Below, piece after piece: positions 1-64,000 of a stretch of DNA of 64,000 nt; position 1 is the stretch's first letter, and every line of letters starts with the position of its first letter. The translations under genes and the position numbers were made by a program. The notes below the pieces were generated by a model. That model saw nothing but the letters and a program-made list of their open reading frames with translations, was not told where the DNA came from and ran no database searches. The DNA lies in the NCBI GenBank assembly GCA_030765065.1, contig CM060978.1, forward strand, positions 216,399,498-216,463,497, in the 5' to 3' direction. This stretch comes from Deroplatys truncata. Taxonomy: Eukaryota > Arthropoda > Insecta > Mantodea > Mantidae.

Positions 1-380
1 AAAATTCATTACAGCGAGGATATTATAAAGTTTAGTGTTTAAAAAGTGCAAGTAATTAATAAATAATCTCACAGCTCTCTATATATCAGTGAAGTGTTAT
101 TTAATCGTGTCAAGGATTAATAAAAGGAATGAAGTAAAAAATTATAATTTATGTAAGCCTACATTCTTTACCCGCATCACACCCTGTTAAGAGAAACATG
201 TTTCTACAAATTAATACAGACGCAGCCGAGGCAAACCTAAATATATATATATAATATTTAAAGAAAACATTAAAATACAAAGTTGATTCCTAATCGTTGG
301 GACGAAGGCCACCGGAAAGTAAAGTTGGGGCGAAGACCACCGGAAAGTGAACATTGGGGCGAAGGCCACCGGAAACTTTG
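1..380 (+). repeat. dispersed repeat, copy 1 (inverted partner at 11690-11962)
   Basis: About 300 bp of this stretch matches 11690-11962 in reverse complement. Shared landmarks in order are AAAAAGTGCAAGTAATTAAT, TCAGTGAAGTGTTATTTAA, AAGCCTACATTCTT, the GCAGCCGAGGCAAAC box and the GGGGCGAAGGCCACCGG box. No open frame is conserved between the copies. The left edge may lie outside the window. The repeat family is not recognised. Confidence 0.75.
297..376 (+). repeat. three-unit minisatellite inside the dispersed repeat
   Basis: Three copies of a 28-30 bp unit start at 297, 325 and 355. Each contains GGGCGAAGGCCACCGGAAA with one or two changes. The inverted partner near 11690 carries only one unit, so the array expanded after the two copies separated, or contracted in the partner. 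Confidence 0.85.
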
Positions 381-424
381 TAACGTGGTCTAACAAAACA
401 ATACACCTACTCCAAAACGAATTG

Positions 425-1205
425 TGTTGAATGTTTTTAACAAACTAAAGCAGGAGAATCTACTGTCGTTGTGAATAACTTGTTTAACTAACAGCAGATT
501 ATAACGGTGGGGGTTTAATGTGCGTGTAAAGAACTAAAGAAAATGGGAGCATTGCCAACACCAAAGAAGAAAAGAAGCAGATGTAAGCGATAATTAGAAA
601 AGAAAGAATTTAAAAAATAGGGAAGAAGGAAGGAAGGGCGGGAGGGTGGGAGGGAGGAGGTAACCAAATGTGATATTCGTATAAAAGTGCATGAGTTTTC
701 TTTAGTAATGGACGCCGTTAGACAAAGTCTTAAATTCTGTCAACAATGATTCTACACTGCCAAGTTTTTAAGCAATCCACATTTATAAATTACTGATTTA
801 GAATCTCCCAGCTACAGATTAACGCGAGATTTTTGTACTCATAGCTGATACGAACACGGGGCTGACGCGGGGGGTTACAACATGTTTCGTTTACATCAAA
901 CTCGGTTCTAATGGATTTAAATTAATTTTCTCATGCTGGAAAACTAAAACTAGAAACTTTCTAATAGTAACCAATTGCAGGCCAACTATCGCATACCATT
1001 CGGCAATAATTGCCTTTTTCTCTTCCAGAGGAACAGTGGCCAGTTGTGCCTTTTACTAGAAGAACTAGTATGCAAGATATTGATTATCAACATTAACTTA
1101 AAGTGATGGGCCAGTTTAAGACAACTTAAAATTGCATGCTATAAGTTCACTCTTAATGAATGCCAATCTTAGCTTCTTTAACAGCCCTAAGATAACTTTT
1201 AAAAA
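425..1205. other. non-coding, no recognisable gene
   Basis: AT-rich sequence with a purine-rich G/A stretch near 600-660. No ORF, RNA gene or terminal repeat is recognised. Confidence 0.6.
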
Positions 1206-1207
1206 TA

Positions 1208-1700
1208 CAGGGTTATTCAAAAAGAAGCAACAGACTTTAAATATTTATTTCTAATGAACGACAATAGATGGCGACACATGCAATACATCACTGAATAGAG
1301 AAAAGTTCAAAATTTAATTTTATGTGTTCAAAATGAGCACCATTTGTTATGCGAGAACGATCAGTGCTTTTCCGTTTGCATACACAACCATCTTCTACGA
1401 ATTTATTGTATCAATTGTACATTTTTTATGATGAGGCGACTCGTTGTTGAACTTACAACGAAATGCACGCTGAAATGAAACAATGGATTCACTTTTGCAT
1501 AATGCAGCACACAAAACGACTTTTCCTATGGTGTCACCATTTTCTCGTAAACAAACACAATGCCGCTGTAGCCACTGAACGGAACTAGTAGGTGGGGCTT
1601 TAAACTTTGAACTTTCCTCTATTCAATAATGTGTCGCTATCTATTATCGTTCATTAAAAATAAATATTAAAAATCTGTTCATTCTTTTTGAATAACCTTG
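1208..1700 (-). mobile_element. 493-bp deletion derivative of a Tc1/mariner (rosa-like) element
   Basis: The ends form imperfect inverted repeats of about 100 bp: CAGGGTTATTCAAAAAGAA at the left and the complement of CAAGGTTATTCAAAAAGAA at the right. A TA lies on each side (1206-1207 and 1701-1702), as expected for the IS630-Tc1-mariner superfamily. The minus strand between the ends keeps only the two extremes of a transposase, so this is an internally deleted, non-autonomous copy that would need enzyme supplied in trans. The family name rests on the TIR start and the protein N terminus. Confidence 0.8.
1335..1580 (-). pseudogene. transposase remnant: N terminus fused to the last few residues
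   Basis: On the minus strand the frame reads KSESIVSFQRAFRCKFNNES, the N-terminal helix-turn-helix pattern of rosa-like Tc1/mariner transposases (AK.ESI..VQR.FR..F). It runs into frame-shifted sequence and then into NGAHFEH, the usual extreme C terminus of the family, just before the right TIR. The whole catalytic core (about 250 residues with the D-D-D/E triad) is missing. The remnant is non-functional and serves only to identify the element's origin. Confidence 0.65.
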
Positions 1701-1702
1701 TA

Positions 1703-2992
1703 CGAGGGGTACTATTTATATTTTGAGTCTTGGCAACCCTGAATGTTGTAGGTGCCCTCCGACGTTTCCAATGGAAAGTCTGACATTTTTGTTCATAATC
1801 TACTTCAAACATTTTGTCAATAGAGTGTCATTTGTTTTGTTTACACTAACTTGAAAATTGTGTGTCAACAAAAACATGGAATTAACTCGTGAAAATGTTC
1901 ATGCAATGATTTATTACGACTTTCGACGTGGATTATCAAGACAAGAGTGCATCGATCAATTAACTTCCAATTTGGCAACGAAGCTCCATCCTTTGCCACT
2001 GTGAAACGCTGGTATAACGAATTTAATCGCGGCCGTCGTTCGCTCAATGATGAAATTCGTGAAGGTTCTCCAAAATCAGTTGTTGTGCCAGAAAACATTG
2101 ATGCTGTGCAAAAAAACTAATAATAAAAGGTCGTTATGCGACATATTGTGAGATTGAGGCAAATCTAGGCATTAGTTCCACCAGCATATATAAAATATTG
2201 AATGATTATTTAGCCGTGAAAAAGGTTTGCTCTCGTTGGATCCCACATAATTTGACGCAATCTCAAAAAGATGCTCGTGTCGATTGGTGTACAAAAATGT
2301 TCAAGAAATACAATGGCGGTGCCTCAAAAGACATATATAAGATTGTAACAGGTGACGAATGAAGGATCTATGCGTATGAGCCGGAACGTAAACAGCAGTC
2401 GACTGTATGGGTGTTTCAAGATGAAGCAAATCCAACAAAAGTTGTTCGCACTCGAAGCACTTCGAAGCAAATGGTCGCCTGCTTTTTCAGCAAAACTGGC
2501 CATGTGGTAACAGTGCCTTTAGAGGAACGTTAAACGGTCAATGCCGAATGGTACACAACTATTTGTTTGCCGGAAGTCTTCAGTGAAGTAAGGAAAACCA
2601 ACAAGAAGCGTAGAACCGTTCTTCATCAAGACAATGCGAGCGCACACACATCTCGTCTAACAACACAGTATTTGAAGGCTCAAAAAATTGAATTGATGGG
2701 TCATCCGCCATACAGTCCTGATTTGGCACCCAATGACTTCTTTTTGTCCCCGAACATCAAGAATAAATTGCGTGGACGATTTTCGTTGGCAGAAGAAGCC
2801 GTTGATGCCTTAAAAAACCATGTTTTGGAGGTGTATCAAGAAGACTGGAATAAATGCTTTGACAAATGATTCAAACGGATGCAAAAGTGTATTGATCATA
2901 AAGGAGATTATTTTGAAAAACAATAAAGCAGTTTTCAATCACAAATTACTTTGTTTTAATTATTAGGCTCAAAATATAAATAGTGCCCCTCG
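1703..2992 (+). mobile_element. mariner element, copy 1 (1290 bp)
   Basis: TIRs of 25 bp begin CGAGGGGTACTATTTATA at the left and match the complement of the right end with a single difference. The TA dinucleotides at 1701-1702 and 2993-2994 are the target duplication. The left TA is also the right-hand TA of the 493-bp derivative at 1208-1700, so this mariner landed exactly in the TA beside it. A second copy in opposite orientation lies at 20838-22107. Confidence 0.93.
1876..2926 (+). pseudogene. mariner transposase pseudogene (D,D34D type)
   Basis: A mariner transposase would bind the TIRs, excise the element and insert it at TA. The start ATG at 1876 opens MELTRENVHAMIYYDF. The catalytic blocks are recognisable: VTGDE near 2350, HQDNASAHT near 2625 and YSPDLAPNDFF near 2713. 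Compared with the second copy, one base is lost near 1968 (frameshift), a homopolymer has expanded near 2110, the Trp after TGDE is a stop (TGA near 2360), a Lys codon is TAA near 2530, and a second Trp is TGA at 2867. About 345 residues would be expected. Only the last 100 codons before 2869 are continuously open, so this copy makes no active enzyme. Confidence 0.9.
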
Positions 2993-2994
2993 TA

Positions 2995-3877
2995 TAATGA
3001 CAGAAATAACCATTCGCTTTAAAACACTGTAACTACATGCTATAAACACATTCGAAAACGATACCATTTTAATTTTCGCTTAGTCTGCAAGCTTTCAAAG
3101 TCATTAGCAACAATTCCCTTTTAATTACATAATAGGATTCATGTTAGCAACATGGCAACATGTCCGGGTTACGCAAAGTTAGGAATTTCTGGGATAAGTG
3201 GCGGAATCTCTAATGAAATAGTTTTCCCACACTTTTTAGAATTTTAGCGTAATTTATGCAAATTCTATGAAATTATAGGTTCTAAAAATAGTGTTACTAT
3301 TACGCTGTAAGCATTTCTGATTCCTTTTAGCGTAATTTCAAAGCTTTTAGCCACCATTCGACAGTAGGTATTGTATACCTGCACACTTGTTTTTGCAGAA
3401 GGATCTTCTTCCGAGAAATTCAAACTGCCGAATATTGTATGATTTGTGAATGATGTTGGTAACTGAGGATATTCGCCATAATTTGCGAAACATTATTTTA
3501 AAATATTTGGGTAATGTCATGGCAGAATTAATCATAGGTTAATGCTGGTAAAATTGTGGCATAGCGGGAGATATTGATGCAAGATGGCACGCATATACAA
3601 CACTGCTGGTTCCATTTTGTATACTATTGCAGTCCATGGCCAGGAGAAACATGACAATAGTGGTCCATGAGGGCGAGATGTTAGTGAGTTTGGTTTTATG
3701 TTGCAAATATCTCCTGCTGTGTTACTGACGTTGGAAATGGACCATCAATCGCATCTGTAATTGTGTCTGTGTTAAAGCACATCAGCAAAACACCATTGCC
3801 AGAAAAAGCTAACTTCATGTTAGATTAGCAGAGGACAAGTTTATGTAACTGCAACAATTGATGATGAGTGTTGGTTT
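2995..3877. other. non-coding, nothing recognised
   Basis: No terminal repeats, SINE head or protein motif was seen. Short ORFs here have no recognisable domain and no copy elsewhere in the window. Confidence 0.5.
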
Positions 3878-3886
3878 TAGTTATTT

Positions 3887-4244
3887 ATCTTCTTCTTTCT
3901 CTGTTTAACCTCCTCTCATGTAGGACTTACACCTCCCAGGACTTACAGGCGGATGCTCCGTCGAGGAGCAGACACTCATGGATCAGACAGAATATCCAGG
4001 ATGGATGATCAGCCCGATGCCTGGTATGGGAGGAAGGAAGTAGATGAAACGAAATGATGGTGAAATGGATGAAAGGAAAGGTGATTATGGAACAGTTGGT
4101 GGAATGAATGGCGGGGGAAACCGGAGAAAACCCGCCCAGACGTCGCTTTGTCCACCACAAATCCCACATGCGGGTCCCTGGGATTGAACCCAGGCCGCCT
4201 CGGTGAGAGGCGAGCAGTCTAACCACTCGACCACGGCGTCGCCC
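3887..4244 (-). mobile_element. tRNA-derived SINE, family A, copy 1
   Basis: Read on the minus strand it opens with a tRNA-like head: A-box type sequence GTCGAGTGGTTAGAC, then B-box type GGGTTCAATCCC. A roughly 250-bp body with C/T-rich segments follows, ending in an A-rich tail with GAAGAAGATAA. A perfect 9-bp target duplication TAGTTATTT flanks it (3878-3886 and 4245-4253), which is typical of LINE-driven retroposition. A second copy is at 44534-44880. SINEs are transcribed by RNA polymerase III and encode no protein; reading frames across it are incidental. Confidence 0.9.
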
Positions 4245-4444
4245 TAGTTATTTTTCAAGTGGATATATAGGATGAGTTTGAAGTCCCCTGACAAACTTCA
4301 GGGGGCGATTCCTGACTGAAAATGGAGCACAAAGGTTCATAACGCCTTGTGCCCGGAAATCTTAATTTCCACGGTAGATGACACTGAAGAACGTCATCAA
4401 ACAAAGAACCTGGCACACAGTACATGGCCTGGATCCAATCCATG

Positions 4445-5400
4445 TCACAACAGATGTTCAAAGTGGCCTCCATTGAACGTACTGCAGGCATTCACGTGTC
4501 GCATCATGGATTGCCTCACTCGCTCGAATGTCCCGAGCTGTGTCCGAATATCGTCACAGGTTTCGTGGACACGCTGTTGAACGGTCTGAACATAAGGAAA
4601 AGGCTCACCGTACACAATGCATTTCAGATGTCCCCACAAGTACAAATCCAGGGGGTTTAAGTCTGGCGATCGAGTAGGCCATACAACAGCACCTCCACAT
4701 CCTATCCAACGTCTGGGGAAGATATTGAGGTGTCGGCGAAAATTAATGCGGAAGTGCTGCAGCCAAATTGCCTGTCGTATTGCCAAGTCACATTCTCCAG
4801 CAAAGGAGGCTGAGTATTTTGATGGGAAGTCCAGATACGTTTCTCCGTTCAGGCGTCGTGGAAGAAAAACTGGTCCAAGTAGGTGGTCACTAATAATCCC
4901 GCAAACATTGAAGTCTGCTGATGAGACGCTTCAACCAATCTGTGAGGATTTTCTGCAGCCCAGAGATGATGATTATGCAGATAAATGATGCCATCTCTAC
5001 CAAAGGCCACTTCATCGGTGAGGAGAACTGAAGACATAAACACCAATATGGCGATGGCCTGTTCCACAAACCAGCGACAGAATCTTTCCCGTGTAGGAAA
5101 ATCCGCTGGTGATAATCCCTGCACATGTTGAAGGTGATAGGGATGATAGCGGTTGTCATGTAGGATGCTGATGACCATCCTATCACTTACACCATATTGG
5201 CGGGCCAATTGTCTGGAGCTTGTACCACGGTTGTTCTCAATATCATGGAGTACATGTTCCTCCACATCTGGTGTACGCCCTGAACGTTCATCTGTCTCAA
5301 AGGACCCGTGCTCACTCAAACGCTGAAAAATGGCCCCAAATGTGTGTTGTCTGTCAGAGTACGTGGCTCGATACATCCGTGCTGCCTCTCAGTCGTTTCC
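4445..5400 (-). pseudogene. defective DDE transposase of the long-TIR element
   Basis: The N-terminal part (5376 downward) reads MYRATYSDRQHTFGAIFQRL, then DERSGRTPDVEE and a helix-turn-helix region around SSRQLARQYGVSDRMV. LLTDEVAFGRDG near 5010 supplies the first catalytic Asp. The C-terminal part has WPTRSPDLNPLDLYLWG near 4670, supplying the third acidic residue, and ends GGHFEHLL at about 4447. Between them one frameshift occurs near 4850. The HDGAP-type block that should hold the second catalytic Asp is reduced to LQHFRINF, so the triad is incomplete. The pattern is that of DDE_3-type transposases of the Tc1/mariner superfamily. The exact lineage is not assigned. Confidence 0.82.
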
Positions 5401-5464
5401 ACCTGCTTGGCCTACAGAACACCATCTCAGCTTGTTCCTGGAATGAATACGGACCACTCGCCAC

Positions 5465-5500
5465 CAGATAGTTTATTTACTTGCGTAAATAAACTATCTG
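5465..5500. repeat. perfect 16-bp-stem hairpin
   Basis: The arm at 5465-5480 (CAGATAGTTTATTTAC) is the exact reverse complement of 5485-5500, with a TTGC loop. It lies inside the long-TIR element between the terminal repeat and the transposase start. It may be a transposase-binding or cruciform site, or a recent local inverted duplication. Confidence 0.95.
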
Positions 5501-5959
5501 CAACATACAAAACGCACACTGCAAGTTATGAGAGAATGTCGTCATTGCCATCTACCGTGGAAACTATGCATTTCCGGGCACAAGGTGATATGAACTTTTG
5601 TGCTCCATTTTCAGTCAGGAATCACCCCCTGAAGTTTGTTGGTGGACTTAACACTCACTCTGTATTCTTTCCATTATTACCAAATTGAAACATAGTTTTT
5701 CCGCATCAAAGAATTACTTTATCGAGTCTTTTATTATATTTCAACGAGTGCACAGCAAAATCTGCATGTAGGAATCAGGAAGAATAGCATTAATAGGAGT
5801 AAAATCTCCACGAGAGAGCTTATTATATCTGCAGATTCGCCTTTTTAAGTTGGAATAACTTTTGCTTTATCTTTTCTGTGCATCTAACGATTAATTTATC
5901 CCTTTTTCAGGTTCTGTGACACCTATACTACATTAATTACACCTGTTGTCCAAGTTATT

Positions 5960-6536
5960 TCGTCTGCCTTTAAACCAGCGAGGTGGTTCCACATTAACGT
6001 GTGAGGATTGCATTCGGGAAGTCCCGGGATTGATTCCCGTCGGACCAACCCCTCTCATCATAGGTTTTTTCGTGGTTCCTCGGGTCGGTATGCGAATGCT
6101 GGGGTGGTTCTTCTACCATAAATTTATTGCCCATCATTTCCTTTCATATGTTTCACCTCATCTGTTTCAGGGTTATAGGACCAGGCGACGCCGGTGTGTT
6201 GCGGCGGGGCATTGGAATTTACACTTTGGAAAACTTTCTATCTGGCGTTTAACGGAGTGCTAGGCCCCCTTCCTTCCTGGGAGAGTCTAGTCTATTCTCG
6301 GAATCCCCGGGTTACGGGTTGCTACCTGGTGCGGCGTCATGATTGATGTCATGTTGGAATCGTTAAGGACGCCGTCCATGCTGGCGCACATCATCGTCCG
6401 ACCGTCTGGTTGCCCTTCGGGTCACTTCTTCCTCCATTTCCTACCAGGGGTTACGTTGGAACTACAAGAGCCCATTATGGCCTACATGCGGCACTGTGCT
6501 CCAGTTACAGGACACACCTCAGTCTACTACTATTAA
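5960..6536 (+). mobile_element. tRNA-derived SINE, family C, copy 1
   Basis: A tRNA-like head CGAGGTGGTTCCACATTAA is followed by GCATTCGGGAAGTCCCGGGA and GATTGATTCCCGTC (B-box-like). The body holds the family markers GGTCGGTATGCGAATGCTGG, TTCTACCA, CATTTCCTTTCATATG and ACCAGGCGACG. Related copies are at 17484-17985, 19125-19690 and, on the minus strand, 41225-41795. The copies are strongly diverged, so the family is old. No target duplication was confirmed. Confidence 0.8.
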
Positions 6537-6544
6537 CTCGTCTT

Positions 6545-7955
6545 CCTTTATCTTTTCCTTTCCTCTCTTGAGGCAATGATGTCACATTTCATCTCGGATT
6601 TCTTTTCTGAAAGTTGGAATTCATCAGGTTACTATTAATTATAGTGATTTACATAGATTTATTTATCTAAATGGACTTTCAGCTTTGTGTTTTGCCAATT
6701 TGGCAACGAAATAAATATTTTTCGTGTACTTAAATGTTGTTTATTCCCTTAGTGCAGCTATTATTAGTAACCGTTGGAAATATTTACAAACACATTCGAC
6801 TTAGGATTGCTCTTGTGCTGGCAACAGCCCAAATGGAATTCTCTTTTAGCTTTCCTCTTTGCATTTAGTATTCAAGGTATATAAATACATATTCATATTT
6901 TTCCTTATGTTTCCGCCATGTTATTAGACTAATTGTATTTCTCATTTTGTATTTAGCACTACTATTTTGACATTACTTTTTACTTCGGACAAAAGGGTAG
7001 TGGAATGCTTCGTCAAGGAAAAATCTTCATCAATTCAGTAAAAGCTATTTTAGTCCATGGGGCATATGAATAAAAAGCAAGTACTTTCTCAAAGTTCATA
7101 CTTATGACTATGAACACTTTCTATAATTATATACTAAATTCGATGGGAACATACTCTTTTTCATAAGAATAAATACCTGCGACCTCATATTGAGTATATA
7201 CTCATCTACTTAACTATCTTGTTCAGTTAAATACAAGTGTGTACTCGTGTCATCTACACTCTTTGACAATATAGCTTCATTGATAGTATGGTGTTGCTCC
7301 ACCGTTTGATATGTATTAGTGCAGTAGATATTGCTGTATTCATTTTTGTCCCATAAAAACTGCTCAGGAATTATCCTATGTTATGTGACAGGTCAGAGCA
7401 GTAAAACAGGCAAATATGAAATCCTTCAAGAAATGAAAAATTAGTTAAAGCAGCACGCACAAAGTCATAGCTGTAACTTACCAGCATAGCAATATATTAA
7501 ATGACGGTGATATTGTCGTAACCTCTTTACATATTTTAGCTCAATTGGAGTAGAGCGATAGGTACCTTTATTTAAGGCATCATAAACTACACGAGGTCCG
7601 ACGAGGCGAGCTCAACAAAAGTCCTAAATACACCTGGAAATTCCTAAAACATTGTATGGGAAGGAAGAAGGATCAAATAGCTACTGAAAATCACATTCCA
7701 TGGCTTTAGATTGACCAAGATGTATTGGATATAAATAGATACAAAATGTTACTTGTTTGCCATCGGCGACGCGTCGATCATGTTGTGGCCATCCTACACG
7801 AGTGCTCCCTTGCAAGAGAGAGAAGCAACTGACGCTACCTTCTAACAAACCGGTTTCCCCCACTATTTTGACATCATACGATCTCTGTTACCAACCCACA
7901 CACTAGTACATACATTTCCCAACCAAATGTCACAATATTCAAAAGCATTATTATC
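6545..7955. other. AT-rich non-coding sequence
   Basis: No gene or element ends recognised. Short motifs such as AGTATATACTCAT recur loosely here and near 8700-8880, but no clear repeat unit could be aligned. Confidence 0.5.
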
Positions 7956-8543
7956 AATAAACCAGACAAAATGAAAATATTCACGAACTGTAAAGTCATA
8001 ACTCATAACGTGCTGGCTGCAGATACAAATCAGACTGTTTCTAGAATCCTGGGAATGTTTAGAATCTTTTTTTACAATAAAACAGTTTTCTTGTAAGTAA
8101 ATTCTTAAGCAACTGAATTGTGAGATTAAGATTTTACACAGTAAGTTTAATTAATAATTACGACTTTAAATCATACTTCCAGGTTATGTTTTCGTGAAGC
8201 TTTAGAGAAATTTGAAACTCCTTGAATGTTCAAGGAACCAATACAGAAATGGTGGGTGATAGGCAAAACATATTACATTAATAAACCAGGATTGTGGATT
8301 GGAAAACCCATAATTCATGAGGTGCTGAATGAAGAGTCAGATCTCACTTTTAGAATCCCAGGATATTCACACTATTTAGGTATACTATGATACCGTTTAC
8401 TTCTAAAGTCGTGAGTACCTGGATTTTGAAGATAACATTTTGCATAGCAAGGTAAGTAATAAAGCTGATTTTCAATGTTACTTCTAGGTTATGTTTCGTG
8501 AAGTAATGGGGGATTTTGAAACTTCTTCAATGCCCATGGCTAT
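7956..8543 (+). repeat. degenerate tandem duplication, period about 324 bp
   Basis: Two diverged units start with AATAAACCAG at 7956 and 8280. They share, in the same order, a CATAA(C/T)TCAT block, a TAGAATCC(T/C) block, and a TTC(C/T)AGGTTATGTTT(T)CGTGAAG block followed by a similar A/T-rich ending. A weak third match to the end of the unit may lie near 8930. Confidence 0.65.
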
Positions 8544-8544
8544 G

Positions 8545-9781
8545 CTTGTTTTCCATGGGCACTACTTGGCTCATAAACTCTGCCATTCTCTGAAGATTTA
8601 CTTTTAAGTAAAAAGAAATCAACATATACTTAAAAGTGATTATGCATCTAACCTTGCTCAACATGAGAAGAGAATGAACTTGTAAAACTGAGAATATACT
8701 AGCTTTTATTCATACCAAATATGAGTGTATACCTGTAAAATGGGCGTCCAAGTATGTCCTACTCTGCTTCCATTACTTGAGTATGTTCTTAAACTGAAGT
8801 AGGTACTCGAAAGGTTTCATTCTTACCAACAGAGTCCTTACTTGAAAAAGTGAAGTATATACTAATTTTTACTCATATGACTGCTTATCATGCCTACATT
8901 TTAGGACACCAGAAGTATCAGACTGTGGTGGAGTTTGAAAACTTCTAGTGCTTTTCTTTGCTATTATGACGATTCTTCAAATTAATGACTTGGAAGCCAA
9001 TAGGAAAAAGGGGCTTTTCGTTAAAAAATATTGTCTACTAGTAGGCATCTTCCGCCATTCAATATTGAATTGATTAGCTTTATAATCCTTGGCGACTACT
9101 TCCTTTTTTAGAGAGGTCCTGTATTTTTAATTTTTCTGTATATCTCAGTAATATAATTATATTAGTTTGTTGCAATATGTCAGTGGTCACCCCTGATCCA
9201 TAGCGCTTACTCTGTGCCTAACAGGAAGAACCTTTCTCCTTTCTAAATCACATGGCGGTGACTTGTTTAATAGATTCTCTTCTTACATAGAGCTTTTGAA
9301 AAGCGACTTACCAGTTGTTAATTTCACACCATATTTCCCATCATCAAGGATACTTATTGTTGACACTAAGATTGTTAAATTGCTTGCAATGTGTAGGGTA
9401 TGGGGAGCACCTGGCTTACATTAAATATAAACAAATTACATAGGTACCTGAACGAAAAATGTTAGGGGAAATAAGAATTACTGCAGAAGTAACATATCAA
9501 CGTGGGAAATAATGGTAGAATAAAAGTGAGACTAATGAAGAAACAATGAGAGAACGAATAGGAATATTAAAACATCTGATATGTTACATTACATCAGTTT
9601 CTTTATAAGTGGATACATAAACTATTCTTATGAAAGCTCATTTTTCTATTTACTTAATTTTAATGGAATTAAATATTTGCAGAAACAGCTAATTACATTT
9701 CATTATTAATATAAAGGGAACAGCGATAGTCAAATTTTAAGAACTAGACGCTATATTGTCGCAACCACAAACAAATTCAGA
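8545..9781. other. AT-rich non-coding sequence
   Basis: Nothing recognised on either strand. There is no terminal repeat, SINE head or coding motif. Confidence 0.5.
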
Positions 9782-9784
9782 TTA

Positions 9785-10794
9785 CACTAGTCTGCATAAT
9801 ATCGGATGACTGAAAAATAATAAGTGGTTCTGACTCACTTTTTTGTGCTGATTTCAGAACTGCTTTTAGTTTATTTCTATATGTACAGTTTTTTTTCTTC
9901 AAAATTTCACTTCAAAAATATAGAGATATAAAGATATTGCTTCCGCCACTACACATAAAATTGGGCTTGATGAAGCAATTTGTAAGGGCTCTACCACAGT
10001 ATGGACCCTGCTTCAAGTACCTTTCCAAGAAATTTCCCTTCATTACACAAGACAAATTAAAGGCTGGAATTTTTGTTGGTGCTCAAATAAAGAAATTGAT
10101 GAAGAATGAAGATTTTGAGAAGACAATGAATGAGAGAGAAATAGAAGCATGGACCGCCTTCCAATCAGTTCCTGAAAACATCTTAGGCAATTAAAAAGTT
10201 CCTAATTACAAGGCCATTGTCGAAACAATGTTGGAAAATTTCAAGAAGATGGGTTGTAACATGAGTGTAAAGGTGCATTTTCTGCATTCACATATCGACT
10301 ACTTTCCAGAAAATCTGGGACATTATAGTGAAGAGCAGGGTGAACGTTTTCAACAAAATATTAAGGAAATGGAGAGGAGGCATCAGGGGAGATGGAATGA
10401 AACTATGATGGCCGACTACTGTTGGATGTTGAGGAGGGACTGTCATCTTCAAGGATCTGCAAGGAAGTCAAAAAAGAGAAAGTTTGAAAAAAATTAAATG
10501 AAACACTTTGGCTTCTTGTTTTGTTAAAATGTAGTCATGAAATAAATTAGGGGAGTTATTAAGAGTATTCTTAAAATATTTCTTGAATAAAAACTTATCT
10601 TTTGTGAAATGGTATTTGAATACTTTTCTACGCTCATTAATAAAATTGTCAAAACATTGCTTCTTATTTTGTGTAAAAACCTGACGAGATAGAAAAAAAC
10701 GGAAGCTATTTCTGGAATCAGCACAAAAACTTGATTTAAGAACACCTACTTTAAAGAAATCATCTGACAACAAGTTTGAAAATGCAGACTAGTG
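9785..10794 (+). mobile_element. CACTA-type TIR element, copy 1 (1010 bp)
   Basis: The ends are a perfect 13-bp inverted repeat, CACTAGTCTGCAT. They are flanked by the 3-bp direct repeat TTA at 9782-9784 and 10795-10797. Termini starting CACTA with a 3-bp target duplication are the known signature of the CACTA/EnSpm (CMC) superfamily. The interior carries the C-terminal part of a protein-coding region. A second copy of the same length class lies at 42202-43194. At about 1 kb, these look like internally deleted derivatives of a larger element. Confidence 0.85.
9926..10497 (+). pseudogene. C-terminal part of a conserved multicopy arthropod protein, one in-frame stop
   Basis: The frame opens after an A/T-rich, acceptor-like stretch with ILLPPLHIKLGLMKQFVRAL. 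It continues through GIFVGAQIKKLM, a CNMSVKVHFLHSH block and ENLGHYSEEQGERF, and ends MMADYCWMLRRD plus a basic lysine-rich tail. A single in-frame TAA at 10192-10194 splits it into pieces of 85 and 89 residues in the same frame. I recall this sequence type as an uncharacterised family with many copies in arthropod genomes. Its position between CACTA termini suggests it is a transposon protein. The H-x3-D and G-E-x-F-H residues could be part of a nuclease active site, but that is inference. No start codon for the full protein is present. Confidence 0.7.
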
Positions 10795-10867
10795 TTATTA
10801 AGGTACCGGAATCTTGTTATGTTATTACAGGATCGGACATGGGAAGCATAGCACACATACGTTGTCG

Positions 10868-11125
10868 TTATCCGTGGTGTAGTGGTTACCATGCTAGCCT
10901 CCAGTTCCCGAGGTCGCGGCTTCAAACGCGGGCGTAAAAATCCTTAGCATGGCTTCCTTCGGAAGGGAAGTAAAGCCGGTGGTCCCGTGTCGTAGATTTA
11001 CGGCACATAAAAGAATCTCAAGCCTGATAAAGAGGCCTCTGAGCAAAATTACCGGTCTTTCATGCCCAATATAGAATGGGACGCCAAGGACCACAGTAGT
11101 TAAAGAGCGTCCATAAATAAAACTC
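10868..11125 (+). mobile_element. tRNA-derived SINE, family B
   Basis: The head has the A-box-like TGGTGTAGTGGTTACCATGC and the B-box-like GCGGCTTCAAACGCGGGC. The body contains CTTCGGAAGGGAAGTAAAG, CGGTGGTCCCGTGTCGTAGA and TTACGGCAC, a block I recall from SINEs of several arthropods. An AATAAAACTCAATTTAA tail closes it. Only one copy is seen in the window. Confidence 0.8.
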
Positions 11126-11129
11126 AATT

Positions 11130-11685
11130 TAATTTTAACACATTGCGTTGCAAACTTTCTAACTTATACTTGAAAAGGAAGGACAGGGGAATTATTTTTT
11201 TAAGAACTCAACAACAATTCAAGAATAATTAAGCTAATTTATTATAAAAAGACAAATTTAAAATCATTACCTGTGCGGTGGTTTCCCTCTTGTCAGTTGT
11301 GGTTATTTATCATTAGTAATGCAGCATAAATATCGAAGGATAACCAGCCAGCATAAATTTTGTCTAACCTAACGAAATCACTGGATGGATGTTGTCTTCG
11401 TGAAATGAGAAGTGTTGAAGTTGTGATTTTTAGTTGAGTCGGCGAGTTACAAGATCGTGCCTTCGATTCCTGCTGCTGTTCAGAATTTCAGTGTCCACGG
11501 CTGCAGTCGGCTGTAACAAATCTTGTTGAGCATTGAAGGAGTTATTTTTGTTGTATTGTTATTTTCCCCACGCTTTGAGCGTCAATTTGAGATAAGTTAA
11601 TTTTATGGTGGTGTTGTATTGTATTTCAAGTGTTGGGGAGCCGAACTTGAAGTAGTTGTAACCGCACGTATGGTAAAAAGTTTCC
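11130..11685. other. non-coding, possible degraded tRNA-like head near 11440
   Basis: The stretch around 11441-11480 (GTCGGCGAGTTACAAGATCG then CCTTCGATTCC) resembles a tRNA-like A/B box pair. No SINE body or second copy was found, so it is left unassigned. Confidence 0.3.
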
Positions 11686-11689
11686 GGTA

Positions 11690-11962
11690 GCCTTCGCCCC
11701 AAATCTTTAAAAATATTAACTTTGTAATTTGACTGTTTCTTTAATTATTATATATTATGTTTGCCTCGGCTGCGTTAGTATTTATATTTTTTATAGACAT
11801 GAAGCTCTTAGCAGGGTTGTAGTGCGACTAAGAATGTAGGCTTACACAGACTATAATTTTACTTCACTCCTTTTATTAATGCTTGACACGATTTAAATAA
11901 CACTTCACTGATATAGAGAGTTGTGAGATTTTTTTATTAATTACTTGCACTTTTTAACATGT
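11690..11962 (-). repeat. dispersed repeat, copy 2 (inverted relative to 1-380)
   Basis: Read on the minus strand it reproduces the order of landmarks of copy 1, from AAAAAGTGCAAGTAATTAAT to the GGGGCGAAGGCTACCGGAAAC box, with roughly one difference per ten bases and several indels. It has one unit of the 29-bp minisatellite against three in copy 1. Confidence 0.75.
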
Positions 11963-11964
11963 AA

Positions 11965-13985
11965 ACTATTTTGTCTCACACAAAATACGTTTTAAATTTC
12001 TCGAGCACGCATCTCGCGTCCGGTTAGGAACATAGTCTACAATCAACTGACTTCTGAATTTGTAAATTTTGCTCCGTTTTAGTTTCTGATTGGCTAATAC
12101 TAGTCCAATAGAATACTTTCATTTAACTTAAGCTTTCTTTCTGGTTGTTGATTGGCTATTTATAAACTGTCTAAAAATTACATTATTGTTTCCAAGAATG
12201 ACTAGTAGCATTATTAAACCTTCTAATTCATTATTGCCTCAAGGCCATCTTATTTTTACCTCATTGTTAGCAACTTTTAACCTATTATTCTCACAGCTCC
12301 TACATTATTAAATTACGTAATACATTCATATAACATTATTGAACATGTACAATCAATATAAACATTAATACAATGACTGTTACATACATTTTTATATATT
12401 GTTACATACACATATTGCTTTAAGGCAGGCTGTTATTGAATTTATATGATATAATTAGACTGAAATCATTTAAGTGTTAAAAATACTGCCTCAGCATCAA
12501 ACTGGATGTGTATCCCAAGGTGTGTCCCATAAGAAGAATTACTAGAATGAAGGACAATGATGAATTTGAACTGATGATTTTTACTTTTAACCACTTTGAC
12601 AAGAAACTTTAAGTTGTTAACATGTACTCTTTAACTTTACAATGTACTCCTAGCGAGAATCTGACGCTTTCCACCTTGATGGACTTTGGATCATGATTTA
12701 GTGTACTACACACTTTGGAGATTGTTCACTTCACATAAATACGTTCAGTAAACTATTCTTTTCGCGCACTCGACACTTCTTTGTATCGACACGCACTGGT
12801 TTCGGAACGCGCAATTGTTTCTCGGACGCTAGTAAATTTTAAGTCTATTTAATCAACACAAATGCTTCACTTGCAATAGTTCCCGTCGCGCACACCAAAT
12901 TATTTCCTTATATCGTTGCACTTTTTGTTTACACTGAATGTCTTCACTAAGTAGCGCAGATTTGTTCGGTGAGCGAATCAACAGAACAGCACCTCAGCTT
13001 ATATTGTATGCTAGTCTGTCGGTCCGTATTTTACGTTTAATTTTCTTATTAGATTAGAATAGGTTTTTTGATGGCCAAAAGGCCTTGAACATAGAACATG
13101 TCAAAAGTGTTTACATCTCTATTGTATTGTATTGGCTGGTTCATCGCGCGGTTTATCAAATTTTAGAACATTGGAGGGGATTTAGCTCTTCCCTATTGGA
13201 TTCTAAGAAAGTCACACGATTTAACACAAAGAGAAATTCCCTTCTTGAGCAACATCTTGATAACACCCAGAGAGTAGCAACCCATGTCTATTCAGCGCGT
13301 ACTGTGAAAAAGAGTTCTTTGTGATTTTTCGAAACTTTTGTGTTGCAGTTGTCGTTCGTGAAACCAAGTCCATTGGAAAATTGCTTTGCGTCATATACCA
13401 AAATTATCGCTGAAATATGTTAAACTAGCAATCAAACTAATGGAGTACTCACATGTTAACCTAAAGAATATAGATAACACATTTAAGTATTAATAATACG
13501 TAATATATTATTGTTTCCGTACAGAAAACTGCCTCGCCTGGTGATCGGAGAAGATGTGTGTGCTGTTCACCCATGTTGACTATCCGATGACAACACACGG
13601 AAAGAGAGAGATAATGATTTTCGAGTGGAGGAGAAAAACATAGTTACGTGCTAACCTCAACCCTGATGGGAGTCGGAGACTGAGAATGTGGAACTCGCCA
13701 AGAGGTGGCCATACCCACTAAAAGTCTCCTCTACAGGAAGGAAAATGGAAGAAAGAAAAAGAGGATATGCAGCAGTACTGCTATCGTACCTGCGCATTCA
13801 GGGAGCGGGTATATTGGGTGGCCCGGATTTGGCCTAAGCCAGGTGAAAATGGGAGCCAGGACGCAAGCATGGCCGAGGCCCTACTTGCGTCCTTGGGAAT
13901 CTGGAGTGGTGTAATGCTAATGGTGTAGATTTTGAGAGACGGAATGAGGTACCGGAAGGCAAGCTACTCAAAGCCCAGCTTACCA
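11965..13985. other. non-coding; two CCAAT-type motifs, no gene
   Basis: Two GATTGGCTA motifs (inverted CCAAT) occur near 12090 and 12150, the second followed by TTTATAAA. This could be a promoter or the edge of an unrecognised element. A G/A-rich stretch near 13740 and the reading frames at 13085-13324 and 13705-13914 show no recognisable domain. Confidence 0.4.
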
Positions 13986-13989
13986 CCGT

Positions 13990-14865
13990 GGGGAATTCGG
14001 TGTGATGGTTTCTAGAAGTACTTCGGCTGTCGAGTGCGGTCTTTAGGTGCTGCGTTTGTTCACTCAGGTGGCTCTGCAGCTGGCTCTCTATTGAACTTCC
14101 TCAGGAAGAACTTGAGTTCATCCTTGACGATTCTCTGGACTGTGATTTTTATCCCGCGTATAGTAGCGTTGACATCGTCAGTAGTTTGTATACGTGTCGG
14201 TGGTGCTTTCTTAGGTGGATTGAAGTTATTGGGTGCTGTGTTGTACTCAGAAAGTGCCCCATCCAAGGCTGCAACCCTTTCTGAGAGCTGAAATATCTTG
14301 GCTTGGAGGTCCTCCAACTTCTTGAGGATCTCTGGTTAAGCTGATATGGAGTTCTGTGTTGTTGGTGAAAAGGCCTTTGCGATGGATGCATCGCAATGGA
14401 CTGGAAACTGCGGATTGTTGTCGTCCGGGGAAGCGTGGGCACTGTGCCTGGCCTGTGTAGTGGACGAAGCCGTTATAGGTGGCACAGTACCGGCGTCGGT
14501 ACTGCAAGTTGTGACGGGAACAGTCGCCGGTGTAGTGGCACCTCGGTCCCTGGGGTAGGAGTCAGTTGTGTGACCGTACAGGCAACAGCGGTGACATGGA
14601 ACAGGACCGACACTGCGATTGGCCTCCATCAGCACGGTTTGTCCAAAAATGGGCAGCCCCACGTCCAGTGCAGCTGAGTATTATTCCCTGTCCATAAACT
14701 TCAAAACCTTATCAGCGGTGTCGGTCACCGTTGGTTGTGTATTCTGGTAGCTTTGGCAGCTGAGGGCCAGAATTCCTGGGCGTTGCGGAGATGCAGTGCG
14801 ACAGGCAGTTGCCTATGAGTTCCCCTGACCACGGCGGAGACGGGAGGGGACAAGTGCTGTGGTTT
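13990..14865 (-). pseudogene. Jockey/I-like LINE ORF1 (gag-like) pseudogene
   Basis: ORF1 proteins of these LINEs bind their own RNA. On the minus strand, after a stop near 14680, the frame reads YSAALDVGLPIFGQTV, then PCHRCCLYGHTTDSYPR, a CCHC zinc knuckle with the last Cys changed to Tyr. A Thr/Ser/Pro-rich stretch follows, and then a heptad-like coiled-coil segment LKKLEDLQAKIFQLSERVAA near 14270-14330. A stop separates the knuckle part from the coiled-coil part. Neither a second knuckle nor any reverse transcriptase follows, so the copy is truncated and inactive. Clade assignment is from the knuckle motif only. Confidence 0.6.
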
Positions 14866-15605
14866 TTTTTAACCCCTCTAAGGGGGAAAAGGACGGGCCC
14901 CACATCCGCCCGTCCCGGTGGCGATCGTCCGGCATGCGTTGCCGTTCAAACTACATCGCCTCCCTCGTGCAGTTACTGTCTAACATGCAGGGAGTTGGTT
15001 ATGAGTTAGTGAGTAGGTTAGTCGGGTCCCGCATAAGCACCCCGGTTAATTTCGTGATGTGTGTTGCTGGCATGCTTTGCATGCGAGCGCGTCAAAGGAT
15101 GAATTCCCACTGCAGCCATGAACAAGTCCTGAGTACAGCCTGAGGGTTTGATGGTGTAAGTGAGGGAAGATTTGGTGGCTTGCTAGTGATTTGTGGTGAT
15201 TTGGTTAATAGTGGTTTGTACGTGCACTTTTAGTAATTACGTGGGGTTAGCATGCGGTTGCGTAATGGGATGGTGGGACCGGTAATGAGTTGTGATTCTG
15301 CGAGGTCTCGGAGCCGTGTCAGTACTTCCGTGTACGGCCTGAGGGCGTCGTCAATGATTTCCAATCCTGGGTCCGGCGTTCGTGCTGGGTCGTCTAGAGT
15401 GCAGACTCGGCTGGCTGCCTGCCTGATAGTGCAGGTGCGGACCAGTGCCACTCGCGGGGAGGCCCTCATCTCCCGGGTCCGCCTTTGCTGTGTAGCAGAA
15501 GGACTTCAAGGGCAGCTGTGAAGTGGAGTGCTGGCGTGAAGAGCTAGAGGCGGCGCTGGTGTTGACGGCAGAGAGTAGTCGGTAGGTGAGGCGACGGCTG
15601 CGCAA
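14866..15605 (-). mobile_element. 3' end of a Jockey-like LINE, G+C-rich 3' UTR with poly(A)
   Basis: On the minus strand it ends in an A-run (T-run at 14866-14873 on the given strand) directly after a GGGGGAAAAGG stretch. It is homologous to 27784-28325, sharing GGTGGCGATC(G/A)TCC, ACTACATCGCCTCCC, GGCTGGCTGCCT and AGGTGCGGACC blocks. In the second copy this region follows a reverse-transcriptase C terminus, so it is 3' UTR. Here the coding part is missing (5' truncation). It abuts the gag-like sequence, so one LINE inserted in or beside another. Confidence 0.65.
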
Positions 15606-15609
15606 AGTT

Positions 15610-15890
15610 CAACATCTTCCATGCCGGTAGGCTTTGGAGCAGCGTGTTTCTTGTCTTCTTTCTATCCATGTTGACAGGTCGAGATCTCGAAGCTAAGTGA
15701 GAGAGATAACTATATACGCGTTAGTGAAATAGCTGTTAACTCCATCCTCTAATCTCTACGTGACATACTGCCAACCTCTTAGAATGTGTAACTTCCCCAA
15801 ATTTAATCCCTAAAGACCTGTTAAAGCCACAACATGCTGGTCTTAAATTTCATACTTCTTCCATGCAAACGCGAAAAACAATTGGAAATT
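15610..15890. other. non-coding, nothing recognised
   Basis: Transitional sequence between the LINE debris and an old CA-core copy. Confidence 0.4.
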
Positions 15891-15894
15891 GACA

Positions 15895-16440
15895 CGACTT
15901 TAAAATACAAAGTATTGAAAAATTCGAACTACAAAAAACGGATATCTCGGAAATGGTAAACTGTGAAACCTACATTTCTTGTACAGTACGTTTTTGTATA
16001 TCGCTTAATATATATCAGTTATACAAGGTTATATAAAAGTCCTTCCTAATGAAGAAGACTATTCCCAGAAAATTCAAAATATGCGTTTTATTCGTCATGA
16101 AAATATTTTTAATATACAGTATTTTTATCAAAATTGTTAAAGCCACTTTTGAGAAAATAGAAAATGTTCCATATAAAAGGTAGTTGAGAGTGGGGTATTT
16201 TCTTGAAAACCTTTTTGTCGCATATTTGGAAGGTATTGAACTTAAATACCAGGCTTGTTATTTATCCGATTTTTCGTTTTTGAGTTTTGATGCTCACACA
16301 CAAAACGGCCTTTTTCTAAAAAGGTTTTTTTTATTTAGGGGTCCTGAAAAGAGGTATTTCCGGTGAAATCTCGGCATCGAATTTTTTAATAGAATGCAAT
16401 ACCTTCCCTAACTACTATGTACGTGGTAGAGAAGGTACAA
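15895..16440 (-). repeat. CA-core family, diverged copy
   Basis: It follows the family consensus in reverse orientation: a TATCTCGGAAATGG block, ATTCCCAGAAAATTCAA, AAAATTGTTAAAGCCA, GTGGGGTATTTTCTTGAAAA, then the CA-core position (here only CTCACACACAAAACG) and the terminal hairpin at 16401-16436. It is much more diverged than the copies after 24 kb and lacks a long microsatellite, so it represents an older subfamily. Confidence 0.75.
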
Positions 16441-16449
16441 CACATGTAA

Positions 16450-17480
16450 ATACTTGATATAATACAAAAATATTACTATGCAAGCAGAGCTGAATACTAT
16501 AAAGGTTAAAATTTGTTAAAAAAATTTGAGAAAGGTAATTAACAATCGGAACACACATGGTGGCTCGGAGAAACCCATCGCAGGAATTAGGTTAAACAAG
16601 TGACCAAGGAGCGCGATAGATAATATCAGAAAGAGACAGAGAGAACCCGGAATTCCCAAATTGGACAAGCTTTACCATATTATACAATTGTTTTGCTGTT
16701 TAAAACACAATTTTTGCTTAATACATATTTGGGCAAGTTTCTAGAACTGTGGAGTTGCAAACATCCATAAGTTTTTCCTTTTGTTTACAATTAAGTTATG
16801 AATGGGAAAACATTCTTCCTGCAAAATTTGTGATTTTTTCGAAACTAAGACGAAATTTACTTCTTTTTTTCAGAAAATACTATGGAGAATTGAAATTCAC
16901 GCTTCAGTATCTTCACTTTCACACCAGAATATATCTCATATCCGAACATTTAAAGTTACAACAGGATAGGACTTTAGAAGTATGTGAAAATAGAATTTTC
17001 AGAACTATCCTTGCTTCAAATTACTAGTATTGTAATCCTACTTTTAATTATTGTGCAGAGCAGAAATTTATGAAAGAAATGCTTGTTTATCGTAACCAAA
17101 TACACAAAGCCCTCTGTAAGCAGTTCCCAGAAATCAAAGCGGAAAAATGATATATTAATGGACAATATTTCCATTCCTTGAACATATATTCCAACTGAAT
17201 ATACCTTGAAACGCTGTTTACCCTTTACCGTTAACGGTGAAAGAATTATCGAAATGTTCCAATAATTCCAGACAGATGAAATGCTCCTAGTTATTTGAAA
17301 ACTTAAAAGCTCTAAACTAATATACTTGCTACACAATTTAATATTAAAGTAATCAAAAAATCATAGGGATATGGAAAGTAGGTTTGATCAAAGCTTTTGA
17401 AAATAATCGAAAATAACATTTTCTGGGATAAAATTAATTTATTTTGGAGTTTTCACCTGATTCAGAAATTATTTGCATCC
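16450..17480. other. AT-rich non-coding sequence
   Basis: Reading frames of about 90-106 codons occur near 16749-17027 and 17016-17336, but they show no domain and no homologous copy. Nothing else recognised. Confidence 0.5.
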
Positions 17481-17483
17481 ATA

Positions 17484-17985
17484 CCAAGCGAGATGGCTCC
17501 TTGGTATCATTTAAGGCTCGCATTCGGGAGGTCCCAGGTTCGATTTCAGTCGCGGATCACTCTGACCTTGAGGTTTCCTCAAGTCGGTAGGCGAATACTG
17601 GGGTGGTTCCTCTTCTACCACGGATTTACTGTTCGTTTCCTTTCATCTGCTTCACCACTATATGTTTCATGGACGGGGAATTTCCTCTTTGTAAAGTTGT
17701 CTTGGCTGGCCAGCCGGGGATCCTTTCTGAGAGCGGCTCAGCTGGTTGGCTGATACCGAACCTGGTATCCTGCCGGTGTCGAATGGTGTCATTCTGGAAA
17801 CGTTAGGCACCCCGTCCTTGCTAGTGAGCATCCCACTCTGATCTCGTCGCCCTTCGGTTCTCCCTTTATCCCTGACGTCACTTTGGAAGAACATCCCACG
17901 TTCTATGGCCTACATGTGGAGCTGTGAAAGCGCCTCCGGCTCAGTAATGCTAATCCTTGGCATCGGTATCCAACGGAACATGGGC
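17484..17985 (+). mobile_element. tRNA-derived SINE, family C, copy 2
   Basis: The head has GCGAGATGGCTCCTTGGTAT, GCATTCGGGAGGTCCC and AGGTTCGATTTC (B-box). Family markers are GTCGGTAGGCGAATACTGGG, TTCTACCACGGATTTACTG and CTTTCATCTGCTTCACC. The second half includes GGAAACGTTAGGCACCCCGT and GTCGCCCTTCGG, also found in the other copies. Confidence 0.82.
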
Positions 17986-17989
17986 GGAA

Positions 17990-18420
17990 CTGCAGAATTC
18001 TCTCCTCATTCCAGTTCATAACCTTCATATTCATGCGTCCTGTTATTCGTTGAGCTGAGCCCTGGCAGCTGGACTATTATGTCTATTTCCCGTAATTTCT
18101 TTAGTTTTTTGCCAGACCGCTCGGAGCGCCAGCTTTGTTGCCAGCTTCACCATAGGAGGCACACTTTTGCCTAATTTATACTGTGTATAGTGAGTGAGAT
18201 GTTGCAAACGGCGTCCTTCTGAAGACGGTGCCCTCTTCAGTGTCAAATTTGAATCGGACTTGAAACATTTAATGTCGCAGTCGGCACATCGACCACAGAG
18301 CCTCCGCTATAAGTCCCGATGCTCTTAGTGTTTAGGCTACCATGAAAAAGTATCCTTACTCGCATGAAACCTCATCTGACACAAGTATTCTAGAAAGCCT
18401 TCAAGTCAGTGTTGCAAATG
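17990..18420. other. non-coding between SINE and satellite
   Basis: A minus-strand frame at 18043-18246 is open for 67 codons. I recognise no domain in it and leave it uncalled. Confidence 0.35.
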
Positions 18421-18423
18421 CTT

Positions 18424-19091
18424 TACTTTGCTTTAACCAACCTATTTATGCTCTGATAATTGTTATTTCTCACTAAGAACACACTAGGCACTAAGCTAGT
18501 TAACCACCCTATTTATGTTCTGATAATTGTTCTTTCACCCTATGAACACACTAGGTACTAAGCTAGTTAACCACCCTATTTATGTTCTGATAATTGTGCT
18601 TTCACCCTATGAACACACTAGGCACTAAGCTAGTTAACCACCCTATTTATGTTCCGATAATTCTTCTTTCACCCTATGAACACACTAGGCACTAAGCTAG
18701 TTAACCACCCTATTTATGTTCTGATAATTGTGTTTTCACCCTATGAACACACTAGGCACTAAGCTAGTTAACCACCCTATTTATGTTCTGATAATTGTTC
18801 TTTCACCCTATGAACACACTAGGCACTAAGCTAGTTAACCACCATATTTATGTTCTGATAATTGTGCTTTCACCCTATGAACACACTAGGCACTAAGCTA
18901 GTTAACCACCCTATTTATGTTCTGATAATTGTGCTTTCACCCTATGAACACACTAGGCACTAAGCTAGTTAACCACCCTATTTGTGTTCTGATAATTGTT
19001 CTTTCACGCTAAGAACACACTAGGCACTAAGCTAGTTAACCACCCTATTTATGTTCTGATAATTGTTCTTTCACGCTAAGAACACACTAGG
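18424..19091 (+). repeat. 67-bp tandem satellite, about ten units
   Basis: The landmark AGCTAGTTAACC recurs at 18494, 18561, 18628, 18695, 18762, 18829, 18896, 18963 and 19030, so the period is exactly 67 bp with no indel across these units. Central units read TTTCACCCTATGAACACACT. The first unit (TCTCACTAAGAAC) and the last two (TTCACGCTAAGAAC) differ at the same position, so edge units resemble each other. There are no unique spacers, so it is not a CRISPR array. Confidence 0.97.
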
Positions 19092-19124
19092 TTCGGTCCA
19101 TCACTAATTTGGAGGCGCTCTCTC

Positions 19125-19690
19125 TTGTTGCCTTGCGAGGTGGTTCCGTGGTAATGTGTGATACGTAATTCCTTGGAGGGTCCGTCAGGCCAGTCGCTCT
19201 ATCTTTGAGTTGTTTCTGTTTTTTTCTGGTCAGTAGGCGAATGCTGGTATTCCTCTTCTACCAAGAATTTCTTGTCCCCTTCATTTCCTTTCATCTGTTT
19301 TACGCTTCATATGTTTCAGAGTTGTAGGACCAGGCGACGGCGATTGGTGCGTTGCGACAGGCCGTTGGAGTTTGTGCTGTGCAAAGAGTTCTCCCCGATG
19401 CTTGAATGGCGCGCTGGTGCCCCTTCCTTGGGGGGGGGGGCTCGTTCGTCCCGGAAACCTTGTTGAAGATGGCGCAGACAGGATAGCGCTGGTGTCAGGA
19501 TTGGTAGCATTCTAGAATTTTTAGGGATCCCGTCTTTGCTAGCGCGCATCGTCGTCCGGATCTGGTCGCCCTTGGAGCTCTCCCGTTCATATCTTCCTCC
19601 CAGAGGTCACGTACGGCACAAAGAGCTAACAAGGCCTATGTGCGGTGTTGAGCTCCTGTAGCTGGGGTCCCGTCCGTCTGACTAAACTAA
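19125..19690 (+). mobile_element. tRNA-derived SINE, family C, copy 3
   Basis: Head GCGAGGTGGTTCCGTGGTAA, then the markers GTCAGTAGGCGAATGCTGG, TTCTACCAAGAATTTC and GGACCAGGCGACGGCG. It contains a G-run of ten at 19431-19440. The B-box part is strongly altered, so the copy is probably transcriptionally dead. Confidence 0.75.
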
Positions 19691-19694
19691 GACT

Positions 19695-20833
19695 AATCCT
19701 CCAGTCTGCAGTGTCATACTATTGGTGGTTATAAACTTATGACTTGTCATCGCAAATCGGAACAGGGGAATAGAAGATTCTCAGCGATGAATAAGAAGTG
19801 AAATATAAAAGCTAGTCGCAACTCAGAATTTTCAATCTCGGTCATTATCCTCGCAGGTATATGTGAATTGCTTCATCAGTGACATAAAATCGCTCCAAGC
19901 TCCTGATATGTAAAGTTGGACGCAGACCAATGTAAGAAACTGCTTCCGACAGAAGCCCTTTTGCTGAAATGTGCTCAAATATGCTTTCACAGTTGTAACG
20001 CATGACTAGTTCGCACCCATTAAGCAAAACGCAGAAGCTCGAGCAGAATTTAGCACAGCGTATTTTACACGTTGCACTTAGCTTATATAGACCTTTGTTC
20101 ATTGTCAACGTAGTAAAATTCTGTACCTCTCTTCTGCTTTACTGAATGCATCTAATTCTGCTCCTCCCCCCATGTATCGTGTGTGATTGTTCCAAAGAGA
20201 ACCTCAATAGCACTGCAACATTCTCGTTCTCTTGCCATAGCAATAAAGGCGGAACTGTATTTTCATTTGAGAAAAGAAAGAAAAAACAAACAAACAAAAC
20301 AGAAATCAGAACATTGCAGATTGATTTCGGTACAGCTAAAATGGATTTCCATAGAAGCCACTACGCTTTTTTTATTCAAAAAATGATGTGTTGCATTTGC
20401 ATGCCTTTTTTATTCACTCCTCCACAAACAACTCTTATAAAAGCTTATTCTTCTATCTACTTTTTGTTAACAGAAATAAACTTTCATTACACGTTTAAAC
20501 ATTTCCTTGTAGGTGTAAAAAGGATACAATAGGCTATTAAAGCGAGTCAAACTTTTTATGTGTGATGACTCTGGAATTCCATGCTCTTTACATGACCACT
20601 AGAAAATAAGAACCACGGGACCTGGGCTGACTACTCAGCCCTCACCCTAGGATCCCAGGAGATAATCTTGTGTGGATTTTCCATTAGGGTAGCATCTATC
20701 TTATACTCTGCCACCCCTGCGTGGCCGAAATTGGGACAGGACACCTACTTCCCTCGTCTCCTGCCACGTAGGGACGAAAATGGCTACGCCACTTACAAAC
20801 GTCAGCCCAATAGGGAATACTCTATTAGGGAAG
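19695..20833. other. non-coding, nothing recognised
   Basis: It includes an A-rich stretch near 20270-20310 and a 128-codon open frame at 20146-20532 without recognisable domain or repeat partner. That frame is considered chance. Confidence 0.45.
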
Positions 20834-20837
20834 ACTA

Positions 20838-22107
20838 CGAGGGGCACTATTTATATTTTGAGCCTAATAATTAAAACAAAGTAATTTCTGATTGAAAACT
20901 GCTTTATTGTTTTTCAAAATATTCTCCTTTATGATCAATGCACCTTTGCATCCGTTTGAACCATTTGTCAAAGCATTTATTCCAGTCTTCTTGAGACACG
21001 TCCAAAGCACGGTTCTTGAAGGCATCCACGGCTTCTTCTGCCAGCGAAAATCGTTGTCGACGCAATTTATTCTTGATGTTCGGGAACAAAAAGAAGTCAT
21101 TGGGTGCCAAATCAGGACCGTATGGAGGGTGACCCATCAACTCTGCTATTAGACGAGATGTGTGTGTGCGCTCGCATTGTCTTGATGAAGAACGATCCTA
21201 CGGTTCTTTTTGGTTTTCCTTACTTCACCGAAGACTTCCGGCAAACAAATGGTTGTGTACCATTCGGCATTGACCGTTTTACGTTCCTCTAAAGGCACTG
21301 TTGCCACATGGGCAGTTTTGCTGAAAAAGCAGGAGACCATTTGCTTCGAAGTGCTTCGAGTGCGAATAACTTTTGTTGGATTTGCTTCATCTTGAAACAC
21401 CCATACAGTCGACTGCTGTATACGTTCCGGCTCATACGCATAGATCCATGATTCGTCACCTGTTACAATCTTATATACGTCTTTTAAGGCACCGCCATTG
21501 TATTTCTTGAGCATTTTTGTACACCAATCGACACGAGCATCTTTTTGAGATTGCGTCAAATTATGTGGGATCCAATGAGAGCAAACCTTTTTCACGGCTA
21601 AATAATCATGCAATATTTTATATATGCTGGTGGAACTAATGTCTAGGGTTACCTCAATCTCACAATATGTCGCATGACGACCTTTCATTATCAGGTTTTG
21701 CACAGCATCAATGTTTTCTGGCACAACAACTGATTTTGGACGACCTTCACGAACTTCATCATTGAGCGAACTGCGGCCACGATTAAATTCGTTATAGCAG
21801 CGTTTCACAGTGGCAAAGGATGGAGCTTCGTCGCCAAATGTGGAAGTTAGTTGATCGATGCACTCTTGTCTTGATAATCCACGTCGAAAGTCGTAATAAA
21901 TCATTGCACGAACATTTTCACGAGTTAACTACATGTTTTTGTTGACACACAATTTTCAAGTTAGTGTAAACAAAACAAATGACGCTCTATTGACAAAATG
22001 TTTGAAGTGGATTATGAACAAAAATGTCAGACTTTCCATTGGAAACGTCAGATGGCAGCTACAGCATTCAGAGTTGCCAAGGCTCAAAATATAAATAGTG
22101 CCCCTCG
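20838..22107 (-). mobile_element. mariner element, copy 2 (1270 bp)
   Basis: TIRs CGAGGGGCACTATTTATA at both ends match each other and copy 1. TA lies at 20836-20837 and 22108-22109. It is less damaged than copy 1 and therefore probably younger, or derived from a later source. Confidence 0.95.
20904..21934 (-). pseudogene. mariner transposase, nearly complete but inactivated
   Basis: The expected start codon at 21932-21934 is followed at once by TAG, where copy 1 has a Glu codon. The next in-frame Met is at 21904, and the frame is then open for 251 codons. It contains the helix-turn-helix region (DISSTSIYKILHDYL), VTGDESWIYAYEPE with the first Asp, and HQDNASAHT with the second Asp. There an extra CA in a short CA run shifts the frame, and about 30 bp are missing just after. 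The remaining 78 codons include YGPDLAPNDFFLFPN with the third Asp and end at 20904. So there are three independent lesions: a stop at codon 2, a 2-bp slippage and a deletion. Confidence 0.93.
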
Positions 22108-22199
22108 TACTGAAGAACCTCGGTGGGACCGACAGTACCTAGCTACTGTCTACCAACTCTCGCTCGTGGTTGTAACGACTTAACACTTGCAAAAAGTGT

Positions 22200-22610
22200 A
22201 AGTATTTGAAAATTCAAACCAATAACAAAGAATATCTCGGAAATGGTTAACGCCACATAAAGCTGTATTTGACATAAATTGTGTAATTTAATGAGATGTT
22301 TACCAGCTATACAAAATGTTATTCACAATGAAGAGGACCATTCACGTCCATTCCCAGAAAATTCAAGATATTAATTTTATTTATCGTGCAAAGACACTGA
22401 ATTTAAATACCAATTTTGGTATTTAACGAACTTTTAGTTTTCGAGATATGCTGTTCAGACACACAACGCGCGCGCGCTCACGCGGAGCTTTTTCTAAAAA
22501 TGCTTCTTTTTTGGATTTAAGGAGTATCAAAACGTGTATTTCCGTGAAATCCCTGTTTCGAATTTTTAGGGGAAAGGCAAGTAGTGGAGAAAGTAGAAAA
22601 CGTTTCCATA
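22200..22610 (-). repeat. CA-core family, diverged copy
   Basis: Family blocks in reverse orientation: GAATATCTCGGAAATGGTTA, ATTCCCAGAAAATTCAAGAT, a jump past part of the middle, then CTGTTCAGACACACAACGCG and TTTCTAAAAATGCTTCTTTT. The CA core is a short CG-interrupted run. The terminal hairpin is degraded. Confidence 0.65.
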
Positions 22611-22614
22611 TTGG

Positions 22615-23915
22615 TTTGCGCTAGTCATGCTTGATTCAATCTAAAACAAAACAGAACGCAATTTTCTTGTTCACATAATAAAGTCATATTTTAATTGTTA
22701 TTTGTAAACAAAAATCGTTAGAACGCAGTTGGTGATTGTACTTGAAATCTGAAAAAATCTGCAGGTTTGCAGTGTGATCTCGGTTTTACCGCCATAAAAA
22801 CTTGGAAGCCTGCTTAAAACAGTAGGAAAGTGAAAATGTAATCTAAAGGTTGTTTTAAAAATTGAGATTAATACGTTTTAGATAAAACTGAAATTTTTGG
22901 AAACATTTATAGCCATTATGAAGTATGATTGATAACGAACAAATATAAGGTTAATTTAACATACAAGTCTTACTATAAAGTCAAATTACATAACCATTTG
23001 AGACTGACATTTCCTTCCTTTAAGGATGTAATAATTGAATAACGATATACCAGTTACTCGCTGCCTTATGAGTAAATGATAATATCTTCTGTTGTATCTA
23101 TGTGGAAGGTGTGGAATACAAATGTTTTATGGCCCCATAAGTGAGGGCACATAAGTTACGTTTGGTTCTGCCCCCAAGTTCATTTGGCAACAGTCCAGAA
23201 GGAGGTATTTCCTGTATCACGTCATGTGCGCATATTTCACTGCCTTATTAAACTGCTAAATTGCTCCTCCTTGGCATGGTGTTGCGCAAATCGAAACGTT
23301 AACAACCGTCAAACATTAATAACTATAGTTTGTAAGTAAGGACCTAGACTTCCTTAATTTTCTTTCTTTCTTCTTGGAAATTCAAAGATAAATTATTTTA
23401 AATGAGAATTGTGAAAATAATGATTTGGAAAGCGTGACAGATAATACATTTATTATACTCAGAACCATTCATCAAAATATGAAATAAAGGAAATGGAGTA
23501 AATTAATCAGCCACAAGGTTCATGCAAAATTAGACAAAAAGTTTGCGGTATCTTAGCCGAATAGTGAGTCCAGTGTTCTCCCACCCAAACAACCGGAGTT
23601 CACTACCATTGGCCTAAGGGAAACCGCCTAGATTCTGCAATCTAAGCAGTGTCCGACAACTTTGCTTCAGAATCTCGAGAGACTTCCGTGCGACTCGTTC
23701 CACCAAGTGCGCCAAGCAAATAAGAAATAGTATCTCGGAAATGGCTAACGCCACAAAAATATTTACTTGATCTAAACTGTGTGCGCACTTGGTTATTTAT
23801 CTCCATTTTCAAAATTTGGGAGGCAGGCATCAGTAACGAGAGGACGACAGAAAAGAATTAAGAAGAGAAAAGAGACAATATGGAAACCAGGGTGTAAGAT
23901 ACACAAACACGACCT
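22615..23915. other. non-coding; one small family fragment
   Basis: Mostly unrecognised AT-rich sequence. The piece near 23727-23800 (AGTATCTCGGAAATGGCTAA) matches the CA-core family and is a short fragment. Confidence 0.45.
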
Positions 23916-23919
23916 AATA

Positions 23920-24430
23920 GAGGGTAGAGGTACTGCATTTCACCCATAAATTCTATATAGAGATTTTACCGAAATATATGTTTTGAGGTCCCCTGAATAA
24001 AAAAATTGCCTTTTCGGAAAAATACCCGTGTGCGCATTTGTAAGCGAGTGGGTATCTCGTACCTGAAACGTCGGATGAACACTAAACTTGGTATCTAAGT
24101 TCAGCATCTTCCAAGGCTGTGACACGAAGATTTTTAAGAATATCTATCAGCCTGAAACTAGCCTTTACTTGGAAAGAAATTAGTTATTTTTTGTTTTTTA
24201 AAAAACTGCTTCAATAATATCAATTAAAATACCATGTAAGTAGCTTAATAATTCCTCTTCATTCTGAATGACTTTTGTATAAATTTATATAACTCCTAAA
24301 TAGTAAAGCATAGACAAGAGATTACTGCATGAAAAATGTTGATCTCGTTAAAACCGGCAGTATATCAAATTTTTGTGTCATCAACCATTACGGAGAAATT
24401 CACTGTTGTTGGTTTGAATTTTCCAAACCT
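23920..24430 (+). repeat. CA-core family, diverged copy, forward
   Basis: Blocks in forward order: GGGTAGAGGTACTGCATTTC, TTTTACCGAAATATATGTTT, TCGGATGAACACTAAACTTG, GACACGAAGATTTTTAAGAA and, further on, ATGAAAAATGTTGATCTCG. The CA core is replaced by GTGTGCGCATTTGTAAGCG. The copy belongs to the old subfamily. Confidence 0.65.
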
Positions 24431-24434
24431 TTAA

Positions 24435-24895
24435 ATTAGCCACCCGCATTTTAAACATTTGGTGGTTTCAGCATCTGTATCCCATACATACAACGGCATG
24501 TGTAATGAAATTATTTCTGCAAATGTTTTTCTTAATTAAGACGAAGAGACAGAAAAATAAGCTTTTGTAAGATTAGTGTGCAGAAGCTATACATAGATAA
24601 ATGATAGCGTGTAGAAAACGTGATGTGAAGTTCCGGCGATAAAATCAATGTTTTCATACATCGTTTTACAAATTGTACTGAGAATAAAATATTCTTTCTT
24701 CATGTAGTATGAAAAGGCAAAGGATACGATAAGATAATGATGGTATTTAATGCTAATGCGAAATTCCTCATAATTCTATTTGTCAATTTGTGGACAGTGA
24801 GCTACCCGACAAAACCGCGCACTCTTGATAAACAATAGCCTTAAATTACACTCTTTATGGCTGCAAATGAGTCATTCCATGTCAAGTCGAACACT
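24435..24895. other. non-coding, nothing recognised
   Basis: AT-rich sequence between two CA-core copies. No terminal repeat or coding motif seen. Confidence 0.4.
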
Positions 24896-24899
24896 TTTT

Positions 24900-26046
24900 A
24901 CTTTCTCTACTACGTATAGTAAGTAGGGGAAGTATTGCATTCCACCCAAAAATTCGATACCGAGATTTCACCGGAAATACATGTTTTGAGACCTCCTGAA
25001 TCCAAAAAAAGCATTTTTGGAAACATGTCCGTGTGTATGTCTGTGTGTGTGTGTGTCTGTGTGTGTGTGTGTCTGTGAACAGCATAACTCAAAAACTAAC
25101 AGTCGGATAAACACCAAACTTGGTATTTACGTTCAGTATCTTCCCGAGATGCGACACGAGGATTTTCAAGAAAATCTAGCCACCCCAGACTACCCTTTAC
25201 ATGGAACATTTTTCGAAAATTTTAGTTTTCTCAAAAATGGCTCTAACGATTTTGATGAAAAATTATATGTTTAAGATAATGTCATGAGAAATGAAATGTA
25301 TATCTCGAAATTTCTGGGAATGTCTCCAAAAGCATTCTTCATTATGAACGACTTTTGCATAACTGGTAAACCATAAGAGATAGACAAAATTTTACTACAC
25401 AAAAAATGTAGATCGCGTTAAAATACACAACTTATATCATATACATTTTTTTTGTTGAGTGAACCGTTTTCGAGATATTGCTTGTTATTTCCTTAAATTT
25501 TCCAATACTTATACTTCTTCTCAAATTCGTTATTCATTTTTTTATGTCCTGGACATGCAAAGAGAATGGAATGCGCCACATAGCAACCAGCGTTAAAATA
25601 TTTGACTATCGCTTAAAACTTACCATATTCCCCTTGCATCTACAAGAAAATTATCAATAAGATTGACATCTCGATATCTCGATTAACATGAAGCATATGG
25701 AGATTAAGCGTTTGTAAAAATAGTTTGTACAAGAGTAGAGAAAGTCATGTGAGTGTAACACATCAGATTTTTTTGTCTTGGATATGCAAAGAGTTATAAT
25801 CTGTGGCAAAGGGAATGGTGCTGCACCTAGCAACCAGCTATTAAGAGATATGTATGTGCTTAAAGGCTACTGTTTTTCTATATTGCCCTTGTAAATATAT
25901 TTTCCCCTACATCTACAAGAAAATTAGCAATAAGATAGAGTTTGCAAATGTTTATCTCGATTAACATGAACTAAATGGAGAATAAGTGTTTGTAAAAATA
26001 CTTTGTACCAGAGTAGAGAAAGTCATGTGAGTGTATCACATCAGAT
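24900..26046 (+). repeat. CA-core family, full copy with two 3' modules
   Basis: It starts with the 34-bp terminal hairpin (arm ACTTTCTCTACT at 24900). Then come ATTCCACCCAAAAATTCGAT, the TG-run core at about 25027-25075, GAACAGCATAACTCAAAAAC, AAATGTAGATCGCGTTAAAA and the 3' module. That module appears twice: a GTCCTGGACATGC type ending in ACACATCAGA near 25768, then a GTCTTGGATATGC type ending at 26044. A T-run precedes the first base and follows each 3' end. Confidence 0.88.
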
Positions 26047-26053
26047 CTTTTTT

Positions 26054-27773
26054 ACTTTCCCTACTACGTATAGTAAGTAGGGGAAGTATTGTATTCCACT
26101 CAAAAATTCGATACCGAGATTTCACCGGAAATACATGTTTTGAGACCCCCTGAACCAAAAAAAGCATTTTTGGGAACATGTCCATGTGTGTCTGTGTCTG
26201 TGTGGCTGTGAACAGCATAACTCAGAAACGAACAGTCGGATAAACACCAAACTTGGTATTTAGGTTCAGTATCTTCCAGAGATGCGACACAAAGATTTTC
26301 AAGAAAATCCCCCCACCTAAGATTACATTTTACATGGAACATTTTTCGAAAATTTTAATTTTCTCGAAAATGGCTCTAACGATTTTGATTAAAATATCAT
26401 ATGTTTAAGATATTGTTATGACAAATAAAATGTATATCTCGAATTTTCTGGGAATCTCTCCAAAAGAGTTCTTCATTCTGAACGACTTTTGCATAACTGG
26501 TAAACCATAAGAGATAGACAAACTTTTACTGCACAAAAAATGTAGATCGGGTTAAAATACACAATTTATGTCATATACATTTTTTGTCGAGTGAACCATT
26601 TTCGAGATATTGCTTGTTATTCCCTTAAATTTTCCAATACGTATACGTTTTCTCAAATTCGTTATTCATTTTTTACTTTCTCTACTACGTATAGTAAGTA
26701 GGGGAAGTATTGCATTCCACCCAAAAATTCGATACCGAGATTTCACCGGAAATACATGTTTTGAGACCTCCTGAATCCAAAAAAAGCATTTTTGGAAACA
26801 TGTCCGTGTGTGTGTCTGTCTGTGTGTCTGTGTGTCTGTGTGTCTGTGTGTCTGTGAACAGCATAACTCAAAAACGAACAGTCGGATAAGCACCAAACTT
26901 GGTATTTAGGTTCAGTATCTTCCAGAGATGCGACACGAAGGTTTTCAAGAAAATCCCCCCACCCCAGACTACCCTTTACATGGAAGATTTTTCGAAAATT
27001 TTAATTTTCTCAAAAATGGCTCTAACGATTTTGATGAAAATATCATATGTTTAAGACAATGGCATGAGAAATGAAATGTATATCTCGAATTTTCTGGGAA
27101 TGTCTCCAAACGTATTCTTCATTGTGAACGACTTTTGCATAACTGGTAAACCATAAGAGATAGAAAAAATTTTACTACACAAAAAATGTAGATCGCGTTA
27201 AAATACATAACTTATGTCATATACATTTCTTTTGTTGAGTGAACCGTTTTCGAGATATTGCTTGTTATTTCCTTAAATTTTCCAATACTTATACTTTTTC
27301 TCAAAATCGTTATTCATTTTTTATGTCCTGGACATGCAAAGAGAATGGAATGCGCCACATAGCAACCAGCGTTAGAATATTTGACTATCGCTTAAAAGCT
27401 ACCATATTTCCCTTGCATCTACAAGAAAATTACCAATAAGATTGACATCTCGATATCTCGATTAACATGAAGCATATGGAGAATAGGCGGTTGTAAAAAT
27501 AGTGTGTACAAGAGTAGAGAAAGTCATGTGAGTGTAACACATCAGATTTTTTTCATGGTAATGCAAGGAGAATGGAATACTCCACATAGCAACCACCTCT
27601 TAAAATATTTGACTATTGCTTAAAGCCTACCAATTCCCCTTGCATCTACAAGAAAATTAGCAATAAGATTAACATCTCGATATCTCGATTAACGTGAAGC
27701 ATATGGAGAATAAGCGTTTGTAAAAATAGTTTGTACAAGAGTAGAGAAAGTCATGTGAGTGTAACGCATCAGA
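26054..27773 (+). repeat. CA-core family copy interrupted by a nested copy
   Basis: The outer copy starts at 26054 (ACTTTCCCTACT) and runs to the T-run after GTTATTCA at about 26674. It resumes at 27554 with GGTAATGCAAGGAGAATGG and ends ACGCATCAGA at 27773. The two halves together make one normal unit. This shows the order of events and that a T-run inside an older copy served as target. Confidence 0.85.
26675..27546 (+). repeat. CA-core family copy nested inside 26054-27773
   Basis: Begins at the terminal hairpin arm ACTTTCTCTACT at 26675 and ends ACACATCAGA at 27546, followed by seven T. The TG/TCTG core spans about 26806-26856. This is the clearest evidence for the two borders of the mobile unit. 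Confidence 0.85.
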
Positions 27774-27779
27774 ATTTTG

Positions 27780-28790
27780 TTTTAAGGGGCGCCCCCACAC
27801 CCGTCGCCCCTGGTGGCGATCATCCGCAGGAACTACATCGCCTCCCCGTGCAGCACGTAATCTAGCATAAACAGGGGAGAGGTAGTGGTGAAGTACATGC
27901 GTGGAAGCCGGGTTCCGCTGAGCATCCCGGATAGTACAGATGGACATGATGACCTGCAAATACATGCAAGTGAGCGATGATTGCCCGGGTTCTGCACATA
28001 CCAGAGTCTGTGTAGAACCCTGGGGAAATGAGTGATGGTGAGGACAGTTGAGTGCTATGGTGGTTTGACAGACGGACTGACAGACACGACGCATGAGGTG
28101 TGGTCTGAAGGTGTAGTGGATTTTGGGGGAGGATGTTGATGTAGTACCTGGTTTAGACTTGTTGGAGAGGACTGTAGTATGGTAGTACTTACAGGCTGGC
28201 TGCCTACCTGAAGTGTAGGTGCGGACCCGTGGTACTATTGGTTGTGCTGAGGTACTGGTTCGAGGCTAAGATGAGCATTCTGTGGATCTATTGCAGTGTT
28301 CTAAAATGAGAAATCAGATGCTTAAGTTACATGTTAAGTTGTATAGATGTATAGCTACGTCAATGGCAGAATTGTCGATACTGAGGAATCGGTCGAAGAG
28401 GTGTAGTGGACGTTTGTGTTGTAAGTTGTCTGTGTCGTAGTTACCTAGGGGTCTAATGAGTGGATTGTAATGGTTGTGTATGTTGTGGTATAGGTTGTGA
28501 GCGAGCATTTTGATGTATTGTTCAGGAGTGTGCATATGGAGCTCATCGTGTAATTTAGGAGCTGGAGCAAAAGGAGGGACTTTGGCTGCAATGCGGGGAA
28601 TTTTATTCTGAAATGTAGATGTATGAGATATATGAGGGGCAGCATATCCGCAAACCGAACGAACACCGATGAAACCCAAGTCACCAAATTTCTTCGAATT
28701 TTTTTGTATGCATTTGATGCTTTGAAATAGAAGACTTTTCTTGTCCCTAACTTCAACGTTTTGAATACCAGCTAAAGTAAAAGTGAAATT
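27780..28790 (-). mobile_element. 5'-truncated Jockey-like LINE: RT tail plus 3' UTR
   Basis: Minus strand: a reverse-transcriptase C terminus (28760 to about 28355), then a G+C-rich 3' UTR (28350 to 27784) homologous to 14866-15605. It ends in an A-rich tail (TTTTGTTTTAA on the given strand near 27776-27786). It abuts the 3' end of a CA-core copy. Such 5' truncation is usual for LINE insertions. Confidence 0.75.
28355..28760 (-). pseudogene. C-terminal end of a LINE ORF2 reverse transcriptase
   Basis: The minus-strand frame reads CGYAAPHISHTSTFQNKIPR, then a VPPFAPAPKLHDELHM block and HNIHNHYNPLIRPLGNYDTD. This is the region after the polymerase domain of Jockey-clade ORF2, where a W-G-x-A...FQ(N/S)K.LR segment and an NPLI...LG.Y segment are usual. 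The polymerase catalytic FADD box and the endonuclease are absent. The Trp expected before GxA is Gly-Tyr here. About 120 codons of a roughly 900-codon ORF remain. Confidence 0.7.
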
Positions 28791-28799
28791 GTTAATTCT

Positions 28800-29590
28800 C
28801 GAAAAAGCGAGTGTGCCCCTTACATAATCGATTTTATCTCCCGTTCTCGTATAAACTTGAACTTATTTTAAAGCTTATGAAATATACTTTAAACATACAC
28901 TAGATTGAATGTGATTCAACAGTTTAATTATTTACAGCATAAATTTGTACTTTTAAAATTCGATTTTGTGTTACGTATCGACAACTTAATCTGCTTTAAA
29001 AATGCATACGTATTCTCTGTTTAGTAATGCATACATGTGCAAAATTTTAGGAAGTCATTCGTTCAAATACATTTATAAGAAAATATTTTCTCAGCCGGAA
29101 CCCTCCTAATGATAAGATAGCGCAACTTCTCCCGGCTAGAATGTGAGAACAGCTGTTAGGAGATACCCAGCGTTATTCGTCTCAATCACTTCCGGATTTA
29201 AATTACAAGCAAATCCTTATCACGGCAAAGCAGATTAGGCATTTCCTTTCACAGAGGACCAGTTCGGAATGTTTTGTTTGTGGAGAGGGACCTTAGTCTA
29301 TGTCGTTTGTATATATAAATGCTTGTCTAAATATTCTGTAACAATGATAGCTATTTCTGTTAAAGTCTTTGTTGATATTTGTTTTCTAATTTGAAATACT
29401 TTCAAATGGGACTGCCTCTTTACTGCGATTAACATGTTAGCGTCTAAATGCAGACGAGACGGGTTCAATTCCGGGTAGGAGTGAGAATTTTTGTTTAACT
29501 TGAATTATTTTCTATCCTCCCTAGTGTCTGGAAGTGTGGATTGGTAATATGAATGTGCAAAAACAATTATAAAGTAATACCGAAAAAGAA
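28800..29590. other. non-coding; isolated tRNA-like B box near 29460
   Basis: Unrecognised AT-rich sequence. Around 29410-29480 the segment ending GACGGGTTCAATTCCGGGT has a perfect B-box (GGTTCAATTCC) but no convincing A-box, so it is probably a degraded SINE or tRNA fragment. Confidence 0.35.
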
Positions 29591-29594
29591 ACCT

Positions 29595-30405
29595 GATGAG
29601 TTTCAATCACACGACTTTCTCTATACACAATTTCTTTCATATCTATCCTGCAAATTATTTGTATAAAATGTCTACTTCTTATCAATGGCTAAGTTTACCG
29701 AAATGGTTTCAATATGCATTTTATTATAGCTACATGGAAGCATATAGTGTGACGATCAAGCTCGCTCTATGTAGTAGTGGGCTTCATAGTTTGAATACCT
29801 TTGCATGGCTTATGGGAAGCAAAGGAACTGACATAATATTTCAGAAGTATCTACGAGAGCTTGAAATCATGAAAAATTCCGATCAATAAGAAAAAATATC
29901 TCGTAAGTGCTAAAGCTACAAAAAGTGATGTAACATAAATTATATATTTTAACCTGCACTACATTTTTCATCCGATAAATTTGTCTATTCCTTGTGGCTT
30001 CATGGTTGCATAAAATTCAATCAGAATTTCAAAGGCCTCTTCACAACATTCAAAGTGTAAGTTTTATTCACGTCAATAGGCCAAACATGTTATTTTAATA
30101 GCGAAAATGTTTAGTCATTTTTTAAAGAATAAAAAGAATTAAAACATTTTCCATTTAAAGGGGAGTTTGGGGATGAGGGATTTGTTTTCAAAAATCTTCA
30201 TGCTGCATGTTTGGAAGCTGCTAATATGCCAGATTTTCCGAATTTGGTTATGCTATTCAAACACATACTCACACATACGCGGATCTTACTCTAACCCTTT
30301 CGGGAGTTCAGATATCTCAAAATGCGAATTATCGGTGAAATCCGGTTATCAAATTTCCTCTCATAACTAATAGGTAAGTGGTAGAGAAAAGAAACATTCA
30401 GATGG
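29595..30405 (-). repeat. CA-core family, diverged copy
   Basis: Reverse orientation: TCACACGACTTTCTCTATAC near 29608, AAAATATCTCGTAAGTGC, TATATTTTAACCTGCACTAC, GTTTGGGGATGAGGGATTTG, a short CACATACTCACACATACGCG core and GTAAGTGGTAGAGAAAAG at the end. An open frame of 97 codons at 29596-29889 lies inside it and is considered chance. Confidence 0.65.
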
Positions 30406-30454
30406 TTTAGTTTATTTTGAAGATCGCTGTAATTCCATGTTTATTGTGGAATAC

Positions 30455-31685
30455 ACCACGTGATCAAAAGTATCCGGACACCTGGCTGAAAATGACGTAC
30501 AAGTTTGTGCCGCCCTCCATCGGTAATGCTGGAAGTCAATGTGCTGTTGGCCCATCCTTAGCCTTGATGACAGCGTTCACTCTCGCAGACATACTTTCAA
30601 CCAGGTGCTGGAAGGTTTCTTGGGGAATGCCAGCCCATTCTTCACGGAGTGCGGAACTGGGGAGAGGTATCGATGTAGGTCAGTGAGCCTGGCACGAAGT
30701 CGGCGTTCCAAAACATCCCAAAGGTGTGCTATAGGATTCAAGTCAGGACTATGTGCAGGCCAGACCATTACAGGGATGTTATTGTCGTGTAACCACTCCG
30801 CCACAATCCGTGGCGCTCGATCGTGTTCAAACGTGCAATTGCCATCCCTGAATTGCTCTTCAACAGTGGGAAGCAAGAAGGTGCTTAAAATATCAATGTA
30901 GGTCTGCGCTGTGATCGTGCCACGCAAAACAACAAGGGGTGCAAGCCCCCTCCAGGAAAAACACGACCACACCATAACACCACCACCACCTCCTAATTTC
31001 ACTGTTGGCACCACACACACTGGCAGATGACGTTCACCGGGCATTCGCCATACCCATCCCTGCGATCGGATCGCCATATTGTGTACCGTGGTTCGTCACT
31101 CCACACAATATTTTGTCACTGTTCAATCGTGAAATGTTGACGCTCCTTACACCAAGCGAGGTGTCGTTTAGCATTTTCCTGCATGATGTGTGGCTTATGA
31201 GCAGTCGCTTGACCATGGAATCCAAGGTTTCTCACCTCACGCCTGTCATAGTACTTGGAGTGGATCCTGATGCAGTTTGGAATTCCTGTGTGATGGCCTG
31301 GATAGATGTTCGCCTATTACTCTTTACGACCCTCTTCAAATGTCGGTGGTCTCTGTCAGTCAACAGACAAGGTCACCTGTACGCTTTTGTGGTGTACATG
31401 TCCCTTCACGTTTCCACTTCACTATCACATCAGAAACAGTGGACCTAGGGATGTTTAGGAGTGTGGAAATCTCGCGTACAGACTTCTGACCCAAGTGATA
31501 CCCAATCACCTGACCACGTTTGAAGTCGGTGAGTTCCACGGAGCGTCCCATTCTGCTGTTTCACGATGTCTAATGACTACTGAGGTCGCGGATAATAAGT
31601 ACCAGGCAGTAGGTGGCAGCACAATGCACCTAAGATGAAAAACGTATGTTTGTGGGGGTGCCCGGATACTTTTGATCACATAGTG
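30455..31685 (-). mobile_element. Tc1-like element, copy 1
   Basis: The termini CACCACGTGATCAAAAGTAT (left) and the complement of CACTATGTGATCAAAAGTAT (right) are inverted. TA flanks both sides (30453-30454 and 31686-31687). At 1231 bp it has the full length of the family in this window. Copies 2 and 3 are at 33691-34829 and 39097-40350. Confidence 0.93.
30536..31551 (-). pseudogene. Tc1-like transposase (DD34E type), broken
   Basis: The Met at 31551 opens MGRSVELTDFKRGQVIG with a paired-type helix-turn-helix (REISTLLNIPRSTVSDVIVK). The frame is lost after TPQKRTG at GGTGACC, the same place as in copies 2 and 3. Later blocks: WSDE with the first Asp, [16 protein letters not shown] with the second Asp, and [12 protein letters not shown], where the third catalytic residue Glu is replaced by Ala. 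The residues between HDRAP and VAEWLHD are shortened. About 340 residues would be expected. The copy is inactive. Confidence 0.9.
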
Positions 31686-31689
31686 TAAG

Positions 31690-32195
31690 TTGATTTCGCT
31701 TAAACTTGCTGACTTTCTAAACAATAATGATGTGTTATGACTACAATCAATATGATACTGCAAACTCGCTTTAATATAACTTATGTTATTGTGTTTGTAG
31801 TCAACAATAACAAAAACAGGTGTACTGATGAGCTGCAAGTTTTACAAGGTATTCCGTTAACGCTCCATGTAAGTAGCCGAAATAATAAGACATGTGCAGA
31901 CTCCTAGCTTGTAATTTGCGCTCTCGTCTAAACGGAAAACAACCTCTAGATCAGCTTCCTCTGTTGCATATAAATGTAGCAGGTGTAATATTGCCCCGAG
32001 GTGCCAGCATACCGGTTTGACTTATTTGTCACGACGCTCGCGAATTATCTCGCCACATTAAAGTAATATTCATAATAGCTTTTTATATCTTGTTTTCACG
32101 GGCAGCTGTGACTTCGGTATCTTTAACTTGTAAGTAACAATGTTACATCTAGTTACATGAGATGGGACGGTTCTTTCAGCCGTTAGTAGCCCTTT
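31690..32195. other. non-coding, nothing recognised
   Basis: No terminal repeats, SINE head or coding motif was seen. Confidence 0.4.
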
Positions 32196-32197
32196 TT

Positions 32198-33034
32198 ACT
32201 TTCTCTACTACGTATAGCAAATAGGGGAAGTATTGCATTCCACTCAAAAAATCGATACCAAGATTTCACCGGAAATACATATTTTGAGGCCTCCTGAAAC
32301 CAGAAAAAGTATTTTTGGAAACATGTCCGTGCGTGTGTTTGTGTCTGTCTGTGAACAACATAACTCAGAAACGAACAGTCAGATAAACACCAAACTTGGT
32401 ATTTAGCTTCAGTATCTTCCAGAGATGCGACAAGAAGGTTTTCAAGAAAATTCCCGCACCCTAGATTACCCTTTACATGGAACATTTTTCGAAAATTTTA
32501 ATTTTCTCAAAAATGGCTCTAACGATTTTGATTAAAATATCATATATTTAAGATACTTTGATGACAAATAAAATGTATATCTTGAATTTTCTGGGAATGT
32601 CTCCAAAAGTATTCTTCATTGTGAACGACTTTTGCAAAACTGGTAAACCATAAGAGATAGACAAACTTTTACTACACGAAAAATGTAGATCGCGTTAAAA
32701 TACACAATTTATGGCATACAAATTTTGTTGTTGAGTGAACCATTTTTGAGATATTGGTTGTTGTTCACTTACATTTTCCAGTACTTTTACTTTTTCTCAA
32801 ATGGGAATTCGTTATTCACTTTTTGTCCTGGTAATGCAAAGAGAATGGAATACTCCACATAGCAACCAGCTCTTAAAATGTTTGACTATCACTTAAAGCA
32901 TACCACTTCCCCTTGCATCTACAAGAAAATTAGCAACAGGATTAAAATCTCGATTAACATGAAACATATGGAGAATAAGCGTTTGTAAAAATAGTTGTAC
33001 AACAGTAGAGAAAGACATGTGAGTGTAACACATA
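32198..33034 (+). repeat. CA-core family copy
   Basis: Starts with the hairpin arm ACTTTCTCTACT after CCCTTTTT. Its second arm is changed (AAATAGGGGAAGT). The core is short (GTGCGTGTGTTTGTGTCTG). It ends GTAACACATAATTTTTC. The 3' module is single. Confidence 0.85.
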
Positions 33035-33059
33035 ATTTTTCTTTCTTTCTTAATATTTT

Positions 33060-33539
33060 TTGAGGAAGATTGAAGGCCAAAAGCCACAACGTGATGAGGA
33101 TTAAATATGATTACAATTAGATTGCATAATTGTAAGTCTTTGCGGATAATTATAAGCTTTGCAATATAATTATCTGGTTTTACGCTTACGTCTTTTAAGT
33201 GTATTGTGACTATGCACGGTTTTCATTGTTAATTCACGAAGTTCTCATTGTCACTTCACTAATGTGATCTAGTTCAATTTTCACTGGCACTTCATTTATG
33301 TGCTCCGTTCAGTTTCCCTGGCACTTCACTTTTCTTTGCGAGCTAGCGGCGTAATGAAATACGCATAAAGCGGCCTCTTCTTCGGTTCATTTGCTAAGGA
33401 GTCAAAAACCAACCTCCCTAATCTCTCGCAATAGGAGCACTCACTGTACGTCACAACAATCGTTGCAGCCTCATTCGGACAACGCACTTAAAATACGAGC
33501 ACTTTATGTAGCTTCAAGAAATCACTATCTCACTAACTC
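33060..33539 (-). other. leader-like transcribed region downstream of the heat-shock promoter
   Basis: On the minus strand this follows the TATA box. It is purine- and A-rich, with three degenerate copies of AGTGAAGTGCCA about 35 bp apart (complement of CACTTCA at 33252, 33288 and 33322). This resembles the long A-rich 5' leaders of insect hsp70-type genes. No open frame with an Hsp N terminus follows. The first ATG after the triplicate soon meets a stop. Whether it is transcribed is unknown. Confidence 0.4.
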
Positions 33540-33560
33540 GGTGACTAACTTTGTCACTCA

Positions 33561-33636
33561 CTTATATAGCCACTGACGTTTTCGAGAGAGTTCTAGAATG
33601 TTCGAGAGGCGGGGAGAAGGAAAGAAACTTCTGGAA
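33561..33636 (-). promoter_or_regulatory. orphan heat-shock-type promoter (two HSEs and TATA box)
   Basis: Two perfect three-module heat-shock elements lie 20 bp apart: TTCtaGAAtgTTC at 33591-33603 and GAAacTTCtgGAA at 33624-33636. The first is flanked by further near-perfect modules (TTCgaGAGag before it, gaGAG after it). About 22 bp downstream on the minus strand is GCTATATAAGTGAG, a strong TATA box (33561-33569 on the given strand). This spacing is that of insect hsp promoters bound by HSF trimers. No heat-shock coding sequence is present nearby. A Tc1-like element sits immediately upstream at 33691. Confidence 0.7.
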
Positions 33637-33690
33637 CAATACCTTCATCTCTCGATAGTACTTCTGCTTCACTCTAGTTGGGAGCACTTA

Positions 33691-34829
33691 CACTACGTGA
33701 TCAAAAGTATCCGGACACCTGGCTGAAAATGACGTACAAGTTCGTGCCGCCCTCCATCGGTAATGCTGGAAGTCAATATGGTGTTGGCCCACCCTAAGTC
33801 TTGATGACAGCGTACACCCTCGCAGGTATACTTTCAATCAGGTGCAGGAAGGTTTCTTGGGGAATGGGAGCCCATTCTTCACGGAGTGCGGAACTGAGGA
33901 GTATCGATGTAGGTCGGTGGCGCCTGGCGTTCCAAAAGATCCCAAAGGTGTTCTATAGGATTCAAGTCAGGACTCTGTGCAGGCCAGTCCATTACAGGGA
34001 TGTTATTGTCGTGTAACCACTCCGCCACAGCCCGTGGTATGAACAGCTCGATCGTGTTGAAAGATGCAATCGCCATTCCCGAATTGCTCTTCAACAGTGG
34101 GAAGCAAGAAGGTGCTTAAAATATCAATGTAGCTCTGCGCTGTGATCGTGCCAAGCAAAACAACAAGGGTTGCAAGCTTCCTCCAGGAAAAACACGACCA
34201 CAACATAACACCACCACCTCCGAATTTCACTGTTGGCACTACACACGCTGGCAGATGACGTTCACTGGGCATTCGCCATACCCACACCCTGCCATCGGAT
34301 TGCCGCATTGTGTACCGTGATTCGTCACTCCACTCAACGTTTTGCCACTGTTCAATCGTGTAATGTTGACGCTCCTTACACCAAGCGAGGCGTCGTTTGG
34401 CATTTTCCTGCATGATGTGTGGCTTATGAGCAGCCACTCGACCATGGAATCCAGGGTTTCTCACCTCGCGCCTAACTGTCATAGTACTTGAAGTGGATCC
34501 TGATGCAGTTTGGAATTCCCGTGTGATGGTCTGGATAGATGTCTGCCTATTACTCTTTACGATCCTCTTCAAATGTCGGCGGTCTCTTTCAGTCAACAGA
34601 CGAGGTCACCTGTACGCTTTTGTGGTGTACATGTCCCTTCACGTTTCCACTTCACTAACACATCAGAAACAGTGGACCTAGGGATGTTTGGGAGTGTAAA
34701 AATCTCGCGTACAGACTTTTGACACAAGTGACACCCAATCACCTGACCACGTTCGTAGTCCGTGAGTTCCACGGAGCGTCCCATTCTGCTGTTTCACGAG
34801 GTCTAATGACTACTGAGGTCGCGTATAAT
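33691..34829 (-). mobile_element. Tc1-like element, copy 2, one end lost
   Basis: The left TIR CACTACGTGATCAAAAGTAT follows TA (33689-33690). At the other side the sequence stops at about 34829, after GTCGCGTATAA, and passes directly into a reversed CA-core copy (GGTTCACTCAACAACAAAAA). About 70-80 bp including the right TIR are therefore missing. Confidence 0.9.
33773..34784 (-). pseudogene. Tc1-like transposase, broken
   Basis: Starts MGRSVELTDYERGQVIGC at 34784. The frame breaks after TPQKRTG at the shared GGTGACC site. It reopens at 34596 as MTERDRRHLKRIVKSNRQ and stays open for about 197 codons, with [10 protein letters not shown] (first Asp), FGGGGVMLWSCFSW and QHDRA (second Asp). It shifts again there. 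[12 protein letters not shown] keeps the third acidic residue (Glu). An internal stop interrupts the last AVIKT segment. The triad residues are all present but in different frames. Confidence 0.9.
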
Positions 34830-35195
34830 GGTTCACTCAACAACAAAAATGTATATGACATAAATTGTGTATATTAACGCGCTCTACACTTTTTGTGTAG
34901 TAAAAGTTTGTCTATCTCTTATGGTTTACCAGTTATGCAATAGTCGTTCACAATGAAGAATATTTTTGGTGACATTCCCAGAAAATTCGAGATATACATT
35001 TCATTTATCATGAAAGTATCTTAAACATATGATATTTTAATCAAAATCGTTAGAGCCATTTTTGAGAAAATTAACAATTTCGAAAAATCTTCCATGTAAA
35101 GGAATATCTGGGGTGGGGGATCTTTTTGGATTCAGGGGGTCTCAAGACATATATTTCCGGTGAAATATCGGTATCGAATTTTTGGGTGGAATACA
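34830..35195 (-). repeat. CA-core family, partial reversed copy
   Basis: Runs from GGTTCACTCAACAACAAAAA to TTTTTGGGTGGAATACAATA in reverse orientation. It lacks the CA core, the middle having been deleted between GGGTGGGGGATCTTTTTGGA and the hairpin side. It meets the next, forward copy head to head at about 35195. Confidence 0.8.
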
Positions 35196-36340
35196 ATACC
35201 GAGATTTCACCAGAAATACATGTTTTGAGGCTCCTGAATCCAAGAAAAGTATTTTTGGAAACTATCTGTGTGTATGTGTGTGTGTGTGGTGTGTGTGTGT
35301 GTGTCTGTCTGTCTGTCTGTCTGTCTGTGAACAGCATAACTCAGAAACCAACAGTCGGATAAACAGCAAACTTGGTATTTTGGTTCAGTATCTTCCAGAG
35401 ATGCGACACGAAAGTTTTCAGGAAAATCCCCCAACCCAGATTACCTTTTATATGAAACGTTTTTCGAAAAGTTTAATTTTCTCAAAAATGGCTATAACGA
35501 TTTTGATTAAAATATCATATGTTTAAGATACTTTCATGAAAAATAGAATTGATATCTTGAAATTTCTGAGAATGTCTCCAAAAGTATTCTTCATTGTGAA
35601 CGACTTTTGCATAACAAGTAAACCATGAGAGATACACAAACTTTACTACACAAAATATGTAGAACGCCTTAAAATACACAATTTATGTCATATACATATT
35701 TGTTGTAGAGTGAACCATTTTCGAGATATTGCTTGTTATTCCCTTAAATTTTCAATACTTATTTTCTCAAATGGGAATTTCTTATTCATTTTTTGTCTTG
35801 GTTATGCAAAGAGCATTAATATGTGGCAAAGAGAATGCTATTGCACATAGCAACCACCTGTTAAGAGATATGTCTATGCCTAAAGGCTACTGTATTTCTA
35901 TATTACCCTTGCAAATACAAAACAAGGGGAAGATAGTACGCCCTAAGCGAAAGTCAAATACTTTTAGAACTGTTCGGTATGTGTAAAATATAATTCTCTT
36001 TGAATGTCTAAAGGTCGTTTCTGCAAATGTTTATCTCGATTAATATGAAATTTATGGAGGTTGTAAAAATAGTTTGTACAAGAGTAAAGAAAGTCATGTG
36101 AGTGGAACACATCAGATTTTTTTGTCCTGGTAATGCAAAGAGAATGGAATACTCCACATAGCAACCAGCTCTTAAAATATTTGACTATCGCTTAAAGCCT
36201 ACCAATTCCCCTTGCATCTATAAGAAAATTAGCAATAAGATTAACATCTCCATTAACATGAAGCATATGGATAATAAGCGTTTGTAAAAATAGTTTGTAC
36301 AAAAGTAGAGAATGTCATGTGAGTGTAACGCATCAGACTT
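35196..36340 (+). repeat. CA-core family, forward copy with two 3' modules, no terminal hairpin
   Basis: Begins at ACCGAGATTTCACCAGAAAT without the 34-bp hairpin. The core at about 35270-35328 is TGTG with a TCTG run. The first 3' module ends ACACATCAGA near 36115, and a second one (GTCCTGGTAATGCAAAGAG to GCATCAGA) follows directly. Confidence 0.8.
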
Positions 36341-36344
36341 TTTG

Positions 36345-36440
36345 TTCAAAACGGGTTACTTCCGGTGATATATGGATATTGAATTTTTCAATGAAATACA
36401 GACGTCCTCTATTTACTATAGGTAAGCAGAGAAATTAAAA
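36345..36440 (-). repeat. CA-core family fragment (hairpin end), diverged
   Basis: TTACTTCCGGTGATATATGG, GAATTTTTCAATGAAATACA and CTCTATTTACTATAGGTAAG follow the reversed end of the family with many changes. Confidence 0.55.
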
Positions 36441-36444
36441 TGGT

Positions 36445-37388
36445 TGGAATGGTTTGGAAATACGGGCTGACTACTTTTTGGAACTTGAAAGGTAAAATAG
36501 TATTGGTCATCTCCTATAATATAATTGTACAATATTTTGAATAGATATTCTAAAAACTGCAGGATTCTGTGATAGTGAATGGTATGATAGTACCTGATAA
36601 TAACTGTAAGGGAGCCAATAGTTTTCTTTAAGTCCTATAGTTGAAGTAGTTTTAAAAGTGTGAAATCCTCTGTAGCCTTCTGGGAAAGCGATAACACTGT
36701 AACCAAAGGCACTGTTGCAAATTGTGATGGCTTACACAATTTAAAGTAAAGAACCACTTTTTTTAAATATTTTGATTTGAGCACATTCTTTAAATAATCC
36801 AATGGATAATTATTTGAATCATTTATCCTGTGTTCCCGTCTTAACTACAGGAAATGTATTCCAGTCCTCAAACTGAGCGCCAACAGCATTATGTTCAGGA
36901 TACTAATTTCTACGATTAACAGGAAAGGTCAATGTATCGAGTTACAACGTTTGGCGTTACTTTTCCTCCCTCAAGCAAGATCATGGGCTGAAGACGACAG
37001 AAGGGCACAGAGTATTTCACCGGGCACTCGAGAAAGAACTACCCTGATGGGTTAAGGGTCGCCTAGGTACTACGTAATCATCGAGCATCCAACACGTTCG
37101 GACTTGGTAAAATTTCTGCTAGCATCTGTTTGGATGTAATTAAAAATTTCATATATAGGGCTGGACGTACCGTTTAATCTGGCTTTTCCTAAATTGTAAC
37201 TTAAAATGAGTTAGGTCATTATAGTTTGTGCAAAACAATTAGTAAATTATTAACTGCTCGAGAAAATTAGTGCCTTTCATGCGAGGAAGAAAGACAATTG
37301 AAGTTCGTTAAGGTTTCTTATGCTTTTTGCACTATTCTCTTAATGTTTCTTTTATACCAAAGGAAAATTGAATAATGAAAGAAAGTGA
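36445..37388. other. non-coding, nothing recognised
   Basis: AT-rich sequence without identifiable element ends or coding motifs. Confidence 0.45.
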
Positions 37389-37432
37389 TATATATATATA
37401 TATACATATGTATATATATACATATGTATACA
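37389..37432. repeat. AT/ATAC microsatellite
   Basis: Alternating TA run interrupted twice by CATATG. The stretch is self-complementary. Confidence 0.9.
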
Positions 37433-37553
37433 TTTTTTCTAACAATGTGCAATTAACTGTTAAATCTAAACACGTTAATAATGTTTAATAAATTGCAAGT
37501 AAGACGTAATTTTATCCTTGTGGTTTTCCTTTCCAATGCACCTTCAAGGAAAT

Positions 37554-37852
37554 AAGATCTACTCTCCTGGGCAGTAAGGCAAACAAAACCAAAACAATAA
37601 AAACAACGAAAAAAAAACCGATACAGTCCTTATCCGATCTATGTTCTCTATAAAGGATTGAAAATGTTACTCCATATCTGATGTAATTCAAGTATTCGAG
37701 TTATGCTTAATATACGTCTTACGATCTGCTCCTCTGGGCAGTTAAGCAAACCAATAGAAAACAAAGCGTTACAATCCTTATCCGATCTATGTTCTTTATA
37801 AACGATTGGAAATATTACTTCATATCTAATTTAATTCAAGTAATTTCAAGCC
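37554..37852 (+). repeat. degenerate tandem duplication, period about 167 bp
   Basis: Units at 37554-37700 and 37721-37852 share GATCT(A/G)CTC, CTGGGCAGT(A/T)AGGCAAAC-like, CCTTATCCGATCTATGTTCT and TAATTCAAGTA in the same order. No coding potential is shared. Confidence 0.75.
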
Positions 37853-37864
37853 CTGCTCAGTACT

Positions 37865-38425
37865 ACGCTTTACTTATCCCAAGTCAAGATTGATATTTTT
37901 GCTTTTATCTGTATATATGATTTTGTAGCCGATATGTTTAGGCGCCATCCGTCTACAGGAGTATATGAGATTACAAAAGAATTTGGTAGTGCATAGTAAC
38001 ATGTTAGTAACCAAACAGGCCGTTCATAGCTTACTGCTAATCATAGATTATCAGATGCTGTGTGAATTCTAATGAATTGAGCCATTATTTAAAACAAATA
38101 CATTACATTAAATAAGTCGAATGCATTATATAAAACAATGAACACCATTTTAACATTCAGTGGAATAGACGAAAGTGAATTATTCAGCATATGAAGCACA
38201 TATACGATAAAAGAAAGATTAATAAACAAATACATTGCATAAAATGATAAAGAAGAAATGACAGTAAATAACGCTCTGAAGCTGACCGCCTGTGTGAGCG
38301 CATGGTGGTCGTTTACCTTGCCGCCTGGATAGGGCTTTCGGCCGGCCCTTCAGAACAATGGCGCGCGCAATAAATCCATATATGTGCCGCCTCCTCCCCA
38401 TTTTTTGTAATTTCTGCTCCAGAGG
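37865..38425. other. non-coding, nothing recognised
   Basis: The G+C content rises after 38280 (GCGCGCGC near 38358), approaching the heat-shock-element site. No gene is visible. Confidence 0.4.
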
Positions 38426-38429
38426 GAGG

Positions 38430-38458
38430 TTCGAGTAGCTTCCCCTTCGAGAACGTTC
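38430..38458 (+). promoter_or_regulatory. heat-shock-element-like site
   Basis: A perfect three-module HSE, TTCgaGAAcgTTC, lies at 38446-38458, preceded by TTCgaGTAgcTTC at 38430-38442 with one defective module. There is no clear TATA box just downstream on the plus strand. A CATATATG lies about 60 bp away on the minus-strand side. The downstream ~250 bp (to about 38700) is leader-like, rich in AGTG/TTCAG words and ending with AATAAA near 38661. One perfect 9-base match per window is expected by chance about half the time, so this is weaker than 33561-33636. Confidence 0.4.
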
Positions 38459-38699
38459 CGTTTTGTGTGCGGGGCCTACTGCTGCTAGCGCCCAGTTGGA
38501 CAGTTAAGAAGTTGACGAGTTTGAACAGTTAAGGGTGACTGTTCAGAGTGTAGTTCAATTGTGATTTCTGATTTGACGGTTCAGTTGTGTTCTGTTCTGA
38601 GTGTGTACCAAAAGTGACTCAAGTGTAACATGTTGTGCTACGCTGAGTATCTAAGTGATAAATAAAGTGTGTTTAGCAGCACTTGGTGTACTCATTTGT

Positions 38700-39096
38700 T
38701 AAATAAGTTCTGTATGTCATGTTTCGCTGCATTAGTAGAAATGCACACAGTTTTGTCTAGATAGGCCGAGGAGTGTTGATTGGTATGTAAAGAGTTGAAA
38801 ATACTGATTGAAAATAAGGGTAGCGGAAGTTTTTGGACCGCTCAGGGTAGTTTACTATTTTTAATTTTCGCAGAGTTTAAACCCAAGAGCAGATCACAAG
38901 TTTTGTTAAAATCACACCGGAAATATACATGATAACATAGTACACGGAAATCAGAGGGACATTTGGCCATATGAACACGATTTGCAACTGCCCCCTCCCT
39001 TCAATAACCCAGTTATTTAAAACTATGTGCATTGTAAGGTACATTTCTTCAGGTACTGCCAAAGCTACACACATGATACTTACAGTATAGCCAATG
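38700..39096. other. non-coding, nothing recognised
   Basis: No coding or repeat features seen before the Tc1-like copy. Confidence 0.4.
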
Positions 39097-40350
39097 CACA
39101 CTGTGATCAAAAGTATCCGGACATCCCCACAAACATTTGTTTTTCATCTTAGGGGCATTGTGCTGTCACCTACTTCCTGGTACTCATTATCCGCGACCTC
39201 AATAGTCATTAGGCATCGTGAAACAGAAGAATGGGACAGGCCGTGGAACTCATAGACTTCGAACGTGGTCAGGTGATTGGGTGTCACTTGTGTCAGAAGT
39301 GTGTACGCGAGATTTCCACACTCCTAAACATCCCTAACTCCACTGTTTCTGATGTGTTAGTGAAGTGGAAACGTGAAGGGACATGTACAGCACAAAAGCG
39401 TACAGGTGACCTCGTTTGTTGACTAACAGAGACCACCGACATTTGAAGAGGGTCGTAAAGAGTAATAGGCAGACATCTATCCAGACCATCACACAGGAAT
39501 TCCAAACTGCATCAGGATCCACTCCAAGGACTATGATAGTTAGGCGTGAGGTGAGAAACCTTGGATTCCATGGTCGAGCGGCTGCTCATAACCCACACAT
39601 CACGCAGGAAAATGCCAAACGACGCCTCGGTTGGTGTAAGGAGCGTCAACATTACACGATTGAACAGTGGCAAAACATTGTGTGGAGTGACGAATCACGG
39701 TACACAATATGGCGATCCAATGGCAGCAGGGTGTGGGTATGGCGCATGCCCGGTGAACGTCATCTGCCAGCGTGTGTAGTGCAAACAGTGAAATTCGGAA
39801 TTGGCGATGGTGTTATGGTGTGGTCGTGTTTTTCCTGGAGGGGGCTTGCACCCCTTGTTGTTTTGCGTGACACGATCACAGCGCAGACCTACATTGATAT
39901 TTTAAGCACCTTCTTGCTTCCACTGTTGAAGAGGAATTTGGGAATGGCGATTGTATCTTTCAACACGATCGTGCACCTGTTCATAGTGCAAGGAGGCTGT
40001 GGCGGAGTGGTTACACTACAATAACATCCCTGTAATGGACTGGCCTGCACAGAGTCCTGACTTGAATCCTATAGAACACCTTTGGGATGTTTTGGAACGC
40101 CGACTTCGTGCCAGGCCTCACCGACCTACATCGATACCTCTCCTCAGTTCCGCACTCCGAGAAGAATGGGCTGACATTCCCCAAGAAACCTTCCAGCACC
40201 TGATTGAAGGTATGCCTGCGAGAGTGTACGCTGTCATCAAGGCTAAGGGTGGACCAACACCTTATTGACTTCCAGCATTACTGATGGAGGGCGCCACGAA
40301 CTTGTACGTCATTTTCAGCCAGGTGTCCGGATACTTTTGATCAAGTAGTG
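39097..40350 (+). mobile_element. Tc1-like element, copy 3
   Basis: The left end CACACTGTGATCAAAAGTAT is a slightly altered TIR. The right end is the complement of CACTACTTGATCAAAAGTAT. TA follows the right end (40351-40352), but the left flank reads TG, so the left TSD or border has mutated. Confidence 0.9.
39231..40268 (+). pseudogene. Tc1-like transposase, best-preserved copy, three frames
   Basis: First part 39231-39422: MGQAVELIDFERGQVIGC with the helix-turn-helix REISTLLNIPNSTVSDVLVK, ending at a stop after KRTGDLVC. Second part from 39416 for about 200 codons: [26 protein letters not shown] (first Asp), [18 protein letters not shown] frameshift at the LLP segment puts the QHDRAP block (second Asp) in another frame. 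Third part 39999-40268: [18 protein letters not shown] (Glu present) to the usual AKGGPTPY end. The catalytic residues survive, but three frame changes prevent a product. Confidence 0.92.
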
Positions 40351-40354
40351 TATC

Positions 40355-41220
40355 TTCATATCGGTGCTATTGGTTTGTTTTTAAGTGTTTTATTTCATAA
40401 GATATAAATGCTTCTGTTTAATTCAAATTATTTCCTAATCTTTTAATTATGTTTATTTTATGACAGACTTTAATCGTAATAGAAGCTAGAGGTAATAGCA
40501 TCAATTTTTGCACCTATACAACATAAATGAATCCGGAAAGTTTCATTTCTATGTTGGCTGGAACCTGAGGAAATGTTCCTTAAATAGGAATATAATAAAC
40601 TTATGGAAATCGGTCTTCGAGTTCTGCAACTTAATGCTTCCCTGCTCCAGAGCAGTTGAACCGCGACAACTTGAAGCAGAAAACGCATGTGCAACGTTTT
40701 ATTGAAAATTAACGATAACGTATTTAGGTTATTATATATTTATGATTGATACATTAAACAGGTGATTTCAAAGGAATTTCTTTAAAAATCCATTTTTCAA
40801 CCCAAATCCCTTGAAATATTTTAAGTCTTCCGATTAACCCACCTGGTCTGGAGAGGTCATTAACAGTCTGCCATGTTAAAAAAAATGTGTCAAACAAAGA
40901 GTCCTGTGATCTTCATATTAAACGAAATGGAATCGAAATTCAGTGACATGAATATGAAACTCCGTAAACAGTCCCTCCCAAAGTTTCTTTTAAAATTTTA
41001 GAAAACTTTTATAGTCCATATCTCTTAGTGCTTTTCAGTAAAGGAGACATTATCGAAATAAGAAATAAGTCGCAATTGGCGTATAAGGTATGAAGTACAA
41101 GTAAAGAAAAGTCTTAAGAAAGAGAGAGGTAAATAAGAGTATAAGGAACTAACAACATTAAAATAAAATTATGAAAAAAAATTAACATCAAAGTTAAAGG
41201 CAACAGAATAGGGTAAAGGT
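40355..41220. other. non-coding, nothing recognised
   Basis: AT-rich sequence without recognisable features. Confidence 0.45.
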
Positions 41221-41224
41221 AAAA

Positions 41225-41795
41225 GTTACGTATCACGGTAGGGCCCCTGGAACCGGGACAGAGCACTCCAAATAGGCCAATAGCCGGCCTTTTATGCTTC
41301 CAACGTGACCCCTGGGAGGGAAGGATGAGGGGAGAGACTAAAGGGCGACCAAATACGCATGCCGACGGGCGCAAGCATGGGCGGGTCCCTAACGTTTCCA
41401 GATAGAGCGCATCCGACGCCGCATGGTCCCGCCCACAAGCCATCAATGTCCAGGGTCCACGCTGAGGAGAGACTTAACTGAGCAGTACCGCGGCGACACC
41501 AGGCAAGAAACCTTTAGAGAGCGCAAGCCACTGTCCAGCCGCAACCCGCCGAACACCGTCACTTGGTCCCACAATCCTGAAACAGGTGACAAGGAAGATG
41601 AGGGGTACAAAAAATGAGAGGAAGGAGAATCGTGGTAGAAGATGAACCACTACAGCATTCGCCTGGTGACCCGGGGAAACCACGAAAAAACCATGGGCCA
41701 GAGTGTGCGGTCGCCGGGGATCGATCTCGGGACCTCTCGAATGCGTGCTACAGACGTAACCCCCTGAGTCATCCCGCTCGGTAATAGAGAAACTA
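41225..41795 (-). mobile_element. tRNA-derived SINE, family C, copy 4
   Basis: On the minus strand: head ATGACTCAGGGGGTTACGTC (A-box-like), GCATTCGAGAGGTCCC and GAGATCGATCCCC (B-box), then GTCACCAGGCGAATGCTGTA, TTCTACCACGATTCTCC, GGAAACGTTAGGGACCCG and GGTCGCCCTTTAGTC. It is the most complete head of the four copies. Confidence 0.85.
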
Positions 41796-41799
41796 AGTG

Positions 41800-42198
41800 A
41801 CAACAAGAAAATGAACCCTTGGAGAGATCAGTCAAAGAAAGAGATAAAAAAACCAGCCAAAATGGAAGCATAATGAAGGTGTTAGTGAAAGAGTAATAGC
41901 CATAAAGCAGAATTAAGTAGCACCCGGAACATGCTGACATGATCACAATTACTATCATTGCAGTGATTGTTGCAAACCAACTTTTTCTTAACTAGATCTA
42001 TAAATCCTACGATGCCTGAGGCACTGGATGCACAGCACTTGCTCCTCCTACAGTTTATTGGATAAAATACTTAAAACAACCCCGCCCTCTAGCACATGGC
42101 TTTATTTCCGGGAAAATGAGGCGATACTTGCACTGCCGCTTTTATAACGTAGCATTGACACAGTTCAGCTAATGCAGTTACACACACTTGCACACCAA
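41800..42198. other. non-coding, nothing recognised
   Basis: No features seen. Confidence 0.4.
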
Positions 42199-42201
42199 TA
42201 A

Positions 42202-43194
42202 CACTAGTCTGCATGATATCGGATGACTGAAAACTAATAAGTGATTCTGACTCACTTTTTATGCTGATTTCAGAACTGCTTTTAGTTTTTTTCTATCACG
42301 TACAGCTTTTTTCACAATTTCACTTCAAATATGTAGAAATATAAAGATATTGCTTTCGCCACTAAACATAAAATTGGGCTTGGTGAAGCAATTTGTAAGG
42401 GCTCTACCACAGGATGGACTCTGCTTCAAGTACCTTTCCAAGAAATTTCCCTTCATTACACAAGACAAATTAAAGGCTGGAATTTTTGTTGCTCCTCAAA
42501 TAAAGAAATAGATGAAGGATGAAGATTTTGAGAAGACAATGAATGAGAGAGAAATAGAAGCATGGACCGCCTTCCGATCAGTTACTGAAAACTTCTTAGG
42601 CAATAACAAAGATCCTAATTACAAGGCCATTGTCGAAACAATGTTGGAAAATTTCAAGAAGTTGGGTTGTAACATGAGTGTAAAGGTGCATTTTCTGCAT
42701 TCACATATCGACTACTTTCCAGAAAATCTGGGACATTATAGTGAAGAGCAGGGTGAACGTTTTCACCAAGATATTAAGGAAATGGAGAGGAGGTACCAGG
42801 GGAGATGGAATGAAACTATGATGGCCGACTACTGTTGGATGTTGAGGAGGGACAGTCATCTTCAAGGATCTGCAAGGAAGTCAAAGAAGAAACAAATTAA
42901 ATGAAACATTTTGGCTTCTTGTTTTGTTAAAATGTAGTCATGAAATAAATTAGGGGAGTTCTTGAGAGTATTCTTAAAATGTTTCCTGAATAGAAACTTA
43001 CCTTGTGTGAAATGGTATTTGAATACTTTTCTACGCTCATTAGTAAAATTATCAAAACATTACTTATATTGTGTAAAAACCTGACGTGATAGAAAACAAC
43101 CGAAATTATTTCTGGAATCAGCATAAAAACGTGATTCAAGAACACCTAATTTTAAGAAATCATCTGACAAAAATTTTGAAAATGCAGAGTAATG
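42202..43194 (+). mobile_element. CACTA-type TIR element, copy 2 (993 bp)
   Basis: The left end CACTAGTCTGCAT is intact. The right end has two changes (ATGCAGAGTAATG). The flanks are TAA at the left and TTA at the right, one mismatch from a 3-bp duplication. Collinear with copy 1 over its whole length at roughly 90 percent identity by eye. Confidence 0.85.
42346..42904 (+). pseudogene. C-terminal part of the conserved multicopy protein, second copy
   Basis: Same frame and layout as 9926-10497: LNIKLGLVKQFVRALPQ, GIFVAPQIKK, a stop (TAG at 42509-42511) and then 130 open codons. These hold EREIEAWTAFRSV, LGNNKDPNYKAIVETML, CNMSVKVHFLHSH, SEEQGERFHQDI and MMADYCWMLRRD. The stop is at a different codon from copy 1, so the two were inactivated independently. 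Together they show that the parent frame was open through the whole region. Confidence 0.72.
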
Positions 43195-43199
43195 TTATC

Positions 43200-44518
43200 A
43201 ATCATTTATAGCTCCAATAGTTGCACATCCTTGAGGTGCATGGTGACAAAACATTTTCGCATACAAAATACATATTAAGCTTGCACAAAAATTACCATTA
43301 CGCCATATCCCGTAACGCCAGCGTTTAAAAGCGATGATGAGTTTAGTTTTCCTTAAAGGCGTCATTGTGTGACACTCAAGGACGGGACTGTGGACTTGAG
43401 TTTGCTGAAAAGAAAAATGTGTTGCTTCCTGACCCTTGAGAAAATACCACGTCCGGAAGTACACTTCGCCGAAGCTTGTTTTTATGTTGCGTTGTGATTG
43501 AACAGAAGGATATTGCAGATTTCGTTCCTACAAGACTCAAGGATATACCTGCTTGCGTAATCTTCACAGACTGTCAAAGCGCACATAGTAATTACTTTAT
43601 TACGTGATTTCTTTTGTAAGAATTCTCCAACCCTGTTCTGTGTGGCGCAAAGGTTCACGAGAAAGCAGAAGTCTGAGGTGTGCAATAAACCTAACTGACT
43701 CATTCTCCAACTAACATTGAGTGAGGCTCAACAAATTAAACTTTATTTTGCTGTGCCTGGTTTGTATATGGGCAGATTCTCGTAATAATGGGATAGTAAT
43801 TTCATGGAAAAACCAGATTAAATCTATTACATCAGATCACTTGGACACAGAGTGTTAATACAATATGACGATACTTACAGTACTGCAATTAGTAGCAAAT
43901 TCTCCTTGTTTTATGGCAATTGATATGAGTGATACTAATTTATGCATTTATGGAAGCTTTGATACAACTGAACATACAAGTTTTATTTGTATGTAATCTA
44001 AACAAACATAAATATGGCTCTCTGTTAATGGAATGTACAAATTGGACTTTCCTGGACTAATAAAATTAACTAATCTAATTAAACGTTGATGCCTTAAAAA
44101 CGCATATAAAACCATATTCAGAAACGTAATATTAAAGTGTAAACAATTAATTTCATAGATACTTCATTCATTGCCATATATTAGCTAGACGATAAAATAA
44201 GAGTACTTAATCTTCAGGGGCGTTACAATAAACAACAGCTGATACGCCATTCATGTAATAAAATATTGTATTAGTTACTAGATATATGAATTTACTGAAG
44301 AAAGAACCTGAAAGCTGATGAGCATAAAATCTTTTATTTAACAAATACGTACTTGCTTAGCTTAAATATGCGCAAACATGCGGGATTCGTTTTATTGTCA
44401 GCATAATTTCTGTTGAGAAATCGTATGATAAAGCAATTTTTGTTTAATTTGTTTGTAAATTAGATTTAACTATGAATGTCTTATTGTATGAGCTGCAGGG
44501 AACCTAAATAATTAAAGG
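43200..44518. other. AT-rich non-coding sequence
   Basis: No coding motif or repeat partner found. Short frames between 43198 and 43703 lack recognisable domains. Confidence 0.45.
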
Positions 44519-44533
44519 TAAGAATACAAAGCT

Positions 44534-44880
44534 AGCGGCGCCGAGGCCGAGTGGTTAGACCGCTCGTCTTCCACCGAGGCGGCCCGGGTTCAAACCCAGG
44601 GACCCGCATGTGGGATTTGTGGTAGACAAAGCGGCGTCTTCTCCGGTTTCCCCCGCCATTCATTCCACCAACTGCTCCATCATCACCTTTCCTTTCATCC
44701 ATTTCACCATCATTTCGTTTCATCTACTTCCTTACTCCCATAACAGGCATCGGGCTGATCACCCATCCTGGATATTCTGTCTGATCCATTAGTGTCTGCT
44801 CACGGGTCTCTGACCCCAGGCACACGCCTGTAAGTCCTGGGGATGTAAGTCTTACATAAGAGGAGGTTAAACAGATAAAG
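44534..44880 (+). mobile_element. tRNA-derived SINE, family A, copy 2
   Basis: Head GAGGCCGAGTGGTTAGACCG and GGGTTCAAACCCAGGGACCC, body with TGTGGGATTTGTGGTAGACA and CATTTCACCATCATTTCG, tail AAACAGATAAAG. Imperfect target duplication AAGAATACAAAGCT / AAGAATATAAGGCT flanks it (44520-44533 and 44881-44894). Confidence 0.88.
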
Positions 44881-44904
44881 AAGAATATAAGGCTGATTTT
44901 TACA

Positions 44905-45690
44905 TTCCACCAAAAAATTCGATACAGAGATTTCACCGGAAATATGTAATAAAAAAATTTTTTTGGAAACATGTCCGTGTGTGTCTGTGTGTGTACACAG
45001 CATAACTCAGAAACGAACAGTCGGATAAACACCAAATTTGGTATTTAGGTTCAGTATCTTCCAAAGATGCGACACGAAGGTTTACAAGAAAATCCGCCCC
45101 ACCCCAGATTGCCCTTTACATGGAACATTTTTCGAAAATTTTAATTTTCTCAAAAATGGGTCTAACGATTTTGATTAAAATATCATATATTTAAGATACT
45201 TTCATGACAAATAAAATGTATATCTTGAATTTTCTGGGAATGTCTCCAAAAGTATTCTCGATTGTGAACGACTTTTGCATAACTGGTAAACCATAAGAAA
45301 TAGATAAAATTTTACTACACAAAAAATGTAGATCGCGTTAAAATGCAAAATCTATGTCATATACATTTTTTGTTGAGTGAACCATTTTCGAGATATTGCT
45401 TGTTATTGCCTTAAATTTTCCAATACTTATACTTTTTCTCAAATGGGAATTCGTTATTCATTTTTTTTGTCCTGGTAATGCAAAGAAAATGGAATACTCC
45501 ACATAGCAACCAGCTCTTAAAATATTTGACTCGCTTAAAGCCTACCAATTCCCCTTGCATCTACAAGAAAATTAGCAATAAGATTAACATCTCGATATCT
45601 CGATTAACATGAAGCATATGGAGAATAATTGTTTGTAAAAATAGTTTGTACAAGAGTAGAGAAAGTCATGTAAATGTAACACATCAGATA
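44905..45690 (+). repeat. CA-core family copy without terminal hairpin
   Basis: Starts GATTTTTACATTCCACCAAA just after the SINE's target duplication. It has a very short TG core (GTGTGTGTCTGTGTGTG), a normal middle and a 3' module ending ACACATCAGA. The empty-site reference CATTTTTTGTTGAGTG used to interpret 63148-63181 is at about 45363. Confidence 0.85.
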
Positions 45691-45699
45691 TTTTGTTTT

Positions 45700-46270
45700 T
45701 ATTTTGTTTGTAGAGCATGGCTTTAGGTGGATTTTAAGACTTTAAGGTTGTATACATATGAGTATATGCCAGATAAATGACCTGAGTTCTGTAGTCTCCT
45801 TCCTATAGCGCCTGAAACAACTAGGAGAGGAGCATAATCAAATTGTTGTAACATGCACAACCGGTTCTATGAATTTATGAATTTCTTTATCTCCAATAGT
45901 ATATAATTACAAATAAATACCTACAACACACACATTCTAGCGCAACGTTCATTGGTCCCTTAAGCTCCCCTACCTATAGTTGACATGAAAAACCGAGATA
46001 CAATATAGTGACTCTGTAATAGGACAGTCAAGCCTTAGTGTCTAAACGGTTGGCGCGCAGAGTTTGAGCTCTTGCGACCCTATAAAAATGTAACAGGAGT
46101 GTGTCTGAGAAAGAGTTGCCGGTTATCAACAAATGCCATGATGGTACAAAAATATCACAGCTGTTGTACTTTAGTAACCTTTGGTAAAATGCAACCATTA
46201 CGTTTATCATGCGATTTTCTATAGCTTAATATTTATCCTAATAGATAAACCCAACAGAGTATACAATAAT
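45700..46270. other. non-coding, nothing recognised
   Basis: No coding motif or repeat partner seen. Confidence 0.4.
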
Positions 46271-46284
46271 ATTCCAAAAATGTA

Positions 46285-47298
46285 TTACACTCACATGACT
46301 TTCTCTACTCTTGTACAAACTATTTTTACAAACGCTTATTCTCCATATGCTGCATGTTAATCGAGATATTACTATTATTGCTAATTTTCCTGTAGGTGCA
46401 AGGGGAATTGGTAGGCTTTAAGCAATAGTCAAATATATTAAGAGATGGTTGCTATGTGGAGTATTCCATTCTCTTTGCATTACCAGGACAAAAAAGAATG
46501 AATAAGGAATTCCCATTTGAGAAAAAGTATAAGTATTGGAAAATTTAAGGGAATAAAAAGCAATATCTCGAAAATGGTTCACTCAACAAAAAAAAATGTG
46601 TATGACATGAATTGTGTATTTTAATGCGATCTACATTTTTTGTGCGGTAAAACTTTGTCTATCTCTTATGGTTTACCAGTTATGCAAAAGTCGTTCACAA
46701 TGAAGAATACTTTTGGAGAAATTCCCAGAAAATTCGAGATAAACATTTCATTTTCATAAATATCTTAAACATATGATATTTTAATCAAAATCGTTAGAGC
46801 CGTTTTAGAGAAAATTAAAATTTTCTAAAAATGTTCCATGTAAAGAGTAATCTGGGGTGGGGGGATTTTCTTGAAAGCTTTCATGTCGCATCCCTGGAAA
46901 ATATTGAACCTAAATACCAACTTTTCGTTTATGAGTTATGCTGTTCACCGACAACACAAACACACACACACATACACACACAACACACACACACACACAC
47001 ACACTCACACACACACAAACACACAATACATATACACGGACATATTTCCAAAAATGCTTTATTTTTTATGTCTTGGACATAGAAAGAGAATGCAATGCTC
47101 CACATAGCTACCAGCTCTTAAAATATTTGACTGTCGCTTAAAGCCTACCAATTCCCCTTGCGTCTACAAGAAAATTAGCAATAAGATAGAGTCTGCAAAT
47201 GTTTGACTCGATTAACATGAAGCATATGGAGAATAAGCGTTTGTAAAAATAGTTTGTACAAGAGTAGAGAAAGTCATTGAGTGTAACACCTCGGATTT
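46285..47298. repeat. CA-core family foldback: 3' module at both ends
   Basis: The left part (46285 to about 47040) is a reversed copy beginning with the complement of the 3' terminus (ACTTTCTCTACTCTTGTACA). The CA core lies at about 46962-47035. Immediately after AAAAATGCTTTATTTTT the sequence turns into a forward 3' module (ATGTCTTGGACATAGAAAG) that ends AGAGTAGAGAAAGTCATTG. The two ends are inverted copies of about 200 bp, giving a foldback-like unit with no terminal hairpin. Confidence 0.85.
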
Positions 47299-47304
47299 TT
47301 TAAG

Positions 47305-47955
47305 TTTAGCTTAAAACAGTGCATGTGTGAAAAATCTAAACTCCACAATTTAAATCTGATTCACTTTGCGTTTTGATCTTAGTGTATCCAATTTAAAGGC
47401 AATATATGCACAATTTCAGCGAGATAAATGTTGTGTCATTTCTGAAACATTAATGTTTGTATGCTAATTTAATCATTTTATACGTTTTTAGCGAATGATT
47501 TAGATACCAAATGCTTGGTTAAAATTTTGTTTTGATTTTAAAGGACCGCAAGATATTTTAAAGTATAAAATTAATTCTTATGAGGATATATGACATTTCC
47601 GGAATTTTCAAAAATTAAAAGTTAATAAAAATATATTATTTAAGCATTTTCAAAAAAATATGTGCGCGTGTTTTTGTACATTATTTTGAAAACTTGAAGT
47701 TAATATAATAAAAATTATGGCACGTGGAACTGTTTTGGACTATAAACATTATTGGAAAAACGTTTTCAGGAAAATTACATTTAAAATTTTAAATATGCCT
47801 TGCACTACTATGCTTAACCGTATTTAAACTAGCTACGTGGATATTAAAATGTGGGCAAAGTGAATAAATAAAATTGCCACACCAAAATACAAATATAGTA
47901 AAGATAAACTATATAAAATTGACTCTTAAATGTCTATATTCTAAACTTCACAGAT
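47305..47955. other. AT-rich non-coding sequence
   Basis: Nothing recognised. Base composition is similar to the CA-core family, but no block can be aligned with confidence. Confidence 0.4.
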
Positions 47956-47956
47956 A

Positions 47957-49290
47957 CGAGGGCAAATCAAAAGGTCTTTGCCCCCATTTTTTTCTGGTAA
48001 CATACGATACATACAGCCAACTAAACATGTAGATATTATTCTTTGTAGCTCTCACTATTTTTCCACATAGTCCCCGTGCCGGTTCAGACATTTGTCCCAT
48101 CGCAGCACTAATTTTGCGATGCCGTTGCGGTAGAAGTCGGCCGTCTGACTACGGAACCACTGTCGCACTGTTGTCTTGACTTTGTCGTCGCAAGTGAATC
48201 GCTGTCCTGCCAGGAACTTCATCAACGGACTGAAAAGATGGAAATCACTAGGGGCAAGATCCGGACTGTATGGTGGATGCTCTAGAAACTCCCTGTGAAG
48301 GTTCCTTAGCTTGCCGACAGTCTTGTTTGCCACATGTGGTCTTGCATTGTCGTGGAGGATGATCACGTTGTCAACATCGAGAATCCCGTGGCGCTTCTTT
48401 CTGATCGCAGCCCGCAGAAGTGACAGTGTGGAACAATATCTATCGGCATTGATGGTGGCACCTCGCGGCATGAAATCCAGCACGACCGTTCACGGCAATC
48501 CCAGAATGCCATTAACATCACTTTGTGAACCGATGGCGCAGTACGGGATTTCCTTTTCACAGGAGACTGCGGATGTTTCCACACCATACTCTGCTGTTTT
48601 GATTTCGGCATGTAATGCAGTACCCAAGTTTCATCGTCAGTAACAATGCAATCCAGGAAATGGTCACCCGCCTCGGCATATCATTGCAGATGATTCAAAG
48701 AAGCAATCATTCGCTTGCCTTTCATCACGTCATCCAACTACTTAGGAACCCATCGACATGAAACCTTCCTGTACCCTAAACACTCGTGAATGATGTCAAA
48801 AGCACTCCCAAAAGAAATGTCGAGCTCCTGAGTAATGTCTTTGATGCGCACGCGCCGCTCTGCTTTCACCATCGCATCCACGTGGGCAATATTGTGATCA
48901 GTCACCGATTCACGCGGTCTCCCCGCACGCTCATTGTCATGCAGATTTGCACGGCTATTTTCGAACTCAGAACACCACCATCTCACACTTCTCAAAGCAA
49001 GACACCTTTCCCCATACGATGGCTGCATTTCCTTGTGGATCTCGATGGACGTTCGTCCCTTACTCCATAGAAAACGGATCACACTTCGTTGCTCGTAAGC
49101 CGTGGACGTGTTAAGCACACCTGCCATTTTGAATGCACTGACAGCAGCGCTGCTGCTGGCAGCAGGTGGAAACTCTATGAGGACCGACCCATGAAAAGTC
49201 CATTACTTCGATTGTATATGTTGATTTTTGTTTTACATTCGTAATTTGGCCGAAAAAGAATAGGGACAAAGAGTTTTTGATTTGCCCTCG
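47957..49290 (-). mobile_element. mariner element of a second lineage (1334 bp)
   Basis: TIRs CGAGGGCAAATCAAAA match in inverted orientation at both ends. TA lies at 47955-47956 and 49291-49292. The sequence and transposase differ clearly from the mariner at 1703 and 20838. Confidence 0.95.
48055..49127 (-). pseudogene. mariner transposase pseudogene, second lineage
   Basis: ATG at 49127 opens MAGVLNTSTAYEQRSVIRFL. A stop after CRWVPK near 48738 and another about 20 codons later interrupt it. VTDDETWVLHYMP near 48620 holds the first Asp (TDDE instead of the usual TGDE). A frameshift follows near 48485, then LDFMPRGATINADRY, ILHDNARPHVA (second Asp) and HPPYSPDLAPSDFHLF (third Asp), ending RHGDYVEK at about 48058. 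This is a D,D34D mariner. Two stops and one frameshift make it inactive. Confidence 0.92.
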
Positions 49291-49294
49291 TACA

Positions 49295-50185
49295 TTCTAT
49301 TAAGCTTTATTTTGGGGGGGAGGTAAACTAAGTATATACCCATAATGATGCATTTCATAAAATATCTCGCATCCACACTTGAGAAGACAGAGGATAAAGT
49401 ATATCTTTCAAAATACTTCCTATAGGTCTAACGATCTTATCTTTTATCAGCATTGAAAACTATGAACATAATTATACAGAGTTTGAAAAAGTCTTTGTTA
49501 GAAATAAAACGTATCCCTGGTAAGTTGCGTTTTATGATAATACGTTGTTGACACAGCCTTTGACAGTAATTAATGTGAGACTAATAGCGTTCCTTCATAC
49601 CATAAAAAGACTAATGACGGAGAAAATTAGGTATAATTTACATGCAACGAGCCCTCAGTGCATCACCTCGGTTCATCATTAAAATCTCATTCACCGTATC
49701 ATTTAACAGGACGTCCTTCATAGCTCCTAATTTATGCTTAGAAAAAATAGAATACTCTCTGCAGTGAGTGCAGCCTACACTTCTGTCTCGCTTGACAATA
49801 ACGGTAACATTAAAGGAAGAATGCCTGATTTGAATAAAGCAGTTAGGTTACAGTGAAAAGGTTCCGTAAAATTAAATCACAACCACTTTCTACAACATTG
49901 CCTAACTGAACTTCCTGCCTATCTATGGTATTCCAAATTGTAAATTCAAAACTGTTATGAAAAGTTTTCAAGAGGTTCTTCTTCAGCAAAGGTGAGGGGC
50001 ATGCTAAAGTTCCCGGCATGACTCAAAGATTTGGTGAATATGGCCAAATTACTATGAAAGGGATTAAATTGAAATACAAGCAGCGATAAAGTACTTCGTT
50101 TTGAAGGGTTTAACCCCAACACAAATAACACAAGGACTTACATACGACATAAAACGATTCTTTCCCTTAGTTTTCGACATTTAAA
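49295..50185. other. non-coding, nothing recognised
   Basis: No coding motif or repeat partner seen. Confidence 0.4.
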
Positions 50186-50189
50186 AAGT

Positions 50190-51107
50190 AGGTTGCGGAA
50201 TTTAAATGCGGTCCTACATGCATTCAAGATGAGTGCTCAGGTCGTCCCAAAAATGCTACGACCGACGAGATTGTGACAAAAATTCACGATGGCATATTCA
50301 ATGAACCTCGGATTGAAGGAAGGCCTGTTGTATAAATTGCAAAGACCTCGATAGGCCGTGTCTACTGCATTTAGCACGGCTTTGGTTATGGGAGAGATTT
50401 CCGCTCGATGGGTGCTGCGTTTGTTAGCAATGGACGAAAAATACATTCGAATGGGCATTTCCCAAGAGTGTTTAGACTTGTTTAAACGCAATTCCAGTGA
50501 GTTCCTCCGAAATTTCATAATAGTAGATGAAACATGATTTTATTACACGTCAGAGACGAAGGAACAGTCCAAATAGTGCGTGGCAACAGGTGAAAGTGTC
50601 CCAAAGTCTATCTGTAGGAAAAGTCGTAGCTTTGATTTTCTGGCATTCTCAGGGTGCAGTACTCCTAGATTACCTCCAGAAGAGCAGAACCATCACCGGG
50701 GATGCTTCACTATTGGACTAGCTGAAGGATGCTATTCAGGCTAAACGTCACCACTTTGCGAAAAAGAAAGTCCTCTTTCATCAAGATAATGTGCCTTAAA
50801 TTGTTGCTGCAAAACTGCATGACTTTCGTTTCCAAGTGCTTCTACAGGTGCCGTATTCCCCGGATTTGGTTCCAGCGATTACTTTTTGGTTCCACACATG
50901 AGGAAACGGCTGAGTGAATGAAGATTCACATCAAATGATGAGGGTGAAGCTGAGACAGACACTTAATTTACAAATTTTATTGAGGGTGTTAAAAGCTGGA
51001 AAGTCATTGTGCAATTGTATTGATTTACAGGGCAACTGTATTGAAAACAAAATTCTCATAAATGTTGTGTTTTTTTGGTTAGGCCGAGAACTTTTAGAAC
51101 GCCCCTC
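50190..51107 (+). pseudogene. old mariner fossil, third lineage, 5' end missing
   Basis: Scattered frames recover mariner blocks in order: DECSGRPKNATTDEIV near 50230, ISQECLDLFKRNSSEFLR near 50460, VDET near 50525 (the Trp that should follow is a stop), DYLQKSRTITGDASLLD near 50670, FHQDN near 50780, and PYSPDL-like CRIPRIWFQ in the wrong frame near 50850. The right end AGAACTTTTAGAACGCCCCT resembles the complement of an irritans-type mariner TIR. No left TIR was found. Many stops and shifts indicate great age. Confidence 0.7.
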
Positions 51108-51109
51108 AG

Positions 51110-52235
51110 CGACTGTTAATTATTCTGTGATGTTTGAGTTTGGTTTAGTTTGGTAAGAATAAACAGTAGTAGACTTTAGTCCAATTTACAATGAAAAGTA
51201 AGGGCAGACGCAGCTTAAACGAAGACTTTGCATCCTTGTCAGATAATGGAAGCATTCATATCGTTACGCAACTCACTACGTTACGTAAGAGATTGCGAAG
51301 TCGAAATTTTATGTTTGCGTTGCGTGCATAGAGGAAGCATTCTACCTTTTTCATGTATTGCTAGCTTCTGGACAGCACACGATTGCAGTGCAGGATTTTA
51401 CGTTATCTACTGTACAATCATGGTGCTCTTCTATTTGCCGCCATGCCATTTTAAATGCTGACGCTAGACGCTGCTCCATTGTTTGCTTGGTTCAACACAC
51501 CATTTTATGTCTTATTGATTTATAAGAACTGGTTGATTTCCATATTGAATATTATTGGTTGTTATTCAGTTAAACTTGGGTATTTTCGGAAGGTTTCCGT
51601 ATGCAGCTTACGGAAAGTTTTTTCCTTACGCTTTCGGCTGCATTATGAATGGTCTTACCTCACGCTTGCTCTTATGCTGCGTTCAACTATTTATATATAC
51701 CTACATCTAAATAGCTGAACGTGTATTCGAACGGGAGCTATCGTCTGCAATTGTCCGGCATGTAGATGGATGGCAAATAAACTTTCTGCCACCACATTCC
51801 CTGTATAAAATGCAATTGGGGGGCTTAAAAGCAAAGGGATGTAAGTGCACAAATCAAGTTTTAAGAAAAATCAGTTTAAAAATTACATGCAAAGCTGTCG
51901 CTCTCAACATATAAGTTATTTGATAAATCAGACTTTGAATGTTCTACGTACAGTTGTTAAAAGTTGTATATCACATTTATAACTTACAAAATATTTATTT
52001 TTTGTTGGTTGTGTTTTCACTTACATCTGCTTGTCACAAAATTATGCAATTACATCCCTTTACCTTATAAAAAGATATCTAAATTATTAATAAAGGTAAA
52101 CTGAATACAAAAAAGCAAAGTATTGTTTCATTAAAACTTATTTATTATATAGTCACAGTATTTTATTTTTCTTGATACCTTGTGGATGGAATAATATCAC
52201 CTTAAAACACTGAAATGCTTATTCATACTCTGATT
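51110..52235. other. non-coding, nothing recognised
   Basis: AAAGGGATGTAA at about 51835 and its complement near 52050 are inverted, about 220 bp apart. No other sign of an element was seen. Confidence 0.35.
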
Positions 52236-52616
52236 CTAAGTGATATTATAAGTTTCCTGCATCAATTTCTTCTGGAATTCTGTATTTTTTCACGTATACT
52301 GACAACCACGCCACTTGTTTAAGATTGATGTAAAACGGATGGTGCACTGGAGATATAAAGGCAATAGTTCCAATAAATTCTTGTATTTTGAATCTTGCAC
52401 TTGATCTTCAAAATTTTACCTCGTGAGCTCAACTTCATGAAATGGTGTGTCCTCATTCAATGTCTCTTTGTAAAATACCTGATAGGGCTCGCTTTTATCC
52501 AAGTGAAGCCATCGAATATCCCTGATACCTTTCAAACTGTCTTTCATTACATATTCATTGCTTCAATGGAGTACAACTCATTGAGTAGTTGTGATTCTTT
52601 TCACAGTGGTTGATTT

Positions 52617-53455
52617 ACTTTCTCTACTACGTATAGTAAGTAGGGGAAGTATTGTATTCCACCCAAAAATTCGATACCGAAATTACACCGGAAATATATG
52701 TTTTGATACCGCTGAATCCAAAAAAAGCATTTTTGCATACATGTCCGTGTGTGAGTTTCTGTGTGTGTGTGTGTGTCTGTGAACAGCATAACTCAGAAAC
52801 GAACAGTCGGATAAACACCAAACTTGGTATTTAGGTTCAGTATTTTCCAGAGATGCGACACGAAGGTTTTCAAGAAAATCCCTCACCCCAGATTACCCTT
52901 TACATGGAACATTTTTCGAAAATTTTAATTTTCTCAAAAATGGTTCTAACGATTTTGATTAAAATATCATATATTTAAGATACTTTCATGAAAAATAAAA
53001 TGTATATCTTGAATTTTCTGAGAATGTCTACAAAAGTATTCTTCATTGTGAACGACTTTTGCATAATTCGTAAACCATAAGAGATAGACAAAATTTTACT
53101 ACACCAAAAATGTAGATCGCGTTAAAATACACAATTTATGTCATATACATTTTTTTGTCGAGATATTGCTTGTTGTTACCTTAAATTTTCCAATACTTAT
53201 ACTTTTTCTCAAATGGGAATTCGTTATTCATTTTTTTGTCCTGGTAATGCAAAGAGAATGCAATACTCCACATAGCAACCAGCTCTTAAATATTTGACTG
53301 TCGCTTAAAGCCTAACAATTCCCCTTGCATCTACAAGAAAATTAGCAATAAGATTAACATTTCGATATCTCGATTAACATGAAGCATATCGAGAATAAGC
53401 GTTTGTAAACATAGTTTGTACAAGAGTAGAGAAAGTCATGTGAGTGTAACACAGA
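52617..53455 (+). repeat. CA-core family copy inserted in the pseudogene (forward)
   Basis: Full copy starting with the hairpin arm ACTTTCTCTACT and ending GTAACACAGA, with a TG core at about 52745-52780. It separates the STRIKK segment of the pseudogene from its C-terminal part. The target was an A-run in the gene's sense strand. Confidence 0.88.
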
Positions 53456-54442
53456 TTTTTTTATACGAGTTGACCACAAGCTCGTCCAGTCATCTGGCAT
53501 GAACATACAGAGACAATTTTTCTTTTTTCTCTTTATAGGACCAAAATCTTGGTCGCATTCCATGTAAGAATGCTCAGAGATGATGTATTTATGGTCAACC
53601 TGTGCAATGTTTTACTCTGTACAATGTAAGTCCAAAATTTAATAATATTTGTATTCTTATTCTGTCCTCCTGCATTATCACTAATTGCAGTAATATAAGT
53701 TAAGGGGGCGTATATAATGCACCACATAAAACAAATTTCCTGTGATACTCTTGAAGCTATTCCTTTATGCCAAATGAACATTGTAACGTGGCCACTGGCT
53801 AAATCATGAACATTTAAGTTATATGTCCATATGACTGACGTAAATGGTATGCTTTGCTACACGGCAAGGCAACATTGCTGTAGACAAGGTTTTCTGCAAA
53901 TCAAAACATATAACCCTAGAAGTATTTAGTGATAACTTTGTCTTTTCTCTGGCTCCATTTTTAACAGTTTCTGCCTTCTCTTCTCTTCGTAAATGCAGCT
54001 CTTTGTACAGTCTAGCTACTTCAGCTACATATGGATCACTAGCACATCTTATTTGATTTTCAAGTATTTCTCAAGTGCAGCAAGTATCAGTCTTAGACTT
54101 TTTGAAATTAATGTTGAAACTTTTATTAAAAACATTCCTATAGTATCTTGCTTTAACAGGAGCTTCCCCTTTATCTTTGCACAATTCTTCATAACTTATG
54201 CATTGGGAACATTTAAAGAACAGTTCAAATATTTCCGTCTAGGATTGCAATTCCTCGAGTAATGACTTGTATAAGTGGGGAAACAGCTACAATGTTTTCC
54301 CATATTCAACTTTTTCATCCGAGAATTTATTTACTGGTTTATAGCGTCCACTTTTATCTTTTGGTGATACTCCAGTTTCTGGTTCGAATTTCAATACATT
54401 ATCATAGCGCTTTACAGTTATATCTAAAGTTTTTAAAAAAAA

Positions 54443-55362
54443 TCTGATGTGTTACACTCACATTACTTTCTCTACTCTTGTAAAACTATTTTTACAAACG
54501 CTTATTCTCCATCTATTTCATATTAATCGAGATAAATATTTGCAGAAACGAACTTTAGACATGAAAAGAGAATTACATTTTACACATAGCGACCGGTTCT
54601 AAAAATATTTAACCATCGCTTAAGGCCTAATATGTTCCCCTTGTTTTGTATTTGCAAGGGTAATATAAGCACATACATATCTCTTAATAGCTGGTTGCTA
54701 TGTGCAGCACCATTCTGTTTGCCACAAATTAATACTCTTTGCATATCCAAGACAAAAAAATGAATAACGTATTCCCATTTAGAAAATAAGTATTGAAAAA
54801 TTTAAGGGAATAACAAGTAATATTTCGAAAATGGTTCACTCAACAAAAAAAAATGTATATGACATAAATTGTGTAGCAAAATTTTGTCTATCTCTTATGG
54901 TTTACCAGTTATGCAAAAGTCGTTCACAATGGAGAATACTTTTGGAGACATTCCCAGGAAATTCAAGATATACATTTTATTTGTCATAAAAATATCTTAA
55001 ACATATGATATTTTAATCAAAATCGTTAGAGCCATTTTTGAGAAAATTAAAATTTTCGAAAAATGTTCCATGTAAAGGATACTCTGGGGTGGGGGGATTT
55101 TCTTGAAAACCTTCGTGTCGCATCTCTGGAAGATACTGAACCTAAATACCAAGTTTGGTGTTTATCCGACTGTTCGTTTCTGAGTTATGCTGTTGACAGA
55201 CACACACACACACACAGACAGACACACACAGACACACAGACATGTTTCCAAAAATGCTTTTTTTGGATTTAGGGGGTCTCAAAACATGTATTTCCGGTGA
55301 AATCTCGAATTTTTGGGTGGAATACAATACTTCCCCTACTTACTATACGTAGTAGAGAAAGT
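54443..55362 (-). repeat. CA-core family copy inserted in the pseudogene (reverse)
   Basis: Starts TCTGATGTGTTACACTCACA and ends at the hairpin arm AGTAGAGAAAGT. Core CACACA/GACAGACA at about 55201-55240. It interrupts the gene between KECVKNF and FLKTLDIT, inside a run of A/T, in the opposite orientation to 52617-53455. Confidence 0.88.
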
Positions 55363-55779
55363 AAAAATTCTTTACACACTCTTTTACCTTACATTTTAAG
55401 AGAAACACTACCTCTTTTGGTACAACTCCTGCTTTTCTTTTGGGAGGGACAACTTCAATACTGATGACAAAAATGACTGTAGATTCCATGAACCTAGACT
55501 CCAATGAGAGTCAAATATTGTTTTCCGCTCTTATCTTCCAGGAAAGTACTGCAATCATACGGATAAAGGCCTCGCTAGTTTAGCAGGTTTACTCACACTT
55601 GATTGCAATATACTCCTTCCCTTCATTCGTGAGCTTCTGGGCCTTTTTGCTTCCACATGTGTTCTTTCCTCTATCTCTTTCTTGGTTTACGTGTATCACT
55701 TTCTTCTGACTCTGATGATTCTTGTTGAGGTTGATAATTATTGTCATCTTCACTCTTGTTCAGGTTATCTACAACATAA

Positions 55780-57295
55780 TACACAAAAATGTGAGTATTT
55801 ACTTTGGCTAAGTGGCTTTGCTTTAGGTTCTTATTACTTTAAGATGTCTTTAAAACATTAGCTGATATTGTGATGCAATAATAGGTAGAAGGCGGGACCA
55901 GTATACAAGGACTATGTATAAAATATAAGTTAGCATACGACATAATATTATGTTTATCAACAATACCTCCAGTATTTTACGTATTTTAGGATAGATATGA
56001 CTATCTAAGATATAACTTTCACAATTGATTAGCACTTTAAACAGCATTAATATACCATTACCTTAAATTTTGAGGTTATAATTGCAAAGCATTGATATCA
56101 GGTATGTATGAATATACTGGTTTATAATATGTAAAACGAATAGGCCTAGTTTTATTGATGTTACAGTTTAATTTGTATATTTTAAAAGCTGCTTCTTATA
56201 GAAACATAAATACACACATAAAAAAGCAAAGGTAAAGCATGGTAGACGTTTTATGTTTGATTAAAAATTAATTCAATTTTGTAAAGCAGCTTATAAATTA
56301 ATGGAATCTTGAATTTTTCTGATTGTTTACAGTAAACTTGCCCTCTAAATCACTTAATCCTTCAATATACATCTTAAAGTTATTGCTTCTTTTAGTATTT
56401 TCCATATGCAATGCTTTTACAGAAAAAAATAAATCACTTACATCCCTTGGCAGTGAAATGTTTTGTTCTTTAGTACGTAAAGTGAAAATGACACAGATAG
56501 CACCACTATGATCAACTTTCACTTGCATCCTTTTGGCAGGAGAATGTTACCACACATTGAGACTGAAAGCACATTTAACTCATTTTGAAATAAAATTTCA
56601 CTTACACCCCTTCTCTTCTAAGCCCCTTCTAAGCTATCTTACAATGGAAATTCCATAACGTGCCTCGCATTGCTCGTAGTAATAAATATAGGGACTTAAT
56701 ATGCTAACAGGCATATTATTTGGTACTTTTCATTTTCCAGAAGTGTTTCTTCTGAAAATATGAGGAGATTTTTCACCACCTAGATAGATACAACGTTTAT
56801 GAAACTGAGTTGTATTATACACCTTAAGCATAATTTAATGCAACCATATTTTGCATATCTACATCTATGTCATGTATAGATTGTAAGAAAAAGTCATTTT
56901 TTCAAAACGCGATAATGCATCCGCTCGTTTAACGCAAAAGTTGATACGCAATTATTTTGTAAGTAGCATGCAATAGAATGATATTCAGTGAAAGCTAGTG
57001 AGTGTAGTGTTTTCTTGGAATTTCGGGTTACATTAAGGGGGGCATTGAACATCCGTCTCCCTGTTTTTGTACCTAGAAGTAATTCTAATACATTTCCATG
57101 TCCAATGGCATATAAATCAGTTTTAAAATTTCATCTTATTTTTACCCCCTCTCATTCATTAGCTACATTAAGAAAGCAATGCAAATGCAGGTATAATAGA
57201 ATATTTAATAACTTCAATATTCTTTCATATAAAACCCTTCATTTGGTCTTATTTGAATTAGTGTAACCATATGCGACGCAAACAACACCCATATT
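55780..57295. other. mostly non-coding; possible upstream exon at 56298-56528
   Basis: The minus-strand frame at 56298-56528 has 76 codons (VDHSGAICVIFTLRTKEQ...) and contains a donor-like GGATGTAAGTGAT. It lies upstream of the transposase-like pseudogene on the same strand and might be an exon of it, but no motif supports this. The rest shows nothing. Confidence 0.3.
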
Positions 57296-57296
57296 T

Positions 57297-57601
57297 AATG
57301 CCATAGCCGGAATTGGAATGGATCTTCCGGTTTCCGTCCGGTTGCTTTAACCAACTGAGCTACATCGGCAACATACCGACACGACATTAAATTCCCCAAT
57401 TGACTCGCATTTATTCCGGTAAACTACAAAGAAATCTAAAATTAATTTTGAGATGAAATAACCAATGACGACTTACAGTGTCGTAAGTGCTGTAAGTACC
57501 GGGCTTCATAGTTTAACTAACTATTAGGTCCAGCAAATGTTGATTAGAGCAACCGGACGGGAAACCATAAGATCCGTGGTTCAAATCCCGGCTATGGCAT
57601 T
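57297..57601. mobile_element. inverted pair of tRNA-like SINE heads (foldback)
   Basis: The left arm, on the minus strand, reads GATGTAGCTCAGTTGGTTAA (A-box) then GCAACCGGACGGAAACC and ends CCGGCTATGGCATT. The right arm, on the plus strand, reads GCAACCGGACGGGAAACC, then GTGGTTCAAATCCC (B-box), and ends CCGGCTATGGCATT at 57588-57601. The outer 14 bp are perfectly inverted. The left arm keeps the A-box and the right arm keeps the B-box. About 170 bp separate the heads. Neither folds into a plausible functional tRNA. Confidence 0.75.
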
Positions 57602-57610
57602 GACCTTTTT

Positions 57611-59187
57611 ACTTTCTCTACTACGTATAGTAAGTAGGGGAAGTATTGTATTCCACCCAAAAATTCGATACCGAGATTTCACCGGAAATATATGTTTTGA
57701 GACCCCCTAATCCAAAAAAAGCATTTTTGGAAACATTTCCGTGAGTGTCTGTGTGTGTGTCTTGTTGTGTGTCTGTGCGTGTGTGTCTGTGAACAGCATA
57801 ACTCAGAAACGAACAGTCGGATAAACACCAAACTTGGGATTTAGGTTCAGAGATGCGACACGATGGTTTTCAAGAAAATCCCCCACCCCAGATTACCCTT
57901 TACATGGAACCTTCTTCAAAAATTTTAATTTTCTTAAAAATGGCTCTAACGATTTTGTTTAAAATATCATATGTTTAAGATATTTTTATGACAAATGAAA
58001 TGTATATCTCGAATTTTCTGGGAATGTCTCCAAAAGTATTCTTCATTGCAAACGACTTTTGCATAACTGGTAAACCATAAGAGATAGGCAACATTTTACT
58101 ACATAAAAGATGTAGATCGCGTTAAAATACACAATTTATGTCATATACATTTTTGTTGTTGAGTTAACCATTTTCGAGTTATTGCTTGTTATTCCCTTAA
58201 ATTTTCAATACTTATACTTTTTCTGAAACGCGCTTTTCATTTTTTTTTGTCCTGGTAATGCAAAGAGAATGGAATACTCCACATAGTAACCAGCTCTTAA
58301 AATATTTGACTATAGCTTAAAGCCTACCAATTCCCCTTACATCTACAAGAAAATTACCAATAAGATTATCTCTATATCTGGATTAACATAAAGCATATGG
58401 GGAATAAGCGTTTGTAAAAATAGTTTGTACAGCAGTAGAAAAAGTCATGTGAATGTAACACATCAGATTTTTTAGTCCTGGTAATGCAAAGAGAGTGGAA
58501 TACTCCACATAGCAACCAGCTCTTAAAATATTTGACTATCGCTTAAAGCCTACCAATTCCCCTTGCATCTACAAGAAAATTAGCAATAAGATTAACATCT
58601 CGATATCTCAATTAACATGAAGCATATGAAGAATAAGCGTTTGTAATAATAGTTTGTAGTAGAGTAGAGAAAGTAATGTGCGTGTATCACATCAGATTTT
58701 TTTTGTCTTGGATATGCAAGGAGTATTAATCTGTGACAAAGAGAATGGTGCTGTACATAGCAACAGCTATTAAGAGATATGTCTATGCTTATATTCTACT
58801 GTATTTCTATATTGACCTTGCAAATATAAAAATAGGGGAACATAGTACGCCTTAAGTGATAGTCAAATATTTTTAGAACTGGTAGCTATGTGTAAAATGT
58901 AATTCTCTTTACATGTCAAGAACATAAAAAAAGAACAAGGAATTCTCAGTTGAGAAAAAGTGTAGGTAAGTATTGGAAAATTCAAAGAAATAGCAAGGAA
59001 TATCTCGAAAATGGTTCAGTTTACTTAAAAAATGTTTATGACATATATTGTTTTAACGAAATCTACATTTTTTATGTAGTAAAATTTTCCCCTTGCACCT
59101 ACAAGAAAATTAGCAATAAGATAGTTTCTGCAAATGTTTATCTCGATTAACATGAAGTATATGGAGCATAAGCGTTTGTAAAAAAAA
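57611..59187 (+). repeat. CA-core family copy with three successive 3' modules
   Basis: Starts ACTTTCTCTACT after ACCTTTTT. The TG core is at about 57745-57792. The first 3' end (ACACATCAGA) is near 58466, a second GTCCTGGTAATGC module ends near 58696, and a third GTCTTGGATATGC module, diverged and rearranged, runs to about 59187. Confidence 0.8.
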
Positions 59188-59937
59188 TCTGATGTGTTAC
59201 ACTCACATGACTTTCTCTACTCTTGTACAAACTATTTTTACAAATGCTTATTCTCCATCTACTTCATGTTAATCGAGATAAACATTTGCAGACTCTATCT
59301 TATTGCTAATTTTCTTGTAGATGTAAGGGGAAAACATATTTACAAGGGCAATATAGAAAAACAGAAGCCTTTAAGCACATACATATCTTTTAATAGCTGG
59401 TTGCTAGGTGCAGCACCATTCCCTTTCCCACAGATTAATACTCTTTGCATATCAAAGACAAAAAAATGAATAACGAATTCCCATTTAAGAAAATAAGTAT
59501 TGAAAAATTTAAGAGAATAACAAGCAATATCTCGAAAATGGTTCACTCAACACAAAAAATGTATATGACATGAATTGTGTATTTTAACGCGATCTACATT
59601 TTTTGTGTAGTAAAATTTTCTCTATCTCTTATGGTTTACCGGTTATGCAAAAGTCGTTCACAATGAAGAACACTTTTGGAGACATTCCCAGAAAATTCAA
59701 GATATACGTTTCATTTGTCAGGAAAATATCTTAAACATATGATATTTTAATCAAAATCGTTAGAGCCGATTTTGAGAAAATTAAAATTTTCGATGAATGT
59801 TCCATGTAAAGGGTATCCTGGGATGGGGGGATTTTGTTGAAAATCTTCGTGTCGCATCCTTGGAACATATTGAACCTAAATACCAAGTTTGGTGTTTATC
59901 CGACTGTTCGTTTCTGAGTTATGCTGTTCACAGACAG

Positions 59938-59970
<33 letters not shown>

Positions 59971-60123
59971 GACAGACACACAGACACACACGGACATGTT
60001 TCCAAAAATGTTTTTTTTTGGATTCAGGGGGTCTCAAAACTTATATTTCCGGTGAAATCTCGGTATCGAATTTTTGGGTGGAATACAATACTTCCCCTAC
60101 TTACTATACCTAGTAGAGAAAGT
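59188..60123 (-). repeat. CA-core family full copy, reversed
   Basis: Begins TCTGATGTGTTACACTCACA and ends TAGTAGAGAAAGT. CA/GACA core at about 59934-59992. The terminal hairpin has one change (TATACCTAGTAG). Confidence 0.88.
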
Positions 60124-60762
60124 ATAAATGAATAACGAATTCCCATTTTAGAAAATAAGTATTGAAAAATTTAACGGAATAACAAGCAATATCTCGAAAA
60201 TGGTGCACTCAAATAAAAAAAAATGTATATGACATAAATTGTGTATTTTAACGCGATCTACATTTTTTGTGTAGTAAAATTTTGTCTATCTCTTATGGTT
60301 TAGCAGTTATGCAAAAGTCGTTCACAATGGAGAATACTTTTGGAGACATTACCAGAAAATTCAAGATATACATTTTATTTGTCATGAAATAATATTAAAC
60401 ATATGATATTTTAATCAAAATCGTTAGAGCCATTTTTGAGAAAATTAAACTTTTCGAAAAATCTTCCATATAAAGGGTAATATGGGGTGGGGGATTTTCT
60501 TGAAAACCTTCGTGTCGCATCTCTGGAAGATACTAAACCTAAATACCAAGTTTGGTGTTTATCCGACTGTTCGTTTCTGAGTTATGCTGTTCACAGACAG
60601 ACACACAGATAGACACACATACAGACACACGGATATGTTTCCGAAAATGTTTTTTTTGGATTCAGGGGGTCTCAAAAGGATGTATTTGCTCTGAAATCTC
60701 GGTATCGAATTTTTGGGTGGAATACAATACCCCCTCTACTTACTATACGTAGTAGAGGAAGT
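60124..60762 (-). repeat. CA-core family copy, reversed, 3' module missing
   Basis: Starts at AATGAATAACGAATTCCCAT, so the 3' module is absent. Ends with hairpin arm AGTAGAGGAAGT. Core GACAGACACACAGATAGACA. Confidence 0.85.
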
Positions 60763-60935
60763 AATAGCTTGTACAAGAGTAGAGAAAGCCATGTGAGTGT
60801 AACACATCAAATTTTTACTTTCTCTACTACGTATAGTAAGTAGGGGAAGTAGCTACTGTATTCTACCCAAAAATTCTATACCAATATTTCACCGGAAATA
60901 TATGTTTTGAGACCCCTTGAATCCAAAAAAAAAAA
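60763..60935 (+). repeat. two CA-core end fragments in direct succession
   Basis: First a 3' terminus fragment (TTGTACAAGAGTAGAGAAAG to ACACATCAAA), then at 60818 a new 5' start ACTTTCTCTACT that runs about 110 bp to GACCCCTTGAATCC and stops at an A-run. Confidence 0.85.
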
Positions 60936-61646
60936 TCTGATGTGTTACACTCACATGACTTTCTCTACTCTTGTACAATCTAATTTTACAAACGCCTATT
61001 CTCCATATGCTTCAAGTTAATCGAGATATTGAGATGTCAATCTTATTGGTAATTTTCTTATAGATGCAAGGGAAATATCGTAGCTTTTAAGCGATAGTCA
61101 AATATTTTAACGCTGGTTGCTATGTGGCGCATTCCATTCTCTTTGCATGTCCAGGACATAAAAAAATGAATAACGAATTTGAGAAAAAGTATAAGTATTG
61201 GAAAATTTAAGGAAATAACAAGCAATATCTCGCAAACGGTTCACTCAACAAAAGAAATGTATATGACATAAATTGTGTATTTTAACGCGATCTACATTTT
61301 TTGTGTAGTAAAATTTTGTCTATCTCTTATGGTTTACCAGTTATGCAAAAGTCGTTCACAATGAAGAATACTTTTGGAGACATTCCCAGAAAATTCGAGA
61401 TATACATTTCATTTCTCATGACATTATCTTAAACATATGATATTTTCATCAAAATCGTTAGAGCCATTTTTGAGAAAATTAAAATTTTCGAAAAATGTTC
61501 CATGTAAAGGGTAGTCTGGGGTAAGGGTATTTTCTTGAAAACCTTCGTGTCGCATCTCTGGAAGATACTGAACCTAAATACCAAGTTTAGTGTTTATCCG
61601 ACTGTTCGTTTTTGAGTTATGTTGTTCACAGACACACAGACACACA

Positions 61647-61695
<49 letters not shown>

Positions 61696-61832
61696 ACACA
61701 CGGACATGTTTCCAAAAATGCTTTTTTTGGATTCAGGCGGTCTCAAAACATGTATTTCCGGTGAAATCTCGGTATCGAATTTTTGGGTGGAATGCAATAC
61801 TTCCCCTACTTACTATACGTAGTAGAGAAAGT
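60936..61832 (-). repeat. CA-core family, first unit of a tandem pair
   Basis: TCTGATGTGTTACACTCACA start, ACTATACGTAGTAGAGAAAG end. It carries the longest CA core of the window (about 61645-61690 without interruption). The next unit starts five A after its end. Confidence 0.9.
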
Positions 61833-61837
61833 AAAAA

Positions 61838-62728
61838 TCTGATGTGTTACACTCACATGACTTTCTCTACTCTTGTACAATCTATTTTTACAAAGGCCTA
61901 TTCTCCATATGCTTCATATTAATCGAGATATCGAGATGTCAATCTTATTTGTAATTTTCTTGTAGATGCAAGGGGAATATGGTAGCTTTTAAGCGATAGT
62001 CAAATATTTTATCGCTGGTTGCTATGTGGCGCATTCCATTCTCTTTGCATGTCCAGGACATAAAAAAATGAATAACGAATTTGAGAAAAAGTATAAGTAT
62101 TGGAAAATTTAAGGGAATAACAAGCAATATCTCGAAAACGGTTCACTCAACAAAAGAAATGTATATGACATAAGTTGTGTATTTTAATGCGATCTACATT
62201 TTTTGTGTAGTAAAATTTTGTCTATCTCTTATGGTTTACCAGTTATGCAAAAGTCGTTCACAATGAAGAATACTTTTGGAGACATTCCCAGAAAATTCGA
62301 GATATACGTTTCATTACTCATAACATTATCTTAAACATATGATATTTTAATCAAAATCGTTAGAGCCATTTTTGAGAAAATTAAAATTTTCGAAAAATGT
62401 TCCATGTAAAGGGTAGTCTGGGGTGAGAGGATTTTCTTGAATACCTTCGTGTCGCATCTCTGGAAGATACTGAACCTAAATACCAAGTTTGGTGTTTATC
62501 CGACTGTTCGTTTTTGAGTTATGCTGTTCACAGACACACACACACACACACAGACACACACACACACACAGACACACACACACACAGACACACACACGGA
62601 CATGTTTCCAAAAATGCTTTTTTTGGATTCAGGAGGTCTCAAAACATGTATTTCCGGTGAAATCTCGGTATCGAATTTTTGGGTGGAATGCAATACTTCC
62701 CCTACTTACTATACGTAGTAGAGAAAGT
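61838..62728 (-). repeat. CA-core family, second unit of a tandem pair
   Basis: Same borders as the first unit, 902 bp downstream. The two are very similar outside the core, which here is CA interrupted by GACA (about 62530-62597). Confidence 0.9.
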
Positions 62729-62730
62729 AA

Positions 62731-63725
62731 AAAAGGATTTTTGGAAACATGTCCGTGTGTGCGTCTGTCTGTGAACAGCATAACTCAGAAACGAACAGTC
62801 GGATAAACACCAAACTTGGTATTTAGGTTCAGTGTCTTCCAGAGATGCGACATGAAGGTTTTCAAGAAAATACACCCATCTCAGATTACCGTTTACATGG
62901 AACATTTTTCGAAAAGTTTAATTTTCTCAAAAATGGCTGTAACGATTTTGATTAAAATATCATATGTGTAAGAGATTTCATGACAAATTAAATGTATATG
63001 TTGAATTTTCTGGGAATGTCTCCAAAAGTATTCTTCATTGTGAACAACTTTTGCATAACTGGTAAACCATAAAAGATAGACAAAATTTTACTACACAAAA
63101 AATGTAGTTCGCCTTAAAATTTAAAAATTTATGTCATATACATTTTTACTTTCTCTACTACGTATAGTAAGTAGGGGAAGTATTTTTTGTTGGGTGAACC
63201 ATTTTCGAGATATTACTGGTTATTCACTTAAATTTTCCAATAGTTATAGTTTTTCTCAAATTCGTTATTCATTTTTTTGTCCTGGTAATGGAAAGAGAAT
63301 GGAATACTCCACATAGCATCCACCTCTGAAAATATTTCACTATCGCTTAAAGCCTACAATTCCCCTTGGATCTACAAGATAATTAGCAATAAGATTAACA
63401 TCTCGATATCTCGATTAACATGAAGCATATGGAGAATAAGCGTTTGTAAATAATAGTTTGTACAAGAGTAGAGAAAGTCATGTAAGTGTAACACATCAGA
63501 TTTTTTTTATGTCCTGGACATGCAAAGAGAATGGAGTGTGCCACATAGCAACCAGCTCTTAAAATATTTGACTATCGCTTAAAGCCTACCAATTCCCCTT
63601 GCACCTACAAGAAAATTAGCAATAAGGTTACATCTCGATTAACATGAAGCATATGGGGAATAAGCGTTTGTAAAAATAGTTTGTACAGGAGTAGAGAAAG
63701 TCATGTGAATGTAACATCAAATTTT
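62731..63725 (+). repeat. CA-core family copy, forward, 5' part missing, two 3' modules
   Basis: Begins inside the family at AGGATTTTTGGAAACATGTC, so the hairpin end is absent. Its middle is interrupted by the 34-bp hairpin at 63148-63181. The first 3' end is near 63500 and the second near 63722. Confidence 0.85.
63148..63181. mobile_element. solo 34-bp hairpin insertion with 6-bp target duplication
   Basis: Only the terminal hairpin of the CA-core family is present: ACTTTCTCTACT (63148-63159), a 10-bp loop, AGTAGGGGAAGT (63170-63181). It is flanked on both sides by ATTTTT (63142-63147 and 63182-63187). Removing the 34 bp and one ATTTTT gives CATTTTTTGTTG, as found uninterrupted at about 45363. 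Confidence 0.9.
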
Positions 63726-63734
63726 TTTAAGCGA

Positions 63735-64000
63735 GTGTGTGCTCGAAGAGGAAGGACGTTACATAGTACACTGTGGCTGACAAGTTGACAATGCCACACG
63801 TAATAGCGTAAAGTAAAATAAAATAAAACAAACAATGACACATAACCCTACCAACGTCTATTCATTCCACACAGTTAATGTTTCTTTTTTACTTCGTAGA
63901 AGGGAGCCGCAACATTCTTGTTGACAAATTTATGTTGCCTTACGCTAGCGACAACTACCCCGCTTACAACTGTCACGGACCTTTGATATTTACCAAAAAA
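63735..64000. other. non-coding, nothing recognised
   Basis: No repeat or coding motif seen before the window ends. Confidence 0.4.

Follow-up and report, generated by a model that had tools for sequence, protein, structure and literature searches.

Hairpin-only units from the 5' end of a HINE-like family in the Deroplatys truncata genome: possible short rolling-circle products

A solitary hairpin within a copy of its own family

Can the terminal hairpin of a repeat family be inserted on its own? The question is raised by a 34-nt hairpin at 63148–63181 (forward strand) of the window, the 64-kb stretch of DNA analysed here (contig C4, 216,399,498–216,463,497, of the 4.29-Gb Deroplatys truncata assembly). 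The hairpin comprises a 5' subterminal repeat (subTIR; ACTTTCTCTACT), a 10-nt loop and an inverted repeat (AGTAGGGGAAGT), is identical to the 5' end of its family consensus, and interrupts a further copy of that family, its host, at consensus ~557, sharing the host's orientation. The left flank, CATTTTT, ends in a T5 run read from the sequence at 63143–63147 (+), on the target side; the right flank, ATTTTTTGTTG, opens with ATT (63182–63184, +; consensus positions 40–42), the last three bases of a proposed 37-nt unit. Consensus positions 1–42 match 63143–63184 at 100%.

The first-pass annotation had described a hairpin within a same-family copy, arms pairing over 12 positions and an unoccupied counterpart near 45363. 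Recovery of the 34-mer and its mapping to the consensus confirm the first point, and the arms, as read from the sequence, do pair at 12 positions, two of them G-T. A sequence search of the window places the unoccupied paralogous site (CATATACATTTTTTGTTG) at about 45356–45375 (+). Folding of the hairpin as DNA gives −4.7 kcal/mol (z −2.05), with 4 of 200 shuffles equally good. The reported 6-bp duplication stands only in part: ATTTTT is present on both sides, but the right-hand ATT consists of the family's own bases, so the locus is no proof of a 6-bp duplication.

The host copy (consensus 111–879, by BLAST to the consensus) extends over 62729–63505 (+). The 5' part apparently belonging to it (consensus 1–116) maps to 60812–60931 (+), separated by two full minus-strand copies arranged head to tail within the host, the first at 61833–62733 and the second at 60931–61837, while an extra ~230-bp 3' module (consensus 644–879) maps to 63502–63726 (+). 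Head-to-tail copies are linked by five T at 61832/61833 and at 60816/60817, which fits rolling-circle copying. Twelve hairpin copies with ≤3 mismatches occur in the window, compared with none in 100 shuffles, and a thirteenth has 4 mismatches; among these 13, the hairpin at 63148–63181 is the only solitary one. We also considered a 480-bp inverted-repeat MITE spanning 62695–63181 and rejected it, its two inverted hairpins belonging to different insertions.

The family that owns the hairpin

The hairpin, with its subterminal repeat, loop and inverted repeat, forms the 5' terminus of a family of ~870 bp that is built like HINE/DINE-1 elements, which are non-autonomous Helentrons, and full copies do begin with it, as first proposed. 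Consensus and mapping give the order from the 5' end as the ACTTTCTCTACT subTIR, 10 nt, the AGTAGGGGAAGT inverted repeat, a GT/CA microsatellite and the body; the 3' part comprises a ~230-bp module, often repeated, the 3' subTIR AGTAGAGAAAGT, a palindrome (ATGTG-7-CACAT) and the terminal CAGATTTTT. The two subTIRs occupy positions 6–17 and 841–852 of the 879-position consensus, the inverted repeat 10 nt past the 5' subTIR is the hairpin itself, and GT/CA tracts accompany a central 227-bp repeat. The palindrome is present in the 3' ends, its fold being weak and no better than shuffles (z −0.22). T-runs flank the elements on either side, and paralogous empty sites agree with duplication of nothing but T, the number of T being uncountable. 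In the accessible text of three reports, HINE/DINE-1 elements carry subTIRs, an inverted repeat beside the 5' subTIR, a microsatellite, central repeats and a 3' palindrome, and insert into T-runs with a variable number of T and no clear target site duplication (TSD) (PMC4067079, PMC7492417, PMC2374699). The present family resembles them in its subTIRs, inverted repeat, microsatellite, repeated module, 3' palindrome and T-rich targets with a varying number of T, and probably also in the lack of a clear TSD.

Other TIR/TSD superfamilies and SINEs were rejected for this family on account of its asymmetric ends, internal 3' subTIR and T-only flanks, set against the general features of those classes. 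Searches with the frame of the element returned four weak, nameless protein matches, the Rfam and tRNA searches returned none, and the hairpin and 3'-end patterns had no match in a viral contig collection or in a separate genome contig collection. Helitron-type Rep domains (PF14214) are plentiful in the genome, with 152 matches, and among the matches listed about 30 lie in uninterrupted frames of >1000 aa. Many of these Rep frames measure 2300–2500 aa, are free of stops and have equal scores, as in a young autonomous family.

The inner arm of the hairpin (AGTAGGGGAAGT), read in the direction of the 3' subTIR (AGTAGAGAAAGT), agrees with it at 10 of 12 positions. Within the window, the hairpin has changed less than the body has (8 of 410 vs 770 of 12,832 aligned positions differing, with the solitary hairpin, ancient copies and matches of <25 bases excluded). 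The first-pass annotation had suggested that the hairpin might be the true mobile unit and the remaining sequence, its 'CA-core', a hitchhiker. This is not supported: the hairpin forms the 5' terminus of a HINE, the body together with its two ends makes up an ordinary HINE, and solitary hairpins are rare.

Further copies illustrate the range of arrangements in the window. A full reference copy, 97% identical to the consensus, maps to 24895–25772 (+), and another full copy (26670–27551, +) is nested at consensus ~648 of a third (26049–26674 and 27547–27778). The copy at 44900–45693 begins right past the hairpin, at consensus 41, its flank TTTTTA passing straight into CATTCCACC, as though this copy had lost only its hairpin. 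Directly before another HINE, at 57550–57605, lies a stretch resembling a tRNA B-box (GGTTCAAATCCCGGC), possibly the head of a SINE. The window further holds a satellite-like 67-bp tandem repeat (18433–19091; 9.8 copies, 95% matches), fragments of mariner/Tc1-type transposases and another repeat ORF whose named neighbours are largely from spiders and insects, both in keeping with an arthropod source.

Genome-wide distribution of solitary hairpins

Hairpins with ≤3 mismatches number 284,682 in the 4.29-Gb genome, with none for the reversed control. A query for perfect hairpins with ATTTTT immediately downstream, a tail incompatible with the normal body (ATTG[C/T]ATTCC), identified 105 places, including that in the window. 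We read 100 of these (99 fetched loci and the window): 83 are solitary hairpins (hereafter solos), 16 are body-bearing or internally deleted and one is ambiguous (L082). The locus at 63148 is thus not a single case, a possibility that the first-pass annotation had left standing, although solos are rare relative to the total number of hairpins.

The 83 solos comprise 32 in other contexts, 43 nested in a HINE copy, six directly past a HINE 3' end and two double hairpins. The 16 remaining places comprise eight that retain the body after a small change and eight internal deletions, seven of them from the hairpin base to consensus 119 and one to ~553. Classes were assigned automatically except for twelve loci placed by hand, nine of which the automatic procedure had left as '?': L014, L021, L044, L047, L072, L079 and also L061 were placed in other contexts, L015 and L099 among the deletions, L068 and L038 among the double hairpins, and L082 as ambiguous. 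The 100 places are spread over contigs C1–C15, with varied flanks and hosts. Units made up of the hairpin only, 37 or 42 nt long, are found by themselves at scattered T-rich sites.

Among nested solos, the preferred sites are two T-tracts, one at consensus ~648 (24 loci) and one at ~557 (the window, L042, L045, L046 and L071). For the hosts of the solos at 648, the pairwise difference has a median of 8.6% and a minimum of 1.6%, so that some of these solos may be copies of one event. Among related tails, hairpin plus ATTTTG occurs at 26 places and hairpin plus ATTAAA at 19, and all ten of the latter that were read carry the body; solos were accordingly seen only beside T-runs, as the query required. 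At one locus (L083), the solo lies at the midpoint of an unrelated short palindromic element, with inverted repeats of about 25 bp on either side, of which many empty copies may exist.

Target sites and empty paralogs

Solos do not, as a rule, show a target duplication of 6 bp. In the automatic class of 15 solos with non-family flanks and a left T-run of at least five, the base preceding the run is A in eight, G in four and C in three, whereas the right side begins, by query, with A in all; in the seven loci with G or C, the right-hand A is therefore no duplicate. At L025, the family consensus, judged by eye, lacks an A at the insertion site. Solos preceded by TATT in place of the T-run have room for a duplication of 3 bp at most. 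The solos thus do not share a duplication of fixed length, as expected of a TIR/TSD MITE, and the TIR/TSD transposase implied by the first-pass annotation is unsupported.

Empty paralogs instead fit a clean insertion. Removal of 37 nt (hairpin plus ATT) from L079 yields gap-free alignments with L085, L118, L092 and L109 (77–85% over 47–53 bp), and the same removal from L092 yields a gap-free alignment with L082 (76%). Both L079 and L092 belong to the TATT class and contain a 37-nt insertion without a gap or an extra base. In these two loci, a 34-nt unit with a duplicated ATT gives the same letters as a 37-nt unit; more generally, a 37-nt insertion, a 34-nt insertion with duplicated ATT and some deletions leave identical letters. 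At consensus 648, even the 37-nt unit leaves an excess, the T-runs of the two sides adding up to 1–2 more than the mean of about 7 in empty copies.

Junctions, size classes and arrays

The 5' junctions relate solos to complete elements. In 86 full copies, which include some of the eight body-bearing query loci and near-duplicates such as L006/L007, the left flank is T5 in 44, T6 in 15, TATT in 12 and another sequence in 15, and solos show the same two main kinds, T5 and TATT. With classes sorted by hand, TATT is found in 12 of 32 other-context solos, compared with 12 of the 86 full copies (Fisher p=0.009) and one of 16 deletion or indel derivatives (p=0.04); the automatic classes, without L015, gave TATT in 0 of 17 derivatives. 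The 14 solos at consensus 648 that carry the ATGTCC variant all have a left run of T5, as do six of seven full insertions there. Because these kinds are shared, the solos carry the junction of genuine insertions, which can be summarised as TWTT^ACTTTC.

The 3' ends of solos fall mostly on TATT, producing a unit of 37 nt (hairpin plus ATT) or 42 nt (hairpin plus ATTGTATT). The 42-nt class was sought as T6 within 13 nt of a hairpin, with 100 of 205 matches listed and 20 loci fetched. Units of 42 nt, some with a mismatch in the hairpin, occupy the same targets as those of 37 nt, namely consensus 648 (L108, L118 and L120) and 557 (L110 and L113), and also occur in the TATT class (L115 and L117). 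About 54 of the 100 matches listed share the hairpin followed by ATTGCATTAGTTATTTTTT, and L126 and L127 have identical flanks; this seems to be an amplified host carrying one modified hairpin. With the 54 matches of this variant put aside, the run at distinct loci among the matches listed follows GTATT in 18, GTATTGTATT in 12, GCATT in two, ATTG in two and other sequences in two.

As a second site, GTATT outnumbers GCATT 12:2 among the matches listed (p=0.013, the variants being taken as equally common), although L121 looks internally deleted and L109 has an altered hairpin among the 12, and L111 looks internally deleted among the two. In the window, the two variants are roughly equal (7 and 5). 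Units of both sizes thus end at a fixed (G)TATT tag, comparable to that of bacterial REPs.

Hairpin-only units also occur in series. The exact hairpin followed by ATTGTATTTTT is found at 28 places genome-wide, and six such units begin on a 45-bp grid within G000:C6:8435650-8436099, a stretch that is likely a head-to-tail array of hairpin-only units. Direct hairpin-ATTTTT-hairpin junctions number eight at ≤2 mismatches. At L009, L011 and L088, a HINE 3' end is followed by an extra hairpin and then by non-family DNA.

Short rolling-circle products as a probable explanation

Together, the dispersal of the solos, the gap-free empty paralogs (two cases) and the 5' junctions of full copies indicate that hairpin-only units do seem to be inserted. 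The proposal that the hairpin can be moved alone is thereby supported in part, without the 6-bp TSD transposase attached to it. We consider it somewhat probable that the solos are short rolling-circle products that stopped at the 5' hairpin and were inserted like full elements. This reading draws on the 83 of 100 places in varied contexts, 32 of them outside copies of the family; on the bimodal 5' junction shared with the 86 full copies; on the empty paralogs of L079 (four loci) and L092 (L082); on the 42-nt class at the same targets, with its 12 GTATT against two GCATT ends among the matches listed; on the six exact units of the C6 grid; on the extra hairpins of L009, L011 and L088; and on the abundance of Rep domains.

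The mechanism that we propose combines the solo data with the 3'-hairpin terminator described in the accessible text on Helraiser (PMC4778049). A presumed Helentron Rep nuclease would cut after TWTT (W = A/T), the transferred strand starting at ACTTTC, and would usually stop at CAGATTTTT, past the 3' palindrome. From time to time, a 5' hairpin with TATT behind it may serve as the stop signal instead, causing premature termination, and the released unit of 37–42 nt would enter another TWTT^TTT place as a full element does. As the inner arm resembles the 3' subTIR, the hairpin holds both recognition elements at minimal distance, and with TATT behind it, it could act as a premature stop. The pattern at L009, L011 and L088 would be expected if copying overran by one unit and halted at the 5' hairpin that follows. 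Against short rolling-circle products stand the T-run beside every solo seen, with the body present at all ten hairpin-ATTAAA places read (of 19), as well as the T-run excess of 1–2 at 648, where some solos may be copies.

A further proposal is offered only tentatively, and we think it more doubtful than the production of short units as such: the TATT-tagged hairpin may be a self-sufficient mobile unit of an animal nuclear genome, excised, circularised and reinserted by the Helentron Rep without a full-length copy. Insertion at TATT leaves a nuclease site on both sides, so that Rep could excise, circularise and reinsert the unit alone. If so, the units on the C6 grid would be its rolling-circle concatemer.

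Alternative explanations

The strongest rival, which we nevertheless regard as unlikely, holds that a full HINE was inserted and that a precise deletion, joining the hairpin-base ATT to the ATT within the terminal CAGATTTTT, later removed its interior, so that the hairpin and a T-run were left. The resulting letters are identical, solos and full copies have the 5' junction in common, and every solo seen has T on its right. Deletions through ATT homology are indeed observed: seven of 100 places lack the stretch between the hairpin base and the following ATTTTT (consensus 119), and in one more the deletion extends to ~553. These classes shrink with distance (seven at 76 bp, one at ~510 bp), yet the deletion required here, of 837 bp, would have to form the most numerous class. 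No case makes use of the longest local homology (AAGTATT, 7 bp), and across the whole genome just one hairpin has a remaining 3' end (ACATCAGATTTTT) within 30 nt. Right-hand T-runs are also shorter in solos, with a mean of 5.8 (n=25 other-context solos) compared with 6.8 at full 3' ends (n=96; p=0.0003), both counted from five T upward; at the host site of L079, full copies have T7–T8 and the solo T5.

Template switching, in which a repair polymerase switches to the T-run that precedes the hairpin of another copy, copies this hairpin and returns through ATT homology, appears less probable still. Microhomology is available from T5 on entry and from ATT on return, and the window contains a hairpin in inverse orientation (62695–62728) about 420 bp away; however, neither the TATT class common to solos and full copies nor the preference for GTATT over GCATT ends is predicted.

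A classical cut-and-paste MITE of 34 bp with a 6-bp A/T target duplication would account for the literal ATTTTT on both sides at 63148 and several other loci, but we judge it highly improbable given the seven of 15 solos with G or C before the left run and A on the right, and the 3-bp limit in the TATT class. An assembly artefact is the least credible alternative: one assembly is the sole source, but the 100 places are distributed over 15 contigs with varied flanks and hosts.

Relation to known systems and significance

Short mobile palindromes as such are already known from bacterial REPs and yeast mitochondrial GC clusters, as the accessible parts of PMC3733652 and PMC4478555 indicate. The former source describes REPs as hairpins of 20–40 bp with a GTAG tag, linked to RAYT enzymes. 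The resemblance lies in the short hairpin and the tetranucleotide tag at one end, together with the link of REPs to an HUH-type tyrosine transposase; REPs, however, are bacterial and have GTAG and a single-domain enzyme of their own, whereas the present units have TATT, a presumed Helentron Rep and an animal nucleus as their setting (PMC3733652). GC clusters are likewise mobile palindromic sequences of ~40 nt with very short flanking repeats, but they are mitochondrial, move by an unknown mechanism and, unlike the hairpin-only units, are not the end of a longer element, according to the portion of PMC4478555 available.

Helitrons of the Helraiser type share with the proposed process a hairpin terminator, altered ends upon bypass and circular intermediates, their 3' hairpin terminating transposition and other ends arising when it is bypassed, as set out in the available text of PMC4778049. 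There, bypass of the 3' hairpin makes products grow, whereas here the 5' hairpin would stop transposition early and products would shrink; the TC/CTRR ends of that system are absent from the present family. Relative to HINE/DINE-1 elements, the difference is the presence of 37–42-nt hairpin-only units, which the accessible portions of PMC4067079, PMC2374699 and PMC7492417 do not mention. Our literature search, which left most subscription journals outside its coverage, found no title or abstract naming such units, and as far as it reaches, the new element here is a hairpin-only derivative of a HINE.

In the parts of the DINE-1/HINE literature available, target site and termini are left ambiguous by T-runs. 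Hairpin-only units would fix both Helentron cut points to TWTT at single-base resolution, and would offer a minimal in vitro substrate of ~40 nt for the Helentron Rep. They would also suggest that a terminator role is possible for the HINE 5' inverted repeat, and would show how very short palindromes could be seeded and arrayed in animal genomes. Should the self-sufficient unit proposed above prove true, bacterial REPs would have an equivalent among eukaryotes and, within the reach of the literature search, this unit would be the smallest nuclear transposing unit described.
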